Assembly: GCF_001027285.1 (NCBI RefSeq)
Contig: NZ_CP011509.1
Coordinates: 12,300,501-12,364,500 of the forward strand
Direction: 5' to 3'
Length of the DNA stretch: 64,000 bases
Source: Archangium gephyra
GTDB lineage: Bacteria > Myxococcota > Myxococcia > Myxococcales > Myxococcaceae
In this document: positions 1 to 64,000 of the stretch, in pieces
How the letters are laid out: every line of letters starts with the position of its first letter
Numbering within the stretch: position 1 is the first letter of the stretch
Notes under the pieces: model-generated
Told to the model about the DNA's origin: nothing
The model's input: only the letters and a program-made list of their open reading frames with translations
Database searches by the model: none
Made by a program: the position numbers and the translations under genes

Positions 1-269
1 GCGAGGATGGCGTGGCCGGCCTGGAGCGACTCGGCGAGCACGGCGCGCACGGCGGCCTCGCGCTCGGGGGTGAGGGACTCGCGCTTGATGACGCCCGCGC
101 CGCCGTGGATGACGATGCCCCAGCGCGGGGCGGGTTTGGAGACGTCGTCGGAGGAGTTCATGCGCTTCTCATCTTCTCGTCGAGTGGTCAGGGCGGTGGA
201 GCAGCCGAGGGGCAGCAGCAGGGCCGCCAGCGTGGCGGCGGAGAGGACACGGCGGAGCGGAGCGGGCAT
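1..269 (-). CDS. Isoaspartyl peptidase/L-asparaginase (plant type), N-terminal part, cut by window edge
   Basis: The frame begins with a lipoprotein-like signal peptide (basic start, then LAALLLPLGCS, so a lipobox Cys near residue 21) and continues into IVIHGGAGVI around residues 53-62. VIHGGAG is the hallmark N-terminal strand of the plant-type asparaginase/isoaspartyl peptidase Ntn-hydrolase family, which removes isoaspartyl residues from peptides or hydrolyses asparagine. Only about 89 codons are in the window. The autocleavage Thr and the substrate-binding loops lie beyond the left edge and cannot be checked. The lipobox suggests export and membrane anchoring. The ATG at 269 is the only start ahead of the signal peptide. 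Confidence 0.8.
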   Translation of the reverse strand, partial: MPAPLRRVLSAATLAALLLPLGCSTALTTRREDEKRMNSSDDVSKPAPRWGIVIHGGAGVIKRESLTPEREAAVRAVLAESLQAGHAIL

Positions 270-383
270 GAGGGGAAGTCCCTGGGGGGTGACGTTCCGC
301 CCCATCATAAAAGAAACGCCTGGAGGCCCCGGGAAATCTCCCCGTCAGGGCGCGGCGAAGACGACCAGTGCACCGATGCTGAC

Positions 384-977
384 TCACGGGAGCAGGGCCG
401 GCTCCAGCGTGAACAACGCCCTGAACAGCGTGGCCTCGGCGGGCTCGAAGTGGTCGAGGCACACGCCGGCAACGGGCACCGAGGCCCACTGCACGGGAAG
501 CGGCTGATAACCGAACACCGACTCGATGGCCCGGGCGACCTTCGATGCGGAGGAAGTGAGCGTCTCGGGCAGCGCTTCGAGGAAGAAGGCGGCAGCCGGG
601 TTCTCTCGCCTACCTCCGCGGTACCGGTGCTGGGTGCCATAGACGAAATACAGAGGCGCGAGCAGGCTGACGCAGCCCACCACCTCCAGCGAGACCCCAT
701 CCGCTTTGTCCCCGGGCTCGATGGCCTGGACAGAGCACCGATAGCCACCATCGTGGGTGTAGGCCGTGGCATCTCCCACAACATTTCCTGGGAAGGCGTC
801 CTCGAGTGCGCCGCGCAGGGTGAGCCATCGGCTCCGGTCCGCCATGGCTTCGTGCCACCTCGAATGAAACCGGTGCCACTCGGGGCTGGCCCCGTGCTCG
901 TGGTCGTCGAGGGTCCGGCCCGCCGGGTAGTACTGGCGGCAGACCTCCATCAGCTCGGACACCGTGAAGGGCTTCAT
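384..977 (-). CDS. Conserved hypothetical protein, 197 aa
   Basis: I do not recognise a family. The protein is soluble, mixed alpha/beta in composition, with no signal peptide or membrane segment. The N-terminal third is rich in His and Trp, and the centre is rich in aromatic residues. The ATG overlaps the TGA of the upstream secreted-protein gene by 4 bases (ATGA), so the two are translationally coupled and probably work together. A small secreted protein with a cytoplasmic partner resembles an accessory pair, but nothing in the sequence shows a function. Confidence 0.75.
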   Translation of the reverse strand: MKPFTVSELMEVCRQYYPAGRTLDDHEHGASPEWHRFHSRWHEAMADRSRWLTLRGALEDAFPGNVVGDATAYTHDGGYRCSVQAIEPGDKADGVSLEVVGCVSLLAPLYFVYGTQHRYRGGRRENPAAAFFLEALPETLTSSASKVARAIESVFGYQPLPVQWASVPVAGVCLDHFEPAEATLFRALFTLEPALLP

Positions 978-1456
978 GGTGTCACCATCGTCAGGACCTC
1001 GACCGGCACCAGTGCCGGATCACAGTCCGCTTTGACTCGCGCACCCACGATGGCCTTCGGCATGCTTCCCTTGAGGATGGCCTTGAACCGTTCACATGCC
1101 ATTCCCGGCAACAGCGCCTTGGACAACGCCGCGTAGGCGGCCAGGTTGGCCTGCTCGGCCGAAACGCGCTGGGCCAATGCGGTCGAGATCTCCATCTCGT
1201 GGCTTCGTAACAGCATCCCGATCTCGAACTGGCACACCACATTCAAACCCGTATTGTCGTTGGTGAGCCTTACGCGGACACAGGCGGCCTGCCAGCCATC
1301 CGGCCCGGAGGGCGCCGTCAGTGGCACGAGCACCTTGAACTGAAAGTGCTCGGGCACCAGCCCTCCCTCCACACGGTTGGAACCACACGTCCCAGGAACC
1401 TGGGCCGCGCCCATCAGCAGGAGCGCCATCACGCAACTGCCCAGGACTCTTCCCAT
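974..1456 (-). CDS. Secreted hypothetical protein, 160 aa
   Basis: The ATG at 1456 was chosen because it gives a typical signal peptide (MGRVLGSCVMALLLMGAAQ). Longer in-frame starts upstream run through non-coding-looking sequence. The mature part has four Cys (in CGS, ACVR, VCQF and ACER contexts), which could form two disulfides after export. No catalytic motif is seen. The stop codon overlaps the start of the downstream 197-aa gene (ATGA), which makes a two-gene operon. The promoter region upstream is shared with the divergent OmpA-fusion gene. Confidence 0.7.
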   Translation of the reverse strand: MGRVLGSCVMALLLMGAAQVPGTCGSNRVEGGLVPEHFQFKVLVPLTAPSGPDGWQAACVRVRLTNDNTGLNVVCQFEIGMLLRSHEMEISTALAQRVSAEQANLAAYAALSKALLPGMACERFKAILKGSMPKAIVGARVKADCDPALVPVEVLTMVTP

Positions 1457-1530
1457 CACGGCCCTCCACACGGTGCCGGAGGCTACGGTGCCGGTAAGGC
1501 CACGCTCAACGCTCCGGGCCCGGTCTTCAA

Positions 1531-1556
1531 CAACTTGTCCTACTGTTGGACACCTT
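1531..1556. repeat. Degenerate copy of the dispersed GTCC-N7-GGAC palindrome
   Basis: The left arm AACTTGTCC is followed by a 7-base spacer (TACTGTT) and a decayed right arm GGACACC. The same arm and spacer pattern occurs at 7178-7204, 24901-24927 and 24966-24990, which is why it is listed. Here it lies between divergent genes. Confidence 0.45.
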
Positions 1557-1561
1557 CGCGG

Positions 1562-1605
1562 TTGACGCGTCAATGCCCGTGCCGGACCGGTCTTTGACGC
1601 GTCAA
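1562..1605 (+). promoter_or_regulatory. Putative activator binding sites: two perfect TTGACGCGTCAA palindromes
   Basis: Two identical 12-bp perfect palindromes lie at 1562-1573 and 1594-1605, 32 bp apart centre to centre (three helical turns). They sit about 75-118 bp upstream of the sigma-54-type promoter at 1680-1695, where enhancer-binding proteins normally bind. The same core, TGACGCGTCA, recurs at 13153-13162 at the end of the sigma-54 activator gene. Activator binding is an inference from position and sequence. Confidence 0.65.
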
Positions 1606-1679
1606 AACCCCTCGGAACCGGCTCCTCCTGACACGGTTTCCCCCTCGTTCTCCTCTGGAACGCGCCTCGAGCGGCCTCC

Positions 1680-1695
1680 CGGCACGGTTGCTGCT
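1680..1695 (+). promoter_or_regulatory. Sigma-54 (-24/-12) promoter of the OmpA-fusion gene
   Basis: The sequence CGGCACG-GTTG-CTGCT matches the consensus TGGCACG-N4-TTGCW, with the essential GG and GC exactly spaced (1681-1682 and 1693-1694). The predicted transcription start is near 1706, about 60 bases before the ATG at 1767. Confidence 0.65.
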
Positions 1696-1766
1696 CTGGG
1701 CCCTCCGCGCACCCCACGTCGGGTGCTGGCTTCCCACGCTCGTCAGGGGAAGCCCCAGGAGCCACC

Positions 1767-4700
1767 ATGAATCCATCGTCCACACCCCTTCGCACGGCGC
1801 TCGCACTGCTCATCGCCGTCACCTCGGGCTGCACCCGCAGCGACTCCTCCGTGGAGTCCGCTCGGCCCGAGACCGCCGTGAGCGCCCAGCCCCTCTTCAC
1901 CAACGGCAACTTCGAGGAAGGCACGCTCAATGGCTGGAGCGTCAGCACCTACCTCAATCGCGGCATCACCCTGCCGCCCACCAGCACCTCGGATCTCAAA
2001 CTCCAGACGGGAGGCATCGACCGCACCGCCGCCAGACAGGCCTCCGGCGGCCCCGAGAGCGCCATTCCCGCCGGCCTCACCGCCGCCCAGTCGCTGCGCT
2101 GGCCCCGCTATGGCCAGTGGGCCGCGGTGGTGAACGAGCTGGGCAACAGCAACAACGTCAACCGCCTGGTGCAGTCCGCGACGCTCGCCTCCTCCGACGT
2201 GGACCCCGCCGATGGCAAGGTGCACGTGCGCTTCGCGCTCGCCCCGGTGCTCCAGAATCCGAGCCACTCGCAGGAGCAGCAGCCCTACATCTACATCACC
2301 CTGCGCAACGTGACGCGCGGCACCGTGCTCTGGAGCACCTTCAACTTCGCCAACCAGCCCGGCGTCCCCTGGAAGACCACCGCCGACAACATCCAGTACA
2401 CCGACTGGCAGTCCGTCGACGTCGCCCCCGGTGACGCGCAGCTGTCCATCGGCGACACCGTGGAGCTCGACGTCATCGCCGCGGGCTGCTCGCAGGGCGG
2501 CCACTGGGGCCATGTCTACGTGGACGGCTTCGGCGCCTTCCTCCCCGGCCTCTCCATCGCCGCCACCGCCGTGACGTCGGCCAACGCGGACTCGGACCTG
2601 ACGTACACGTACCTGGTCAAGAACTCGGACACGAGCCCGGCCCGCGACACCACCGTCACCATCGTCCTCCCGGAGGACACCTCGTTCGTCTCCATCGACA
2701 CGCCGCCCGGCGTCACCTGCTCCCACCACAGCGCCACCCGCACCGTGACGTGTGACCTGGGCACGATGAACCCCACCGCCAGCACCTCCTTCGGCGTGAA
2801 GGTCCACATCGACCCCGACGCCACCGGCACCGTGTCCCACGGCAACTACTCCGTCGACGCCCAGGGCGTGTCCCCGCTCATCGGGCCCCTCGTCCAGACG
2901 GCCATCACCACGGGCGCCACCTACGCCGACCTCTCCGCCTCCCTCTCCGATGGCGTCGTCGCCGTCGGCTGGGACAAGCCCGTCCACTCCGTCCTCACCG
3001 TCACCAACCACGGGCCCAACGCCGTCACCGGCGCCTCCATCGACCAGGACTTCCCCTCGGACCTCACCGGCATCTCCTGGACGTGCACGGCCACCGGTGG
3101 CGCCACGTGCCCGGCCGCCTCGGGCACCGGCAACCTCCACACCACCGCGAACCTCCCCGTGGGCGGCACCGTCACCTATACCGTGGATGCGCGCGTCGTC
3201 CCCGGCTCCGGCTCCGGCACGCTCACCCAGCGCGCCTCCGTCTCCGTCCCCGCTGGCATCCAGGACCCGAATGGCGGCAACAACACGGCCGTGGACGTCA
3301 ACGGCATCGGCACCCTCCACACCGTGACGGTGCAGAAGGACCCCGAGGGCCAGGGCAGCGGCACCGTCGTCACCAGCCCCGCCGCCATCCACTGCGGCCC
3401 GTCCTGCGACTCGGCGAGCGCGGACTTCCTCGAGGGCTCCCTGGTGAGCCTCACCGCCACGGCCCAGCCGGGCAGCACCTTCGCGGGCTGGAGCGGCGGC
3501 TGCTCCGGCACCACCAACCCCTGCACCCTCACCGCCAACGCGGCGGCCACCGTCACCGCGCTGTTCAACATCAACACGTATCCCATCACCACCCACCTCA
3601 GCGGGCCCGGTGGCTCCGTCTCCTGCCCCTCGCCCATCACCCACGGCCAGCCCGTCACCTGCACCGTCACCGTGACGCCGGGCTACACGCTCGCCTCGCT
3701 CACGGACAACGGCACCGAGGTCACCTCCTCCGTCTCCGGCGGCACCTACGTGCTGACGAACGTCACCGGGCCGCACGACCTGGTCGCCGGCTTCACGAAG
3801 CGTCCGGGCACGGACTGGGGCGGCGAGTGCACCACCGACAGCGAGTGCTCCACCGGCTTCTGCGCCGATGGCGTGTGCTGTGACACCGCCTGCGATGGCC
3901 AGTGCGAGGCCTGCAACGCGGCCGGCAGCGTGGGCACCTGCGGCGCGGTGACGGGCACTCCGCGTGGCGACCGTCCGGCCTGCGCCGCGGATGGCACCGA
4001 GTGCGGCGGCGTCTGCGACGGAACGAAGCGCGACACCTGCTCCTACCCCAGCGAGTCCGTGCAGTGCGGCACGCCGAGCTGCTCCGCGGGCATGGCCACC
4101 ACGGCGGGCACCTGCGACGGTGCTGGCGCCTGCGCCACCGAGACGCTGAGCTGCGGGGACTACGTCTGCGGCGAGGTCGCCTGCCTGGCCACCTGCACCA
4201 CCGATGACCAGTGCGCGGACAACGCCTTCTGCCTCTCCGGCCAGTGCAAGCCCAAGGGTGAGCACTCGCAGTGGCTCGCGCAGGGCAGCGGCTGCTCCAG
4301 CACCGGTGGCGCCGGCTCGCTGCTGCCGCTGATGCTGGGCTCGCTCGCCGCCTTCCTGCGCCGCCGCCGGGGCCCGGGCGCGGTGCTCGCCGCCGCCGCC
4401 GCGGTCTCCGCTCCCGCCGCCGCCCAGGCCCAGGACGACCTGAGCCGCTCCTTCCTCGTGGAGCGCTTCCAGCCCCAGCCCGGCCGGGATGACCTGCTCG
4501 GCGTGCAGTCCGCGCACGTCCCCGACCACCTCACCTTCAGTGGCCGCCTCTTCGCCGACTACGCCCACCAGCCGCTGCGGCTCGTCTCCGTCGACAACCC
4601 GAGCTTCCAGCGCGTCCTCGTGGGCGGCCAGACGTACCTCACGCTCGCGGGCTCCGTGGCGCTGTTCGACCGCTTCGAGCTCGGCGCCGCCCTGCCCATG

Positions 4701-6020
4701 ATGGTCTACCAGACCACCGGCGGCGCCAGCATGGTGGACCCCAGGCTCCAGGGAGGCCTCACCCCCACGGCGTTCTCCGACCTGCGCGTCAACCTGAAGA
4801 CGGCGCTGCTGCGCTCCGAGGACTTCGGGCTCGCGGTGTCGCTGCCCGTCACCTTCCCCACCGCCCCGCCGGACTCGTACCTGGGCGGCGGCAGCGTCAC
4901 CTTCAACCCCACCCTCGTGGGCGAGTGGCGCGGCCCCCGCGGCTCGGCCGTCATGGCCAACGCCGGCCTCTTCTTCGGCAAGCCCCAGCAGTTCCTCAAC
5001 CTCCACCTCGGCACCTCGGTGACGTACGGCCTCGGTGGCAAGGTGGACCTGGTGCCCCGCTGGAAGCTCGCCCTCCTGTCCACGCTGGCCGGTGAGGTGG
5101 GGCTCAACAGTCCCTCCGTCCCCACCAGCCCCCTGGAGCTGCTGGTGGCGCTGCGCTTGGGCTACTTCAAGAACCTGGAGATGACGCTGGGCGGTGGCCC
5201 CGGCCTCACCAACGGCTTCGGCACGCCGCGCTTCCGCGTGCTCGCGGCCCTGAGCTACGCGCCCTCGGACGCCCTGAAGCGCCCGGTGCAGCCCGCTCCG
5301 GCTCCGGTGAACCCCATCGTCGTCGCTCCGCCTCCGCCGCCTCCTCCTCCCGCGCTCGTGGCGCATGACGACGAGGGCCGGGTGCTCGCGGGCCAGTCCA
5401 TCACGCTGAACATCCTGCAGAACGACGAGGGCCAGCCTGGCGAGCTGCTGCGCGTGGCCGAGCTGGGGACGACGTCCGGTGGCGGCATCGTGGAGACCAC
5501 GCCCGAGGGAGTGCTGCGCTACACGGCGAAGGAGGGCTTCTCCGGCCGCGACACGTTCACCTACCGCGTCACGGGTGGCCCCGAGCGCTCGGCCATGGCC
5601 AACGTCGCGGTGCTGGTCGAGGCGCCTCCTCCGCCGCCCCCGCCGCCCGCTCCGGCGAAGGTGGTGGTGGAGAAGGGCAAGCTGCGCACGATGGACAAGG
5701 TGTTCTTCGCCACGGCCAAGGACAACGTGCTGCCCGAGTCCCAGACCATCCTCGACCAGGTGGCCGCGGTGCTGGAGAGCAACCCGGACATCCAGAAGCT
5801 GCGCATCGAGGCGCACACGGACAGCGCCGGCAAGGCCACCTACAACAAGGACCTGTCACAGCGCCGGGCGAAGTGGGTGCGTGAGTACCTCGTGCAGAAG
5901 GGCATCGCGCCGCAGCGGCTGACGTCGGAGGGCTTCGGCATGGAGAAGCCCATCGACACCAACGCCACGCCCGAGGGCCGCGCCAACAACCGGCGCGTGG
6001 AGTTCGTGGTCCTCGAGTAG
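1767..6020 (+). CDS. Large DUF11 / Cys-rich / MYXO-CTERM-like / OmpA fusion outer-membrane protein, 1417 aa
   Basis: Order of parts by residue: lipoprotein-like signal with Cys (LIAVTSGC, about 15-22); beta-rich N-terminal domain; two DUF11-like repeats (about 265-510); two InlB/Flg_new-like repeats (about 515-680); a Cys-rich stretch (about 685-830) with many CxxxC pairs; and a MYXO-CTERM-like motif (Gly-Cys-Ser-Ser, hydrophobic helix, LRRRRG, about 842-867). Directly after comes an Ala-rich, signal-like stretch ending AAAQAQ (about 870-887), a beta-barrel-like region (about 888-1175), a proline linker, a cadherin/Ig-like repeat (about 1200-1287), a second proline linker and an OmpA peptidoglycan-binding domain (about 1308-1417, with the Asp and Arg ligand region in KLRIEAHTDS and NNRRVEF). 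It reads as a surface protein fused to an outer-membrane porin-like protein. A sigma-54 promoter and paired palindromes precede it. Confidence 0.85.
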   Translation: MNPSSTPLRTALALLIAVTSGCTRSDSSVESARPETAVSAQPLFTNGNFEEGTLNGWSVSTYLNRGITLPPTSTSDLKLQTGGIDRTAARQASGGPESAIPAGLTAAQSLRWPRYGQWAAVVNELGNSNNVNRLVQSATLASSDVDPADGKVHVRFALAPVLQNPSHSQEQQPYIYITLRNVTRGTVLWSTFNFANQPGVPWKTTADNIQYTDWQSVDVAPGDAQLSIGDTVELDVIAAGCSQGGHWGHVYVDGFGAFLPGLSIAATAVTSANADSDLTYTYLVKNSDTSPARDTTVTIVLPEDTSFVSIDTPPGVTCSHHSATRTVTCDLGTMNPTASTSFGVKVHIDPDATGTVSHGNYSVDAQGVSPLIGPLVQTAITTGATYADLSASLSDGVVAVGWDKPVHSVLTVTNHGPNAVTGASIDQDFPSDLTGISWTCTATGGATCPAASGTGNLHTTANLPVGGTVTYTVDARVVPGSGSGTLTQRASVSVPAGIQDPNGGNNTAVDVNGIGTLHTVTVQKDPEGQGSGTVVTSPAAIHCGPSCDSASADFLEGSLVSLTATAQPGSTFAGWSGGCSGTTNPCTLTANAAATVTALFNINTYPITTHLSGPGGSVSCPSPITHGQPVTCTVTVTPGYTLASLTDNGTEVTSSVSGGTYVLTNVTGPHDLVAGFTKRPGTDWGGECTTDSECSTGFCADGVCCDTACDGQCEACNAAGSVGTCGAVTGTPRGDRPACAADGTECGGVCDGTKRDTCSYPSESVQCGTPSCSAGMATTAGTCDGAGACATETLSCGDYVCGEVACLATCTTDDQCADNAFCLSGQCKPKGEHSQWLAQGSGCSSTGGAGSLLPLMLGSLAAFLRRRRGPGAVLAAAAAVSAPAAAQAQDDLSRSFLVERFQPQPGRDDLLGVQSAHVPDHLTFSGRLFADYAHQPLRLVSVDNPSFQRVLVGGQTYLTLAGSVALFDRFELGAALPMMVYQTTGGASMVDPRLQGGLTPTAFSDLRVNLKTALLRSEDFGLAVSLPVTFPTAPPDSYLGGGSVTFNPTLVGEWRGPRGSAVMANAGLFFGKPQQFLNLHLGTSVTYGLGGKVDLVPRWKLALLSTLAGEVGLNSPSVPTSPLELLVALRLGYFKNLEMTLGGGPGLTNGFGTPRFRVLAALSYAPSDALKRPVQPAPAPVNPIVVAPPPPPPPPALVAHDDEGRVLAGQSITLNILQNDEGQPGELLRVAELGTTSGGGIVETTPEGVLRYTAKEGFSGRDTFTYRVTGGPERSAMANVAVLVEAPPPPPPPPAPAKVVVEKGKLRTMDKVFFATAKDNVLPESQTILDQVAAVLESNPDIQKLRIEAHTDSAGKATYNKDLSQRRAKWVREYLVQKGIAPQRLTSEGFGMEKPIDTNATPEGRANNRRVEFVVLE

Positions 6021-6036
6021 GCCCCGCCAGTGGGCC

Positions 6037-6059
6037 GCCCCCGGCCTGGAACCGGGGGC
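6037..6059 (+). terminator. GC-rich hairpin after the OmpA-fusion gene
   Basis: A perfect 8-bp stem, GCCCCCGG/CCGGGGGC, with a 7-base loop lies 17 bases after the stop codon. There is no T tract, so it may stabilise the RNA end rather than act as a complete intrinsic terminator. Confidence 0.5.
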
Positions 6060-6214
6060 AAGGGCTCGAGGACGTGGAGTGCCGGTCCCCCCTGGCATTC
6101 CACCCCTCGGGCCCGCTGGTGTTTCCGGCGGCACGGTGGAGCGTGAAGAGCAGATGCACCGTGCCCTTCGGCATGAGAAGAAGCGCCCCACCGGAAACGG
6201 GAAGGGAGCCGCTC

Positions 6215-6694
6215 ATGAACGACTGGAAGCTGCCGTGGGAAGGTGGATGCCGTTGTGGACGGGTGAGGCTGAAGATCAGCGCACCGCCCCTGCTCACCAT
6301 GGCCTGTCACTGCACGGGCTGCCAGCGGATGAGCGCCAGCGCCTTCTCCCTGAGTGCCGCCATCCCCACCCAGGGATTCGAGGTGACGCAAGGCGAGCCC
6401 GTCATCGGTGGCCTCCACGGCGAGCACCGTCATTACTTCTGCCCGTACTGCATGAGCTGGATGTTCACGCGGCCCCACGGCGTCGACACGTTCGTCAACA
6501 TGCGCGCGACGATGCTCGATGACCCGAGCTGGTTCAGCCCGTTCATGGAGACGTGGACGAGCGAGAAGCTCCCCTGGGCCACCACGCCCGCGGTCCACAG
6601 CTTCGCGAAGCTGCCCGAGTTCCACGAGTACAAGGGGCTGACGGACGCGTACGCGGCGCAGGCGAAGCGGCCGGGCTCGAGCCATCGAAAATAG
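6215..6694 (+). CDS. GFA-family (DUF636) zinc-binding protein, 159 aa
   Basis: It belongs to the glutathione-dependent formaldehyde-activating enzyme/centromere protein V fold. The expected Cys set is complete: C12 and C14 (GGCRCG), C31, C33 and C36 (ACHCTGCQ), and C76 and C79 (FCPYC), which bind structural and catalytic zinc. The family includes S-hydroxymethyl-glutathione synthases, but most members have no proven substrate. The ATG at 6215 follows a GGGA-type ribosome site and starts just before the first Cys pair; a longer frame back to 6074 adds sequence unlike the family. It is monocistronic, and the next gene starts 77 bases downstream. Confidence 0.85.
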   Translation: MNDWKLPWEGGCRCGRVRLKISAPPLLTMACHCTGCQRMSASAFSLSAAIPTQGFEVTQGEPVIGGLHGEHRHYFCPYCMSWMFTRPHGVDTFVNMRATMLDDPSWFSPFMETWTSEKLPWATTPAVHSFAKLPEFHEYKGLTDAYAAQAKRPGSSHRK

Positions 6695-6771
6695 AGGCCG
6701 TGTAACCGTCCGGGAGGGGGCTGCGTACCCAGACCTACGACGCTGCATCTCACCCCTCGAGGAACGACACC

Positions 6772-7092
6772 ATGAGCCTCTGGAGCCCCGGCGCCCGCGA
6801 CGCCTACCGCAAGTCCCACCCTGGTTCCTTCGGGACCAGCAACCGCATCGAGACCCTCCCCAAGAAGCTCGAGAAGCCGGCGGGGGAGGCCCGTCAGCCG
6901 CAGCCCACCCGGACCACCGGTATCTGGGGCCCCCAGGCCCGCGACGCCTATGTCGCGGCCCAGCGCCAGGAGCAGCTCAAGGAGAAGATCGCGAAGTTCG
7001 CGGAGCAGGTGCGCGAGGGCCTTCCGCCCCTGTCCACCGACTGCTTCGACACCGCGCCCACCGGCCGCAACCCGCGCGCCCACCAGCGCTGA
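6772..7092 (+). CDS. Small hypothetical protein with two WxPxARDAY repeats, 106 aa
   Basis: I do not recognise a family. The sequence carries the same short motif twice: WSPGARDAYRKSH near residue 4 and WGPQARDAYVAAQ near residue 52. Each is followed by a charged, probably helical segment, so the protein is an internal duplication. It is hydrophilic with no signal peptide. The start follows a GAGGAACGACACC leader with a good ribosome site. The downstream gene is convergent, with a long hairpin element between them. Confidence 0.65.
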   Translation: MSLWSPGARDAYRKSHPGSFGTSNRIETLPKKLEKPAGEARQPQPTRTTGIWGPQARDAYVAAQRQEQLKEKIAKFAEQVREGLPPLSTDCFDTAPTGRNPRAHQR

Positions 7093-7136
7093 GCCCCGCG
7101 GAGCCGGGGTCTGCTCGCTCGTCCAAGCCAGAAGGG

Positions 7137-7267
7137 GTCAGTCCTTTCAGGGGGGAGGCTCCGGCCGCGATGTGGAGCAACTGGTCCGATTGTCGGACCA
7201 GTCGGCACGCCGCGCGGCCGGAAGGTGCTCCGTGCTTTCCTGCAAGAGCACCCCTGAAGGAACTGAC
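7137..7267. repeat. 131-bp imperfect palindromic element with 17-bp terminal inverted repeats
   Basis: Outer arms GTCAGTCCTTTCAGGGG (7137-7153) and the complement of 7251-7267 match at 15 of 17 positions. At its centre lies a second palindrome with arms CAACTGGTCC and GGACCAGTCG around a 7-base spacer (7178-7204). The element fills the gap between two convergent genes. It may be a bidirectional terminator or a MITE-like insertion. I saw no clear target-site duplication. Confidence 0.55.
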
Positions 7268-7277
7268 TTCCGCTTGC

Positions 7278-8234
7278 CTAGAAGTGGCCGGCGCGGGCCT
7301 CGTCGAAGGACACCCGGTGCTTCATGTAGAGGGTGTCCAGCATGTGGTTGCTGATGGGGTTGAGGTTGCCATCCGTGAAGCGGTGCACCACGGCGCCCTT
7401 GCCCGCGTCCTTCAGGAAGTCGAGCGGATCCACACTGCCGCCCAGGCCCGTGAGCGTGGGCACCGGGTCCGCGTTGTTGACGTAGTGCACGTACTGGGGG
7501 CCGTCCGGGTACTTCGTCGAGGCCGCGCCAAACGTCTCCACCTTCAGGTGGCTCATCAGCTGCTCCGTCTGGGCCTTGGACAGCCCATCCTCCAGGCGCA
7601 GCCGCTGCTCCACGTCGAAGAGGGCCCGCGCGGTGATGAGGCCTCCCTGGCTGTAGCCCATCAGGTGCACGTCCCGGCCGGCCTTGAGCTCGGAGTAGAG
7701 GGTGTCCGCCAGCGTGTCCACGGCCGGGTTGGAGCCCTTGTCCAGCTTGTCCGTCACGCACTGGGCCAGGTCCGTCACCAGGCCCTGGGTGGCGTTGTGG
7801 ATGCCCACCACCTTGGCGCCCGAGGTGTCCGCGATGGACTGCATCTCCTTCAGCTGCCCGTCCAGCGGCGTCATGATGCCGTTGACGTAGAGGATGGTCT
7901 CCGAGGGGTTCGGGTTGTTCTTGGGGGTGACGCCCGGAATCTGACCCAGGGCGGTGCCGGGCGGGAACGTCTGGCCCTGCGTCCCCACGAACTTCCCGTC
8001 GGACAGGCGGTCCGGCTTCGCGTCACCGCCGAAGAGCCGATTCAGCTCGGCCACGTGCGCGGACTCGAACACGTCCAGGCCCATCTTCACGAAGCGGGGG
8101 ACATCGGCCAGCCCGCTCTTGGCCAGGTCCACCACTTTCTCCAGCGGATTCAGGGACTTGCGCTCATTGCCCGTGCGGGCGGTGGCGGTGCTCGCCGGGT
8201 TGAACGCGCTCACGTTGCGATGGATGGACGTCAT
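7278..8234 (-). CDS. Alpha/beta-hydrolase-like protein, 318 aa
   Basis: The central part has the nucleophile elbow GYSQGG (about residues 197-202) after a strand HLMGYSQGG. An oxyanion-type strand ILYVNGI lies earlier (about 123-129), and an Asp-containing loop and a His follow near the C-terminus, as in lipase/esterase-like serine hydrolases. There is no signal peptide. The N-terminal 90 residues are low in hydrophobicity and may be a separate segment. The ATG at 8234 is preferred over 8255 because AGGAG lies 7 bases upstream of it. Such proteins often act as secreted effectors in myxobacteria, but the substrate here is unknown. Confidence 0.7.
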   Translation of the reverse strand: MTSIHRNVSAFNPASTATARTGNERKSLNPLEKVVDLAKSGLADVPRFVKMGLDVFESAHVAELNRLFGGDAKPDRLSDGKFVGTQGQTFPPGTALGQIPGVTPKNNPNPSETILYVNGIMTPLDGQLKEMQSIADTSGAKVVGIHNATQGLVTDLAQCVTDKLDKGSNPAVDTLADTLYSELKAGRDVHLMGYSQGGLITARALFDVEQRLRLEDGLSKAQTEQLMSHLKVETFGAASTKYPDGPQYVHYVNNADPVPTLTGLGGSVDPLDFLKDAGKGAVVHRFTDGNLNPISNHMLDTLYMKHRVSFDEARAGHF

Positions 8235-8320
8235 GGCCGGCTCCTGCTGATTCAAGAATCAATACGTGGCCTCATTATCCGGCGCGGTGGGGGGAAAGTT
8301 GCGTACCCGGGGCGAGCCAC

Positions 8321-8355
8321 GAAAAAGGCCGGGTTCCCTGGATGGGCGCCCGGCC
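8321..8355 (-). terminator. Rho-independent terminator of the lipase remnant
   Basis: On the minus strand the 7-bp stem GGCCGGG...CCCGGCC is followed directly by TTTTTC. It lies 25 bases past the stop of the truncated hydrolase gene, which shows that the remnant derives from a once functional transcription unit. Confidence 0.75.
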
Positions 8356-8380
8356 TGCTCTTCAACTCGCGACAGCCCGT

Positions 8381-8647
8381 TCAGAGCGCCGTGCAGTCGA
8401 GGCGCACCGGCTTGTGCTCCAACGCCTGCCGGATGCCGCTGTACACCACCCCGTTCGACGCCAGCCCGATGTGATCCACGAGGTTGCCCGAGCACTGGTC
8501 CTGCACGAGCACGTTGCACTTCAGCGGCTGACCGGCCGCGTTCGTGCGATCGCAATTGGCCATGACCCCAAACGAGTACGGATTCACGAAGAGGTCATTC
8601 GTGGTCAGGAAGCTCGTGTAATCGATGGGGTCGCCCGCGCGGGCCAC
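8381..8647 (-). pseudogene. C-terminal remnant of a lipase-like hydrolase
   Basis: The 88 codons include a run with paired Cys and NLVDHIGL, which looks like the C-terminal Asp-His end of a secreted lipase-type hydrolase. The frame has no convincing start: it opens with a GTG inside coding-like sequence. Just upstream a different frame (about 8650-8710) is also protein-like (LLHGSPLIN), which suggests a frameshift followed by loss of the 5' part. The gene's own terminator persists at 8321-8355. The family assignment is tentative. Confidence 0.5.
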
Positions 8648-8843
8648 GGGTTGCTCTCATTGATGAGGGGCGAGCCGTGGAGCAGCTGGTGGCAGACCTG
8701 AGGTTGGGGAGTCGTCTCGCAGAGGCATGCGCAGGCCCGTGGCACCGGGCGAGACGGCCGCGGGGGAAGACCTGACACGCCAGACCCACGCCTGCTTGGG
8801 GTGCATACGAGTGCGCCGCCTTCGGAGAAAGGAAAGGGGCGGT

Positions 8844-11800
8844 ATGCTGCTCCCCGTGCGGAACACAGGGGCGATGCAGGAGGCGTACGAGGAGGAGTTG
8901 CTCCTCGCGTTGGACGAAGGGCTGATCTCTCATGAGGAGACAGACGCCGTTCGTGAGGAAGCGCTCCGGCGGGAGCGCGGCCCGCTGGAACTGCTGAGGG
9001 AGCAGGGCCGGCTCTCCGAGGACACGCTGCTCATGCTGCGCGAGGAGCTCTCCCGCGAGGCCTCGGCCCGGCACACGGGCACGGACCCGGGTGGCTCCCA
9101 GCCCGAGGAGGCCGCCACCCTCGCCCCCGTCCCTCCCGGCACCGGCAATCCCTCCCCCGCGCCCTCGGGCACGCCGTCCGGCTCCGGCAGCGGCCCCGCC
9201 TCCAGCGCACCTCGCGAGCCCGCCTTCCCCGTCCCCGGGTGGGACCGCTACCAGCCCGTGCGTTTCCTCGGCCAGGGCGGCATGGGTCTCGTCTTCCTCG
9301 CGTACGATCCACTGCTGCGCCGCAACGTGGCGCTCAAGTTCGTGCGCGGCGAGGACCCCGAGCTCGCCCGCCGCTTCCTCGCCGAGGCCCGCGCCCAGGC
9401 CCGCGTCCGCCACGAGCGCGTGTGCGAGGTGTACGAGGTCGGCGAGGTGCAGGGCCGCGGCTTCATCGCCATGCGGTACGTGGACGGACAGCCCCTGGGC
9501 CAGCTCGCGGACTCGCTCACGCTCGAGCAGAAGGTGCTGCTGCTGCGCCAGGCCGCCGAGGGCGTGCACGCCGCCCACCGCGCCGGGCTCGTCCACCGCG
9601 ACATCAAGCCCGCCAACATCGTCGTGGAGCGCACGCAGGACGGCAGCCTCGCCCCCTTCGTCATGGACTTCGGTCTGGCGCGCGAATGGAAGGAGGAGGG
9701 CACGGCCTCGGGCGAGGTGCTCGGCACGCCGCACTACATGGCCCCCGAGCAGGCCCGCGGTGAGGCGGCCCAGCTCGACCGCCGCGTGGATGTCTACGCC
9801 CTGGGTGCCTCGCTCTACGCGCTCCTCACCGGCCAGCCCCCCTTCACCGGCGCCAATGCCCTCGAGGTCATCAACCGCCTCCAGGCCGAGGAGCCCCGGC
9901 CCCCGCGCGCGCTCGACAAGGACATCCCCGCGGACCTCGAGGCCATCGTCCTCAAGTGCCTCGAGAAGGAGCGCCCGGCCCGCTACGACTCGGCGCGCGC
10001 CCTCGCCGAGGACCTGGAGCGTTTCCTCGGGGGCGAGCCGGTGCTGGCACGCCAGGGCCTCGGCTACCGGCTGCGCAAGAAGGCGCGCAAGCACCGGGTG
10101 CTGCTGTCCCTGGGCTTCGCCGCGCTGCTGGTGGTGCTGCTGGCGCTCGGGCAGGCGGTGCTCGCCCGCCGCGAGGTGGCCGAGCGCGAGCGCCTCTCCC
10201 GCCGCTTCACCGAGCGCGTGGAGCGCATGGAGGCCTCGGCGCGCTACTCCGCCCTCTCGCGGCTGCACGACACGCGCAAGGACCGCGAGGCGCTGCGCGC
10301 GGAGATGGCCGCGCTGGAGGCCGAGGTGCGTCAGGCTGGCGAGCACGCCGTGGGCCCGGGAGAGTACGCCCTGGGCCGCGCGCTGCTCGCCCTGGAGGAC
10401 AAGGAGGGCGCGCGCGCACGCTTCGAGTCCGCCTGGGCGCACGGCTACCGCGAGCCGCGCGTGGCCTGGGCGCTCGCGCTGGTGCTCGGCCACCTCTACC
10501 AGGAGCAGCTGGTGCAGGAGGTGGAGCGCCGCGGTCCCGAGGAGCGCGAGGCCCGCCGCCGCGAAATCCAACAGCGCTACCGGGACCCGGCCCTCTCCTA
10601 CCTGCGCCAGGCCGAGGGCCCCGACGTCCCCGCCCCTCCTTTGTATGTGAAGGCGCTCCTCGCCTTCTTCGAGGACCGTCACGAGGAGGCGCTGGCCCAC
10701 CTGGACGCCATGGGCGCCACGCAGCCCTGGTTCCACGAGGGGCCGCTGCTCCGGGGTGACATCCTCCTGGCCCGGGCCACCCAACGCTGGAACCAGGGAG
10801 AGCGCGAGGGGGCCCAGGCGGACCTCGACGCCGGCCGCCGCGCCTATGCCGCCGCCATCTCCACCGCCGAGAGCGCTCCCACCGTGCACGCCTCCCTGGC
10901 GCAGCTGGAGCTCTCCGCGCTCGTCATGGAGCTGTATGGCCAGGGCAACGTCCAGCCCCCCTACGAGCGCGGCCTGGAGGCCATCTCCCGCGCGCTCACC
11001 GCCGCGCCGGACCACGCCCCTTCCCACCTGAGCGTGGCACGCCTGCACCGCCGGCTCGCCGAGCATCGCGTCCAGAAGGGCGGCGAGGGTGTGGAGCCCC
11101 TGCTGGAGAAGTCCCTCGCCGCCGCGCGCACCGCCCAGGAGCTCGCGCCCTCGGACCGCGTCACCATGGACCTGGGTGTCACCTACAGGTTGTCGGCCCG
11201 CTACCGGCAGCAGAAGGGGCAGGATCCCCGCGAGCAGCTGCGCCTGGCCCTCGAGTCCTTCGAGCACGTCCGCGCCGAGGGCCGCGACTACCGCTTCTTC
11301 AACAACCTCGGGGTGACCTGGCGGGTGTGGGCCGACTACGAGAGCGAGCACGGAGGCAATCCGCTCCTCCACCAGGGCAAGGCCATCGACGCGTACCTCG
11401 CGGCCATCCACCTGGATGAGCGCCAGCCGGAGCCGTGGATCAACCTGGGCAGCGTGTACCGCAAGCGCGCCTCGGCCCCGGACGCGCCGGACAAGGCGGG
11501 AGACCTGGGGCGGGCCCGTGACGCGCTGGAGCGGGCGCTGACGCTCAACCCCTCCAATGCCCTGGCCTGCTACAACGGAGGCTATGCCTCCGGGCTGCTC
11601 GCCCGCCATCACCGCGAGCGTGGCGAGGACTACGGCCCGGACCAGGAGAAGGCCCTGGCGCTCTACCGGCGGGCGCTGGCCATCAACCCCAAGCTGCCAC
11701 AGCTCCACAACGGCCTGGGCGCGTCACTCCTGTGGCAGGCCGAGCAGGTCTGGGAGGACGGCGGCGACCCCGAGCCCCTGCTCGCCGGGGCGTGGACGGC

Positions 11801-12584
11801 CTTCGAGCAGGCCCGGGACGCGGGGCCCCAGCAGGCCTACGCGTACCACAACCTCGGCGAGGTGCGGGTGACGCGGGCCCTCTTCCAACTCGCGCGGCGG
11901 GAGGACCCGGGCCCGGGACTGCGCGCGGCCCTCGAGTCCTATCAGCAGGCGCTCGCGCTGCTACCGGGGGATGCGGACCTCTGGGCCAACCAGGCCCGCG
12001 CGCACGTGCTGCGGGCCACTTGGGCGCTGGAGCAGGGGGAAGACCCCAGGCCGATGCTCGGCGAGGCCGAGAAGGCGCTGACGAAGGCGCGCGAGCTCAA
12101 CCCCCGGCTGGGCAACGCGTGGCGCTACCTCGGGGAGGCGCTCGGGGTGCGGGCCCGCTGGCTGGCCCGTCAGGACAAGGCCCGGGACGAGGATTTCGAG
12201 CAGGCGGCGAAGGCCTGGCAACAGGCGCTGGAGCTGGAGCCGCGGCAACAGGAGTACCGGCTCGCCGCCAGCGGCTTCTACCGCGACCGGGCCGAGTGGA
12301 AGCAGCAGCGGGGCCTCGACGGCGCCCCGGAGCTGAAACAGGCCCTCGAGCTGGCCGAGCAACCCCTGGCCGCGCGGCCCCGGTGGGCGCGAGCCCGGGC
12401 CCTGCGCGCCAGCGTGCTCCTCGTCATGGCCGAGCACGCCGACACCGCTCGGCAACAGGCGTGGCGCCACGAGGCCCGGGAGGAGTTGGAGCAGGCGCTG
12501 GCCCACAATCCCCACCTCGGGCCGGCGTGGCGCCACCGGCTCACCGCGTCGCGCGAGCCCGTGGCCGGGCCCACCGTGCCCTGA
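8844..12584 (+). CDS. Membrane Ser/Thr protein kinase with C-terminal TPR repeats, 1246 aa
   Basis: The kinase domain spans about residues 135-395: glycine loop GQGGMGLVF, invariant Lys in VALKFV, catalytic HRDIKPANI, metal-binding DFGLA and APEQ. It is therefore a complete RD-type Hanks kinase. A transmembrane helix follows (about 420-442, LGFAALLVVLLALG). After it come some 800 residues of helical repeats, mostly TPR-like, predicted outside the inner membrane. The N-terminal 130 residues hold a helical region and a Pro/Ser/Gly linker. Myxobacterial kinases of this layout are sensors or scaffolds. The start at 8844 has GGAAAGG upstream; 8871 is an alternative. It is transcribed alone. Confidence 0.88.
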   Translation: MLLPVRNTGAMQEAYEEELLLALDEGLISHEETDAVREEALRRERGPLELLREQGRLSEDTLLMLREELSREASARHTGTDPGGSQPEEAATLAPVPPGTGNPSPAPSGTPSGSGSGPASSAPREPAFPVPGWDRYQPVRFLGQGGMGLVFLAYDPLLRRNVALKFVRGEDPELARRFLAEARAQARVRHERVCEVYEVGEVQGRGFIAMRYVDGQPLGQLADSLTLEQKVLLLRQAAEGVHAAHRAGLVHRDIKPANIVVERTQDGSLAPFVMDFGLAREWKEEGTASGEVLGTPHYMAPEQARGEAAQLDRRVDVYALGASLYALLTGQPPFTGANALEVINRLQAEEPRPPRALDKDIPADLEAIVLKCLEKERPARYDSARALAEDLERFLGGEPVLARQGLGYRLRKKARKHRVLLSLGFAALLVVLLALGQAVLARREVAERERLSRRFTERVERMEASARYSALSRLHDTRKDREALRAEMAALEAEVRQAGEHAVGPGEYALGRALLALEDKEGARARFESAWAHGYREPRVAWALALVLGHLYQEQLVQEVERRGPEEREARRREIQQRYRDPALSYLRQAEGPDVPAPPLYVKALLAFFEDRHEEALAHLDAMGATQPWFHEGPLLRGDILLARATQRWNQGEREGAQADLDAGRRAYAAAISTAESAPTVHASLAQLELSALVMELYGQGNVQPPYERGLEAISRALTAAPDHAPSHLSVARLHRRLAEHRVQKGGEGVEPLLEKSLAAARTAQELAPSDRVTMDLGVTYRLSARYRQQKGQDPREQLRLALESFEHVRAEGRDYRFFNNLGVTWRVWADYESEHGGNPLLHQGKAIDAYLAAIHLDERQPEPWINLGSVYRKRASAPDAPDKAGDLGRARDALERALTLNPSNALACYNGGYASGLLARHHRERGEDYGPDQEKALALYRRALAINPKLPQLHNGLGASLLWQAEQVWEDGGDPEPLLAGAWTAFEQARDAGPQQAYAYHNLGEVRVTRALFQLARREDPGPGLRAALESYQQALALLPGDADLWANQARAHVLRATWALEQGEDPRPMLGEAEKALTKARELNPRLGNAWRYLGEALGVRARWLARQDKARDEDFEQAAKAWQQALELEPRQQEYRLAASGFYRDRAEWKQQRGLDGAPELKQALELAEQPLAARPRWARARALRASVLLVMAEHADTARQQAWRHEAREELEQALAHNPHLGPAWRHRLTASREPVAGPTVP

Positions 12585-12602
12585 CGCCACGGCTACTCGC
12601 CG

Positions 12603-12971
12603 TCAATAATCCGTCGACACGTCCAGCTCGCCCTGCTTGGCCTCGTGATCCCCCGGCCTCCCCTTGGACTTCCCGGAACCGGAGCGCGTGTCGGGCGCCA
12701 CCGTGAACGGGTACCGGCCCGAGGCGTCGGGGCTGACCGAAATGGGGCCGGTGCCCGCCTTCGCGGGATCGCTGCCGTCCAGGTAGAAGGGGCCGGACTC
12801 GGTCAGGCAGCTCCCCCGGTCGAAGCTCACCACCACCTGCACGGGATCCTGCACCACGAAATCCACGGCCTCGCCGCGCTTGACGGGGTAGACGCTGGAG
12901 AGGGACTGGAGCTGCCCGTTGGTATCGGCCTGGATGTTGACCTGCACGAGGGCAAGGTAGGTTTTGCTCAT
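12603..12971 (-). CDS. Small hypothetical protein under a sigma-54 promoter, 122 aa
   Basis: There is no recognised domain. The first 30 residues are beta-like (KTYLALVQVNIQAD), the middle contains one Cys and the phrase FYLDGSDPAKAG, and the tail is charged. It has no signal peptide. The ATG at 12971 has AGGAG 9 bases upstream; longer frames up to 13115 overlap the promoter and are rejected. It lies directly downstream of the sigma-54 activator gene. A good -24/-12 promoter sits between, so it is a likely direct target of that activator. Confidence 0.7.
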   Translation of the reverse strand: MSKTYLALVQVNIQADTNGQLQSLSSVYPVKRGEAVDFVVQDPVQVVVSFDRGSCLTESGPFYLDGSDPAKAGTGPISVSPDASGRYPFTVAPDTRSGSGKSKGRPGDHEAKQGELDVSTDY

Positions 12972-13033
12972 GGACTCGGACTCCTGCGATGGGTCCCGCG
13001 TGGGGACGTTGGAAGAACGTTGCCAGCGGGAGG

Positions 13034-13051
13034 TTGCAGGCACCGTACCAG
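13034..13051 (-). promoter_or_regulatory. Sigma-54 (-24/-12) promoter of the 122-aa protein gene
   Basis: On the minus strand CTGGTACG-GTGC-CTGCA matches TGGCACG-N4-TTGCA with GG (13048-13049) and GC (13036-13037) at the right distance. The predicted start of transcription is near 13025, about 54 bases before the ATG. Confidence 0.65.
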
Positions 13052-13116
13052 CGAGCCTGACATGCCCGCGCCCTCGGGAGCGCTCGCACCCGGCCGCTCC
13101 GGAGTCCCGGCCCACG

Positions 13117-13159
13117 CGTCACGGACACGTCACGGACACGTCAGGCCGGGGCTGACGCG

Positions 13160-13162
<3 letters not shown>
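13117..13162 (-). promoter_or_regulatory. Putative activator sites: CGTCA repeats in 11-bp steps plus a TGACGCGTCA palindrome
   Basis: CGTCA occurs at 13117, 13128 and 13139 in exact 11-bp register inside a repeated CGTCACGGACA unit. A perfect TGACGCGTCA lies at 13153-13162 and contains the stop codon of the activator gene. The cluster is about 65-125 bp upstream of the -24/-12 promoter at 13034-13051. The same palindrome, doubled, precedes the OmpA-fusion gene. Confidence 0.65.
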
Positions 13163-14803
<1,641 letters not shown>

Positions 14804-14896
14804 GGGGCCGGTTCTGGGCGTCAACGCCCGAGCAAGTCTACACCGCCCCCGCCCGCCGTGTTCAGGCCCGGTACCACACCGGGCAGCCATTTCCCC

Positions 14897-15463
14897 TTAC
14901 CTGGTGGGGAGCCAGAGGGCTTCGAGCTCCAGCTCCACGGCCTCGAAGGGCTCCGCGCGGATGCGCTCATTGCCAGCGTAGTTGCCCGCGAGCACCCACC
15001 GCTCGCCCTCGCGCCGGAAGACCTCGAGCGTCCGCGTCACGGGCTCGATGAGCCAGACATGTCCCACCTGCTCGCGCATGTAGACCGGCATCTTCTTCAT
15101 CCGGTCGAAGCTCGAGGTCGAGGGAGAGAGCGTCTCGCAGACCCAATCCGGAGGAAGGGTGAAGAAGGGCTCGTCCGGGTAGACCGGCATCCGCGTGCGC
15201 TTCCAACCCGCGAGGTCGGGAACGAGGATGTCGGAGCCCAGGTGCAGCTCCGGCTCGTCGAGGAGCCACCAGCCTCCCGGCCCTCCCCGCCCCCGTTGGA
15301 AGGGCCCGCTCAGCTCACCTCCCAGTACGGAGATCGCGAGCGTATGACGGCTGGCGGGCCGGGGCGAGGCGACGAGCTCGCCCGCGACGAGCTCGCCCAC
15401 CAGCGTCTCCGGCAGGGCACAGAGGTCCTGGTACGTCGCGGGTTTCTTGACCGTGACCGTCAT
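14897..15463 (-). CDS. Uma2-family (DUF820) protein, 188 aa
   Basis: This is a restriction-endonuclease-fold family common in cyanobacteria and myxobacteria. Visible features are the GELVAGELV start region, LGSDILVPDLAGW with the conserved acidic D (about residue 90), WVCETLSPSTSSFDR with the catalytic E region (about 116), and the HVWLIEP strand (about 144) ahead of the final barrel. The PD-(D/E)xK-like residues are present. The biological role of this abundant family is not established. The ATG at 15463 fits the usual N-terminus. Confidence 0.82.
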   Translation of the reverse strand: MTVTVKKPATYQDLCALPETLVGELVAGELVASPRPASRHTLAISVLGGELSGPFQRGRGGPGGWWLLDEPELHLGSDILVPDLAGWKRTRMPVYPDEPFFTLPPDWVCETLSPSTSSFDRMKKMPVYMREQVGHVWLIEPVTRTLEVFRREGERWVLAGNYAGNERIRAEPFEAVELELEALWLPTR

Positions 15464-15674
15464 GGGTTCGGCCGGGAGAAGACCACGCCGCCCCCAGCCC
15501 GGGGAAGCATGCTCCTGGAAGATGCAGGGCTCCATTGCTCAACAGGTAGCATGGCCCCTCCCCTACTTCTACAGTAATCAACAATGACGTGACGTGAGCG
15601 GTCACCTTTCCGCGGGGGACTCCGCCCGCGGACCCGCCCGCACGGGAGGCAGGCGGGCCCGGTGGGCGCCGCGC

Positions 15675-16442
15675 CTACTGGGCGCAGTAGGTGTTGCGGT
15701 CGATGACGGCCGTCACGTGGATGACCGAGCCGGGCCGCACGACGAACTCGCTGGCGCCCACGTGCTTGTCGTCCTGGCTGCACCAGTCATAGGTGTAGCC
15801 CAGGCCCGTCCACGGGTAGTGGGTGGTCTGCCAGAAGCCGTAGCTGGAGGCGTAGTTGTTGGAGATCCACGACTTGTGGGTGCTGGTGGCGCTGGCGGGG
15901 AACGCCAGGCCGCACGTGGTGTCGTCGACCTCCGCGTCCGGGCAGGGCCGGAACATGTCACCCGGCTTCACCCACATCTCGACGAACTGGCGCTTGTTGT
16001 CCGACTCGTTGGCCGGGGGCAGGCCGAGGTACTGGTTGACGCGGGCGATGCGCGCGGCGTCATCCGCCACCGTCTTGCATAGCTCCTTGAGCTGCGGCAC
16101 CGCGGTGACCCAGATCTCCCGGGACAGGGTGTTGTCGCCCTGCGCGTAGCCGGTGAACGTGGTCCACGCCACCATGCGCACCGCGCTCTGGTCCTCGTTC
16201 CACGACAGGCGCGTGTTGGACGGGGTGATCGCCCAGAGGTCGGTGGTGATCTCCTCCTGGGTGGCCTCGACGGCGTCGCGCACGGCGGCGTCATAGGTCT
16301 CCTGCGTGCAGGCCGCGGGCTGCGCGGGGGGCGGCTCGGGCTGCGCGGGGGGCGGCTCGGGCTCCTCCCCGGGACCGCACGCCACCAGCGACATCAGGGC
16401 CATGGCGAGCCAACGCGAACGCGGCATGACTTCGTGCTTCAT
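15675..16442 (-). CDS. Secreted lipoprotein of unknown function, 255 aa
   Basis: A signal peptide ends in a lipobox (LMSLVACG), followed by a Pro/Glu linker with two copies of EPPPAQP. The mature domain has conserved-looking Cys residues (CTQE, LCKT, RPCPD, TTCG, YDWCSQ and a terminal YCAQ) and a C-terminal beta region. No enzyme motif is seen. The ATG at 16442 sits after AGAGAG. Its promoter region is divergent from the stress-protein operon. Confidence 0.7.
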   Translation of the reverse strand: MKHEVMPRSRWLAMALMSLVACGPGEEPEPPPAQPEPPPAQPAACTQETYDAAVRDAVEATQEEITTDLWAITPSNTRLSWNEDQSAVRMVAWTTFTGYAQGDNTLSREIWVTAVPQLKELCKTVADDAARIARVNQYLGLPPANESDNKRQFVEMWVKPGDMFRPCPDAEVDDTTCGLAFPASATSTHKSWISNNYASSYGFWQTTHYPWTGLGYTYDWCSQDDKHVGASEFVVRPGSVIHVTAVIDRNTYCAQ

Positions 16443-16769
16443 CTGTCTCTCTGCTCCTGGAACGGGGGGGTTGAGGGCCGCGCACTCTCTCAGAGGAAGC
16501 CACCGGCGCAAACGGGTCCCGGACTACCCCGCCTTCCCAGTTTTCGAGAGGAACGGACCCGCTCCCTCCGGCGCGCCGAGCGGATGGCACCCCGTCAGGC
16601 CACGGGGCCCGGGCATGGCGTGTGCAACCCGGCTGCATCTGCGACAGGGAGGGGCGGCGGGAGGCGCAAGGCTTGCGCGCGTCCCACGCAGCCCTTGCGC
16701 GCCCCCCGCCTCCCACCGGCCCGCGTCCCTCGGAAGAGGGCTGGCACGGGACATGGAATGGGGAAGGGT
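16443..16769. other. Divergent intergenic region, no gene seen
   Basis: The 327 bases between the lipoprotein gene and the stress-protein operon have no convincing reading frame on either strand. They must hold both promoters, but I could not assign a clear -35/-10 or -24/-12 pair. Confidence 0.5.
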
Positions 16770-17195
16770 ATGGCCCGCATCCTCATCGCCGTCGATGGCT
16801 CTCCTCCGTCCCTGCGCGCCCTGGAGTTTGGCGCTTCCCTGGCCGCGAAGCTGGGCGTGGGGGTCCTCCTGCTGCACGCGGTGCCCCAGGTGGTGCTGCC
16901 GCTGGGGGGCATGACGCCGTCGTCGCTGTCGGAGCTGCTGCACAACCAGGAGGCCGAGGGAAGCCGGCTGCTCGTGTCCCTGGCGGACAAGGCGCAGCCA
17001 CACGGCGTGGCGGTGGAGACGGTGCTGGAGGTGGGGGAGGCGGCGGACGTCATCTCCGAGCGCTCGAAGGCGGCGGACATCCAGATGGTGGTGATGGGGA
17101 GCCGGGGGCAGGGAGCGATGGCGCGGCTGCTGCTGGGCAGCGTGGCCACGCAGGTGGTGCACACGGCCACGAAGCCGGTGGTGGTGGTGCGATGA
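16770..17195 (+). CDS. Universal stress protein UspA family, 141 aa
   Basis: A single Usp domain: ILIAVDGS at the N-terminus and the ATP-binding pattern GSRGQGAMARLLLGS (about residues 111-125), which matches the G-2x-G-9x-G(S/T) loop of ATP-binding Usp proteins. The start at 16770 has GGAAGGG just upstream. The stop overlaps a possible ATG of the next gene (ATGA at 17192), and the third gene is coupled in the same way. The three probably respond together to an energy or calcium stress signal. Confidence 0.9.
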   Translation: MARILIAVDGSPPSLRALEFGASLAAKLGVGVLLLHAVPQVVLPLGGMTPSSLSELLHNQEAEGSRLLVSLADKAQPHGVAVETVLEVGEAADVISERSKAADIQMVVMGSRGQGAMARLLLGSVATQVVHTATKPVVVVR

Positions 17196-17215
17196 GCGCG
17201 TTGGGAGGAAGTGCG

Positions 17216-17725
17216 ATGCGTCGGATACTGGTGGCGGTGGACAGCACCGAGGTGGCACGCGAGGCGGCACGCGTGGCGCTGGAACTGGGCGGGCGGGTGG
17301 GAGCCCAGGTGATGCTGGTGCACGTGCTGCCGGCCTCGGTGGCCGAGGGCGAGACGGCGGACTTCGCCGCCTTCGAGCGGGCGTGCGAGGACTACGCGCG
17401 GGGGCTGCTGGAGGAGCTGCGCCAGCACACCGGCCACAGCGGTCCGCCCCCTCACACCGCGGTGCTGCACGGGGAGCCCGCGGGCGCCATCTGCAAGGCG
17501 GCCGAGGCGGAGGAGGTGGACCTGGTCATCGTGGGGACACGGACGCGTGGGGCGATCGCGCGCACACTGCTGGGGAGCCTGGCGGACGAGTTGCTGCGCT
17601 CCTGCCCCAAGCCGGTGATGGTGGTGCCCGAGACGGGCCGCAAGGCGCGCGTGCGCCACGAGGACGCGAAGCCGGAGGCCAGCCCGGCGCTCGCCCTCCC
17701 GAAGCCGAGCGGAGCCCCGGGATGA
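17216..17725 (+). CDS. Universal stress protein UspA family, 169 aa
   Basis: A second Usp domain: RILVAVDST at the start and the ATP loop GTRTRGAIARTLLGS (about 107-121). A C-terminal tail of about 30 charged and Pro-rich residues is not part of the family fold. The start was placed at 17216, with GGAGG 8 bases upstream. An in-frame ATG at 17192 overlaps the preceding stop (ATGA) and would add 8 residues, so either is possible. Its own stop overlaps the ATPase start by ATGA. Confidence 0.88.
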   Translation: MRRILVAVDSTEVAREAARVALELGGRVGAQVMLVHVLPASVAEGETADFAAFERACEDYARGLLEELRQHTGHSGPPPHTAVLHGEPAGAICKAAEAEEVDLVIVGTRTRGAIARTLLGSLADELLRSCPKPVMVVPETGRKARVRHEDAKPEASPALALPKPSGAPG

Positions 17726-20181
17726 ACGGTCCGCCCGCCCCCATGCCGCGAGCGGAGTCCGTCCGGGCGCTCCCTGCCCCACCCCGGCCCGCGAACACCG
17801 TCCTGGGACTGAGCCAGGCCGAGGCCACGCGGCGTCTGGCCGGGCACGGGCGCAACGAAATCCAGCGGGAGAAGACGCGCTCGCCGTGGGTGGTGCTGCT
17901 GGGGCAGTTCCGCTCGCCGATGATTGCCCTGCTGCTCGGGGCGTGCGGCGTGTCGGCGCTGTTGGGGGAGTCCGCGGACGCCATCGCCATTGGCGCCATC
18001 GTGGTGCTCAACGCGCTCATCGGCTTCCTGCAGGAGTACAAGGCGGAGCAGGCGCTGCTGGCGCTGCGCTCGATGACGGCGCCGCGGGCGCGGGTGATGC
18101 GGGACGGGTACGCGGTGCAGCTGCCCTCGGCGGAGGTGGTGCCCGGAGACGTGGTGCTGCTGGAGGCGGGGGACGTGGTGGCCGCGGACGCGCGCCTGCT
18201 GGAGGCGCATGCCCTGGCCACCAACGAGGCGGCGCTGACGGGCGAGAGCGTGCCGGTGGACAAGGCGGCGCGGGCGGTGGCCGCGGACGCGCCGCTGGCC
18301 CAGCGCTCGGACACGGTGTTCCTGGGCACGGCGGTGACGCGCGGCACGGGGCTGGCCGAGGTGACGGCCACCGGCATGCACACGGAGCTGGGGAAGATCG
18401 CCCACCTGCTGGCCTCGACGAGCGACACGGAGACGCCGCTGGAGCAGCGGCTGGCGAAGGTGACGCGGACGTTGCTGCTGGCGTGCCTGGCCATCGTGGT
18501 GCTGGTGGCGGCGCTGGGCCTGTGGCGCGGCCATGGAGCGCTGACGGTGCTGCTCTCCTCCATCTCGCTGGCGGTGGCGGCGGTGCCCGAGGGCCTGCCG
18601 GCGGTGGTGACGATCGCCCTGGCGCTGGGAGTGCGGCGCATGGCGGCCAGGCACGCGCTGGTGCGCCGGCTGCAGGCGGTGGAGACACTGGGCTCGACGA
18701 CGGTGGTGTGCACGGACAAGACGGGCACGCTCACCACGGGCACCATGGAGGTGCGCGAGGTATGGGGTGACAACTCGCACGCCATCCTCTTCGCCGCGGC
18801 GGCGTGCTGTGACGCCTCGCTGGGGCCGGACGGGAAGGAGGGCACGGGAGACCCGACGGAGCTGGCGCTCTTGCGCGCGGCGCTGACGCGGGGCATCCAC
18901 CGCGAGGAGCTCGAGAGGGACAGGCCGCGTGTGGCGGTGCGGCCCTTCGACTCGGAGACGAAGCGCATGTCCATCCTGCGCGCGGACGGAGCGCTCTACG
19001 TGAAGGGGGCGCTGGAGGTGTTGATGCCGCGCTGCCGCACGGCCACGCTGAGTGCCTCCCGGGCGGCCCATGAGCTGGCGAGCCGGGGCCTGCGCGTGCT
19101 GGCGGTGGCGCGGGGCGAGGGGCCCGAGGAGGAGAACCTGGAGCTGCTGGGGCTGGTGGGCATGGCGGACCCGCCGAGGCCCGAGGCGGTGGCGGCGGTG
19201 GCGGCGGCGCGCGCGGCGGGCGTGCGCACGGTGATGATCACCGGCGACAGCGCGGAGACGGCGCAAGCCATCGGCCGCGAGCTGGGAATCCTCCAACCGG
19301 GGGAGGACCCGGCGGAGCGCATCCACGCGCGGGCGACGGCGGCGGACAAGCTGCGCATCGTGCGGAGCTGGAAGGAGCGGGGCGAGGTGGTGGCGATGAC
19401 GGGCGACGGGGTGAACGACGCCCCGGCGCTGCGCGAGGCGCACATCGGCATCGCCATGGGACGCACGGGCACGGAGGTGACGCGCGAGGCGGCGGACCTG
19501 GTGCTCACGGACGACAACTTCGCCACCATCGTCACGGCCATCCGCGAGGGCCGTGCCATCTACGAGAACATCCGCAAGACGCTGGTGTACCTGCTGGTGG
19601 GCAACGTGGGCGAGCTGTTGCTGATGCTCGCGGCCTCGCTGGTGGGGCTGCCGCTGCCGCTGGTGCCGTTGCAGCTGTTGTGGATCAACCTGGTGACGGA
19701 CAGCCTGCCGGCGTTGGCGCTGGTGATGGACCCGGCGCGCTCGGAGCTGCTGTCGCGCCCACCGCGCAAGCCGGACGAGCCGATGCTGGGCCGGGCGCAG
19801 TGGCGCTACATCCTGATGGTGGGGGCACTGGAGGCGCTGCTGGTGCTGGGGGTGTTCATCTGGGCGGATCCGGCGGGGAACCTGGACCGGGCGAGGGCGT
19901 TGGCCTTCTCCACGCTGGTGTTCGCCGAGCTGCTGCGAGCCTTCGCCGCGCGCAGCACCACGCGCCTGTACTGGGAGGTGGGGCCGCTCACCAACCGGCT
20001 GCTGCTGGGCATCGTCGTCTTCTCGGTGGTGCTGCAGGGAGTGCTCTACCTGTTGCCACCGGCGCGGGAGCTGTTCGGACTGGGGGCGATGCGCCCCTGG
20101 GAACTGGGGCTGGCGTTCGCGCTGGGCTTCATCCCGGTGACAGTGCTGGAGGTGTCGAAGCAGGTGAGGCGCTGGAGATGA
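17722..20181 (+). CDS. Cation-transporting P-type ATPase, Ca2+ (P2A)-like, 819 aa
   Basis: All P-type hallmarks are present: TGES actuator loop (about residue 173), PEGLPA in the fourth membrane helix (about 289), phosphorylated Asp in CTDKTGTLT (about 330), MITGDS and the hinge GDGVNDAPAL (about 561). The C-terminal six membrane helices are complete (WINLVTDSLPALAL). PEGLP and the overall length fit the SERCA/PMR1-type calcium pumps, though Mg2+ or monovalent cations cannot be excluded. The N-terminus has a cation-ATPase N domain (LSQAEATRRLAGHGRN). The ATG overlaps the upstream stop by ATGA, so the pump is translationally coupled to the two Usp proteins. Confidence 0.92.
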   Translation: MNGPPAPMPRAESVRALPAPPRPANTVLGLSQAEATRRLAGHGRNEIQREKTRSPWVVLLGQFRSPMIALLLGACGVSALLGESADAIAIGAIVVLNALIGFLQEYKAEQALLALRSMTAPRARVMRDGYAVQLPSAEVVPGDVVLLEAGDVVAADARLLEAHALATNEAALTGESVPVDKAARAVAADAPLAQRSDTVFLGTAVTRGTGLAEVTATGMHTELGKIAHLLASTSDTETPLEQRLAKVTRTLLLACLAIVVLVAALGLWRGHGALTVLLSSISLAVAAVPEGLPAVVTIALALGVRRMAARHALVRRLQAVETLGSTTVVCTDKTGTLTTGTMEVREVWGDNSHAILFAAAACCDASLGPDGKEGTGDPTELALLRAALTRGIHREELERDRPRVAVRPFDSETKRMSILRADGALYVKGALEVLMPRCRTATLSASRAAHELASRGLRVLAVARGEGPEEENLELLGLVGMADPPRPEAVAAVAAARAAGVRTVMITGDSAETAQAIGRELGILQPGEDPAERIHARATAADKLRIVRSWKERGEVVAMTGDGVNDAPALREAHIGIAMGRTGTEVTREAADLVLTDDNFATIVTAIREGRAIYENIRKTLVYLLVGNVGELLLMLAASLVGLPLPLVPLQLLWINLVTDSLPALALVMDPARSELLSRPPRKPDEPMLGRAQWRYILMVGALEALLVLGVFIWADPAGNLDRARALAFSTLVFAELLRAFAARSTTRLYWEVGPLTNRLLLGIVVFSVVLQGVLYLLPPARELFGLGAMRPWELGLAFALGFIPVTVLEVSKQVRRWR

Positions 20182-20261
20182 TTGCACTCCCAGTCCGGGG
20201 CGTGTTGATTGCGCATCCCAACGGGGGCCCTTCGGCTTCCGTGAGGGAGGAACACAACACC

Positions 20262-20774
20262 ATGTCGAGCTTCATTCGTGGAACGGTGCTGTCTGGCGTT
20301 GTCGCGGGCCTGCTGCTGGCTCCGGCGGTGGGGATGGCGCAGGGCGGCACGTCCGTGAAGGTGGGCAAGGACGGCGTGCAGGTGAGGACGGGCAACACCT
20401 CGGTGAACACGCAGGCGGGAGGGGCCGAGGAGCTGGGCGGCGCTGACGTCGAGGTGGAGGACGAGCCGGGAGCCACGGGGGAGAAGCAGGCCGGCGCGAC
20501 GCTGGAGATCTCCGGCTCGGACAGCCAGGAGACGCACCGCTGCTCGCCGAAGACGGAGGTGAACATCTCGGGGAGCGACAACGACATCACGCTGACGGGG
20601 GAGTGCAAGAAGGTGAGCGTGAATGGCTCCACCAACAAGGTGAAGGTGGAGGCGGTGGAGAGCATCGAGGTGACGGGCTCCGAGAACCAGGTCACCTGGA
20701 AGCGGGCCGTGGGCGCCAAGAAGCCCAAGGTGACGCGCACCGGACACGACAACAAGGTGACGCAGGCGCGCTGA
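20262..20774 (+). CDS. Secreted DUF3060-type protein, 170 aa
   Basis: A signal peptide (ending AVGMAQ) precedes a Gly/Asp-rich linker and a C-terminal repeat domain. There ISGSDN, LTGECKKVSVNGSTNKV and VTGSENQVTW recur at about 21-residue steps, the short right-handed beta-solenoid repeat of DUF3060. It is exported and presumably structural or surface-associated. The ATG follows GGGAGG. It lies 80 bases after the ATPase gene and could be in the same transcript. Confidence 0.8.
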   Translation: MSSFIRGTVLSGVVAGLLLAPAVGMAQGGTSVKVGKDGVQVRTGNTSVNTQAGGAEELGGADVEVEDEPGATGEKQAGATLEISGSDSQETHRCSPKTEVNISGSDNDITLTGECKKVSVNGSTNKVKVEAVESIEVTGSENQVTWKRAVGAKKPKVTRTGHDNKVTQAR

Positions 20775-20806
20775 GGTGGCGTCACGCGGGGAACGAGCGC
20801 TGCCCC

Positions 20807-20911
20807 TTCCCCGCGGCCATTTCCCCGCGGTCATTTCCCCGCGGCCATGTCCCGGCGGCCATGTCCCGGCGGCCATTTCCCGGCGGCCATTTCCCCGCGG
20901 CCATTTCCCCT
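20807..20911. repeat. Tandem 14-bp repeat, seven units plus a partial one
   Basis: The unit TTCCCCGCGGCCAT (variants GTCCCGGCGGCCAT and TTCCCGGCGGCCAT) is repeated without gaps from 20807 to 20904, with a partial eighth unit. Each unit carries a CCGCGG or CCGGCGG core. It lies in the 3' gap between convergent genes and is followed directly by a REP-like hairpin. Confidence 0.9.
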
Positions 20912-21043
20912 CTCCCTCCGGGAGAGGGACGGGGTGAGGGTATCGGATGAACCCGGGTTGAACCCGCTGTCCCCACTGGGGAGCACGGGTTGGAGAACGG
21001 ACCCGGGCACCCTCACCCCCACCCTCTCCCGGAGGGCGAGGGA
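20908..21043. repeat. Inverted pair of REP-like elements
   Basis: A CCCTCTCCC/GGGAGAGGG hairpin followed by ACGGGGTGAGGGT (20908-20941) is mirrored by CACCCTCACC...CTCTCCCGGAGGG (21009-21043). The same element recurs at 23573, 28645, 43077 and 61620. The pair sits between convergent genes and can fold as a bidirectional terminator. Confidence 0.8.
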
Positions 21044-21050
21044 GTAGTCC

Positions 21051-22505
21051 TCAGTGCACGGTATCGGCCGGGCTCGACACAACGGCCGGCTGAGCGGCGG
21101 CGTGGGCGCGGGGCAGCCGGACGCGGAAGGTGGAGCCCACACCGGGGCGGCTCTCCACCTCGATGCGGCCCCCGTGGGCCTCCACGATGCGCCGGGCCAC
21201 CGACAGGCCGAGCCCCACGCCCGGTGCCTTCTCCCGGGCCCGCCCCGTGCGCCGGAAGGGCGCGAAGAGCAGGCGCAGCTCCTCGGTGGAGATGCCAATC
21301 CCCCGGTCCACCACGCTCAGCACCGCCTCCTCGCCCTCGCGGCCGACGATGACGTCCACGCGGCTGCCGCCCTGCGAGTACTTCAGCGCGTTGCTCACCA
21401 GGTTGTGCAGCACCTGCTCCACGCGCGTGGCATCGCAGCTCAGGAGGACGGGCTCCTCGGGAAGGTGGAGCCGCAGGTCATGCGAGGAGCCGCCGGCCAG
21501 GTACAGCTCCACCACGGCAGTGGCCAGCTCGCGGGCATCGCGCTCCTCGAGGCTCAGCTCGAAGCGGCCGGCCTCGATGCGGGTGGCGTCGAGCAGATCT
21601 CCCACCATCCGGTCCAGGCGGGCCACCTGGCGGCGCACGAGGGCCATGGTCTTCTGCATGCGCTCCTCGGGGATGGGCCGGCCGGAGGTGACGAGGGCGG
21701 CGGACATCTTCAGCGCGGAGAGGGGGTTGCGCAGGTCGTGCGCCACGCCGGCGAGGAAGGTGAGCTGCTCCTCCTGCTGGCGCGCCAGGGAGTTGGCCAT
21801 CTCGTTGAAGGTGCGGGCCATGTCGCGCAGCTCGACGGGGCCGGACTCGGGGGCGCGGGTGCGCTTGCGGCCACCACCGAAGCGGCGCATGGCGCGGCTC
21901 ATCTCGAGCAGGGGGCGGAAGACGGAGTGACGCAGCCACCACAACAGCGCGCCCCCACCCAGCACCAGGAGCACGGCCACGCAAATGCCGCCGAGGTTGG
22001 CGAGCCGGTCCCACCGGTCCGCCTGGAGTTGGATGGTGCGGGCCTCGTTGACGTTGAAGGTGACGAGCGCATCCAACGCGGCGAGCGCGGTCTCCACGCG
22101 GGGGCCGAGCTCCTGTCCGGCCTGCTCGGGGGACAGGTGGGAGACGTTCGGGCGGGCGAGGAAGTAGTCGGAGATGGTGCGCTCGGCCTCCTTGAGCAGC
22201 GCCTGTTCCTGGGGCGACCAGGCGTTGCGCCGGGCCTCGTCGAGGTGGGAGCGGAGGGCGGCCTCGAGGTCCTCCCTCGAGCGGGGGTTGCCGGAGGTGA
22301 GCTGGGAGATGGTATCGGGGGGCCGATGGAGCATGAGGAGATCCACCTGGAGCGCCTCGGCCACCCGGACGCCCTCCACGGCGTTGCCCATGCTCTCGGT
22401 GGTGCGGTGGAGGTAGGTCGTCAGGAGGATGAGGGAGGCGGCGCCGGCCAGGGCGAGGGCCCCGAGCATGGCGACGGCCGTGGTCATGACGCGCTTGAGG
22501 CTCAT
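21051..22505 (-). CDS. Membrane sensor histidine kinase, 484 aa
   Basis: Two transmembrane helices (about residues 7-30 and 165-188) flank a helical periplasmic sensor region. A HAMP region (about 190-245), HisKA with the phosphorylated His in GVAHDLRNP (about 256) and HATPase with HNLVSNALKYS, DRGIGI and GVGLGLS (about 360-455) follow. All catalytic boxes are intact. No response regulator is adjacent, so it is an orphan kinase; in myxobacteria the partner is often encoded elsewhere. The ATG at 22505 has GGAGG 5 bases upstream, and the longer frame to 22715 is rejected. Confidence 0.9.
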   Translation of the reverse strand: MSLKRVMTTAVAMLGALALAGAASLILLTTYLHRTTESMGNAVEGVRVAEALQVDLLMLHRPPDTISQLTSGNPRSREDLEAALRSHLDEARRNAWSPQEQALLKEAERTISDYFLARPNVSHLSPEQAGQELGPRVETALAALDALVTFNVNEARTIQLQADRWDRLANLGGICVAVLLVLGGGALLWWLRHSVFRPLLEMSRAMRRFGGGRKRTRAPESGPVELRDMARTFNEMANSLARQQEEQLTFLAGVAHDLRNPLSALKMSAALVTSGRPIPEERMQKTMALVRRQVARLDRMVGDLLDATRIEAGRFELSLEERDARELATAVVELYLAGGSSHDLRLHLPEEPVLLSCDATRVEQVLHNLVSNALKYSQGGSRVDVIVGREGEEAVLSVVDRGIGISTEELRLLFAPFRRTGRAREKAPGVGLGLSVARRIVEAHGGRIEVESRPGVGSTFRVRLPRAHAAAQPAVVSSPADTVH

Positions 22506-22721
22506 GACGCCTCCAGGCGGAGGGAGCGGCGGCGAGGCGGGACGTGCCGAGGGCTGCGAGGGTCCACGCGATTCCTCCCGGAGAGACAGAGGGCCCGCGC
22601 CCTCCCATCTCAGCAACACGAAGATGTGTCCGGAAGAAGTGGGAACCCCATGCCCGGCAGGAGGGGAGCCGTCAAAGCGTGAGCGAGCCGGCGAGCGAGC
22701 CCCTCCTTGGCGCACCGGAGC

Positions 22722-23534
22722 TCAGGCGCCGAAGCCGCCGAGGGCGGTGCGGCTGAAGCTGGCGGCGCCCTGGCTGACGCGGACGGCGGACTGGCTGAAG
22801 ACCTGGAAGGCCTTGCGGATGTCCTGGGCGCTCTGGCCGGGGGTGAGGATCCACTTGTCCTCGATGCCCATCTCGCGGAAGACCTTGCGGAAGTCGGTGG
22901 TGCCGTCGTCGATGCCCATGCCGGCGACGATGTGGTTCTCGGCGCGGCGCAGGTCATTCACGAGCGCGGCGACATCGCGGGGGCGGGAGCTCTGCGAGTG
23001 GCAGTCGGCCCCATCGGTGATGAGGAGGGTGACGGTGCGGGCGGAGACGCCGTTGCGGGTGAACTCCTGGGCCTTGGCGAGCACGGTGCCGAGCAGGACG
23101 ACGGCCTGGTCATAGAGGGGCGTGCCCTTGTCGGGGTCGTAGTTCTTCGAGTGCATGCGGACCACGTCCTCGAGGGGCCGGAAGGGGTTGAGGACGAAGC
23201 CATTGAGGTAGCGGGTGTGGAAGAGGATGCCGTCCTTCTGCTGGGAGGACAGGAGGGCATCGAGCACGAGGTTGTGGCCGTCGCAGACGGTGCGGGCGTG
23301 GCCGGCGTGCTGGATGGAGCCGGAGTCATCGGGCATGACGGTGACGAGGACGACCTCCGAGGCCTGGACGTCATCGACGCTGATGCCGAGCCCTGCCTGG
23401 ATCTGCGCACCGAGGTCCACGACGGTGAGGGCCTGAAGGGCCTGGGGACTCAGAACCCCTTCTGCATGAGCGGCCTGGAAGAGTTGAGAGACATTGGCGC
23501 TGGAGCTGTTGCCATTGCTGGACGAGGAGCTCAT
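22722..23534 (-). CDS. vWA-domain protein (TerY-like), 270 aa
   Basis: The MIDAS metal site can be read as DDSGS (about residues 70-74), the downstream Thr in KGTPLYD (about 138) and Asp in ITDGAD (about 172). The N-terminal 25 residues are Ser/Asn-rich and the C-terminus is a helical tail. Together with the kinase and PP2C genes upstream it forms the vWA-phosphatase-kinase triad known from TerY-P modules. Here the three are separated by the cysteine hydrolase gene. It may be read through from the hydrolase promoter, since only a REP hairpin lies in the 93-bp gap. Confidence 0.8.
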   Translation of the reverse strand: MSSSSSNGNSSSANVSQLFQAAHAEGVLSPQALQALTVVDLGAQIQAGLGISVDDVQASEVVLVTVMPDDSGSIQHAGHARTVCDGHNLVLDALLSSQQKDGILFHTRYLNGFVLNPFRPLEDVVRMHSKNYDPDKGTPLYDQAVVLLGTVLAKAQEFTRNGVSARTVTLLITDGADCHSQSSRPRDVAALVNDLRRAENHIVAGMGIDDGTTDFRKVFREMGIEDKWILTPGQSAQDIRKAFQVFSQSAVRVSQGAASFSRTALGGFGA

Positions 23535-23572
23535 CTGAGCCTCCGTGAAGAAAGTGAGGGAATGGAAACCCC

Positions 23573-23610
23573 ACTCCCTCTCCCACCGGGAGAGGGTCGG
23601 GGTGAGGGTG
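23573..23610. repeat. REP-like element
   Basis: An ACTCCCTCTCCC...GGGAGAGGGTCGGGGTGAGGGT hairpin element, the same family as at 20908. It lies between the cysteine hydrolase and vWA genes and could attenuate or process their shared transcript. Confidence 0.75.
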
Positions 23611-23627
23611 CCGAGGAACCGTGCTGA

Positions 23628-24698
23628 CTACGAGATCCGGAGGTCCGGCCACGAAGCGAGCGGATCCGTGGACTTCACGAGGTGCATCCCCGCATCCGCG
23701 AACCGCTTGAGCGCCGACTCGGCCTGGGGAGTGAAGTCAGCGGCGAAGCCACCCTTGCCATCGGGGACGGTGACGGCGGACATGCAATCGGTGAGCAGGT
23801 ACACCTTGCGAGCGAGCGCGGCATCCTGGGCGAGGATCTCCCCGAGCAGGTCATCGATGGAGCTCTTCACGCAATGGCTGGCGGCCTGGCCGGCGATGAC
23901 GACGGCATCGGCGGTGAGAAGGGTCTTCAAGAACTGGGTATTGCGCTGGGCGAGGGGCTGGCCGTCGTGGCGGGAGAGGACCTCGGGGCGGAGGACGGAG
24001 TAGTTCTCGGTGAGCGGATTACCGCCCTTCACCTCGGCCCAGGACTGGGCGCCGCGAGCGAAGGAGTGGAACAAGCGGGCCTCCTGGACGACACCGGCGA
24101 TCGCATGCCCATCACCGCCGAGGAGGCAGTGAGGAGGCCAGAGGTACAGGGTGTACTTCCCGGCGCGCTCCAGCTCCTCGCAGTAGTACTTCACCTGCTT
24201 GAGGAGCCAGGGGTAGTTGCCGCCGCAGAGCCACTTGGCCATGGCGGGATTGGGGCGGACCTGGCCGCGTTCAATCTGCTCGCGAGTGATTTCGCGGTAG
24301 GCGGTGAGGGGCTGGTCATTCTGGTCGACCCAGAAGGACGGGAAGAAGATCTGGTAGGCGAAGTGGGTATCGAGCGTGGTGGTGACGTTCGTGAGAGCGC
24401 CGAGGTTCTTGTAGACGAACTCGGCGATGCGGCGGCTGTCGTCGATGGCGCCGCGGCCGGAGCGGCCGGCGACGTAGAGGGAGCCCTCGGGGAAGCAGAA
24501 GTCCTTCTGGACGTCGATGAGGAGCAGGTGGAGGTTGAACGAGTCGGTGGCGGAGGCGGAGAGGCCGTGGGCGCCGCGCCAGGTCTGGGCCTCGGCCTGG
24601 AGCGCCAGGGCGTTGGGGCCGTAGCCGTAAGCGGCGGCGTTGGCGGGCTTGTAGAACGACGGAAGCGGCAGCTCCTTCAGCTTCGACTGGGTCTTCAT
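23628..24698 (-). CDS. Isochorismatase/nicotinamidase-like cysteine hydrolase, 356 aa
   Basis: The catalytic Asp is in LLIDVQKDF (about residue 61), the metal-binding D-x-H lies in TLDTHFAYQ (about 104) and the nucleophile Cys in GQAASHCVKSSIDDL (about 275). The Lys of the triad cannot be placed with certainty. At 356 residues it is well above the 180-220 of PncA, with an extra N-terminal segment and a long insert before the Cys. It therefore may not be a standard nicotinamidase. Control by the NrtR-like promoter element at 24752-24786 points to NAD-related metabolism. The ATG at 24698 has AGGAGGG upstream. Confidence 0.8.
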   Translation of the reverse strand: MKTQSKLKELPLPSFYKPANAAAYGYGPNALALQAEAQTWRGAHGLSASATDSFNLHLLLIDVQKDFCFPEGSLYVAGRSGRGAIDDSRRIAEFVYKNLGALTNVTTTLDTHFAYQIFFPSFWVDQNDQPLTAYREITREQIERGQVRPNPAMAKWLCGGNYPWLLKQVKYYCEELERAGKYTLYLWPPHCLLGGDGHAIAGVVQEARLFHSFARGAQSWAEVKGGNPLTENYSVLRPEVLSRHDGQPLAQRNTQFLKTLLTADAVVIAGQAASHCVKSSIDDLLGEILAQDAALARKVYLLTDCMSAVTVPDGKGGFAADFTPQAESALKRFADAGMHLVKSTDPLASWPDLRIS

Positions 24699-24751
24699 GG
24701 TGCAACCCTCCTGGGTGGAGCGGCTCGCCGCGCCATCCTTCGTGTACCGAC

Positions 24752-24786
24752 GACACCAATATGGTGTCCGAATCACACTAAGTCAA
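24752..24786 (-). promoter_or_regulatory. Promoter of the cysteine hydrolase gene with NrtR-like operator in the spacer
   Basis: On the minus strand TTGACT (24781-24786) is followed by exactly 17 bp holding GTGT-N7-ACAC, then CATATT (24758-24763). A perfect 17-bp palindrome, GACACCAA-T-ATGGTGTC read on the plus strand, covers 24752-24768. The same layout occurs at 27789-27824 and 28569-28597. Confidence 0.75.
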
Positions 24787-24900
24787 GTCAACGTGGACCG
24801 ATTCGGGACTGGGGCACAGGTGCGATGAGGTGTCAGGTCCTGCGCGAGTCTGGGCATTGAGCGAAGACAAGGGAGCGCACCTGCCGGGAGCGAGCGCGAG

Positions 24901-24990
24901 CAACTGGTCCGACTGTTGGACCAGTTGGCGAGCCGCGCGGCCGGGAGGCGGAGAGGGCGCTCACAAAGTTGTCCAACAGTTGGACAAGTT
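24901..24990. repeat. Two tandem copies of the dispersed GTCC-N7-GGAC palindrome
   Basis: Copy one (24901-24927) has perfect 10-bp arms CAACTGGTCC/GGACCAGTTG. Copy two (24966-24990) has 9-bp arms with one mismatch. Both have 7-base spacers (GACTGTT, AACAGTT) and are followed by a GC-rich tail with CGCGCGGCCGG or GCGCGCCCGGAAGG. The rest of the 282-bp gap between kinase and hydrolase genes shows no gene. Confidence 0.7.
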
Positions 24991-25067
24991 CGTGAAGTGC
25001 GCGCCCGGAAGGCAGGCGGGTGTCAGGAGCGGTGGCCGAAGGGCTCGGCCATCATCGCGCCTGGAGC

Positions 25068-26936
25068 TCAAGTCATCCGCAGGGCGGTGATGTCCTGGCG
25101 GCGGACGACGGTGAGCCCATGCCGCGTGAGGAACAGGCGGCTGTCGGCATCGACGAAGGGCTCGGTGTCGGGGAACTCGCGAACCACCTCGAGCCGTCCC
25201 TGATGCAGCTCCACGCGGACGAGCCCCGCGTCGGTGGCGGCGAACAGGGCCTCGCCCGAGGCGCACTTGCCCCGCACCGTGCCGAGCCACGAGCCATCCG
25301 CCGCCTCGCCCTTCGCGCTGGCCTTCACGGTGCCATCGGCGCCCACCACGACGCAGTGGTTCACCGTCCGGCCGCCGGTCTCCTCGGCGAGGAAGAGCCA
25401 GCAGTTCGTCCCCTCGAACACGGCCTCCGCGTCCACCAGCCGGCCCGAGGGCCACGGCAGCGCCAGTCCATCCCGGAGTCCCGGGCGCTCGGCGTCGAAG
25501 ACGAAGGCGCCACGCAGCGAGCCCGCGCGGTGGAAGCCGAGCCCGAAGCGCGGCCCCACGAACAGTCGCGTCTGCCCATCGAGCACCTCGCCCAGCCGCT
25601 CGGGACCGAACGCCCCATCGCGCCACAGGGCACCGGCATGGGCCCAGTAACGGTGACGCGCATTCGCCGCGAAGGCCGGACGCTGCTCGGGGGCATCCAC
25701 GCCGAGCCGCTCGGGGCGCTGGCCCGGGGCGAGCACCGCGTACTCCGCACCCTTCCCCACCAGCGTGACGGCGCCCTGCAGCGCCCAGTGCAGCGCGGGG
25801 TCCAACCCCCCCTGAAGCACGGCCGAGCCGTCCTCGCGCCGGTACGCTCCGTTCGCGTGGAAGAGCCAACGCAGCGCCCCATCCTCGACACAGGCGTGGA
25901 GGATGACGCCCTCGGTGGTGAAGAGACGGGTGGCCACCACCTGGCCGCGCACGGTGGTGACAGGCGTGGTGGTCAGCGTCGCGCTCGGGCGGCACGTGGG
26001 ACACGAGGCCCGCGCATGCTCCACGCCACACGAAGCACAGACGGTGAAGCGCAGCGAGTCCAGCAGCGGCAGCGGAAACGGCCCGCGGAGATCCTCGACG
26101 AACACCCGGTGCAGACAGTGCAGCAGGTCATCCGGGAGCACGCCGAAGGGCGTGGCCGGCTTGGGGTACTGGACGTCCGGGTGGAAGACGGTGATGCGCT
26201 GGAGGACGCGAGCCGTGGGCGTGGCCTTGGGCGCGGGAGGCTTCGGGCGGTGGATGCCACCATGGGGCCCCACGCACAACAGGCTCTGCATCAGCGCGAC
26301 GGTGAAGGCATACCAGTCACTGTCCGGAGACGCCGGGCGCGAGGGCATCAACCCCTGCGTCGAGCCGCCCAGGCGCAACGGGTCCAGGAACTTCTCGGTG
26401 AAGACGGGAGAGAGATAGGGCCCGAACTGGAAGCTGTCCGCGTCGATGAGCCAGGCGTCGTTGCCGGTGACGAGGATGTTGAGGTCGTTGAAGTCGCCCA
26501 CCACCACGCCGCTGCCGTGGAGCGCGGCGAGGGTGCGGTGCAGACCGCGGAAGAGCTCGGCGACGCGGGCGGACGGCACACCGGCGCGGCGGAAGGACGG
26601 GTCACCGAAGCGGCGCAGGGGCTCGGCGCCCTCGAGCTTGCGCATGGCATAGCCGAGCAGCGTCTTGCCCTTCTTGTCGGTGGCGAGCGTCTCGGGCGAC
26701 ACCACCCGCGAGGGCAGCGGCCGGGGGAACGCGGGCAGCTTGTGCTGGTGCTCGGCGATGCGGGCCCGTGCGGCGGCCTGCTCGTGGGGGAGGTTGTCGT
26801 AGTCGGGGTGCTCGGGAGGCTTGAAGAGCTTGAGGACGCGCCCGTCCCCGAGATCGAAGACATCCGCCTCGCCGCCCTTGCCGAGCGCCTTCGTCGGGTC
26901 CAACCGGAGCTTCTTGCCCTCGAGATAGACGTCCAT
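25068..26936 (-). CDS. TerY-P-type protein kinase with zinc knuckles, 622 aa
   Basis: A divergent kinase fold: glycine loop LGKGGEADVFDL (about residues 14-25), Lys in VLKLF, catalytic VGDFNDLNILV (about 148-158, GD in place of HRD) and metal-binding DADSF in place of DFG. After about residue 295 comes a zinc ribbon CASC...SCPTC, then a 300-residue beta-rich region that looks like a WD/propeller-type repeat domain. This is the kinase of the vWA-PP2C-kinase triad. The ATG lies 4 bases after the PP2C stop with GGGGAGGG upstream, so the two are co-translated. Substrates are unknown; the vWA protein is the expected partner. Confidence 0.82.
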   Translation of the reverse strand: MDVYLEGKKLRLDPTKALGKGGEADVFDLGDGRVLKLFKPPEHPDYDNLPHEQAAARARIAEHQHKLPAFPRPLPSRVVSPETLATDKKGKTLLGYAMRKLEGAEPLRRFGDPSFRRAGVPSARVAELFRGLHRTLAALHGSGVVVGDFNDLNILVTGNDAWLIDADSFQFGPYLSPVFTEKFLDPLRLGGSTQGLMPSRPASPDSDWYAFTVALMQSLLCVGPHGGIHRPKPPAPKATPTARVLQRITVFHPDVQYPKPATPFGVLPDDLLHCLHRVFVEDLRGPFPLPLLDSLRFTVCASCGVEHARASCPTCRPSATLTTTPVTTVRGQVVATRLFTTEGVILHACVEDGALRWLFHANGAYRREDGSAVLQGGLDPALHWALQGAVTLVGKGAEYAVLAPGQRPERLGVDAPEQRPAFAANARHRYWAHAGALWRDGAFGPERLGEVLDGQTRLFVGPRFGLGFHRAGSLRGAFVFDAERPGLRDGLALPWPSGRLVDAEAVFEGTNCWLFLAEETGGRTVNHCVVVGADGTVKASAKGEAADGSWLGTVRGKCASGEALFAATDAGLVRVELHQGRLEVVREFPDTEPFVDADSRLFLTRHGLTVVRRQDITALRMT

Positions 26937-26940
26937 GGTG

Positions 26941-27747
26941 TCAGGCCCTCCCCTGCCGGCGGCGCAGGACGACGAGCGTGGTGTCATCGGAGAGCAGCCC
27001 CGGCACGCGCTCGAGTCTGCGGGCGGGGAAGTCGGCGCGGACGGACTCGCGGTTGAGGAGCGAGAGGCGGCGGCGCAGCGCGTCCGGGTTGGAGAAGTAC
27101 CGGCCGTCACTCCAGAACTGCGAGAGCGGGCCCACGGGCTCCTCGCGCTCGGGCACCCGGGCCTCGGCGAGGCCCGCGAGGTCCGACACCCCATCCGTGC
27201 CGAGCAGCAGCGAGTCCACCTCGGCGGTGGGCCGGAGGCTGTTGGCCTTCAAGGACACGGCCCCCGGCTTCAGCAGCCCATAGGCGAGGTACGGCGGCGC
27301 GTTGTTGGCAAAGGGCCCGAGCCGGTGCACATCCCCATTGAGGGCCCAGAGCCCATCACCCGCGGAGAAGACGAGCGTGTGCTCCGGGGTGACGACGGCG
27401 CCCACGATGGTGAAGAGGAGCGCCTCGCCGATGGCCCGCTCGCCGAGCTCCCCCGAGAGGGCCTGGAGGAAGCACAGCACGTCCGCGCCCAGCCGCTGGA
27501 GGAACTCGGGTGACTCGACGGGCACCTGCCTGCCCAGCAGCGAGAGCGCTCCCTCCACCACCCGGCGGGCACCCAGCTGCGCGCCCAACTCACTCTGCGC
27601 GCCACTGCCGCACCCGTCCGTGACGACGGCGGCCAGGCCGTGCTCGCTCGCCCGGGCCCAGAAGGAGTCCTGGTTGTTGCGTCCGGCTCGGGCGTGCTCC
27701 CGGCCCTGCACGGTGGCGGCGGCGAGCTCGAAGGGCAGCGCGGACAT
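26941..27747 (-). CDS. PP2C-family Ser/Thr phosphatase, 268 aa
   Basis: The metal-binding motifs are complete: GRNNQDSF (about residues 23-30), VVTDGCGSG (about 41-49), FSAGDGLW, LGTDGVSDL (about 180) and the terminal LLSDDTTLVVL (about 252). It is a single-domain phosphatase that presumably reverses the action of the kinase encoded 4 bases downstream. It is first in the transcript from the operator-bearing promoter at 27789-27824. Confidence 0.9.
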   Translation of the reverse strand: MSALPFELAAATVQGREHARAGRNNQDSFWARASEHGLAAVVTDGCGSGAQSELGAQLGARRVVEGALSLLGRQVPVESPEFLQRLGADVLCFLQALSGELGERAIGEALLFTIVGAVVTPEHTLVFSAGDGLWALNGDVHRLGPFANNAPPYLAYGLLKPGAVSLKANSLRPTAEVDSLLLGTDGVSDLAGLAEARVPEREEPVGPLSQFWSDGRYFSNPDALRRRLSLLNRESVRADFPARRLERVPGLLSDDTTLVVLRRRQGRA

Positions 27748-27788
27748 GGTTCTCCTCTCCAGGGGACCTGGTAGATTTCGTGTTCTAC

Positions 27789-27824
27789 GGACACCAAGTT
27801 AGTGTCCATAAAACACGAAGTCAA
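27789..27824 (-). promoter_or_regulatory. Promoter of the PP2C-kinase operon with NrtR-like operator in the spacer
   Basis: On the minus strand TTGACT (27819-27824), a 17-bp spacer with GTGT-N7-ACAC, then TAACTT (27796-27801). Downstream GTGTCC completes a 19-bp near-palindrome with GGACAC arms (27789-27807). Confidence 0.75.
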
Positions 27825-27847
27825 GCCAACCGTCCGGCTGGGGAGGA

Positions 27848-28537
27848 CTACAGCTCGAAGTTGAAGCCGGCCTTCTCCAGCTGCTTGTACTTCTTGTGGT
27901 CGAAGCGGTAGAGGCGCGCGGCGCGGTGGGAGACGTCCTGCTCCACCTCGTCGAGCTCCTCGAGCAGATCCATGGCGAGCAGCTTCTTGCGGAAGTTGCG
28001 CTTGTCGAGCTCGCGCTCGAGGATCTTCTCGTACATGCGCTGCAACTGGGTGAGGGTGAACTTGGGCGGCAGCAGCTCGAAGCCGATGGGCTGGTAGCGC
28101 ACCTTCCCCTTGAGGCGCTGCTGGGCGGTGGCGAGGATGTCCGCGTGGTCGAACGCCAGCTTGGGCACGTCATAGACGGAGAACCAGGCGGCCTCCCGGG
28201 CATCCGTGGCGGCGTGCACGCGGTGGTCCGACAGCTTCACCAGGGCGAAGTAGGCCACGCTCACCACCCGGCCGCGCGGGTCCCGGTCCGGCGCACCGAA
28301 GGTGTAGAGTTGCTCCATCAGGTTGGGGCGGATGCCGGCCTCTTCCTGGAGCTCGCGGCGCGCCGCGTCCTCGAGTGACTCCTCCATGCGGACGAAGCCT
28401 CCGGGCAGCGCCCACCGGCCCTGGAAGGGCTCCACGCCGCGCTTGATGAGCAGCACCTTCAGGTCCTCGTCGTCCAGGCCGAACACTACGCAGTCCACCG
28501 TCAACGACGGGCGCGGGTACTCGTAGGTGTAACTCAC
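27848..28537 (-). CDS. NrtR-like Nudix transcriptional regulator, 229 aa
   Basis: The N-terminal Nudix domain has a complete Nudix box, G-x5-E-x7-REL-x-EEAGI (about residues 45-68). The C-terminal part (about 150-229) is a basic winged-helix segment ([14 protein letters not shown]...[11 protein letters not shown]), as in the NrtR family that senses ADP-ribose and controls NAD metabolism genes. Many NrtR proteins have a degenerate box; this one looks intact, so hydrolase activity is possible. The start is GTG at 28537 with AAGGAG 6 bases upstream. Its own promoter carries the shared operator, which implies autoregulation. Confidence 0.85.
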
Positions 28538-28568
28538 TGAAGACTCCTTTTCGTTCCGTTCCCCTCAC

Positions 28569-28597
28569 CGCCTAGTGTTCGGTGAACACCATGTCAA
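28569..28597 (-). promoter_or_regulatory. Promoter of the Nudix regulator gene with NrtR-like operator in the spacer
   Basis: On the minus strand TTGACA (28592-28597), a 17-bp spacer with GTGTTC-ACC-GAACAC, then TAGGCG (28569-28574). It is the third member of the promoter set. Confidence 0.72.
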
Positions 28598-28644
28598 GCA
28601 GTGGGAACCCGGGTGGACGCACGGGGCAGGAGGACGGGGACGGG

Positions 28645-28714
28645 CACCCTCACCCCGGGGGGCCTTGCCCCCCCTTTGAACGACGGGGGGCTCCTCTCCC
28701 GGAGGGCGAGGGAG
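28645..28714. repeat. REP-like element with an internal insertion, overlapping the AraC gene 3' end
   Basis: CACCCTCACCCCGGGG and CTCTCCCGGAGGGCGAGGGAG halves of the REP family are separated by about 35 bases with their own GGGG/CCCC pairing. The element supplies the last 20 or so codons of the AraC regulator. Confidence 0.7.
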
Positions 28715-29735
28715 TGGGGGGCGTGTGGGTGCGACGGAAGGTCTCCGGGCTCATTCCCCACCAGCGCTTGAAGGCCCGGTGGAACGTGGCCGGGTCGCCG
28801 TAGCCCAGCAGGAAGGACACCTCGGCGATGGACATCCTCCGCCGCAGGTAGTTCTCCGACAGCTCGCGCCGCACCGCCTCCAGGATGCCCGCGTAGCTCT
28901 GCCCCTCCTCGGCCAGCTTGCGCTGCAACGTGCGCGGCGGCAGGTGCAGCGTCTTCGCCACCGCCTCGAAGGTGAAGTCCCCTCCCGACAGCGTGCGCCG
29001 CACCTGCTCGCGCACCCGCTCGGAGAGGCTCGCCGTCACCGGCAGCCGCGAGAGCTGCCGCTGCGCCTGTTTCTCGAACATGGCGTTGAGCAGCGCATCC
29101 GCGTGGACGAAGGGCAGCTCCGCGTCCGCCTGGGAGAACTCGATGTCGTTGTGCGGCGCGCCGAAGACGAGCGGGCAGGCGAAGAGGGCCTCGTGCTCGC
29201 GGAGGTCCGCGGGCGCGGCGTGGACGAAACGCACCTGGAGCGGCCGCACGTCCGCCCCCGTGAAGTAGCGCATCCCGAGGGCCACCTGGACGAGCGCCAC
29301 CTCGGCCATGTGCCGGTGTGCCGGCCGGTACGGCCCCACGGGGGTGAAGCGCATGCGCACCCCGCGCTCCGTGTCCTCCACCACGAAGCGCTCTCCATCC
29401 CCCCAGACGCGCTGGTAGCGGCACCCGCGCACCATGGACTCCTTCAGCGTCGCGCTCGTGAGGATGACGAGCCCGGCCGCGTCGTCCGGGTCCACCTCGC
29501 TCATGCGTGCCATGTGCAGGCCCAGGTTGCCGTCCCCCGTCACCTCCACCGCCCGCTCGAGGATGGTGTCCAGCACGGTGTAGGGAATGCGCAGCTCGGG
29601 GTCGTCCAGGTCCTCCAGGCGCAGGCCCACCTCGCGGCACAGCGCCTCGACGGGCACCTGGTGCTCGGCCGCGATGGCCAGGGCCTGCCGGACCAGCCGG
29701 GAAGAGAGGGCGGCAGGGGGAGAGGAGGACGCCAT
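28650..29735 (-). CDS. AraC-family transcriptional regulator, 361 aa
   Basis: The N-terminal 200 residues form an arabinose-binding-like domain of the OruR/MmsR-type group (LGLHMARMSEVDPDDAAGLVI). The C-terminus (about 245-335) has two HTH motifs, FEAVAKTLHLPPRTLQRKL and IAEVSFLLGYGDPATFHRAFKRWWG, with the AraC signature. The final Pro/Ser/Gly-rich tail is encoded by a REP-like element and is probably a read-in. It is divergent from the methyltransferase gene with a 9-bp inverted repeat between them, so that gene is a likely target. Confidence 0.88.
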   Translation of the reverse strand: MASSSPPAALSSRLVRQALAIAAEHQVPVEALCREVGLRLEDLDDPELRIPYTVLDTILERAVEVTGDGNLGLHMARMSEVDPDDAAGLVILTSATLKESMVRGCRYQRVWGDGERFVVEDTERGVRMRFTPVGPYRPAHRHMAEVALVQVALGMRYFTGADVRPLQVRFVHAAPADLREHEALFACPLVFGAPHNDIEFSQADAELPFVHADALLNAMFEKQAQRQLSRLPVTASLSERVREQVRRTLSGGDFTFEAVAKTLHLPPRTLQRKLAEEGQSYAGILEAVRRELSENYLRRRMSIAEVSFLLGYGDPATFHRAFKRWWGMSPETFRRTHTPPTPSPSGRGAPRRSKGGQGPPG

Positions 29736-29759
29736 CGGCAGCCGGGACGCTAGCGAGCG

Positions 29760-29793
29760 GCTGGCGCCCGCTGCAAGCCGTTCTGGCGCCAGC
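29760..29793. promoter_or_regulatory. Inverted repeat between the AraC and methyltransferase genes
   Basis: GCTGGCGCC (29760-29768) and GGCGCCAGC (29785-29793) are perfect inverse copies with a 16-bp gap, in the 98-bp divergent promoter region. It is a candidate operator for the AraC protein. Confidence 0.5.
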
Positions 29794-29833
29794 GGTCAGT
29801 GCAGGACGGCGGCCCGGATGGCACTTTCGCCCC

Positions 29834-30646
29834 ATGAACGAGCCCACCTCCACCGCCCTCATCCCGCGCCTGCACCTCTTCGAGCTGCTCGATCAGGACT
29901 GGTACCCGCGCGCCCTGCGAGACCTGGGCACGGACTACCTCCACACCGTCAGCGAGACGACGGGCGCCTTCGATGCCGCCACGGACGTGCTCGCCCGGGG
30001 GCTGCGCGCCTCGGAGCGCCAGGAGCTGTTGGATCTCGGCTCGGGAGGCAGCGGCCCCCTGCCCCGGCTGTGCCGCATGTTGGAGAAGGAGCACGGGCTG
30101 AAGCCCCACGTGGTGCTCAGCGACCTGTACCCCACCGCCAACGCGGCCGAGCGGGCACGCGCCCATGGTGTCGACTACCTGGAGCGGCCCGTGGACGCCA
30201 CGCGGGTGCCGCCGGAGCTGCGCGGCATGCGCACCCTCTTCAACGCCCTGCACCACTTCCGGCCCGAGCAGGTCCGGCAGGTGCTCGCGGATGCGCAGGA
30301 GCGCAACGTCCCCTTCGCCGCCTTCGAGGTCATCCGCCGCACACCGGTGGGCCTGCTCACCATGTTGCCGGTGCCCTTGATGGTGTGGCTCTTCACCCCG
30401 CTCATCCGCCCGCTGACGCCGCTGCGCCTGCTGCTCACCTATGTGCTGCCGGTGGCGCCGCTCGCCAGTTTCTGGGACGGGCTGGTGTCCGCCCTCCGGG
30501 CCCACCGCCCCGAGGAGCTGCGCGCCCTGACGGCCTCGCTCGCCCGCGAGGGCTACACCTGGGAGGTGGGCGAGGTGAAACGGCCCGGCAAGCCCACCGT
30601 CACCTATGTGCTCGGGCTGCCCGCGGGCTCGCGCTCGGGGACGTAG
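29834..30646 (+). CDS. SAM-dependent methyltransferase-like protein, 270 aa
   Basis: The class I methyltransferase motif I is LLDLGSGGSGPL (about residues 65-76). Motif II is near VVLSDLYP (about 96) and a family-like FNALHHF loop near 136. The C-terminal 90 residues include a hydrophobic stretch (LMVWLFTPLIRPLTPLRLLL) that may associate with the membrane. The substrate is unknown. The last 276 bases are duplicated at 35687-35962, on the far side of the low-GC cassette. This copy is intact and in frame. Confidence 0.75.
   Translation: MNEPTSTALIPRLHLFELLDQDWYPRALRDLGTDYLHTVSETTGAFDAATDVLARGLRASERQELLDLGSGGSGPLPRLCRMLEKEHGLKPHVVLSDLYPTANAAERARAHGVDYLERPVDATRVPPELRGMRTLFNALHHFRPEQVRQVLADAQERNVPFAAFEVIRRTPVGLLTMLPVPLMVWLFTPLIRPLTPLRLLLTYVLPVAPLASFWDGLVSALRAHRPEELRALTASLAREGYTWEVGEVKRPGKPTVTYVLGLPAGSRSGT
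30371..30646 (+). repeat. Upstream copy of a 276-bp direct repeat flanking the low-GC cassette
   Basis: By eye it differs from 35687-35962 at about 7 positions, all in the first 25 and last 25 bases. The central 220 or so bases are identical. It corresponds to the 3' third of the methyltransferase gene. Confidence 0.9.
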
Positions 30647-30718
30647 CGCGTCTCCGGTTCACCGCTCGGCCATCGCAGAGCCTCCCGCCGAGGCTTTCGG
30701 AGCACCCGTACCCTCGTT

Positions 30719-31218
30719 CTATGCGTTGCCCTGGGGCTCCCGGGTGTTCCGCTCCACTTCCGGGTATTCGATGACCTCCGCCGCCTAGTGCCGCGTGCCA
30801 CACCGGTCGCAGGAATGGGAGGGCGGCTCACCATTCTCAAGGACCGTGCCGCAGCAATTGCAGGCGTAGTGCCCGGGAATGACGGCATGAAGCACGCTCG
30901 GCTCGGCCTCCTGCGTCGGGGGCGGCACGGAGAGCCCGGGCATGGACTTGAAGGCCCGGAAGATGATGAAGGCCATTGCGGACTCGCTGTACACGCGCCG
31001 TACCTGCCCCAGGTGCTTCGACGCCCGCGCCCGCAGTGCCGCGAACAGCCGATTCCTGGGAAGCAGGATCGCTCCATCTGCGCGAGCCGCAGGACGGCCA
31101 CCACCAGGACAACATCCCCGTGCGTGAGAAGCTCCGCCGCCCTCGCCCCCCTCCCCACCCCGTAGAGGACCCTCCCCCCTGCCCTCGTAGCCGACGGGTA
31201 CTGTCGGCCACTCATCAT
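30719..31218 (-). pseudogene. Decayed gene for a small zinc-ribbon protein
   Basis: The frame starts with MMSGRQYPSA at 31218 and runs to about 31075 (GDVVLVVAVLRLAQM). It then continues in another frame (LLPRNRLFAALRAR...) through a zinc ribbon (CNCC...CDRC) to a TAG at 30785, past which the same frame stays protein-like (EVIEYPEVERN) to a second TAG at 30719. One frameshift and one nonsense change explain the pattern. The GC content is like that of the chromosome. It lies between the methyltransferase gene and the low-GC cassette. Confidence 0.5.
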
Positions 31219-31290
31219 GGGACGTGGGGGTTGTGTCCCGCTTAAGCGAACGAGCAAGGGGCAGCTATGCTCGCTCGTACCCAGGCACGT

Positions 31291-31313
31291 TTTTTACACC
31301 CCAATTGTAAAAA
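31291..31313 (+). promoter_or_regulatory. Perfect inverted repeat TTTTTACA-N7-TGTAAAAA, candidate operator
   Basis: Arms 31291-31298 and 31306-31313 are perfect inverse copies around CCCCAAT, 41 bp upstream of the first gene of the cassette. The XRE-family protein encoded second in the operon is the natural candidate to bind it. Confidence 0.65.
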
Positions 31314-31354
31314 CCCCACTTGCCCTCGGGGCGACACACCAATATTGTTGTGTC

Positions 31355-31795
31355 GTGCCAATCCCGGACTTCAACGCTGAGGGGAACCTTCCCCCTGGCA
31401 TCCACGAGGCTGATTGGGCCGAGTTCAAGACTCGGTTCGGAACCACGGGCCACCGCAGGCACCTCATCAAGGGCCTTGAGGAGGCGATGAGGTCGCTTCG
31501 AACTGCGGGGTGCTCCCGGCTCTACATCGATGGAAGCTTTGTAACCTCTGAAAAGTCGCCCAAGGACTTTGATGCCTGCTGGGAAGAGACTGGCGTCGAC
31601 CCCAATCGCCTTGAGCCAGTTTTCTTTGATCTCCGTCCACCCAGAGCAATCCAAAAAGCCCGCTTTGGGGGTGAACTATTTCCGGCATCGGCTCCGGCTG
31701 ATGGGCGTTCAATGTTTGTGGACTTTTTTCAGCGGACACGCGGGGGGCAGGCGAAGGGAATCGTCACGATTGACCTCAAGGGGTGGCAGCCATGA
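31355..31795 (+). CDS. DUF6932-like predicted nucleotidyltransferase, 146 aa
   Basis: The core LYIDGSFVTSEKSPKDFDACW (given here as two parts: IDGSFVTS and DFDACW, about residues 50-70) has the GS-x(n)-DxD pattern of the Pol-beta nucleotidyltransferase fold, which transfers nucleotides to proteins, RNA or small molecules. The rest (PDFNAEGNLPPGIH at the start, KARFGGELFPA later, KGIVTIDL at the end) matches the DUF6932 pattern as I recall it. The start is uncertain: GTG at 31355 is the last before the conserved region. The stop overlaps the XRE-ImmA start (ATGA). Base composition is far less GC-rich than that of flanking genes. Confidence 0.72.
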   Translation: MPIPDFNAEGNLPPGIHEADWAEFKTRFGTTGHRRHLIKGLEEAMRSLRTAGCSRLYIDGSFVTSEKSPKDFDACWEETGVDPNRLEPVFFDLRPPRAIQKARFGGELFPASAPADGRSMFVDFFQRTRGGQAKGIVTIDLKGWQP

Positions 31796-33210
31796 TCAAG
31801 AACGAGCGCGAGTACCGAATCACCCAGACGCAGGCTGCTGAGTTCGAGCGTTCACTAGCCGAGGTCGAACAGAATCCGAACCCCGCATTGCATCCACGCA
31901 TTCTCCAGGCACAGCGCGATGCGCTTAGCGGCCAACTTGAAGAGCTTCGTGCAGAACTTGCCGAGTATGATGCTCTCCGAAACGGAGAAAAAAGGGTTCT
32001 TGAGCTTTCCTCCTTAGAGGAACTCCCTCGCGCACTAATCGAAGCGCGCATTGCGGCAGGACTTACTCAAAAAGATCTTGCCAAGCGCCTTGGTCTTTCC
32101 GAGCAGCAAATTCAGCGTTACGAGTCTACTGACTATTCAGGCGCTAGCCTTTCTCGGCTGCAAGAGATCGTGCGCGCACTCGGCATCAACATCCGAAAAG
32201 AAGTCTTCCTGCCAACCGTGGAAGTTTCTCCTGAAGCCTTGAACAGGAGACTCCAAACATCGGGCGTAGCCTCGGACTTCTTCACAAGAAGAATCCTTGG
32301 AGAAAGAGACGAAGACACCGGTAGCGTCTTTGCCCTTCGTGCCGCTGGTATGCTTGAGAAAATCTTTGGCTGGACGCCTGTCGAGCTTTTTACAGGATTG
32401 ACTCCCCTTACGCCACAGCCCGCCAGGCTAGGAGCACAATTCAAACTCCCAGCCAACGCAGACGAGCAAAAAACACTCATCTTTACATCTTATGCTCGAT
32501 TCATTATCAGCTTGGCACTGAAAGCCTCTCCCTTTGAGAACAGACCACTTCCGCGCGATGCTAAAGACTTCCAAAAAGAAGTCCTCCACGAACATGGAAG
32601 CATCAACCTGACTTCAGTCTTGTCCTATCTATGGAAGCATGGCGTGCCTGTCGTTCCACTGCAGGAGAGTGGCGGCTTCCACGCAGCATGCTGGAGATTG
32701 TCTGGCAGAAACGCAATCGTTCTGAAACAAAAAACACCCTCCGAATCGCGTTGGCTGCATGACCTTCTTCACGAAGCTTATCACGCAGCTGGGTCTCCAG
32801 ATTCCCCTGACTTCGCATTTATTGAGCAAGGACTGGGACCAATGGATCGACGTGAATCTACCGAGGAACAGGAAGCTACTTCTTTTGCAGCCGACGTTTT
32901 GCTCAATGCCAAGGCAGAAGATATGGCTAAAGAATGCGTACATGAGGCAAGAGGGAGCATCCCTCGACTCAAGTCCGCGGTAATACGTGTTGCCGAACGC
33001 AATAAAGTTTCGGTTGGCGTGCTCGCCAATTATATGGCATGGCGCCTTTCTCTCCAAGGAGAGGACTGGTGGGGCACAGCCACAAACCTTCAGGAGACCG
33101 GCGAGGACCCGCTGAAGAAGACACACCAATTCCTCATTGAACACCTAAACTGGGAAAAACTCGACCGGGTCGAGCGCGAACTCCTCATGCGGGCAATCTC
33201 GGAGAATTAA
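31792..33210 (+). CDS. XRE-family HTH / ImmA-IrrE zinc peptidase fusion, 472 aa
   Basis: The N-terminal helical part (residues 1-78, coiled-coil-like) is followed by an XRE HTH (about 81-133, ARIAAGLTQKDLAKRLGLSEQQIQRYE). A middle segment leads to an ImmA/IrrE peptidase domain with the zinc motif HEAYH (about 327-331) and a later Glu. ImmA-type proteases cleave repressors in response to damage or phage signals, and the fusion to its own HTH suggests self-cleaving control of this operon. The start overlaps the upstream stop (ATGA). Codon use is AT-rich compared with the neighbourhood. Confidence 0.87.
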   Translation: MIKNEREYRITQTQAAEFERSLAEVEQNPNPALHPRILQAQRDALSGQLEELRAELAEYDALRNGEKRVLELSSLEELPRALIEARIAAGLTQKDLAKRLGLSEQQIQRYESTDYSGASLSRLQEIVRALGINIRKEVFLPTVEVSPEALNRRLQTSGVASDFFTRRILGERDEDTGSVFALRAAGMLEKIFGWTPVELFTGLTPLTPQPARLGAQFKLPANADEQKTLIFTSYARFIISLALKASPFENRPLPRDAKDFQKEVLHEHGSINLTSVLSYLWKHGVPVVPLQESGGFHAACWRLSGRNAIVLKQKTPSESRWLHDLLHEAYHAAGSPDSPDFAFIEQGLGPMDRRESTEEQEATSFAADVLLNAKAEDMAKECVHEARGSIPRLKSAVIRVAERNKVSVGVLANYMAWRLSLQGEDWWGTATNLQETGEDPLKKTHQFLIEHLNWEKLDRVERELLMRAISEN

Positions 33211-33212
33211 CA

Positions 33213-33800
33213 ATGGCAACCAAACCACCGCTAGAGCCTCTTGCAATTTCCTGTACTGCCACCGATTGCGACAACGATCTCCACTGCTTCCTCCAGAAAA
33301 AGCGACGAGACGACGGGATGCGTGTTGGCGGCCCATGCCGTGACTGTGGCGCAGACCTTGTGCAATGGGATCGCATAACGACCCGCAATCGTTCAGATGC
33401 GGAATACAAGTTTCGTGCGATGAAGCAGGAATTGATTCGCCATGAGTTCTGGCATCGAAAGCTGGACCAACGGGCAGTCAACTACGCCCACCGCAAGGGG
33501 CGACAGTTACTAAAGGAAGCAGCAAAGGCCCGAATCGTTAGCTCAGTAGGTGGGGCAAAGCATCCTCGGGAGGGCCGCCAAACCCCGTTTGAGGGCAACA
33601 TCCTCTACTACGCACAGCATGCAGTTGCAGCATGTTGCCGCAAATGCATCGAATATTGGCATGGCATTGAGTCCGGGCGCGCACTTACAGAGCCAGAACA
33701 AGACTACTTGGCTGATTTGCTCATGCTCTATGTGAAGGAGCGATTACCAAACCTAGCAAACCAACCAATCAAAGTACCTCCCATCAGGAACAATCCGTAA
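33213..33800 (+). CDS. DUF4186 protein with N-terminal zinc-binding extension, 195 aa
   Basis: The C-terminal half matches the DUF4186 pattern: RQTPFEGN, YYAQHAVAACCRKCIEYWHGI (read as AQHAVAACC and CIEYWHGI), GRALTEPEQDYL (about residues 122-178). The N-terminal 60 residues carry C-x4-C...C-x2-C pairs (CTATDC and CRDC), a likely zinc knuckle not usual for the family. The function of DUF4186 is unknown. It starts 2 bases after the XRE-ImmA stop with GGAG upstream and ends 13 bases before the radical SAM gene, so it is in the middle of one operon. Confidence 0.78.
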   Translation: MATKPPLEPLAISCTATDCDNDLHCFLQKKRRDDGMRVGGPCRDCGADLVQWDRITTRNRSDAEYKFRAMKQELIRHEFWHRKLDQRAVNYAHRKGRQLLKEAAKARIVSSVGGAKHPREGRQTPFEGNILYYAQHAVAACCRKCIEYWHGIESGRALTEPEQDYLADLLMLYVKERLPNLANQPIKVPPIRNNP

Positions 33801-33813
33801 TGGAGAGACTCCA

Positions 33814-34851
33814 GTGCCCAAGTTAATTCAGACTGACGCCTATTCGGCACACCTGCGCGAGCGTTCAGTACGCCGAGAGGAAAGAAGGCTACAGATTGCA
33901 CGCATTGCCGGCAGTGAACAGGAGAAGGATTTAACATCGCCTCCAAATTGTGGAGGGTTTGGAAGAGTCCGCCACTTCCGTAGAACAAGTAAGTCCGGTC
34001 TCTGGCCCGCCAATCCGCTCCCAATAGATCCTGCCGCGGCCAACCTCGGACTTGAACCTAGCGAAGAACTCCGTGCTCAAGTTTTTCAAAACGCGGCATG
34101 CAATTGGCGATGCTGGTACTGTTTCGTCCCGTTTCGACTACTTGATGCCCAAGAAGACGCCGGTGCTTGGCTATCTGCCGACGAACTTATTGATCTTTAT
34201 CTGAGCGAGCCAGAACAGAGCCGGGCTCGGATGCTTGATTTGACAGGGGGACAGCCCGATCTTGTTCCAGAATGGGTACCATGGATGATGCAGGCATTTC
34301 GCGAGCGAGGACTTGAGGGAAAAGTGTACCTGTGGTCTGACGACAATCTAAGTACAGACTACTTCTGGAGGTACTTGACTCCAGCTGAGCAAGAACTCGT
34401 TGCCACGTTCGCAGGCTACGGTCGCGTCGGTTGCTTCAAGGGCTTTGATGAAGATTCATTTTCATTCAACACGCAGGCCGAGCCTCAACTTTTCAATCGG
34501 CAGTTCGACTTGTTTGAACGAATGCTCCGAACAGGAGTCGACCTATACGCTTATACTACATTCACAGCCAGATCGTCAGATGGCATCGAAGACAAGATGG
34601 CTCGCTTCGTTGATCGCCTACAAAAGATTGATGTGAACCTGCCTCTTCGCACCGTGCCGCTCCAAGTATATCCGTTCAAGGTAGTTAAAGAGCGTCTCGA
34701 CTCCCACGCTCACCACGCGAAGCTAGGCAACACACCATTTGAGGCGCAGCAGCGAGCTATTGAAGCATGGAGCCGAGAACTGGAGCGCCGATTCTCCAAT
34801 GAAATGAGACAGAGGCGAATCACTGATGTGCAGGTCACCAAAAGGAGTTGA
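33814..34851 (+). CDS. Radical SAM enzyme, 345 aa
   Basis: The 4Fe-4S-binding motif is C96-x3-C100-x2-C103 (ACNWRCWYCFV), followed by the SAM-binding GGQP (about residue 146). The N-terminal 90 residues are a basic extension, and the C-terminal half lacks extra Cys clusters, so it is not a SPASM protein. I cannot assign the reaction. The CNWRCWYCF motif resembles viperin-type motifs only loosely. Its place before a P-loop kinase gene and after a DUF4186 gene suggests a small-molecule or nucleotide modification. The start is GTG at 33814 with GGAGAG upstream. Confidence 0.82.
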   Translation: MPKLIQTDAYSAHLRERSVRREERRLQIARIAGSEQEKDLTSPPNCGGFGRVRHFRRTSKSGLWPANPLPIDPAAANLGLEPSEELRAQVFQNAACNWRCWYCFVPFRLLDAQEDAGAWLSADELIDLYLSEPEQSRARMLDLTGGQPDLVPEWVPWMMQAFRERGLEGKVYLWSDDNLSTDYFWRYLTPAEQELVATFAGYGRVGCFKGFDEDSFSFNTQAEPQLFNRQFDLFERMLRTGVDLYAYTTFTARSSDGIEDKMARFVDRLQKIDVNLPLRTVPLQVYPFKVVKERLDSHAHHAKLGNTPFEAQQRAIEAWSRELERRFSNEMRQRRITDVQVTKRS

Positions 34852-35091
34852 CCTCTTGACGTCCCCTAGCCGCATTACCTCGACGCCAAGTGCGCTTCTT
34901 TTCGAACAGCCAAGTCAAGAATCTACCGCACTCGGGCATTGATCCAAGAGCCTATTTCAGTAGGCCCTCGTCCTTGACCGGTTAGTCCTCTGGCGGGAAG
35001 CGACCAACGGTGTCTACCGAAACAGATGCTAAGAGGTCCAGAGCAGTCGAGTATGATTCGCCGATCGCTCAGCCCATGAGGATTTCTTTCA
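34852..35091 (+). other. 240-bp gap inside the low-GC cassette
   Basis: No open frame or hairpin is evident. Its composition is like that of the cassette. It may hold the promoter of the P-loop kinase gene; I could not identify one with confidence. Confidence 0.4.
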
Positions 35092-35631
35092 ATGAAATAC
35101 AGTCTCGTCGTTGGCGTCGCCGGTGGAATAGGTAGCGGGAAAACTGAGTTTGCGCATCAACTCGCTTCTGCAATGCACGCTTCTTTTCTCTCGTTCGGTG
35201 ACTATGTGAGAAGGCGCGCAACAACTCTTGGGATGGACCTTAGCCGAGACAACCTCCAAGCACTTGGTGAGCGATTAATCTCCGAGATGGGATGGGACGA
35301 ATTCGTAGGAGATGTCCTTTTATCCTGGTCCCGCTCTGAACCATTAATCCTTGATGGAATTCGGCACGAAAAGGCTGTTGAGAGCATCAAGAAACTGGTT
35401 GCCCCTGCCAATTTCTCCTTAGTGTACCTCAGCGTAGACAAAACCATTCGAGTTGGGCGCCTGTCCACAGTGCGCCCGCATGACGCCATCGCCATCGAAC
35501 GACTCGAGCAACACTCGACGGAACGAGATGTGCATTCAAAGCTTTCCGATCTGGCTGACATCGTTCTCGATGGAAGCAGAGCAGTCCCAACGCTTGTGCA
35601 AGATGCTCTAGAAGCACTCCATCTCAGCTGA
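35092..35631 (+). CDS. P-loop nucleoside/nucleotide kinase-like protein, 179 aa
   Basis: Walker A is GGIGSGKT at residues 11-18, followed by FLSFGDYVRRRAT and LILDGIRH (about 83-90), which fits the dephospho-CoA kinase/adenylate kinase/dNMP kinase group. An Arg-rich lid (RVGRLSTVRPHD) is present. The length fits a small-molecule kinase. It is the last gene of the low-GC cassette, 241 bases after the radical SAM gene, with GAGGA upstream of the ATG. A radical SAM enzyme with a nucleotide kinase recalls viperin plus nucleotide-kinase gene pairs, but that link is by analogy only. Confidence 0.75.
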   Translation: MKYSLVVGVAGGIGSGKTEFAHQLASAMHASFLSFGDYVRRRATTLGMDLSRDNLQALGERLISEMGWDEFVGDVLLSWSRSEPLILDGIRHEKAVESIKKLVAPANFSLVYLSVDKTIRVGRLSTVRPHDAIAIERLEQHSTERDVHSKLSDLADIVLDGSRAVPTLVQDALEALHLS

Positions 35632-35686
35632 TTGAAGAAGGGGCGGAGAAGAAATAATCGACGAAGTTGAAGTTAATCGATGGTCC

Positions 35687-35962
35687 GTGCCGCTGATGGT
35701 GTGGCTCTTCACGCCGCTCATCCGCCCGCTGACGCCGCTGCGCCTGCTGCTCACCTATGTGCTGCCGGTGGCGCCGCTCGCCAGTTTCTGGGACGGGCTG
35801 GTGTCCGCCCTCCGGGCCCACCGCCCCGAGGAGCTGCGCGCCCTGACGGCCTCGCTCGCCCGCGAGGGCTACACCTGGGAGGTGGGCGAGGTGAAACGGC
35901 CCGGCAAGCCCACCGTCACCTATGTGCTCGGGCTGCCCGCGAGCTCACGCTCGGGGCAGTAG
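35687..35962 (+). pseudogene. 3' fragment of the methyltransferase gene, downstream copy of the direct repeat
   Basis: The 91 codons are nearly identical to the last third of the methyltransferase encoded at 29834-30646, with its own stop codon and no 5' part. The junction with low-GC sequence is at about 35686. It marks the right border of the cassette. Confidence 0.9.
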
Positions 35963-35976
35963 AGGCTCGCCCGCCC

Positions 35977-36516
35977 CTACTTCAGCAGCAGGGAGTCCGG
36001 GCCCCGCACCTCCACCCAGTCCTGCGTGGAGAACACCTCCGCCAGGCCTCGCAGCACGGCCTCCCGGTCGAGCACCGCCCGCTTCGGCAGGAAGAACTCG
36101 AGGCCCGTGATACCGCTGCGCCAGGTGCTGAAGTGGTGCCGGGGCTCGGCGATGTCCCGCTTCTCGAAGAGGAAGATCTCCCAGGGCCGGCCCGGCACGC
36201 GGTAGCTCCCCTCGACGACGTCCGCGTCCTCACCCACGACGGTGTCGAAGCTCAGCTCGAAGCGCCGGCCCTGGTGGGCCTCCTCGGCGTCGAGCCGGCC
36301 CGTCGGCTGGAGGCTGGACTCCAGGAACGAGGCGTAGCGGTCCAGCGTGGGGAAGTAGACGCAGTAGCCCCACTCGGTCCACTCGCCCCGCCTGTACACG
36401 GCGGGATCGCACCAGATGACCGTGCCGAGCTGCCCGGTGAACTCCCTGCACCCCGGCCCGTCGGCCACCACCGAGACGACCTCGAACCGGCGGATTCCAC
36501 TCTCCTTCTTCTGCAT
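35977..36516 (-). CDS. Imm31-like hypothetical protein, 179 aa
   Basis: The N-terminal 75 residues (FEVVSVVADG, LGTVIWC, GEWTEWGYCVYFPTLDRYASFLESSLQPTG) resemble the Imm31 immunity-protein pattern: a beta-barrel-like fold with a short YxVYF strand and a final L-x-P-TG. The C-terminal 100 residues are not recognised. There is no signal peptide. It is 11 bases downstream of the lipid-kinase gene, so the two share a transcript. No matching toxin gene is next to it. Confidence 0.55.
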   Translation of the reverse strand: MQKKESGIRRFEVVSVVADGPGCREFTGQLGTVIWCDPAVYRRGEWTEWGYCVYFPTLDRYASFLESSLQPTGRLDAEEAHQGRRFELSFDTVVGEDADVVEGSYRVPGRPWEIFLFEKRDIAEPRHHFSTWRSGITGLEFFLPKRAVLDREAVLRGLAEVFSTQDWVEVRGPDSLLLK

Positions 36517-36527
36517 GGCCCTCCTCT

Positions 36528-37535
36528 TCAGGCCACGAGCCGCTGGAGCTGCCGCCAGTCCACCAGCTGCACGGACTCCTCGGCCAGGTCGAACTCCAGC
36601 GAGCGGCGCATGCCCATGATGTCACCGCCCATCTGGAAGGGCACGTCGCGATCGAAGTCCATGCGCACGCGCTCGACGAAGAAGTCGTGCATCCGGGGCA
36701 TGGGGTGTTGGCCGCGCCACAGCCGGCGCATGTTGAGCGTGGCCTCGACCACGCCGGCGCCATAGACGCGCACGGACAGCCGGTGCGGCACCGCCTGGGC
36801 GAAGGGGAAGGCCTTGAAGCCGAAGCCCCACTCGGTGGTGGTGGCCGCTCCGGCGACGCCCGCGGGGCCCTCGTAGAGCAGCGCGCCCGTCTCCCCGTGG
36901 GGCAGCGGCACCACGAGGCCGCGCTCGTCCACGGTGAGCGCCGGAGCCCCCAGGTTGTACACCTTCACCTGCAGCTGGCTCTTGCCGAACATGTGCCGGG
37001 GAATGGTGCGGGTGAACAGGGCGCTCATGTAGCCGCGCAGGCCGGCGTTCGCCTCGCGCAGGGGGCCCGCCGGGAACTTGGACAGGTGGTCCTTGAAGTC
37101 CTGCAGCGTCTCCGAGTCCCAGCCCGTCCCGGCGAAGGGCGCCACCCGGTTCTCCAGCCGCACCAGCGAGAAGGGACGCAGGGGAGGCAGACGCTCGCCA
37201 CACGCGGCCAGCTGGCGCAGGGCCACCGAGGGCTTGGGCGCCCCGGTGACACGCGCCCACGCATTGCCCGTGCCCAGCGGCAGCACGCCGATGGCCGGCA
37301 GTGCCACGCCCTGCTCGCGCAGCTCGTTGAGCAGCCCGGTGATGGTGCCGTCACCGCCTCCGGCCAGCAGCAGCGTGGGCGGGTTGGGCCGCAGCTGCTC
37401 GGTGATCCACGTCCGGGCCTCCTCCAGCGAGCGGGTGAGGGCCAGGCGGGCCCGGGGGAAGAAGCGCTGCACCATGCCGCCGATTCTCTCGGAGCCCCGG
37501 CGTGCGCGCAGATTGACCATCACGGCGATGTTCAT
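36528..37535 (-). CDS. Diacylglycerol kinase catalytic-domain protein (lipid kinase), 335 aa
   Basis: The DAGK catalytic motifs are clear: LLLAGGGDGTITGLL (about residues 60-74) and IGVLPLGTGNAWAR (about 82-95), followed by a second beta domain with FAGTGWDSE. This family phosphorylates diacylglycerol, sphingosine-like bases or related lipids with ATP at the membrane. The ATG at 37535 gives the usual NIAVMVN first strand; the frame to 37565 adds 10 unlikely residues. It is upstream of and probably co-transcribed with the Imm31-like gene. Confidence 0.88.
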   Translation of the reverse strand: MNIAVMVNLRARRGSERIGGMVQRFFPRARLALTRSLEEARTWITEQLRPNPPTLLLAGGGDGTITGLLNELREQGVALPAIGVLPLGTGNAWARVTGAPKPSVALRQLAACGERLPPLRPFSLVRLENRVAPFAGTGWDSETLQDFKDHLSKFPAGPLREANAGLRGYMSALFTRTIPRHMFGKSQLQVKVYNLGAPALTVDERGLVVPLPHGETGALLYEGPAGVAGAATTTEWGFGFKAFPFAQAVPHRLSVRVYGAGVVEATLNMRRLWRGQHPMPRMHDFFVERVRMDFDRDVPFQMGGDIMGMRRSLEFDLAEESVQLVDWRQLQRLVA

Positions 37536-38050
37536 GGCGGTGTCACTCTCCCCAAGCCATGTCATGGTTTCGTCATGGCGGCTCTACCCGGTGGTCATCT
37601 TCAAGTGAAGGACACATGAGGGGTTCCCCTCACCCAGCGGAGGTGAGCGCCATGTACTCCCACGCTGTGGCGTGTCCGTGACGAGCGCAAGCCGGACCAC
37701 CGGGTCCATTGTTGGGCGCATGAACGGAATCCCCGTCTGGCAAGATGGAGATGACGCGGAGCGGCGCACAGAAGCCCTCGTCAGGTCCCCCGGAGGGCGG
37801 GCGAGGTGGCTCCAGGCACCAGGACGGGCCGTCCATGATCGGGACGGAACAGACGAAACCCGCGGCGGCCGCTGGAGGATGAAGCCCGAAGACACCGTGA
37901 CGGGTAGGGAGCCGGAGGCCCGCCCAAGGGTGCGGAATGATTGCGTTCTGGCGCGGGGCGGGTGGGTTGTGGGCGTGGCGGGGCGGCTGGTATCTCGGCG
38001 GCCGGAGGCCCGGCGGACGGCGGAACGGGCCCTGCAATCGCGCCCGGACC
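37536..38050. other. 515-bp divergent region, no gene supported
   Basis: Frames exist on both strands (for example 37672-38118 plus and 37584-37895 minus), but they lack protein-like composition and consistent codon bias. The region must contain the promoters of the lipid kinase and PEGA-protein genes; no clear motif was recognised. Confidence 0.5.
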
Positions 38051-39553
38051 ATGACCTTCCTCAACAACTCGTACTCGATGGTGGTGCCCGCGCTGGTGCT
38101 CGCGCTGGTGCTCGGTGATGCGGCGGCGGCGGCACCGCGCCGTGTGGTGGTGTCCAGCGGTGACTGCAAGGACGCGGAGCTCAGCGCCCAGACCAAGGCG
38201 CTCTACGACAGGCTGGTGTCCCGTCCCGGGGAGAACGTCCTGGGCGCGGCGGAGTTCGCCGAGCGGCTGTTCCCCCAACCCTCCGGCAGCTTCGAGGACA
38301 TCAAGCGGCAGCTCGAGGCCGCGCAGGGCCAGTTCTACGAGGCGCGTCATGCCAAGGCGGCGCAGGCCATCGACGAGGTGCTCCGGCAGGTGACGCGCCT
38401 GCCGCCGGGCGAGGGCCGCTGGAAGCTGTACGTGGACACGCAGCTGCTGCTGGCGATGAACCAGCGCGCGCTGGGCAAGGTGAAGGAGAGCGACGACGCG
38501 TTCCGCAACGTGCTGCGGCTGGAGCCGGAGTACGCGTTGGATCCGGACTACTACACGCCGTCCACGCGGCAGGCCTTCGACAAGCTGCGCCGCGAGCTGA
38601 CGCGGGGCAAGAAGGTGAAGCTCTCGGTGAAGTCCAACCTGTCGCCCTCCGAGGTGTTCCTGGATGGCCGGAGCGTGGGGCAGACGCCGCTGGTGTTGGA
38701 GGTACCCGCGGGCACGTACGACTTGAGCGTGAAGAAGGGCGAGGCGCTCAGCTTCCCGCGCCAGCTGCCGGTGCAGGGCGTGGAGACACCGGTGCTGGTG
38801 GACCTGGCGTACGAGGGGGCCGTCTCGGCCAGTCCCTTCCCGTGCCTCGCGGCGGATGGGGACGGGGAGACGGAGCTGTCCCATGCGGTGCGCCTGGGCG
38901 GCACGCTGGGCGTGGAGGAGGTCATCGTGGTGAGGCTCGAGGGGACGAGCGGCGGGCCCAAGTGGCTCGCCGCCACGGTGCTCAACGTGGAGGGAGGGCA
39001 GAAGCTGCGCGAGGGAGGCGTCAAGACGCAGGGGCTCGACGCGCCGTCCGAGTCGCTCTCCGCGCTGGTGGACTTCGTCACCACGGGCAAGGATCAGCCG
39101 AGCCTCGTGGTCGCAACGCCCAACCACCAGCCGCCGTGGGAGCAGCCCTCGGTGGCGGTGCTCACCCCGGAGGTGACAGCGAAGTCCGGCGGCTCGGTGC
39201 GGCCGCTGCGCGTGCTGTCCTACGTGACGCTGGGCGCGGGCGTGGCGGCGCTGGCGGGCGCGGGCTACATGCGGCTGTCCCTGGAGCCCGAGTGGCGGGA
39301 GCTGACGAATCCGGCGAACGGGCACCTGGTGGACGGGAAGATCGACGCCAACGACACCCGGGGCGTGCAGCTGCTGCGCGACGTGGCACGGAAGAACAAC
39401 ACCATGGTGGGGCTGCTCGTCGGCTCGGGCGCGGCGGTGGTGACGGGCACCGTGCTCTTCTTCCTCTCTCCCAACGAGGCGCCTCCGCCGGTGTCGGTGG
39501 GCGTCACGGCGGGCCCGGACGGGGCGGGCGCCACGCTCTCGGGGACGTTCTAG
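38051..39553 (+). CDS. PEGA-domain exported protein, 500 aa
   Basis: A signal peptide (ending AAAAAPRR) precedes a helical/TPR-like region (about residues 30-185, with YDRLVSRPG, LRLEPEYALDPDYYTP) and a PEGA domain (about 195-260, VKSNLSPSEVFLDGRSVGQTP). A mixed domain and two C-terminal membrane helices (about 385-405 and 447-470) follow. PEGA proteins are surface- or envelope-associated in myxobacteria. The start was put at 38051; the longer frame from 37937 lacks a signal peptide. Confidence 0.75.
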   Translation: MTFLNNSYSMVVPALVLALVLGDAAAAAPRRVVVSSGDCKDAELSAQTKALYDRLVSRPGENVLGAAEFAERLFPQPSGSFEDIKRQLEAAQGQFYEARHAKAAQAIDEVLRQVTRLPPGEGRWKLYVDTQLLLAMNQRALGKVKESDDAFRNVLRLEPEYALDPDYYTPSTRQAFDKLRRELTRGKKVKLSVKSNLSPSEVFLDGRSVGQTPLVLEVPAGTYDLSVKKGEALSFPRQLPVQGVETPVLVDLAYEGAVSASPFPCLAADGDGETELSHAVRLGGTLGVEEVIVVRLEGTSGGPKWLAATVLNVEGGQKLREGGVKTQGLDAPSESLSALVDFVTTGKDQPSLVVATPNHQPPWEQPSVAVLTPEVTAKSGGSVRPLRVLSYVTLGAGVAALAGAGYMRLSLEPEWRELTNPANGHLVDGKIDANDTRGVQLLRDVARKNNTMVGLLVGSGAAVVTGTVLFFLSPNEAPPPVSVGVTAGPDGAGATLSGTF

Positions 39554-39649
39554 GGCCCGGGCCCACTCAGACTCGGAGTGAAATCATTCCTTGACCCGCT
39601 CTCCCGGTTATTCCAGTTTCCCTGGTGAACCCCCACAAGGAGAGTCGGA

Positions 39650-40033
39650 ATGAAGAAGCTGACGCTGATCGCCGGAGTGCTGACGCTGGTGCTGGCGGGC
39701 TGTGGCCCCATCGAGAGCGAGGCGGCGGACACGGGCTCGGAGTCGCCGGGCACGGCCACGGCCGCGCTGACCACGTACGGTGAGTGTTGCTCCGCCATTC
39801 CGAACTCCGGGTACACGGAGGCGTTCTGCGACTCGGTGGCGTACTCGCCGGGGCGCTGCAACCAGGTGTGGGGCGGGACGGCGTGCCAGTGGAACACCAC
39901 CAACTGCCCGGTGACGTGCTGCCAGCCCAAGAGCGGCAGCACGGTGTCCTGGAACTACTGCAACTCGTATGCGATCTCCGCCGACCGCTGCAACGCGGTC
40001 AACGGCGGGACCACCTGCAACTGGACCTGCTGA
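39650..40033 (+). CDS. Cys-rich lipoprotein with two repeats, 127 aa
   Basis: The lipobox is LVLAGC (Cys18). The mature part carries two copies of a roughly 38-residue module with a CC pair, then C, C and C (ECCSA...FCDS...RCNQ...ACQW and TCCQP...YCNS...RCNA...TCNW), and an extra NCPV Cys between. It is probably a disulfide-rich surface protein. A good ribosome site, AAGGAG, precedes the ATG. No family is recognised. Confidence 0.75.
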   Translation: MKKLTLIAGVLTLVLAGCGPIESEAADTGSESPGTATAALTTYGECCSAIPNSGYTEAFCDSVAYSPGRCNQVWGGTACQWNTTNCPVTCCQPKSGSTVSWNYCNSYAISADRCNAVNGGTTCNWTC

Positions 40034-40096
40034 GCACGGCGGACGCTCCCGTTCCACGGGCTTGGGAGGAACACCGCCTCTGGTACGTTCCCGCGC

Positions 40097-41518
40097 ATGA
40101 ACGTCCTCCTGGCCCTGCTGCTGGCCGCGAGCGCCACTGGCGCTCCGGCCCCCCGCACCTTCCGCGTCGACTACTTCCACACCGGCAACGCCACCGAGGA
40201 GCACTTCAGCCTCGACCGGCTCGTGGTGGAGCCGCTGCCCTGGCCCGGCAGCCCCGCGCGCGGCGTGGATGAGACCAACCTCGGCAAGTACCTCTTCGAG
40301 GTGCGCGATCGCGCCACCAACCGGCTGCTGTACTCGCGCGGCTTCGCCTCCATCTACGGCGAGTGGGAGACGACTCCCGAGGCCCGCGAGATGAACCGCA
40401 CCTTCCACGAGTCCCTGCGCTTCCCCACCCCGGAGAAGCCCGTGCAGGTGATGCTCAAGAAGCGCGCCAAGGACAACTCCTTCCGCGAGCTGTGGAGCTT
40501 CACCGTCGACCCCCAGGACATGTTCGTCGACCCGTCCTCGCCCCCCGCGCCCGGCCCGCTGCTCAAGCTGGTGGACCATGGCCCGTCCGCGGACAAGGTG
40601 GACTTCCTCATCCTCGGCGATGGCTACACCGAGAAGGAGCGCGCCAAGTTCGAGAAGGACGCACGGCGGCTGGTGGAGCTCCTCTTCGGCTTCTCGCCCT
40701 TCAAGGAGCGCAAGCAGGACTTCAACGTGTGGGGCCTCATGCCCGCCTCGCGCGAGTCCGGCATCTCGCGCCCCTCCACCGGCATCCACCGCGACTCGCC
40801 CGTGGGCTCCACCTATGACGCCTTCCGCAGCGAGCGCTATGTCCTCACCTTCGAGAACCGCCGCTTCCGCGACATCGCCGCCTTCGCGCCCTACGAGTTC
40901 GTGGAGATCCTCGTCAACGGCAACACCTACGGCGGCGGCGGCATTTTCGGCCTCTACAGCACCGTGGCCGCCGACAGCCTCTGGGCCCCCTACGTCTTCG
41001 TCCACGAGTTCGGCCACCACTTCGCCGGGCTCGCGGACGAGTACTACACCTCGGACTCGGCCTATGCCCCCGCCGAGGAGCGCGTGGAGCCGTGGGAGAA
41101 GAACGCCACCGCGCTCAAGGACCCCGCGCAGCTCAAGTGGAAGCACCTGGTGGCGCCCGGCACGCCCCTGCCCACGCCCTGGCAGAAGGACGAGTACGAG
41201 AAGCACGCGCTCGAGGTGCAGCAGCAGCGCCGCCGCATCCGCGCCGAGCGCCGCCCCGAGTCGGAGATGGATGCGCTCTTCCTCGCCCAGCGCGACTGGG
41301 AGGAGAAGTTCCTCGGGCAGCACCCGTACGCCGGCAAGGTGGGCGCCTTCGAGGGCGCCCACTACGAGGCCCGCGGCTACTACCGGCCCCAGCTGGATTG
41401 CGTGATGTTCACCCGCGACCGCGTGCCCTTCTGCTCCGTGTGCCAGCACGCCCTCTCCGAGGTCATCGACCTGTACGCGGGCCCCCGGACTGGCAAGGCC
41501 CCCAAGACGGCTCCCTGA
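40097..41518 (+). CDS. M64-family (IgA peptidase-type) zinc metallopeptidase, 473 aa
   Basis: The zinc-binding sequence is HEFGHHFAGLADEY (H303, H307, D313), the M64 signature HExxHxxxxxxD. The N-terminal domain before it (VDYFHTG, YSRGFASIYGEWE) is the usual M64 leader, and LILGDGYTEKER marks the start of the peptidase domain (about 172). A short signal peptide (LLALLLAASATGAP) implies secretion. The C-terminal CxxC (FCSVCQ) is typical. It is a stand-alone gene. Confidence 0.9.
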   Translation: MNVLLALLLAASATGAPAPRTFRVDYFHTGNATEEHFSLDRLVVEPLPWPGSPARGVDETNLGKYLFEVRDRATNRLLYSRGFASIYGEWETTPEAREMNRTFHESLRFPTPEKPVQVMLKKRAKDNSFRELWSFTVDPQDMFVDPSSPPAPGPLLKLVDHGPSADKVDFLILGDGYTEKERAKFEKDARRLVELLFGFSPFKERKQDFNVWGLMPASRESGISRPSTGIHRDSPVGSTYDAFRSERYVLTFENRRFRDIAAFAPYEFVEILVNGNTYGGGGIFGLYSTVAADSLWAPYVFVHEFGHHFAGLADEYYTSDSAYAPAEERVEPWEKNATALKDPAQLKWKHLVAPGTPLPTPWQKDEYEKHALEVQQQRRRIRAERRPESEMDALFLAQRDWEEKFLGQHPYAGKVGAFEGAHYEARGYYRPQLDCVMFTRDRVPFCSVCQHALSEVIDLYAGPRTGKAPKTAP

Positions 41519-41634
41519 GGCAGGCCGCTCGGGTCCGCGAGCCGAGACCCCGGCGGGCAGGGCCTCCGTCCCCTGCCTGCTGCCGTCCGGGTTGTACGTC
41601 TCCAACCTGACAGGGAAAGGAGGCGGACACACCC

Positions 41635-42096
41635 ATGGCCATGATGCACAACATGGATACGACGGAGTCCTGGTCTGGTGAGGGCGTTGGAACGAGCGTG
41701 GAGTCGTTCCTCGCGCATATCAACCGCGAGGTCCCCGAGTACTCCCCGACGGAGGTGGCGGACGCGGTGATGAGCGCGCTGTGCGAGCGGCTCCCCGGTG
41801 GGTTGGTACAGGAGCTCCGGGAGCAGTTCCCCGAGGGCCTGCGCCGGCTCTTCGAGCGCAGCTGGAAGGAGCGGAGTGCTCCCGCTCAGAAGTTCCAAAA
41901 GGACGACTTCTACCTGGACATCGCCGAGCGGTTGCAGATCGAGCCCGAGAACGTCCGCCTCGTGCTCCATGTCTTCTTCGGCTCCCTGCATTCTCAAATC
42001 ACCGAGAAGCTGGCGATGAAGATCCGCTCGGAGATGCCTCCCAACATCGCCGGCACCTTCGACGCCGCCCGACGCGACGCGGACCTGCCTCGCTAG
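41635..42096 (+). CDS. DUF2267 protein, 153 aa
   Basis: The helical pattern VESFLAHINREVP, AVMSALCERLPGGLVQELREQFPEGLRRLF and VRLVLHVFFGSL matches DUF2267. These proteins are small and cytoplasmic, with no established function. The start at 41635 has GGAGG upstream and a run of Met residues (MAMMHNMDT), so a later ATG is possible. Confidence 0.8.
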   Translation: MAMMHNMDTTESWSGEGVGTSVESFLAHINREVPEYSPTEVADAVMSALCERLPGGLVQELREQFPEGLRRLFERSWKERSAPAQKFQKDDFYLDIAERLQIEPENVRLVLHVFFGSLHSQITEKLAMKIRSEMPPNIAGTFDAARRDADLPR

Positions 42097-42153
42097 GGCT
42101 TCACCTGGAGACCCCGGAGGGCTTCTCGCTCCCCGGGGTCCTCCCCTCGTCTC

Positions 42154-42942
42154 CTACCGTCCCGGGCCCGGCCCCGGTCCCGGATCGATGGCGAAGATGA
42201 GCGTCACCCTCGCCGTCACCGTCTGCTCCTCCGGCTGGATGGGCGTCGTCACGTCCGCCGCGCTCCCCGCTCGCGCCATCTCGAGGCGGGCCATCGCGGG
42301 GAAGGGACGCGGCGGCTCGGAGACCGTGCTCGCGTCCAGCACCGGCCCCAGCTTCACGCCCAACGCCGTGGCCAGCACCTGAGCGGATTGTCTCGCCCGC
42401 TCCACCGCGTTGCGCAGCGCATCGCCCTGCACCACCTCCGGCTTGCTCAGCCCGAAGCGCACCGCGTCCACCCGGTTGGCCCCCGCTCCCAGCGCCGTGT
42501 CCAGCAGCGTCCCCACCCGCGACAGCTCGCGCACGTGCACCTCCACCTGGTTGCTCACCCGGTAGCCCCTCAACTTGGGCGCCTCCTCCGGCCTCGGCTG
42601 CGGCTGGTACTCCGGGAACACCGAGAAGTTGCGCGTCTCGATCTCCTTGCGCGGTATCCCCGCCTGCACCAGCGCGGTGATGACCTTCTCCATCTTCCGC
42701 GCGTTCTCCTCCGCCGCCGCCTTCGCCGTGGGCGCCAGCGTCTCCACCGCCACGTCGATGAAGGCCTCGTCCGGCGCCACCTTCACCTCGCCCAGCCCCT
42801 CCACCCGGAGGGTGCGCTCCTGGGGATTCACCAGCGGCGGGGGCGGAGGTGGTGGGGCGACCCGGGGCTGGGCCTGTGCCCCCCAGCTCAGGGTGCCACT
42901 CAGCAGTAGGACGAGCAGTGGGGCGGTGCGTGTCACCAGCAT
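42154..42942 (-). CDS. SIMPL-domain (DUF541) periplasmic protein, 262 aa
   Basis: A signal peptide ending GAQAQP, a short poly-Pro segment, then the SIMPL pattern: LRVEGLGEVKVAPDEAFIDVAVET, NFSVFPEY and YRVSNQVEVHVREL. This periplasmic family includes oxidative-stress protein relatives of unknown biochemical function. The ATG at 42942 has AAGGAGG upstream. The frame ends with a Gly-Pro repeat. Confidence 0.85.
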   Translation of the reverse strand: MLVTRTAPLLVLLLSGTLSWGAQAQPRVAPPPPPPPLVNPQERTLRVEGLGEVKVAPDEAFIDVAVETLAPTAKAAAEENARKMEKVITALVQAGIPRKEIETRNFSVFPEYQPQPRPEEAPKLRGYRVSNQVEVHVRELSRVGTLLDTALGAGANRVDAVRFGLSKPEVVQGDALRNAVERARQSAQVLATALGVKLGPVLDASTVSEPPRPFPAMARLEMARAGSAADVTTPIQPEEQTVTARVTLIFAIDPGPGPGPGR

Positions 42943-43076
42943 CGTGGGCCTCCTTGGTACAGCGGGCTCCGCCTCAGGGTGTGCCCGTGACAAGGGGGCC
43001 GCATCGCACGGACGGAGCAGTGGGTAGATCGCTCGCACGCAGAGTAACAGGAGGGGTTCAACCCGGGGTCCAGATA

Positions 43077-43110
43077 CCCTCACCCCGTCCCTCTCCCGAG
43101 GGGAGAGGGG
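43077..43110. repeat. REP-like element
   Basis: CCCTCACCCCGTCCCTCTCCCGAGGGGAGAGGG-type hairpin (given here by its parts: CACCCCGTCC and CTCTCCCGAGGGGAGAG), same family as at 20908. It is followed directly by the 13-bp tandem repeats. Confidence 0.75.
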
Positions 43111-43113
43111 AAA

Positions 43114-43172
43114 TGTCCGCTTGTGGTGTCCGCTTGTGGTGTCCGCTTGTGGTGTCCGCTTGTGGTGTCCGC
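43114..43172. repeat. Tandem 13-bp repeat, four units plus a partial one
   Basis: TGTCCGCTTGTGG is repeated four times without change (43114-43165), followed by TGTCCGC. The placement next to a REP element parallels the 14-bp repeats at 20807. Confidence 0.9.
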
Positions 43173-43294
43173 GGCGGGAGCGGGGTGAAATCCTCTCCTC
43201 CTCCTGGAACCCTCCCGCTCCGCTTCAGGAGCGGTATTCTCGCGCCTGCTTGCCCCAGCTCGCGTGGTTCGCGGCCTGGGCTCTGGGGATTCTC

Positions 43295-43885
43295 ATGCGG
43301 ATACTGCTGTTCCTGGTCGCGCTGCTCTCGGGTGGCTACGCCGGCTATCTCTCCACCGTCGCCAAGACTTCCTACTCGTCCTACTCGCCCGCTCAGCTCG
43401 ATCAGATCGAGGCCGAGCAGATGCGGCAGCTCGACAGGACCTCGGGCGATGAGCGCGACAACCACCTCATCTCCCTCTCCCTCCTCCGCGAGGAGCGCGC
43501 CCGCCCCTTCAAGGTGCAGGTCGCTGGCGGCGTCGCTGGCCTCTCCCTCCTCACCGCCCTCGTCCTCACGCTCGTCGGCGGGCGCCGCAAGGACTCGGGG
43601 CAGGAGGACGACGCCCACGGCGCTCCGGCCGAGTCCGGCGGCTCCCGGCAGATGGATCGCAACCGGGCCGCGGCGCTCCTCGGCGTCCGCCCCGATGCGC
43701 CCCGCGCCGTCGTCGAGGCCGCCCTCCAGGCCCAGCTCGCCGAGAAGGACCCCTCGCAGCTCGGCGGACACGACCCCGGCCTCCGCCAGAAAATCCACCA
43801 GCAGCGCGAGGAGCTCCAGGCGGCCGCCAATGTGTTGTTGGGTCGACGCGAGCTCGCCTTCACCCCCGAGGGAACCCAGGGCTGA
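43295..43885 (+). CDS. Membrane protein with C-terminal J-like helical domain, 196 aa
   Basis: A membrane helix or signal anchor lies at residues 2-20 (RILLFLVALLSGGYAGYL) and a second at about 75-95 (GGVAGLSLLTALVLTLVGG). The C-terminal part (DRNRAAALLGVRPDAPRAVVEAALQAQL...) resembles a degenerate J-domain hairpin without a clear HPD. The role is unknown. The frame upstream of 43295 runs through the 13-bp repeats and was excluded. Confidence 0.6.
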   Translation: MRILLFLVALLSGGYAGYLSTVAKTSYSSYSPAQLDQIEAEQMRQLDRTSGDERDNHLISLSLLREERARPFKVQVAGGVAGLSLLTALVLTLVGGRRKDSGQEDDAHGAPAESGGSRQMDRNRAAALLGVRPDAPRAVVEAALQAQLAEKDPSQLGGHDPGLRQKIHQQREELQAAANVLLGRRELAFTPEGTQG

Positions 43886-44039
43886 ACCCACCTGACGGGC
43901 CGCGCTGTCCAGCTTCCATCGAACCATGCGTCCCGCGGTCCGTTGCTCCCAGCGGCCACGCTGTCCATCCTCCGAACGGCCTCGCCGGATTCTTTCACGC
44001 TCACGGCGAGGCCCTGATGTGTTCAGGGGGAACCACACC

Positions 44040-45011
44040 GTGGCCCAAGACAGCCTCAGCCTGCGCGTCCAGCGCATCACGCCCGAAGCCGAAGGCATCC
44101 TCTCCTACGAGCTCGTCCCCGCGGACGGTGGCTCGCTGCCTCCCTTCGAGGCCGGCTCCCATCTGGATGTCCACGTTCCCGGCGGCTTCCTGCGCCAGTA
44201 CTCGCTCTGCAACGACCCCGCCGAGACGCACCGCTACCTCATCGCCGTCCAGCGCGATGCGAAGGGACGCGGCGGCTCCCAGGCCATGCACGAGCGCGTC
44301 CGCGTGGGCGACGTGCTCACCACCACCCTCCCCCGCTGTGACTTTCCCCTGCTCCACGCGCGCGGCTACGTGCTCGTGGCCGGTGGCATCGGCATCACCC
44401 CGATGCTCTCCATGGCGCACCAGCTCCAGCGGCAGGGCACGCCCTGGCACCTGCACTACTGCACCCGCTCGCCCGAGCGCACCGCCTTCCGCGCGCTGCT
44501 CGCCTCACCCGCCTTCGCCGGCCACGTCACCGTCCACCATGACGGGGGAGACCCGGCCCGCGGGCTCGACGTGAAGGCCCTGCTCGCCACGCGCACCGGG
44601 GGCACCCGCGTCTACTGCTGCGGCCCCGCTCCCCTCATGCGCGCCGTGCGCGAGGCCACCGTCCTCCACGCCTGGCCCCGCGAGAAGGTCCACTTCGAGG
44701 CCTTCTCCGCCGAGGCCACCGGCGCCATCGGCGAGCACGCCGACACCGAGTTCCAGGTCGTCATCCGCAGCACCGGCGCCAGCTACCCCGTTCCTCCCGG
44801 GCAGACGGTGCTCAACGTGCTGCGCAGCAACGGACTGCGCGTCCAGAGCGACTGCGAGGCCGGCACCTGTGGCACCTGCCTCACCCGCGTCCTCGACGGC
44901 GATCCGGATCACCGCGACACCTATCTGCCCGAGGCCCAGCGCACCGCGCGCTGCAACATGCTCGTCTGCGTGTCGCGCGCCCGTTCCCGCCAGCTCGTCC
45001 TGGACTTGTAG
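44040..45011 (+). CDS. PDR/VanB-family oxidoreductase (flavin reductase plus 2Fe-2S), 323 aa
   Basis: The N-terminal flavin domain (RQYSLCN, about 58), the NAD domain (VAGGIGITPMLSM, about 118) and the C-terminal plant-type ferredoxin (CEAGTCGTCLTRVL and a final NMLVC, about 278-312) are all intact. This layout is the reductase half of Rieske-type oxygenase systems (phthalate dioxygenase reductase, VanB). No oxygenase gene is adjacent, so the acceptor is not known. The start is GTG at 44040 with CAGGGGG upstream. Confidence 0.9.
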   Translation: MAQDSLSLRVQRITPEAEGILSYELVPADGGSLPPFEAGSHLDVHVPGGFLRQYSLCNDPAETHRYLIAVQRDAKGRGGSQAMHERVRVGDVLTTTLPRCDFPLLHARGYVLVAGGIGITPMLSMAHQLQRQGTPWHLHYCTRSPERTAFRALLASPAFAGHVTVHHDGGDPARGLDVKALLATRTGGTRVYCCGPAPLMRAVREATVLHAWPREKVHFEAFSAEATGAIGEHADTEFQVVIRSTGASYPVPPGQTVLNVLRSNGLRVQSDCEAGTCGTCLTRVLDGDPDHRDTYLPEAQRTARCNMLVCVSRARSRQLVLDL

Positions 45012-45020
45012 CCCGCGCGC

Positions 45021-48000
45021 CTAGGCCGCCTGGCCCGCCTCTCCGCTGCGCGCCTTCACCACCCAGTCGCGCACCTGCTCGCGCAGCTGCTGCGGATCAA
45101 AGGGCTTGTCCACCCGCGCGTTCTGCACCGTCTCCATGAAGGTGCGCGCCGCGGGCGTGAAGGCTCCACCCGTGACGAACACCATGCGCCGCGCCACCGC
45201 CGGCGCCGACGTCACCAGGTCCGCGTGCAGCTCCATGCCCGTCAGGTCCGGCATCATCAGGTCGCAGAGCACCACGTCCACCTCCGCGCCCTTGGGCCCC
45301 TTGAGCAGCTCCAACGCCTGACGCGAGCTCGTCACCACCTCGACGTCGTGCTCGCGCGCCAGCGTCCGCCTCAACGCCGAGCTCACCATCACATCGTCAT
45401 CGACAATCATTACTCGGCCGCGCACGCGCGCTCCCTCCTGCTCTTGTTGCATCGGACGCACTCCCTGGAACTGCTGCTGCCCCACGGGCGCCGCCGCGGC
45501 CCGTAGTGTCACACGAACCACGGTCCCCTTGCCCGCCTCGCTCTCCACGGCGATCTCCCCCCCCATCGCCGTGATGAATCGGTGACACAGGGCCAGGCCC
45601 AATCCCGTACCTACACCCACGGGCTTTGTGGTGAAGAAGGGGTCGAAGATGCGACCTATCACTTCCGGGGGAATCCCACACCCGGTGTCGCTCACCTCGG
45701 CCACCACGCGCTCGCCCTCCACCCGCGTCACCAGCCGCACCTCGTGGCTCGCCGCCTGGCCCTCGGGCAGCGCCTGGGCCGAGTTGATGATGAGGTTGAG
45801 GAAGACCTGGGCCAGGCGGGACTCGTTGCCGTCCACCCACCCGGAGTCGCCGTACGACTTCACCAGCCGGGCCCGGGGCGTCAGCTCGTTGCTGGCCAGC
45901 TTCGCCGCCGAGTCCAGCACCGCGTGCAGGTCCACCGGCCCGCGCAGCTCCTCGTCCCCCCGGGAGAACGTCTTGAGATCCTGGACGATGCGCCGCACCC
46001 GGTCCGCGCCGTGGCGGGCCTCGCTCAGCGCCCGCTCCATGTCCTCCAGGCGCCTGCGGCCCGGGGCGTTGAGCGGCACGTCCTTCTTGAGCGCCGCCGT
46101 CTCCGAGCTCACGTGGTCCAGGTTGGAGACGATATAGGCCAGCGGGTTGTTGATTTCATGGCCCACGCCCGCGGCCAGCGTGCCCACCGCCACCATCTTC
46201 CCGGCCTGCACCAGCTGCGACTGGGCCTGGCGCAGGGCGCGCAGGTTCTCGTCCAGCTCGCGGTTGGCCTGGGCCAGCTCGCGCGTGCGCTCGTCCACCC
46301 GCGCCTCCAGCCAGCGCTCGCGCCGCTTGAGCCGGCCCACCCGCAGCACGTACCCGCCCATGGCCAGCGCCGCCACGCTCAGCGAGCACAGCGCGTAGAA
46401 CCACAGCGTCTCGTGGAAGCGCGGAATGACCGTCAGCTCCACCACCGGGCCTGGATCCGTCCACACCCCGTCCCGGTTGGCCGCCGTCACCATGAAGCGG
46501 TAGTCGCCCGGGGGCAGGTGCGTATACGAGACGGCGCGCCGGTCCTCGGCGTCCACCCAGTCCTCGTCGTGGCCCATCAGCCGGTAGCGCAGCGGCGGCC
46601 GCGTGGAGTCCCCCAGCGACAGCGCGGTGAAGCGGAACTCCACGTCCCGCTGCCCCGGCTCCAGCATCAGCCTGCCGGCGAGCGGCACCGGCCGGCCCTG
46701 CACCCGCACCTCCTCCAGGCGCGGCTGGGCCAGCGGCCGGTGCACCACCAGCTTCGCCGGGTCCACCGACACCAGGCCCCGCAGCGTGGGAAACCACAGC
46801 CGCCCCTCTCGCGTGCGCCAGCCCGAGGGGAACATGCCCCCGCTGCACTCGGCGCTGCGCATGCCGTCGCGCCGGTCGAAGAGCAGCGGCCGCACCCTGG
46901 CGCGCTGGCCGTTGGCCACCTCCTCCAGCTCGTGCCGCGGCACGCGGGAGATGCCCCGGTTGCAGCTCATCCACAGGGAGCCCTCGGCGTCCTCGAGGAT
47001 GCGGAAGACGGCGTCGTCCGCCAGGCCCTGCGCGGTGGTGAAGCGGGTGAAGCGTCCGCCGCGCACCAGCGTGAGGCCCGTGCTCGAGCCCACCCACACG
47101 CCACCGCGGGGGTCCGCGTACACGTCCACCACCCGGTTGCCGGCCAGCCCATCCGCCGTCGTGTACTGGGTGAAGGTGCCGCCGGCCGGCAGCCGGTACA
47201 GCCCCCCGAAGGAGCCGAACCAGAGCGTGCCCTCGGCGTCCTCGGCGATGGAGACGACGGGCTCCTTGGGACCTCCCTGCTCCGGGCCGAAGTGCGTGAA
47301 GGTGCCCTCGCGCAGCCGGCTCAGCCCCGTGAGCGTGCCGAACCACACGTCCCCGCGCGAGTCGGCGAAGAGGGAGAAGAGCAGCTCGTCCGGCAGCCCC
47401 TGCTCGAGGCCCACCCGGTTGAAGCTCCGGCCGTCATAGCGGTAGGCGCCCGAGGAGGTGCCCACCCACAGCTGGCCATCCCGGCCCTCGGCGAGCGCGC
47501 GCAGGTTGCCCGAGGGCAGGCCCTCCGCCGGGCCGAAGCGCGTGAGCTCCCCGTCCTTCAGACGCGTCAGCCCGCCCGCGTGCGCGCCCACCCACAGCGC
47601 TCCCTGCCGGTCCTCCAGCACCACCGAGACGAGGTCATCGCCCAGGCCCTCGGGCTGGCCGAAGGGGACGAAGGGCGCGTCGCGCAGCCGGTTGAGGCCC
47701 CCCGACGTCGTGCCCACCCAGAGCGAGCCCTCCCGGTCCTCCAGCAACGACAGCACACCCGTGCCGGACAGGCCCTCGCGCGGCCCGAGCACCGCCACGG
47801 CGCCGTCGAACAGGCGCATCAAGCCCCCCTCCTGGGTGCCCACCCACAGGTTGCCGTCCCGGTCCTCCGCGAGCGCCCGCACCTTGTTGTCCGGCAGCCC
47901 GTCGCGCGTGGTGAGGAGCCGGCCGCGGTCGCCCTGGAAGCGCACCAGGCCCACCTCCGTGCCCACCCACAGCGTGCCGTCATGGCCCTCCAGCAGCGCG

Positions 48001-48659
48001 TGCACCCCCGCCCGGTCCGCCGCGCCCGGCAGCCGCACCGGCTCCACCTTCTCCCCGGACAGGCGCGCCAGTCCCCGCTCGGTGCCCACCCACAGCACAC
48101 CGGCGTGGTCCCTCAGCAAGGCGTGCACCTTCACCGAGGGCAAGCCCTCCTCGGTGCCATGGCGCCGCGACTCACCGTAGCGGATGTGGAAGAGACCGTC
48201 GTGGGTGCCCACCCACATGCCGCCGTCCGTGCCGGGCGTGAGCGCGTCCACCTCCACCTCGCCGGGCCCCGCCTTCAGGTCCACGCGGTGGAAGCGGCCC
48301 TCGCGGTAGGCGACGAGCCCCCGCGCCGTGCCCACCCACAGCGTGCCGGCCACGTCCTCGGCGAGGGCCTCGATGTACTCATCGTGCAGCTCGGGCGTGT
48401 TGCGCTGATCGTAGACGGTGAAGTGCAGGCCGTCGAAGCGGACCAGGCCCTCCCAGGTGGCCACCCACAGGTAGCCATCGCGCGTCTGGGCCAGCGCGTA
48501 GACGGAGTTCTGCGGCAGCCCCTCCGCATCCTTCCAGGCGTCGTGGCTGTACTGGGTGACACGGCGTGCCGGGTCGAGCGCGAGCGCGGAGGCACCCAGG
48601 CCCAACACCATCACCAGGGCCAGCATCCGCGGGCCGTGCATGCCGTATCGCCACAACAT
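45021..48659 (-). CDS. Hybrid histidine kinase with beta-propeller sensor and receiver, 1212 aa
   Basis: A signal peptide (ending ASALAL) is followed by about 14 Reg_prop propeller repeats (LWVGT...GL, about residues 40-640) and a Y_Y_Y domain (about 645-710, ending YRFMVTAANRDGVW). A membrane helix (about 720-740), HisKA with GVGHEINNPLAY (His about 833), HATPase (SDTGCGIPP, GLGLAL, about 960-1040) and a receiver (VMIVDDDV, phospho-Asp in CDLMMPD about 1131) complete it. Unlike most proteins of this family it has no C-terminal HTH, so output goes through its receiver. The start is uncertain between 48659 and 48641. Confidence 0.88.
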   Translation of the reverse strand: MLWRYGMHGPRMLALVMVLGLGASALALDPARRVTQYSHDAWKDAEGLPQNSVYALAQTRDGYLWVATWEGLVRFDGLHFTVYDQRNTPELHDEYIEALAEDVAGTLWVGTARGLVAYREGRFHRVDLKAGPGEVEVDALTPGTDGGMWVGTHDGLFHIRYGESRRHGTEEGLPSVKVHALLRDHAGVLWVGTERGLARLSGEKVEPVRLPGAADRAGVHALLEGHDGTLWVGTEVGLVRFQGDRGRLLTTRDGLPDNKVRALAEDRDGNLWVGTQEGGLMRLFDGAVAVLGPREGLSGTGVLSLLEDREGSLWVGTTSGGLNRLRDAPFVPFGQPEGLGDDLVSVVLEDRQGALWVGAHAGGLTRLKDGELTRFGPAEGLPSGNLRALAEGRDGQLWVGTSSGAYRYDGRSFNRVGLEQGLPDELLFSLFADSRGDVWFGTLTGLSRLREGTFTHFGPEQGGPKEPVVSIAEDAEGTLWFGSFGGLYRLPAGGTFTQYTTADGLAGNRVVDVYADPRGGVWVGSSTGLTLVRGGRFTRFTTAQGLADDAVFRILEDAEGSLWMSCNRGISRVPRHELEEVANGQRARVRPLLFDRRDGMRSAECSGGMFPSGWRTREGRLWFPTLRGLVSVDPAKLVVHRPLAQPRLEEVRVQGRPVPLAGRLMLEPGQRDVEFRFTALSLGDSTRPPLRYRLMGHDEDWVDAEDRRAVSYTHLPPGDYRFMVTAANRDGVWTDPGPVVELTVIPRFHETLWFYALCSLSVAALAMGGYVLRVGRLKRRERWLEARVDERTRELAQANRELDENLRALRQAQSQLVQAGKMVAVGTLAAGVGHEINNPLAYIVSNLDHVSSETAALKKDVPLNAPGRRRLEDMERALSEARHGADRVRRIVQDLKTFSRGDEELRGPVDLHAVLDSAAKLASNELTPRARLVKSYGDSGWVDGNESRLAQVFLNLIINSAQALPEGQAASHEVRLVTRVEGERVVAEVSDTGCGIPPEVIGRIFDPFFTTKPVGVGTGLGLALCHRFITAMGGEIAVESEAGKGTVVRVTLRAAAAPVGQQQFQGVRPMQQEQEGARVRGRVMIVDDDVMVSSALRRTLAREHDVEVVTSSRQALELLKGPKGAEVDVVLCDLMMPDLTGMELHADLVTSAPAVARRMVFVTGGAFTPAARTFMETVQNARVDKPFDPQQLREQVRDWVVKARSGEAGQAA

Positions 48660-48806
48660 TCCCGGTAACTTGTGCCATGTCCGACAGCCCCGGAGCAAAC
48701 CGGCCCCCCCCGACAGGCCCGAAAAGACCGAGGGGCCGGGCAAGGGACTGCCCTGATGGGTCCTCCCGCCGGAGACAGGTGCGATAGGGTCTACCCTCCG
48801 CCAGCG

Positions 48807-50597
48807 ATGAACTCCCCGAGCCCCCGGGCCGCACCCGACCTCCTTCCCGAGCCTCCTCCACCCCCGCCCCCCTTCGAGGAGCCCCGCCGCCGCCGGCCCC
48901 GGGTGGACTGGCCGCGCCGGCTGAGCCTCGTCTCGGTGGTGGCGCTGGTGGCCTTCGAGTTCACCGTGCGTGGAAGGGAGGCGCCGTGGCGCGAGGCCGT
49001 GGCCGTGTTCCTGGCCGGGGCGGTGGTGGCCACCTTCGCCGGAGAGCTGCTGCGCGATGGGTGGGCCTTCCGCCTGCGCCTGTGGCGCCACCGGTGGCCG
49101 GATGTGCTCTTCGCCCTGCCGGCGGTGTTGTCGCTCGGCGCGGGGGGGCCCCGGGGAGCGGCGACCCTGCTCTCCCTGCGCCTGCTCGCCCGGGAGCTGA
49201 TTGACCTGGTGGCCTGGCGCCCGGCCCGTCCCTTCCTCCAGGCCTTGCTGCGCCGCCCGCTGCCGCTGCTGTGCCTGTCCTTCCTGCTCACCATCGCCGG
49301 GGGCACGCTGGCGCTGATGTTCCCCGCGGCCACGCGCGATGGGCAGGGCGCGCCCTTCCTGGTGGCCCTCTTCACCTCCACCAGCGCCTCGTGCGTGACG
49401 GGACTGTCCGTGGTGGACCCGGGCAGCTACTTCAGCGCCTTCGGCCACTGGGTGATCCTGGGCCTCATCCAGGTGGGGGGCCTCGGCATCATGACGCTCA
49501 CCACCACGCTGGCCCTGGCCTTCCGCAGCCAGCTGTCGGCGCGCACGCGGGGCGCCATGCAGGAGATTCTCGAGGAGGAGACGGTCCAGGGCTTCCAGGG
49601 GCTGCTCTACTCCATGTCCCTCATCACCGTGACGCTGGAGGTGCTGGGCGCGCTGGCCCTCTACCCGTCCCTGGGCCTGGCCCCGGACGGGCGGGTGCTG
49701 TCCACCTCCGAGCGGGCCTTCTCCGCGCTGTTCCACTCGGTGAGCGCCTTCTGCAACGCGGGCTTCGGCCTGTACCCGGACAACTTCGTGCGCTTCGCCG
49801 GCAACCCCGGCGTCAACCTCACCGTCATGGCGCTCATCACCCTGGGCGGCCTGGGCTTCCCCGTCGTCACCTCGCTGCTGGACTGGGAGCTGTGGCGCGA
49901 GCGGGGCCCGCGCCGGGGCTGGCGCTTCCTCCCGGTGCACACGCGCGTGGTGCTGCTCACCAGCGCGGCGCTCGCGGTGGGCGGGGCGCTGGCGTGGCTC
50001 GTGCTGGAGTGGAACCACTCGCTGGCGGGGCTCCCGTGGGGAGAGCGGCTGTGGGCGAGCTTCTTCCAGAGCGTCTCGCTGCGCACCGCGGGCTTCAACT
50101 CGGTGGACCTGACGAAGCTGGGCACACCCATGCTGCTGCTGAGCCTGGTGCTGATGTTCATCGGCGGCTCGCCGGGTGGCACCGCGGGCGGCGTGAAGAC
50201 GACGACGGTGGCGGTGCTCGCGTTCACCTTCCGGGCTCTGCTGCGCAACCGCTCCGAGGTGGACATCCTGGGGCGCAGCGTGCCGCCGGCCACGGTGTAC
50301 CGGGCGTGCGCGGTGGCGCTCATCTCCTTCGGGCTGCTCTTCACGCTGGCCTTCCTGCTGTTCGCCGCCGAGCCGCACCTGCCCTTCCGGGACGTGCTCT
50401 TCGAGGCGGTGAGCGCGTTCGGCACGGTGGGCGTGACGACGGGGGTGACGCCGCAGCTGTCGAGCGCGGGCCGGCTGGTGGTGTGCGCGCTGATGTTCGT
50501 GGGGCGGTTGGGCCCCTTCACCCTGGCGCTCGCGGTGGGCCTGTCCAAGGCACGGGCGAGCTACAGCTACCCCTCGACGAAGATTGTCGTGGGCTGA
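48807..50597 (+). CDS. ktrB: KtrB/TrkH-type potassium channel subunit, 596 aa
   Basis: The four P-loop filters are readable: TSASCVTGLS (about 202), SAFCNAGFG (about 317), SLRTAGFNS (about 430) and SAFGTVGVTTGV (about 534). Each is preceded and followed by membrane helices, as in the Trk/Ktr family. A Pro-rich N-terminal segment of about 30 residues and two extra hydrophobic helices come before the first repeat. The start at 48807 follows a poor ribosome site. The KtrA gene follows after 9 bases. Confidence 0.9.
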   Translation: MNSPSPRAAPDLLPEPPPPPPPFEEPRRRRPRVDWPRRLSLVSVVALVAFEFTVRGREAPWREAVAVFLAGAVVATFAGELLRDGWAFRLRLWRHRWPDVLFALPAVLSLGAGGPRGAATLLSLRLLARELIDLVAWRPARPFLQALLRRPLPLLCLSFLLTIAGGTLALMFPAATRDGQGAPFLVALFTSTSASCVTGLSVVDPGSYFSAFGHWVILGLIQVGGLGIMTLTTTLALAFRSQLSARTRGAMQEILEEETVQGFQGLLYSMSLITVTLEVLGALALYPSLGLAPDGRVLSTSERAFSALFHSVSAFCNAGFGLYPDNFVRFAGNPGVNLTVMALITLGGLGFPVVTSLLDWELWRERGPRRGWRFLPVHTRVVLLTSAALAVGGALAWLVLEWNHSLAGLPWGERLWASFFQSVSLRTAGFNSVDLTKLGTPMLLLSLVLMFIGGSPGGTAGGVKTTTVAVLAFTFRALLRNRSEVDILGRSVPPATVYRACAVALISFGLLFTLAFLLFAAEPHLPFRDVLFEAVSAFGTVGVTTGVTPQLSSAGRLVVCALMFVGRLGPFTLALAVGLSKARASYSYPSTKIVVG

Positions 50598-50606
50598 GGA
50601 GCGAGG

Positions 50607-51269
50607 ATGCGCACGTACGTGGTGGTGGGCCTGGGACAGTTCGGCGAGCACGTGGCCCGGCGCCTCACCGAGGCCGGGGGCGAGGTGCTGGCGGTGGACC
50701 TCTCGCTGGAGCGGGTGGAGGCCCTCAAGGACGAGGTGGTGCAGGCGGTGAGGGCGGACTGCACCTCGGAGGAGGCGATGAAGGCGCTCGGGGTGGGCAA
50801 GGCGGAGACGGCCGTCATCGCGCTGGGCGAGGAGGACTTCGAGGCGGCGGTGCTGGGGACGTCGGTGCTCAAGGGGCTGGGGGTGAAGACGGTGGTGGCG
50901 CGCTCGTCCAACCGGCAGCGGGGGAAGATTCTGGCGCTCGCGGGGGCCACGCGGGTGGTGTACCCGGAGGCGGAGATGGGGGATCAGCTGGCGCGCCTGC
51001 TGCTGCACACGAGCATGCAGTCGAGCACGGAGCTGCCCAACGGCTACGCGCTGGCCGAGCTGCGGGTGCCCGAGCACGCGGCGGGCAAGAGCCTGCAGGA
51101 GTTGAGGCTGAGGCAGACGCACGGGCTCAACGTGGTGGCCATCCAGCACCGGGGCGTGGTGAACGAGCCGATTCCCGAGGCCATGCTCAGCGTGGGAGAT
51201 GTGCTGCTGGTGGCCGGCCGGGGCGAGCGCGTGGCCGCGCTCGCGCGGCTGTGGGACCCGGGGCGGTAG
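50607..51269 (+). CDS. ktrA: KtrA/TrkA-type RCK regulatory subunit, 220 aa
   Basis: The N-terminal RCK domain binds nucleotide (VVGLGQFGEHVA at residues 7-18; acidic end of strand two in AVDLS), followed by the TrkA-C domain (about 140-220). It is the cytosolic gate ring for the KtrB subunit encoded 9 bases upstream. The last 258 bases are repeated, at about 95 percent identity by eye, as a fragment at 56349-56606. Confidence 0.92.
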   Translation: MRTYVVVGLGQFGEHVARRLTEAGGEVLAVDLSLERVEALKDEVVQAVRADCTSEEAMKALGVGKAETAVIALGEEDFEAAVLGTSVLKGLGVKTVVARSSNRQRGKILALAGATRVVYPEAEMGDQLARLLLHTSMQSSTELPNGYALAELRVPEHAAGKSLQELRLRQTHGLNVVAIQHRGVVNEPIPEAMLSVGDVLLVAGRGERVAALARLWDPGR

Positions 51270-51368
51270 CGCGAGCCCGCGGAAAAAAAAGTTCCCACGT
51301 TTCCTGGCTCGGACGACTCCCTGTCATGGGCGGCACGAATGCCCCCACAACAGGGAGGGGAAGTACCG

Positions 51369-51857
51369 ATGAGGAATGTGAAGAACGGACTGCGGAGCCT
51401 TGTGGCGGTGTCTGCGTTGATGGCCGTGGGCTGTGGTGCTCCCGAGCAGGAGGCGACCGGTCCCGCCGACGTGGGCAGCCTCGAGGCGAAGGTCCAGGTG
51501 CCCTGTGACACCTGGGTGCCCAGCAGCGGCTACCTGACCTCCTCGTCGGGCGTCACCGCCTACGACTTCGAGAAGCAGACGGCATGCGCGGGCTCTAGCA
51601 TCATGTTCGTCTACGTCGAGGCGGTGCTGAGCGCGTGCTTCGGCGGTGATTGTCCCTATATCGAGATCGTCGGCAAGAACGGAGGGCAGGTCTACGACGT
51701 GAGTGGCAACCCGCTCCCGACCCCCTACCGGTTCACCTCCACGAACCCCGGCAAGTACCTCGCGATCGAGGACACCTCGGTGCGGGTCCGGGTCTACCGG
51801 CCATCCTGGACCACGGTGACCTCCGCCCAGGCGCGCATCCAGCTGCTGAGCTGGTAG
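51369..51857 (+). CDS. Secreted lipoprotein of unknown function, 162 aa
   Basis: The signal peptide has a lipobox (ALMAVGCG). The mature protein is beta-rich with five Cys (PCDT, TACAG, SACFG, DCPY) and aromatic residues at intervals. No family is recognised. The ATG at 51369 follows GGGAGGGG. It is the first gene in the segment bounded by the ktrA duplication. Confidence 0.7.
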   Translation: MRNVKNGLRSLVAVSALMAVGCGAPEQEATGPADVGSLEAKVQVPCDTWVPSSGYLTSSSGVTAYDFEKQTACAGSSIMFVYVEAVLSACFGGDCPYIEIVGKNGGQVYDVSGNPLPTPYRFTSTNPGKYLAIEDTSVRVRVYRPSWTTVTSAQARIQLLSW

Positions 51858-51948
51858 TCCCCGCCCTCCCCGCGGGTGTACCTCGGCGGGCCCGTCCTCG
51901 GGCCCGGGGCTTCCCCAACACCGGGCCTTGCCGTCATCATGGGGCTCG

Positions 51949-53871
51949 ATGGGGGGAGCCGTTCTCGTGTCCGTTTCACGATGGGGACTGATGACCTGGG
52001 TGCTGGTGCTGGCCGCCGCGCTGCCCGCGCAGGCCGAGCCACGCTTCGCGCTGCTGATTGGTGCCAACACGGGCTGGGCGCAGGATGCGCCGCTGCGCCA
52101 CGCCGTGCACGATGCCCAGCGGCTGGCGGACACCCTGACGCAGCTCGGGGGCTTCTCGCCCGAGGACATCATCGTCCTGGGAGATCCCTCCACCCAGCAG
52201 GTGCACTGGGCCCTGGACAGGCTGGAGGCGCGCGCCGCGGCCAGCCCGGAGCAGGGCCTCTTCCTCTTCTATTACTCGGGCCACGCGGATCCCACGCACC
52301 TGCACCTGAGCGGCGAGCCACTGCGTCTGGAAGTGCTGTACCGCCGCCTCCAGGCCCTCCCCACGGCGCTGGAGGTGGGCATCCTCGACGCCTGCCACAG
52401 TGGCGCCATCCTTCCCAAGGGGGGCCGGCCCTCCGCGTCCTTCCAGTTGAAGGTGCACGAGGCGCCCGCGCTGCGCGGACTCGTCTTCCTCACCTCCTCC
52501 GGGGCGGATGAGTTGTCGCAAGAGGCCCGGGCCCTGTCCGGCTCCATCTTCTCGCACCACCTGGTGAGCGGCCTGCGTGGCGCCGCGGACGAGAACGGTG
52601 ATGGCCTGGTGAGTCTGGACGAGACGTACCGCCATGCCTACACACGCACGCTGCTGGCCACGGCCGCCAGCCCCCTGGGCCCACAGCGGCCCCGGGTACG
52701 CATCGACCTGCGGGGCCAGGGCCAGCTCGTCCTCACCCGGATGGAGTCGGCCGCCGCCACCCTGGTGTTCCCTCCCGGCGGCAACGGCTGCTTCGTCACC
52801 GATGGCGCCGAGCAGCAGCTGCTGGCCGAGGCCCCCGCCTCCGCCGGGCGCGAGACGCGGCTGGGGCTGCGGCCCGGCGAGTACGTGCTCAAATGCGCCG
52901 CGAGCGGGCGCTACGACGTGGCCCGCTTCTCGGTGGCGGCCGGGCAGCGGCTGCACGTGCCCACGCTGGCCTTCCGCCAGGTACCGCTCTCCCAGGTGGT
53001 GATGGCCAAGGGCGAGGAGGCGGGGCTGAAGCTCGGCTCGCTCAAGCGCCGGGGCTTCCTGCTGCTGGCGCAGGGGCAGGCCGAGCCGGCGCTCCAGTTG
53101 TTCGAGCAGGCGCTGACGGAGGATCGGCGGGATCAGGAGGCCTTCCTGGGCAAGGCGAGGGCCCTGCTGGCGATGGCCGAGGAGGAGCACGCGAAGGGGC
53201 GCCTCCAGGCCGCGGAGCGGCTGCGCTCGGCGGCGGTGCTGGCCTACCCTCGCATCCAGGAGGAGCTGGACCTCCGGGGGAGCAGTGACATGCGGTGGTT
53301 GAGACGGAACGCGGCGAGCCCGGCGCAAGAGGGGGAGCCTCCGGGCGTGGAGGCCCTGTACCGCCGCTTCGGCCCGGCCGTGCACCGCCGGGCGCTGTCG
53401 CTCACCCGCGACACCGAGGAGGCCCTGGACATCACCCAGGACACCTTCCTGGCCTTCGTGAAGGACCCGGCCCTGCTGCGGGGCGAGGCGGGCGCCTTCA
53501 CGGTGCTCTACCAGATCTGCACCTTCAAGTCGGTGGACCGGCTGAGGCGGCGGGCGCGCTGGTCGGGGCGGCTGGGGGAGTTGAGGGTGCAGGAAGAGGA
53601 CGAGCCCGCGGTGCGCGAGCTGGAGGGGACGGGTGCGCACGGGGGCGGGCTGGAGCAGGTGGAGGCGGCGCAGGACCTGGCGCTGCTGACGCATGGGGAG
53701 GAGCCCCGGACGCTCACCGCCGCGCTCCTCTATTTCGTGGAGGGCTACAGCATGGAGGAGGTGGGGGAGGTGCTGAGCCTGACGCGCAAGACGGTGGGCC
53801 GGTTGTTGGCGGACTTCGCGGAGCGGGCCCGCAAGCGCAGCGCCCGGCTCGAGCTCGGGAGGACGGGATGA
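51949..53871 (+). CDS. Caspase-like peptidase fused in frame to an ECF sigma factor, 640 aa
   Basis: The N-terminal part has a signal peptide (ending LPAQAEP), a caspase p20-like fold with the His in FYYSGHAD (about residue 115) and the Cys in LDACHSG (about 156), then a helical repeat region (about 360-445). The C-terminal part (from about 448) is an ECF sigma factor: region 2 (ALYRRFGPAVHRRAL, DITQDTFLAFV) and region 4 (YSMEEVGEVLSLTRKTVGRLLADF). An exported protease joined to a cytosolic sigma factor is hard to explain. With one more G in the GGGGG run near 53277 the caspase ORF would end (TGA at 53286) and the sigma factor would start at ATG 53290 with GGGGGAG upstream. It is likely two genes. 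The exact start is uncertain. Confidence 0.72.
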   Translation: MGGAVLVSVSRWGLMTWVLVLAAALPAQAEPRFALLIGANTGWAQDAPLRHAVHDAQRLADTLTQLGGFSPEDIIVLGDPSTQQVHWALDRLEARAAASPEQGLFLFYYSGHADPTHLHLSGEPLRLEVLYRRLQALPTALEVGILDACHSGAILPKGGRPSASFQLKVHEAPALRGLVFLTSSGADELSQEARALSGSIFSHHLVSGLRGAADENGDGLVSLDETYRHAYTRTLLATAASPLGPQRPRVRIDLRGQGQLVLTRMESAAATLVFPPGGNGCFVTDGAEQQLLAEAPASAGRETRLGLRPGEYVLKCAASGRYDVARFSVAAGQRLHVPTLAFRQVPLSQVVMAKGEEAGLKLGSLKRRGFLLLAQGQAEPALQLFEQALTEDRRDQEAFLGKARALLAMAEEEHAKGRLQAAERLRSAAVLAYPRIQEELDLRGSSDMRWLRRNAASPAQEGEPPGVEALYRRFGPAVHRRALSLTRDTEEALDITQDTFLAFVKDPALLRGEAGAFTVLYQICTFKSVDRLRRRARWSGRLGELRVQEEDEPAVRELEGTGAHGGGLEQVEAAQDLALLTHGEEPRTLTAALLYFVEGYSMEEVGEVLSLTRKTVGRLLADFAERARKRSARLELGRTG

Positions 53872-54596
53872 GCCAGCAAGGCAGACGTCTCCAGGACGCG
53901 GTCCTGGACATGTATCTCACCGGTTCATTGGATCCGGAGGCCCGGGGCCGGGTGGAGTCGGTGCTGGAGGGCTCGGAAGCGGACCGGGCGCGGCTGGCGG
54001 AGCTGCGCGCGGACTCGGAGGCCTTCCTGGTGCGGCACCCGCCCGCGGCCTTCGTGGCGCGCCTGGAGCCGGCGCCGCGTGGAAGCACGCGCCGGTGGGG
54101 GCTGCTGCTCGGCCCGGCGCTGGCGGCGTGCGTGGCGGCCGTGCTGGTGGCCCTGCCACCGCGGCCCGAGGAGGCGCCGCCCGCGTACGTGGCCAAGGGA
54201 GGTCTGGTGCTGGGGGTGTACCGGCTGCGCGAGGGCACCGGCGTGCCGGTGGAGCCCGGGGAGACACTGGCCGCGGGAGACGCCTTGCGCTTCGAGGTGA
54301 AGGCCGGCGCGAACGGGTACGTGGCGGTGCTGAGCCGGGACGGCGCGGGACGCGTGACGGTGTACCACCCGTATGGAGGAGCAGCGGCGGTGGCCTACAC
54401 GCCCCAGCAGCCCGTGCTGCCGGGGAGCATCGAGCTGGACGGGACGCCGGGCGCCGAGGAGCTGTACGCCCTCTTCTCCCCGGAGCCCTTCGCGCTCGCC
54501 CCGGCGGTGGAGGCGCTCTCGTCCGGGACGCCGCTGGAGTCCGCCCTGCCCGGAGCGGTGCGAATCTCCCGGGCGCGTTTCGACAAGCGGCCCTGA
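53868..54596 (+). CDS. Membrane anti-sigma-like DUF4384-type protein, 242 aa
   Basis: A cytosolic N-terminal helical part (residues 1-70, LQDAVLDMYLTGSLDPEARGRVESVLEG) looks like an anti-sigma/zinc-less RseA-type module. One membrane helix (about 78-98) and an exported beta domain (YVAVLSRDGAGRVTVYHP, about 145-215), typical of DUF4384, follow. The ATG overlaps the stop of the sigma factor (ATGA), so it is translationally coupled to it and is the natural anti-sigma factor candidate. Confidence 0.75.
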   Translation: MSQQGRRLQDAVLDMYLTGSLDPEARGRVESVLEGSEADRARLAELRADSEAFLVRHPPAAFVARLEPAPRGSTRRWGLLLGPALAACVAAVLVALPPRPEEAPPAYVAKGGLVLGVYRLREGTGVPVEPGETLAAGDALRFEVKAGANGYVAVLSRDGAGRVTVYHPYGGAAAVAYTPQQPVLPGSIELDGTPGAEELYALFSPEPFALAPAVEALSSGTPLESALPGAVRISRARFDKRP

Positions 54597-54619
54597 GAGG
54601 GCGCCGCGGAGGCCAGGAA

Positions 54620-55975
54620 ATGCGACGCTGCAGGAACCTGCTGGGCGTGCTGGTTCTGCTGCTGCCCCTCGGGGCGGGGGCGGCGGTTCCCTCCGGGGTG
54701 GAGGAGGCGACACGCTGGCAGCCGCCCCTGGTGCAACTGGAGGGACAGCCCCTGTCGGTGGGCCTCCTGCTGGTGCACGCGGATGACTCGCTGCTCGCGG
54801 TGACACCGCCGGACCTGTTGAACGTGAGCGGACTGGTGGCGAGGGCCATCCAGGACTACTTCCACGCGGCGGGCGGACAGGTGCAGGTGGTGGACTACAC
54901 CGAGCTGGGCTTCCAACTGTGGAACCGGCCGCGGACCAAGGCCGAGCAGGAGAGGGATCCCCGCGCGTTGGAGCTTGGCCCCTGGCCGGGGGTGCCGCTG
55001 GGGGTGAAGACGGCGCTGGTGACGGTGGTGAAGGTGGTGCGATGGGAGCTCGTCCCGGCGGCCCCCGATGGACTGGCGGGAGAGAAGGCGCTCCTCGCCC
55101 TGCTCATGTCCACCTGGACGCGCGAGGGCCAGCCGGTGCAGACGGAGCTCATCGAGGTGCACGGCGCCACGGGCGAGCACCTGCTGTGGCTCCGCTCGAA
55201 GCAGGCCGCGGTGGCGCTCTACGAGGAGCTGCGCGCGCCGCACCGCCGCCCCTCCCCGGAAGACGCCTCGGGGATGTTCCTGGCGTTGCTGCATGAGGCG
55301 GTGGGACTGCACTACTTCCTCCTGCTGCCCCATGAGGTGAGGGAACGGCTGGAGCTGGTGGGGCGGGAGGACGAGCCCGGCGTCCGGGCCTTCCGGGAGG
55401 GCCGTCACGCGGACGCGCTGAAGGAATGGCTCGCGCGAGCCGAGGCGGACCCGAAGGACCATGCCGCGCTGTACAACGCCGCGCGGGTGCTCGCGCTCCG
55501 GGGGGAGGACCGGCGGGCGCTGCGGTTGCTGGGGCGGGCCAGGACGGTGGAGGACCTGCCACTGTACCGGGAGCAATGGCAGCGGGTGCACCAGCGGGTG
55601 GCGCGGATGCGGGAGATCGGCGCCGGGAAGGCCCGGCCCGAGGAGCGCGCGAGGCGGGAACAAGCGGAGAGGAGCCCGGCCCGGTGCCACACCGTGGAGC
55701 GGGAGGCGGGCAGGGATCCGCGGTGGACGTACGGGCTGGGCGTGGAGCTCGAGGAGGCGCTGCTGGCCGAGTACCACCCGGCGGAGTGTGATCAACCCGG
55801 CGTGCGCTGCGCCATCGACTCCTACCAGGTGCGCTGGAACAACGGCATCTGGTCCATCCGCTACCTGCCCGGACTGAACGACCTGGACGCCAAGCCGCAA
55901 TATGACGGCACCCGGCGCCGCATGTGGAGCTACTTCTACGACCACACGCACCGGTACCGGTACTGCGCGCGGTGA
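54620..55975 (+). CDS. Exported hypothetical protein with TPR-like segment, 451 aa
   Basis: The signal peptide ends LGAGAAV. A beta/alpha region follows (residues 25-215), then a TPR-like helical pair (about 255-310, FREGRHADALKEWLARAEADPKDHAALYNAARVLA) and a C-terminal part with four Cys. No enzyme motif is seen. It lies 23 bases after the anti-sigma-like gene and so is probably in the same operon as the caspase/sigma genes. Confidence 0.75.
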   Translation: MRRCRNLLGVLVLLLPLGAGAAVPSGVEEATRWQPPLVQLEGQPLSVGLLLVHADDSLLAVTPPDLLNVSGLVARAIQDYFHAAGGQVQVVDYTELGFQLWNRPRTKAEQERDPRALELGPWPGVPLGVKTALVTVVKVVRWELVPAAPDGLAGEKALLALLMSTWTREGQPVQTELIEVHGATGEHLLWLRSKQAAVALYEELRAPHRRPSPEDASGMFLALLHEAVGLHYFLLLPHEVRERLELVGREDEPGVRAFREGRHADALKEWLARAEADPKDHAALYNAARVLALRGEDRRALRLLGRARTVEDLPLYREQWQRVHQRVARMREIGAGKARPEERARREQAERSPARCHTVEREAGRDPRWTYGLGVELEEALLAEYHPAECDQPGVRCAIDSYQVRWNNGIWSIRYLPGLNDLDAKPQYDGTRRRMWSYFYDHTHRYRYCAR

Positions 55976-56021
55976 GCCCCCGGCCTTCCCGGTCCCCCTC
56001 TCGAGCCCCTCGAATACAGAC

Positions 56022-56333
56022 TCACCCGCGCTTCCACCGGCCGCGTGCGGCCCACAAGGCCTCGCACGCGGCCACCGCTCCCACCTGAAGGTGCACGTCC
56101 ACCACGCGCGACAGCTGCGTCTGCCCCGGGTTGATCTCCACCGTGGGCCGCTGGCGCTCCACCGCCTCCACCACCGGCGCGGTGATGTATGGGAACAGGC
56201 TCGACGTCCCGATCGAGAACACCAGATCGAATCCCTGGGCGAACTCCCGCTCCATCACCGCCACCTTCTCCGGCGGCAGCAACTCCTCGAAAAGCACCAC
56301 CTCGGGACGCACCACCGAGCCGCACTGCGGACA
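56022..56333 (-). pseudogene. 3' fragment of a sirtuin gene
   Basis: It encodes CPQCGSVVRPEVV through to a KRG stop, about 88 percent identical by eye to the last 310 bases of the sirtuin gene at 60777-61547. The catalytic and NAD-binding N-terminal part is missing. The break at about 56333 abuts the broken ktrA fragment. Confidence 0.85.
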
Positions 56334-56348
56334 GCCATCCCTCGACGA

Positions 56349-56606
56349 AGCATGCAGTCGAGCACGGAGCTGCCCAATGGCTATGCGCTGGCGGAGCTGC
56401 GGGTGCCCGAGCACGCGGCGGGCAAGAGCCTGCAGGAGTTGAGGCTGAGGCAGACGCACGGGCTCAACGTGGTGGCCATCCAGCACCGCGGCGTGGTGAA
56501 CGAGCCCATTCCCGAGGCCATGCTCTGCGCGGGGGAGGTGCTGCTGGTGGCCGGCCGGGGCGAGCGGGTGGCCGCGCTCGCACGGCTGTGGGACCCGGAG
56601 CGGTAG
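56349..56606 (+). pseudogene. 3' fragment of ktrA
   Basis: It encodes the TrkA-C end (MQSSTELPNGYALAELRVPE and onward to the WDPER stop), about 95 percent identical to 51012-51269. It lacks the RCK domain. It begins head to head with the sirtuin fragment, 16 bases away. Confidence 0.88.
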
Positions 56607-56617
56607 AGAACCAGAAC

Positions 56618-57346
56618 CTACTCCTTCGCCAACCCCTTGATGTCTTCCATGATGCCTTGGAAACGCCGGAACTCCTCGGCGTTCCGCATCCCCACCCGGA
56701 ACGAGAAGCCTGGCTCGTCGGGGGACCGATAGAGCTCGATGGCCGCGTCGTCCCGTTCGAACAACATGCAGCGCTGAGGATAGGGAAGGCGCACGAAGCG
56801 CAATCTCTCGAAGATGCGAGCAACATCCTCGGCATCCAACAACTCATTGGGCGGCACGTTGGCGAGCCTGCTGTAATACGCGGCACGATGAGGAAAGGTC
56901 GGAAGACCGACGTTGCTCATGGCCCACACGAAGAGCATCTCCCGCAGGCTCATGTACAACGGGGAGCCGTGTTTCTTCCACTCCTCCGTGCCAAAGGGAA
57001 ACCGAAACACCTTGCAATCCCCATCTTCGGACGGCGCCTCGAGATCGAGCCAGTAATGCTGGTCATCGGGGGAGGGATCACCGAACACAAACAGGAATCG
57101 CCGCGGCGGCAACTCCCTCCACGCGACTTCGTAGAGTTCGGTGACGTCGTAGGGGTCATACGAGTCTACATGGGCAAGCAGCGGACCACCGTCCTTCCCC
57201 ATGACCTCGACAAACTCTTGATAGAACTCCGGAAGTGATTGCCCGAAGACTTTCTTCAGCATGAAGAGGTTCCAGGCTGAAGCGCCCTGGATCCTTTCAG
57301 CATAGCCAGGAGCGTAACGCTCGAGCAGCGCCAGGAGTTCGTTCAT
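56618..57346 (-). CDS. SUKH-like immunity protein, 242 aa
   Basis: The pattern LPEFYQEFVEVMGKDGGPLL near residues 35-55, then FLFVFGDPSPDDQHYWLDLE and FRFPFGTEEW, fits the SMI1/KNR4 (SUKH) group of immunity proteins. Its ATG overlaps the stop of the DUF4150 effector gene (ATGA), exactly where a cognate immunity gene should be. The match is by pattern; a more distant DUF is possible. It has lower GC than the flanking chromosome. Confidence 0.68.
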   Translation of the reverse strand: MNELLALLERYAPGYAERIQGASAWNLFMLKKVFGQSLPEFYQEFVEVMGKDGGPLLAHVDSYDPYDVTELYEVAWRELPPRRFLFVFGDPSPDDQHYWLDLEAPSEDGDCKVFRFPFGTEEWKKHGSPLYMSLREMLFVWAMSNVGLPTFPHRAAYYSRLANVPPNELLDAEDVARIFERLRFVRLPYPQRCMLFERDDAAIELYRSPDEPGFSFRVGMRNAEEFRRFQGIMEDIKGLAKE

Positions 57347-58707
57347 GAGGGGCACGCCTCGCTCTGTTTACAGCTTATTTCGGGGGTGAGCGCCTGGCAG
57401 GCATCGCAAGAAGGGACCGACTCTCCATGGCTGAACTTCTCCGCCTTCTCACTGATGAGCTCATCCCCATCCATGCGCGTGACCTTATCTATCGTGACCG
57501 TGTAGTCCGTCTGCACCGGTGAGTACCAGCGCTCCGACATGGCCTTGATCTTATGCCCAGCACCACCCGCCTGAAGGAGTTTGGGAGCCGCGCACTCCCA
57601 ACCATCCCGCTTTTTCTTCTTCTTCACTTCTTCAAGCCCCTCCTTCAGTGAATCGTCCATGTCGATCGTATCGACCAGGGTGAACAGCCTGGTGGCGTTC
57701 ACCGCATTCTTGAATCCGTGCGTGGGCTTACCCGAGCACGCTGCGAGCATCTTCGGCTGCCGGACGCAATTGCAGATACAGGCGCCAACCATGTAACCCT
57801 TGACGTATGTCTTCTCCTTTCTGTCCATATGCAGCACATGTATTGGATCGAGCTTCCCGTTGATCTCGTCCATCTTCCGCGTCAACTCGTTGTACACCTC
57901 CTTGTTTTCTTCATTTTTCCTATCTGCTGCTTTCTCTATGGCATTAATCTCGTTTTCGAGCTGGGTGATTCTCTCTTGAAGTGGCTGCCTGTCCTGTGCT
58001 CCCTTCACCTGCGCCTGCAGTAATTTCTTTTCCGCCAACTTACCGGCCCGCCCCTCGGACTGGTACACAGCTTCGGCCACCCGCTTCTGGTCCTCGTCCA
58101 CAGCCTTTCGTTCCTCTCTCAGCTTTTTATACTCCTCGATGAGAGGTTTCTGTTCCTTGAGCAGCTTCGCGAGTTCCAGGAAGACCATGTCCACGTGCCC
58201 CTGAACCTCCTGGGTCTCGTGAACCCGGTGCTTTTCCACCGGTTTGTCGCAAGGTTTTTTGTCGATGATCCTCCGGCACTTCGCGTCATCGCCATAGGCC
58301 AGCCCCGTTCCCCCTTTGGAGACGAAGCTGGTATTGAAGGTGTTGCCGTTGTGCAGGGTGGGATCGAGAAACCGCACCACGCCCTTGCCCTCGATCTTCA
58401 CGTCCGTGCTGGAACCGCTCCAGGTGAGCTTTCCCTTGAACTTGGAGGAGATGAGGCCTCCCGCCGTCCCCGGCTCGTCACCGGAGCTGGTGCTGAGCTC
58501 GGAGCTCGACAGCACCACGGGATTGCCTTCGATCTCCGTCTTCTTGCTGCCCTTGGCGAGCATCGAGTCCTGAGCCGTGTTCACGAAGGGCGTGGGCACC
58601 GGGCCTCCGGGAGTCGGGACCTTGCAGACATCGGGCGGCGCCGAGACGTGTGTATTCCCATCCCCCTTGTGGAGAATCGAGCGGCCATTGGCGAAGACGC
58701 TTCCCAT
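57343..58707 (-). CDS. Type VI effector with N-terminal PAAR-like DUF4150 domain, 454 aa
   Basis: Residues 1-125 are a DUF4150 domain (SVFANGRSILHKGDGNTHVS, PPDVCKVPTPGGPVPTPFVN), which caps the VgrG spike and carries a toxin. The centre (about 170-290) is a long charged coiled coil. The C-terminus (about 305-454) has a Cys cluster (GACICNC, PSCDACQ, ISCKQSEAC) and a HGF segment. It may be the toxin domain but I cannot name the fold. GC content is lower than that of the flanks, a sign of transfer. The immunity gene overlaps its stop. Confidence 0.8.
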   Translation of the reverse strand: MGSVFANGRSILHKGDGNTHVSAPPDVCKVPTPGGPVPTPFVNTAQDSMLAKGSKKTEIEGNPVVLSSSELSTSSGDEPGTAGGLISSKFKGKLTWSGSSTDVKIEGKGVVRFLDPTLHNGNTFNTSFVSKGGTGLAYGDDAKCRRIIDKKPCDKPVEKHRVHETQEVQGHVDMVFLELAKLLKEQKPLIEEYKKLREERKAVDEDQKRVAEAVYQSEGRAGKLAEKKLLQAQVKGAQDRQPLQERITQLENEINAIEKAADRKNEENKEVYNELTRKMDEINGKLDPIHVLHMDRKEKTYVKGYMVGACICNCVRQPKMLAACSGKPTHGFKNAVNATRLFTLVDTIDMDDSLKEGLEEVKKKKKRDGWECAAPKLLQAGGAGHKIKAMSERWYSPVQTDYTVTIDKVTRMDGDELISEKAEKFSHGESVPSCDACQALTPEISCKQSEACPS

Positions 58708-58716
58708 GTATCCCCC

Positions 58717-59754
58717 TCATTTCCCTGACATGAATTCTACCACGCAGGCCCCGACCTTCCCTCCGTCCGAACACCCGTAGACCAGCGTGCGCCACGCTCC
58801 GCTCGCCCGATGCCCCCTGCGGTACAATGCCGCGCCCAGCATCACCGGGCCCGCTCCCGCTCCCGCATCCCCCAGGCACTCCCCCGCCGTGACTACCCGG
58901 AGCGGCTCTGGCATCAGCGCGGCGTTGCGCAAGTACGCGCGCGAGAACTCCGTGGGCCAGAACTCCTCCCCCGGCTGGCACGCCAACACGGCGTCCACCC
59001 GCCGCGCCCCCGCCATCGCATCCAGGCGCAGGGTCCGGAAGACCTCCGTCAGCCCATCCGCCAGGCTCGGCTCCCGCTGCGCGAAGGGCCGGGGCTCCAC
59101 CCCGAGCGCCACTCCCTCCACCACACCCAGCACCTCGAGGCCCCGCGTCTCCGTCGCTCCTGGGCGGGAGACGACGACGAACCCCGCCGCTTCTCCAGGG
59201 ATACGCCCATCCAGATTCCGCGGGCCCAGATGCAGCTGCGCGGCCGACAGCGCGCGCAGAGAGGCTCCGTCGCACAGCGAATCCACGGCTCCCACCAATG
59301 CCAGCGGCCCCGCCCGGCCCGAGCGCAGGTCCACCCGTGCCGCGGCGAGCGCCTCGAAGAACCCGGCCCGTCCTCCCGCGTACACGCCCACGAGCGTGAG
59401 CATCCCCCCGGACTCCGCCAACAACGCCGCGACCAGTGCCTCCCGCTCCACCTCCGCCCCCAGTCCCGCTTCCGGCAACCCGAGGTAGAGCGGCACCCGC
59501 TTCAGCCGGGCCTGCGCGAGCGCCTGCCGCACTCCCGCGAGTGCATCTCGCCCCAGAGCCATCATCCTCTCCGTCCGCGACAGCGAGGGCTCCAGGAGCG
59601 AGAGCCTCGACGCCCGTACCGGCTCACCGGAACCGTCGAGCACCTCCGTCTCCGCGAAGCGGACGATACCCGCCCGCCTGGAGGCGAGCGTCATCCGCGC
59701 CGAGGTCCCGATGGGCGTGCAGAGGCCAAGGCCGACGAGAACCTCCCCGCTCAT
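58717..59754 (-). CDS. Thiolase-like (beta-ketoacyl synthase fold) protein of a type VI cluster, 345 aa
   Basis: The fold is recognisable from GLGLCTPIGTSARMTLASRRAGI, LVGAVDSLCDG (about 177-187), IPGEAAGFVVVSR and a C-terminal GDAGAGAGPVML. The catalytic Cys of true ketoacyl synthases sits in an unusual context (DSLCDG), so the enzyme may be inactive. Proteins of this type are encoded next to DUF2169 and DUF4150 genes in type VI effector operons, where they help load the effector. The ATG overlaps the DUF2169 stop (ATGA). Confidence 0.75.
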   Translation of the reverse strand: MSGEVLVGLGLCTPIGTSARMTLASRRAGIVRFAETEVLDGSGEPVRASRLSLLEPSLSRTERMMALGRDALAGVRQALAQARLKRVPLYLGLPEAGLGAEVEREALVAALLAESGGMLTLVGVYAGGRAGFFEALAAARVDLRSGRAGPLALVGAVDSLCDGASLRALSAAQLHLGPRNLDGRIPGEAAGFVVVSRPGATETRGLEVLGVVEGVALGVEPRPFAQREPSLADGLTEVFRTLRLDAMAGARRVDAVLACQPGEEFWPTEFSRAYLRNAALMPEPLRVVTAGECLGDAGAGAGPVMLGAALYRRGHRASGAWRTLVYGCSDGGKVGACVVEFMSGK

Positions 59755-60773
59755 GGTGCATCCTCCCAGGGCTCGAGCAGCCGCACCGAACTCTTCACGT
59801 GCGTGGCGAGCTCCCGATGAGCAGGGAAGGTCGCGCGCCAGATGAGCACGAGACGCCGGTCGTCTGGCTCGAGGTAGACGGTATCGAGCGTCATGAGCCG
59901 CCGCTCCACGCGCCGCGCGAAGTGGCATCGGGCAACCACCCGATAGGTGGGAAGCGGGAATGCGATGGGCCCGTCGGGCGAAACACCCTCCAGCACGACG
60001 GGCTCGCCCCCGCGCAGATGAGGAGTAGCCCTCAACCCGGCAGGCGCGACCTGAAAGAACCGTTCGTCGAAGTCGGCCGGCCAGAGCGGGGCACGCCGCT
60101 CCACCCACGCTGCATCGTATGTCCCCGCGAACCCGAGACGTGGCTGCCAGTTGCGCGCCACGGGCCCGAAACCGCAGGGCTCCGGCCGATCCGACCAGGA
60201 CCGGATCATCGCCTGTGGCTCTTCGATGGACGGCAAGGGGTTGTCCAGGGCCTTCCGCTCGCTCTCGTAGAACCCCACGCCCACGGGGTTGCGTGTTTCG
60301 TATTGAGTGCCCGCGGTGCCGCCGAAACCGTGCTCGTACCGGAGCGGCAGGGACTCGAAAGGGAGGGGATCCGAGGGAACAACCCTGACGACTCCCCGCT
60401 GCCATACGCGCGTACCCGACACAACCGCGCGCTTCTGCAAAGGCCCCACCCTCACCGAGACCTGCGTCACGCCCACCCGCCGGCCCCGAGGAGCCCAGGC
60501 ATGACCGTGAAGCAGCACGTCCGTCATGGGCCGTGTGTACACGGCCTGCGTTTCGTAGCGGAGGCTCGAGGTGCCCGGCTCACCCCAGTACACATCGGTC
60601 TCATGCGGCGCGAGTTGCTCGTCGCAAAGGGGGAGCGTCTCCGTCGAGGGACGTCCCGGCCGCGGCATGGCAAAACTCCCCGCCACGACGAGCACGAGGC
60701 ATTCCTCGCCCTCCCGCGTCAATGAGAGGAAATCAGCGGCCGCGAACGGGGTGAGATTGCCGAGAACGGGCAT
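59751..60773 (-). CDS. DUF2169 type VI effector adaptor, 340 aa
   Basis: The DUF2169 pattern is visible in VLVVAGSFAM, YWGEPGTSSLRYETQAVYTRPMTDVLLHGHAWAP and LRYEHGFGGT, NPVGVGF. The family acts as a chaperone or adaptor that loads PAAR-like effectors. The next gene overlaps by 4 bases, and the sirtuin gene ends 3 bases upstream, so at least five genes form one unit. Confidence 0.87.
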   Translation of the reverse strand: MPVLGNLTPFAAADFLSLTREGEECLVLVVAGSFAMPRPGRPSTETLPLCDEQLAPHETDVYWGEPGTSSLRYETQAVYTRPMTDVLLHGHAWAPRGRRVGVTQVSVRVGPLQKRAVVSGTRVWQRGVVRVVPSDPLPFESLPLRYEHGFGGTAGTQYETRNPVGVGFYESERKALDNPLPSIEEPQAMIRSWSDRPEPCGFGPVARNWQPRLGFAGTYDAAWVERRAPLWPADFDERFFQVAPAGLRATPHLRGGEPVVLEGVSPDGPIAFPLPTYRVVARCHFARRVERRLMTLDTVYLEPDDRRLVLIWRATFPAHRELATHVKSSVRLLEPWEDAP

Positions 60774-60776
60774 CGC

Positions 60777-61547
60777 TCACCCGCGCTTCCACCGCTCGCG
60801 TGCGGCCCACACCGCCTCGCACGCGGCCACCGCGCCCATCTGCAATTGCACGTCCACCACGCGCGACAGCTGCGTCTGCCCCGGGTTGATCTCCACCGTG
60901 GGCCGCCGGCGCGCCACGGCATCCACCACCGGCGCGGTGATGTACGGGAACAGGCTCGAGGTCCCAATCGAGAACACCAGGTCGAAGCCCTGCGCGAACT
61001 CCCGCTCCATCACCGCCACCTTCTCCGGCGGCAGCAGCTCCTCGAAGAGCACCACCTCGGGGCGCACCACCGAGCCGCACTGGGGACACGATGGACAGGG
61101 CGCCAGGTGCGTGTAGTCCCTGACCCGCTCCGAGAAATCACACCGCGTGCAGCGCAGATCATGGACGTCCCCGTGGATGTCGATGACGTTCCTCGAGCCC
61201 GCTGCCTTGTGGAAGCCATCCACGTTCTGCGTGAGCACCCAGCAGCGCTCGAAGCAGCCCTCCATCAGCGCCAGCACCTCATGGGCCCGGTTGAACTTCG
61301 CCCCGCGACAGGCCCGTTCAATCTCGTGCAGGTGCTTCCACGTCAGCTCGGGCCGGCGCCGGAACATGCTCCCCGAGAGCGCCACCTCGATGGGCACTCC
61401 CCCCTCCGTCGTCTTCCCGTCGTACAGCCCGCCAATCCCCCGGTACGTGGGGATGCCCGACTCCGCCGAGATTCCCGCCCCCGTGACGAACAGCACACTC
61501 CGCGCCCGGGACAGGTGCTCGATGACTCGCTCGAGGGCTTCTTCCAT
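60777..61547 (-). CDS. Sir2-family NAD-dependent deacylase (sirtuin), 256 aa
   Basis: NAD-binding motif VTGAGISAESGIP (about residues 20-32), TQNVD (about 105), catalytic His in IDIHGDVHDLRC (about 122), zinc set C-x2-C...C-x2-C (CTRC and CPSC/CPQC), and GTSS (about 198). All key residues are present. It removes acyl groups from Lys using NAD, although mono-ADP-ribosylation is also possible in the family. The ATG at 61547 avoids a 27-residue low-complexity extension. Its stop is 3 bases before the DUF2169 gene. A truncated 3' copy lies at 56022-56333. Confidence 0.9.
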   Translation of the reverse strand: MEEALERVIEHLSRARSVLFVTGAGISAESGIPTYRGIGGLYDGKTTEGGVPIEVALSGSMFRRRPELTWKHLHEIERACRGAKFNRAHEVLALMEGCFERCWVLTQNVDGFHKAAGSRNVIDIHGDVHDLRCTRCDFSERVRDYTHLAPCPSCPQCGSVVRPEVVLFEELLPPEKVAVMEREFAQGFDLVFSIGTSSLFPYITAPVVDAVARRRPTVEINPGQTQLSRVVDVQLQMGAVAACEAVWAARERWKRG

Positions 61548-61619
61548 GGAGGGGAGCGTCGCAGCCCCGGTGGATTCCTCGCAAGCCGCCCTTCCACGGG
61601 GGCAACCCGGGGTGTCAGG

Positions 61620-61656
61620 CACCCTCACCCCGTCCCTCTCCCGAAGGGAGAGGGGT
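61620..61656. repeat. REP-like element
   Basis: CACCCTCACCCCGTCC followed by CTCTCCCGAAGGGAGAGG, same family as at 20908, between the small ORF and the sirtuin gene. Confidence 0.75.
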
Positions 61657-61658
61657 GA

Positions 61659-61850
61659 TTACTGCTCGCCCCGGGAGAAGATGCGCCGCAGCAACGCCTC
61701 TCCCTCCGAGCGCGGCGGCGCCGCCGATACGAACGCCGGCAGCCCCTGGCTCTCGGCTCGGGCCCGCTGACCCTGGCTCCCCGCTCGCGCGAAGTTCAAG
61801 CACACCGGATCCTGCTCGGTCATCGAATGCTGTCCGGTCTGGCGGAACAT
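61659..61850 (-). CDS. Possible small protein, 63 aa
   Basis: MFRQTGQHSMTEQDPVCLNF... is hydrophilic with one Cys and no recognised motif. GGGGGG lies upstream of the ATG. It is adjacent to the REP element, and I found no second line of support, so it may not be translated. Confidence 0.4.
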   Translation of the reverse strand: MFRQTGQHSMTEQDPVCLNFARAGSQGQRARAESQGLPAFVSAAPPRSEGEALLRRIFSRGEQ

Positions 61851-61936
61851 GGAGAACCCCCCTCGAAGGAACGACGCACCTGACGCAGTATCCCCGCCGG
61901 GTCTGACATGTCCGGTCAGCTGACTCCCCACGTGAC

Positions 61937-62782
61937 TCAATCCCGGTTGACCTCGCAGTAGGCGAAGCCGATGGCGTTGGTGTCCCGCGGCACCACCAGG
62001 TGCTGCACCTTCGCCACGAAGCAGGCGCTGGAGTCCGCATCCACCGTGTAGTTGGGCCGGCGGCAGTCCAGCATGCTCCCGTTCTTCGTCGCCGGGTCCA
62101 CCAGGAAGTACCCGCCGCACCAGGGCGGCACCACCGTGTCCCCGTCGCTCACCACCGAGGCGTAGTGCACCGGGCCCAGGAAGGTGGCCCCGGGCGTCTC
62201 GTCGTTGGAGCCATCGCCCTCGGGCGCCACCCCGTTGAGCTTGCGCAGGAACGCGCTGTTGGCGCAGTCCTCCGGGTTCACCCCCGCGCAGCCGGACACG
62301 AGCCCACAGTTGGTGATGCCGTTGTGCGGCGAGGACATCACCACCAGGTCATCCACCACCCGGTTCCTCAGGAAGCGCGCGTAGTAGCGCGCCGTCACCG
62401 TCCCCTGCGAGTGGGCCACCAGGTCCACCGCCGGGCAGACGCCATTCACGCACGGCACCTTCTTGTCGATGAAGGACGCCAGGCACTTCGCGTAGCTCTC
62501 GTTGACGTAGGTGGCCGCGTACCCCGGCAGCACCGCGCAGTAGTCCTTGGCCCCGCAGTCACGCGCCGCGTCGAAGCGGAAGAGGTTGACGCCCTCGGTG
62601 TAGCCCCGGGCGCTCCAGCTGGACACCAGCGTGTCCCAACGCGTCGCGTCGTCATTGCGGCCGTGCACCAGGATGACGGGGTGCTTCGGAGTCACGGTGG
62701 AGCACGACGTGGCGCACTGCGCCTTCGCCTCCACGGCCACCAGACACGACACACCCGCGACAAATGCCAGGAAACCCTTCAT
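61937..62782 (-). CDS. Secreted triacylglycerol lipase-like alpha/beta hydrolase, 281 aa
   Basis: The signal peptide ends AVEAKAQ. The oxyanion strand PVILVHGRNDD (about residues 35-45), the nucleophile Ser in LVAHSQGTV (about 124-132), Asp in VVSDGDTVVPPW (about 213) and His in VQHLVVP (about 265) form the full lipase triad. There are many Cys (about 14), some in pairs, as in secreted bacterial lipases. GGAGG lies 8 bases upstream of the ATG. Confidence 0.87.
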   Translation of the reverse strand: MKGFLAFVAGVSCLVAVEAKAQCATSCSTVTPKHPVILVHGRNDDATRWDTLVSSWSARGYTEGVNLFRFDAARDCGAKDYCAVLPGYAATYVNESYAKCLASFIDKKVPCVNGVCPAVDLVAHSQGTVTARYYARFLRNRVVDDLVVMSSPHNGITNCGLVSGCAGVNPEDCANSAFLRKLNGVAPEGDGSNDETPGATFLGPVHYASVVSDGDTVVPPWCGGYFLVDPATKNGSMLDCRRPNYTVDADSSACFVAKVQHLVVPRDTNAIGFAYCEVNRD

Positions 62783-62968
62783 GGAAATCCCTCCTTCGGT
62801 GAAGCGAGGGACCCCACGAGGGCTCGAATGAGCACGGGGAAAACGAGACACCCCTGCCATGCCCGGCGTTCCACCGGCCAGGGGAGCGCGGGGGCCCTTC
62901 ACCCACCGTTGCGGTCCGATTCCACACGACCACAGCTTGCCAGCGGACACTTGAAAGGAGTCCATGAC

Positions 62969-63628
62969 ATGAAGTCCGTCATCCGTTTGGGGTTGTGCGT
63001 GGCGGCGCTGTGGGGCGGCGCGGCCCTGGCAGGAGATGAGTGGAAGCAACCGGGCTACGGCGGCTCCGGCGTGGACGACGACTCGTCGTACATGAAGGCC
63101 GAGGAGCGGGGCTCCGACAAGGGTCTCTACGTGCTCCTGGGCGGCGGCACCGAAGGCTACACCGGAGATCTCGCCTCCGACGTGAACGCGGGCTTCGCCT
63201 ACGGCGCCACCGTGGGCTTCAAGCCCACCCGGGGCCTGGGCCTCGAGCTGGCCTACAGCGGCGGCCTGTCCGACATCGACACGTTCGGACCGGGCGGCGC
63301 CTCGGACGGCGCGGACATCATCCGCAACGGCGGCCAGGCGGCCATCACCGTGGGCCTCGTCCCGACGAAGCTCCAGCCCTATCTCATGGGCGGCATCGGC
63401 ATCGAGAACCACAACGTGCGCGGCCTCGCCCCGGTCGCCGGCTTCTCGGACGACACCAGCGGGTACGTGCCGGCCGGCGTGGGCCTGCGCTACAACATCG
63501 GCTCGCTGATCACCGCGGACGCTCGCGTGAGCTACAACATCCCGTTCGCCCAGGACTTCGCCCCGGTCGACAATGACCTCGGCAACGGGCGCTACCAGGC
63601 CCTGCTGCAGCTCGGCGGTACCTACTAG
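62969..63628 (+). CDS. Outer-membrane beta-barrel protein, 219 aa
   Basis: A signal peptide (ending GAALAGDE) precedes a barrel-like pattern of alternating strands: GLYVLLGGGTEG, AYGATVGFKPTRGLGLELAYSGG, GQAAITVGLV, LQPYLMGGIGIEN and AGVGLRYNIGS, ending with an aromatic (GGTY). It is an OmpA-like or OMP_b-brl barrel of about 8 strands, function unknown. The ATG at 62969 lies 6 bases after AAAGGAG. Confidence 0.85.
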   Translation: MKSVIRLGLCVAALWGGAALAGDEWKQPGYGGSGVDDDSSYMKAEERGSDKGLYVLLGGGTEGYTGDLASDVNAGFAYGATVGFKPTRGLGLELAYSGGLSDIDTFGPGGASDGADIIRNGGQAAITVGLVPTKLQPYLMGGIGIENHNVRGLAPVAGFSDDTSGYVPAGVGLRYNIGSLITADARVSYNIPFAQDFAPVDNDLGNGRYQALLQLGGTY

Positions 63629-63649
63629 GCGGACGTGAGCCCCATCCTG

Positions 63650-63692
63650 ACGGGAAGACTCCGGGGGCCCTCGAGCCCCCGGGCCTTCCCGT
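63650..63692. terminator. Strong hairpin terminator between convergent genes
   Basis: ACGGGAAG (63650) pairs with CTTCCCGT (63685-63692), and CCGGGGGC pairs with GCCCCCGG inside. It is followed by TTCGTGTTTCC on the plus strand and lies between the barrel gene and the right-edge gene. Confidence 0.75.
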
Positions 63693-63707
63693 TCGTGTTT
63701 CCCAGGC

Positions 63708-64000
63708 TCAGGGAAAGCGCGCCACGAAGGCGCCCAGCTTCGCCCCCGCCGCCCGCGTCGCCGGATCCAACGGCTTCGCTCCCGTCGCGGGCAGCTGCAC
63801 CACCAGCTCCAACAGCGCCGGCTTCATCTCGTCCCAGGCGGCGAGGGCCTCGGCCTCGCTGCCGAAGAAACGGCTGTGCACCAGCCAGCCCGCCACCCCG
63901 CACGTCACCGCGTAGAACGAGCGCGCGGGCTCCTCCTCCAGCGTGAGGCGCAACCCCGCCGGGTGCTCCTCGTCCCGGACGATGGTGCCCCCTTCCGTCC
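63708..64000 (-). CDS. Hypothetical protein, C-terminal part, cut by right window edge
   Basis: About 96 codons are seen, from GGTIVRDEEHPAGLRLTL to VARFP. The fold looks alpha/beta (FYAVTCGVAGWLVHSRFFGS) with an aromatic strand pair. The ATG-like start inside the frame is not the real one, since the coding pattern runs to the edge. No family is assigned. Confidence 0.65.
   Translation of the reverse strand, partial: TEGGTIVRDEEHPAGLRLTLEEEPARSFYAVTCGVAGWLVHSRFFGSEAEALAAWDEMKPALLELVVQLPATGAKPLDPATRAAGAKLGAFVARFP

Follow-up and report, generated by a model that had tools for sequence, protein, structure and literature searches.

A mobile DUF4186 and radical SAM operon with a conserved operator in Archangium gephyra and other prokaryotes, and its possible role in inducible defense

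A low-GC cassette of five intact genes

The window analyzed here is a stretch of 64,000 nucleotides (nt) of Archangium gephyra DNA, spanning 12,300,501-12,364,500 of a 12.49-Mb genome in one contig, and it contains a cassette of five genes, the features of which are listed in Table 1. An earlier note, made from the letters of this DNA, had described five same-direction genes of low GC content, the first two coupled by ATGA and the following ones spaced by 2 and 13 nt, and this description proved accurate. All five open reading frames (ORFs) are present, intact, and on the + strand, and in the GC profile the region from 31355 to 35631 has a GC content of 0.531 versus 0.692 for the window, being the lowest 4.3-kb stretch there. 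The stop codon of the nucleotidyltransferase gene overlaps the ATG of the XRE-ImmA gene as ATGA (31792-31795); the XRE-ImmA and DUF4186 genes are separated by 2 nt, the DUF4186 and radical SAM genes by 13 nt, and the kinase gene is preceded by a gap of 240 nt. The family identities proposed in the note were likewise recovered, with E-values of 1.2e-38 for DUF6932, 1.2e-11 for HTH_3, and 1.2e-28 for DUF4186, 1e-4 for the radical SAM protein with its CX3CX2C motif, and 1.8e-9 for AAA_18 in the kinase, together with the HExxH motif of ImmA. As for the limits of the cassette, the right end at 35686 coincides with the edge of a 285-nt direct repeat, but the first start codon is GTG 31355 rather than a position near 31217, since homologues begin at that GTG.

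Table 1. Features of the cassette and its borders in the 64,000-nt window
Feature	Position	Strand	Remarks
Left copy of 285-nt direct repeat	30371..30655	+	Natural 3' end of a host gene for a methyltransferase-like protein; aligned with siblings
Putative operator palindrome, ACACACCAATATTGTTGTGT	31334..31353		One mismatch to ACACAAC-N6-GTTGTGT; ends just before the first start codon
Same palindrome in longer span, CGACACACCAATATTGTTGTGTCG	31332-31355		Upstream of the first gene
DUF6932 Pol-beta-type nucleotidyltransferase	31355..31795	+	GS...DxD motif; start codon GTG according to homologues
XRE helix-turn-helix fused to ImmA/IrrE metalloprotease	31783..33210	+	HEAYH; homologues begin at ATG 31792
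Zinc-ribbon and DUF4186 protein	33213..33800	+	CCxxC
Divergent radical SAM enzyme	33814..34851	+	CNWRCWYC and invariant C46, C207
Gap at the place of the methyltransferase-like (X430) and ASCH genes of full operons	34852..35091	+	
P-loop kinase, adenylate/(d)NMP/dephospho-CoA kinase type	35092..35631	+	GGIGSGKT, DGIRH
Right copy of 285-nt direct repeat	35687..35971	+	Duplicate of the same 3' gene end; aligned with siblings

The stretch that separates the left repeat from the cassette is high in GC and contains a 69-amino-acid ORF (30785-30994, - strand), which encodes a rubredoxin-like zinc ribbon (CxxC...CxxC). At 57 to 58 kb of the window, there is another patch of low GC content (0.55), where, by eye, two neighboring ORFs on the - strand resemble a DUF4150/PAAR-type secretion tip that bears a C-terminal domain (57343-58707) and an SMI1/KNR4-type immunity protein (56618-57355).

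The cassette is a mobile passenger

The two direct repeats that surround the cassette are 96% alike. Five congeneric genomes lack the cassette, and in them the gene located here at 36528-37565 comes immediately after the end of the host gene. The only further copy found in the same family (genome G080, locus L115) occupies a different site and is bounded by a 111-nt direct repeat of 95% identity that extends into a tRNA-Gly gene. Given the empty sites in the sister genomes and the repeat-bounded copies at two sites, the cassette is a foreign, mobile passenger that has entered at two different sites. No integrase gene was recognized in either insert. Just outside the right repeat there is an ORF of 179 amino acids (35977-36516, - strand) with a host-like GC content of 0.70 and no Pfam match, which is absent at the same site in the five sibling genomes.

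When the radical SAM protein was used as the query, seven plasmid records were retrieved, all below 60% identity; six of these plasmids are predicted to be conjugative, and five of the records, inspected with their annotation, have the same gene order as the cassette. A phage origin was dropped because phage records and viral contigs contained no relative.

The genes form a conserved operon in 14 or more phyla

Relatives were encoded in 84 stretches among 84,980 species (one genome per species), a count that is only a lower bound since the search relies on short motifs, and 80 of the stretches became loci. They are distributed patchily over 14 or more phyla, comprising bacteria and one thaumarchaeon, and are partly plasmid borne. 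Family profiles defined a full form in which seven genes follow one another in the order DUF6932 nucleotidyltransferase, XRE-ImmA, DUF4186, radical SAM, X430 (a methyltransferase-like protein with a DPPWY motif), ASCH, and kinase. Co-occurrence was counted at 67 loci with enough flanking sequence, for which the radical SAM protein had been the sole search criterion. The kinase was present at 65 of them, XRE-ImmA, DUF4186, and ASCH at 62 each, X430 at 61, and the nucleotidyltransferase at 51, and 46 loci possessed all seven genes. The DUF4186 and radical SAM genes are nearly always adjacent, with short gaps between them, and fusions join XRE-ImmA to the kinase (L065), X430 to ASCH (L039 and L050), and ASCH to the kinase (L023).

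The earlier note had staked its idea of a system on co-occurrence in other genomes. The same gene set is found together in more than 60 other genomes, far beyond chance, and its order is kept across the 14 or more phyla. These data indicated that the genes almost certainly constitute one functional system. One could still regard them as unrelated hitchhikers on an island, as the foreign composition and the insertion scar would allow; the conservation of gene order, fusions, and operator (see below) across phyla refutes this reading and leaves it next to no probability.

The system as such thus stood, but not as one of five genes, because the usual operon also contains X430 and ASCH, which the window has lost. 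The window copy is a short form, and no remnants of X430 or ASCH were detected in its 240-nt gap before the kinase. Further short forms are present in G080, a Paenibacillus, and a melainabacterium. The core thus consists of four genes (XRE-ImmA, DUF4186, radical SAM, and kinase), to which the nucleotidyltransferase is usually added.

In the tree of the radical SAM proteins, 14 taxonomic groups are represented, and at least 25 changes of group label are required versus a minimum of 13, which fits horizontal spread without proving each transfer. The nearest relatives of the window copy are those of G080, Anaeromyxobacter, and Myxococcales, all in one supported group that lacks X430. Both this placement and the base composition fit a myxobacterium.

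Some loci show individual departures from this pattern. The thaumarchaeal copy (L032, 8996-11155) may be decaying because an IS1595-type transposase gene interrupts its X430 gene. In the alphaproteobacterial loci L005, L052, L062, and L081, a DUF763 gene lies directly downstream of the kinase gene.

A conserved palindrome at the operon start and a probable XRE-ImmA switch

The palindrome ACACAAC-N6-GTTGTGT, allowing up to two mismatches, occurs at 67 sites in the 1.26 Mb of DNA fetched, versus about 2 expected, and nearly all sites lie at the start of an operon. Among the loci led by the nucleotidyltransferase gene, 57 of 59 carry it (54 with at most one mismatch), and at these 57 loci it precedes the conserved front codons by 22 to 174 nt (median, 28 nt). 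The thaumarchaeal copy possesses it as well. In the window, the site of the cassette is the only match (0.05 expected), and it is also the only strong site in the 12.5-Mb genome, where sites with two mismatches elsewhere number 69 versus 47 in the control, near control level; therefore, no regulon of the palindrome is visible in the whole genome. One operator shared by nearly all nucleotidyltransferase-led loci and essentially absent elsewhere is new here. Three copies exhibit matched changes in both halves (ACCCAAC..GTTGGGT in L069 and L115 and TTACAAC..GTTGTAA in L089), and such symmetric double changes are as expected of a bound palindrome.

Loci without the nucleotidyltransferase begin with a different front, consisting of a DUF4160 gene and an XRE-ImmA gene encoding another N-terminus, and 9 of 12 such loci carry a second palindrome upstream, TTAAC-N6-GTTAA, of which one site was found elsewhere. 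This second lineage swaps both the front gene and the predicted operator. The joint replacement of the front, the N-terminus of XRE-ImmA, and the palindrome provides good evidence for binding of XRE-ImmA to the predicted operator, and autoregulation through this site is very probable.

The protease residues are invariant in the alignment of XRE-ImmA homologues, 79 of 81 of which possess HExxH. The earlier note had cast XRE-ImmA as sensor and switch, and this idea gains strong, if indirect, support from the invariant protease residues, the operator conserved in nearly all nucleotidyltransferase-led loci, and its replacement in the second lineage. In the PprI-DdrO and CapP-CapH pairs, single-stranded DNA (ssDNA) triggers cleavage of the repressor by the ImmA/IrrE protease (PMC10904395). 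The window protein resembles these pairs in combining an XRE repressor with an ImmA/IrrE metalloprotease, and as in CapP/ImmA-type switches a helix-turn-helix and an HExxH motif go together with a predicted operator at the controlled promoter, so that derepression triggered by ssDNA serves as our working model. It differs from CapH/CapP, which regulate CBASS, and from DdrO/PprI in that repressor and protease are fused, the conserved operator is dedicated, and the controlled operon is not CBASS.

An alternative is an addiction or regulatory module, akin to a toxin-antitoxin set, that keeps islands and plasmids in their host and is not directed at phages. Parts such as XRE-ImmA and the nucleotidyltransferase are common in toxin-antitoxin loci, the operon resides on plasmids and islands, and its variant form has the DUF4160 front; however, seven enzymes would be unusually complex for such a module, and no clear constant toxin is present, which makes this explanation improbable.

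Enzymes of the operon and candidate targets of the radical chemistry

The structure model of the radical SAM enzyme (pLDDT of 93.6) was compared with solved folds. Pyruvate formate-lyase activase was its nearest neighbor (Z score of 16.5 over 230 residues, 3.2 Å), clear of the rest, followed by QueE (13.6), RlmN and spore photoproduct lyase (12.4), and viperin (11.8), with middling Z scores being common; sactipeptide maturases were among the top Foldseek matches. Two cysteines outside the cluster motif, C46 and C207, are also invariant. Viperin identity was rejected, since the match yielded 20.4 bits over residues 94-167 versus a curated cutoff of 180 (NF038283). For the DUF4186 protein, the structure model (pLDDT of 92) gave no match above chance in a comparison with the PDB, which is not evidence for a new fold. 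Profiles of DUF4186, X430, radical SAM, the nucleotidyltransferase, and ASCH retrieved nothing reliable in PDB sequence searches. The kinase is closest in sequence to adenylate-kinase-related and dephospho-CoA kinases and also matches a phage dNMP kinase family. X430 carries DPPWY, as in amino-methyltransferases, in 66 of 71 homologues and gives a weak Pfam match to N6-adenine methyltransferases. ASCH domains are predicted binders of modified bases (PMC7641849).

In decreasing order of likelihood, we rank a nucleotide, a nucleic acid, and a protein as the possible target of the radical chemistry. The nucleotide-like product proposed in the earlier note is plausible; the kinase points that way, as do the dCTP-deaminase-like and dGTPase genes described below, but the nearest solved fold of the radical SAM enzyme is that of an activase acting on a protein, with viperin more distant, and DUF4186 matched no fold in the PDB.

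If a nucleic acid were the substrate, the radical SAM enzyme, the DPPWY protein, and the ASCH reader would introduce an unusual base into DNA or RNA and recognize it there, as a mark or as restriction of invaders. The radical SAM enzyme is like RlmN or spore photoproduct lyase in size and extra cysteines and finds both among its structural neighbors; the weak methyltransferase match of X430, the X430-ASCH fusions, the prediction for ASCH, and the zinc ribbon on DUF4186 agree with such a function. Yet X430 and ASCH are dispensable, as their loss from the window, L007, and L044 indicates, there is neither a specificity subunit nor a constant nuclease, and the kinase is left unexplained. We consider base modification unlikely.

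Protein radical chemistry has a still lower probability. Here, the radical SAM enzyme would act like an activase or a peptide maturase on DUF4186 or another protein, modifying or activating it, and control of that protein would fall to the kinase and the nucleotidyltransferase. Such a role is suggested by its top structural neighbor, which modifies a protein, by the sactipeptide maturases among the Foldseek matches, and by the near-constant adjacency to DUF4186, but the DUF4186 alignment contains no glycyl-radical motif or precursor-peptide layout, its cysteines look metal binding, and no gene for a glycyl radical enzyme is linked.

Neighborhood and comparison with known defense systems

Five loci contain a dCTP-deaminase-like gene between the DUF4186 and radical SAM genes, a dGTPase gene lies beside five cyanobacterial copies (PADLOC dGTPase, 6.1e-73), and patatin phospholipase genes lie beside four copies; matches to CBASS-type phospholipase effectors were also obtained. 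Enzymes of these three kinds, which deplete nucleotides or kill the cell, are known from defense. In the operon described here, the homologues of antiphage dGTPase and dCTP deaminase are optional neighbors, and they and the patatin genes occur at a minority of loci and are absent from the window. Other neighbors include AbiEi, prokaryotic Argonaute (pAgo), type IIG restriction enzymes, and integrases. Because control genes in the outer flanks of the same loci are also rich in defense functions, the neighborhood argues for mobile islands in general and not for defense in particular, and we claim no special enrichment beside the operon. Thus, of the co-occurrence in defense islands that the earlier note had envisaged, the genes do occur together and the loci do lie in islands, but the far-flank control is also defense rich. 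On the accessory genes, the defense-rich neighborhoods, and the patchy mobile spread, we consider a role of the operon in defense rather probable.

Additional kinase copies stand beside the operon in L080 (11263-13569), L050 (10782-12299), and L078 (10643-12345), the one in L080 adjoining a patatin gene; such an extra kinase may be a duplicate that serves as an effector partner. In the melainabacterial L074 (2077-3968), which lacks X430 and ASCH, two patatin-type genes directly follow the kinase, as if one module had replaced another.

Prokaryotic viperins (pVips), some of which have a linked nucleotide kinase, are similar in possessing a radical SAM CX3CX2C motif, a nucleotide-type kinase in the operon, and defense-rich neighborhoods. 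They differ in that the radical SAM protein of the window fails the curated viperin model, has a fold nearer to pyruvate formate-lyase activase and QueE, and is nearly always accompanied by DUF4186 and XRE-ImmA in its family. The (PIN-)GNAT-EVE operons, putative defense or toxin-antitoxin loci, also combine ASCH, an AAA_17-type P-loop protein, and XRE; their EVE, GNAT, and PIN parts are absent here, and the passages on those operons mention no radical SAM, DUF4186, or DUF6932 gene (PMC7641849). Several known systems were rejected. CBASS would need a CD-NTase, and the sole nucleotidyltransferase here is DUF6932, with no PADLOC Cyclase match. RosmerTA shares the XRE-ImmA architecture through its antitoxin RmrA, but the RmrA match covers only the helix-turn-helix of the window protein, and no gene matched an RmrT-like toxin. 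For HEPN/MNT toxin-antitoxin, the neighbor of the nucleotidyltransferase is XRE-ImmA, and no HEPN match was obtained. The mad1-8 set of MADS is absent, with only weak partial matches to mad1, mad2, and mad8. Apart from these rejected systems, the model for subunit A of the PADLOC candidate PDC-M63 matches the DUF6932 gene (5.7e-11); the PDC-M63 models gave no match to the other window proteins.

Literature searches on DUF4186, DUF6932, DUF763, and the gene combination, whose scope lay mostly outside subscription journals, found no description of such a system, in agreement with the earlier note, which knew of none with this gene set. A paper on Tolypothrix mentions some of the genes, but only as components of an 18.4-kb plasmid insertion, which carries the operon (L004) in strain PCC 7712 and is absent from PCC 7601 (PMC9679502). 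In the PADLOC-DB of 2023, the DUF4186 protein has no match, and the radical SAM protein gives, at best, a weak partial hit to viperin.

A tentative model for an inducible defense operon

Our leading reading, a tentative one, is that the copy in the window is a short form of a mobile operon that regulates itself and most likely acts as an inducible defense against viruses or other elements. Its steps, including repressor binding and cleavage, the trigger, the defense role, and the nucleotide substrate, are what we infer from the conserved genes and motifs. XRE-ImmA seated on the palindrome at the operon start would keep the operon off. An infection or DNA-damage signal, by analogy ssDNA, would activate the ImmA protease part, which would then cut the repressor, so that the operon opens and the enzymes are made. 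DUF4186 would act with the radical SAM enzyme to bring about a radical-chemistry change on a nucleotide or a nucleotide-derived small molecule, and the kinase would phosphorylate the modified molecule to its active form; the nucleotidyltransferase, together with the X430 and ASCH proteins in full forms, may regulate or tailor the product. If the operon does serve defense, a nucleotide-type product is slightly favored. A broader and more doubtful proposition is that the operon represents a new inducible antiviral class of bacteria and archaea, in which DUF4186, together with a radical SAM enzyme other than viperin, makes a novel modified nucleotide and the kinase of the operon activates it, under a fused repressor-protease whose operator is kept across phyla and domains.

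If true, the model would provide a second, independent prokaryotic route to radical SAM chemistry in immunity, with a DUF4186 protein that matches no solved fold, and it could shed light on the orphan DUF4186 family, which reaches Escherichia coli (YneG). Since 57 of the 59 loci share one 20-bp switch, common to many phyla, the trigger is directly testable, and a reporter with a single promoter could serve in the search for the signal. Furthermore, closely related strains of cyanobacteria that differ in possessing the operon already exist.
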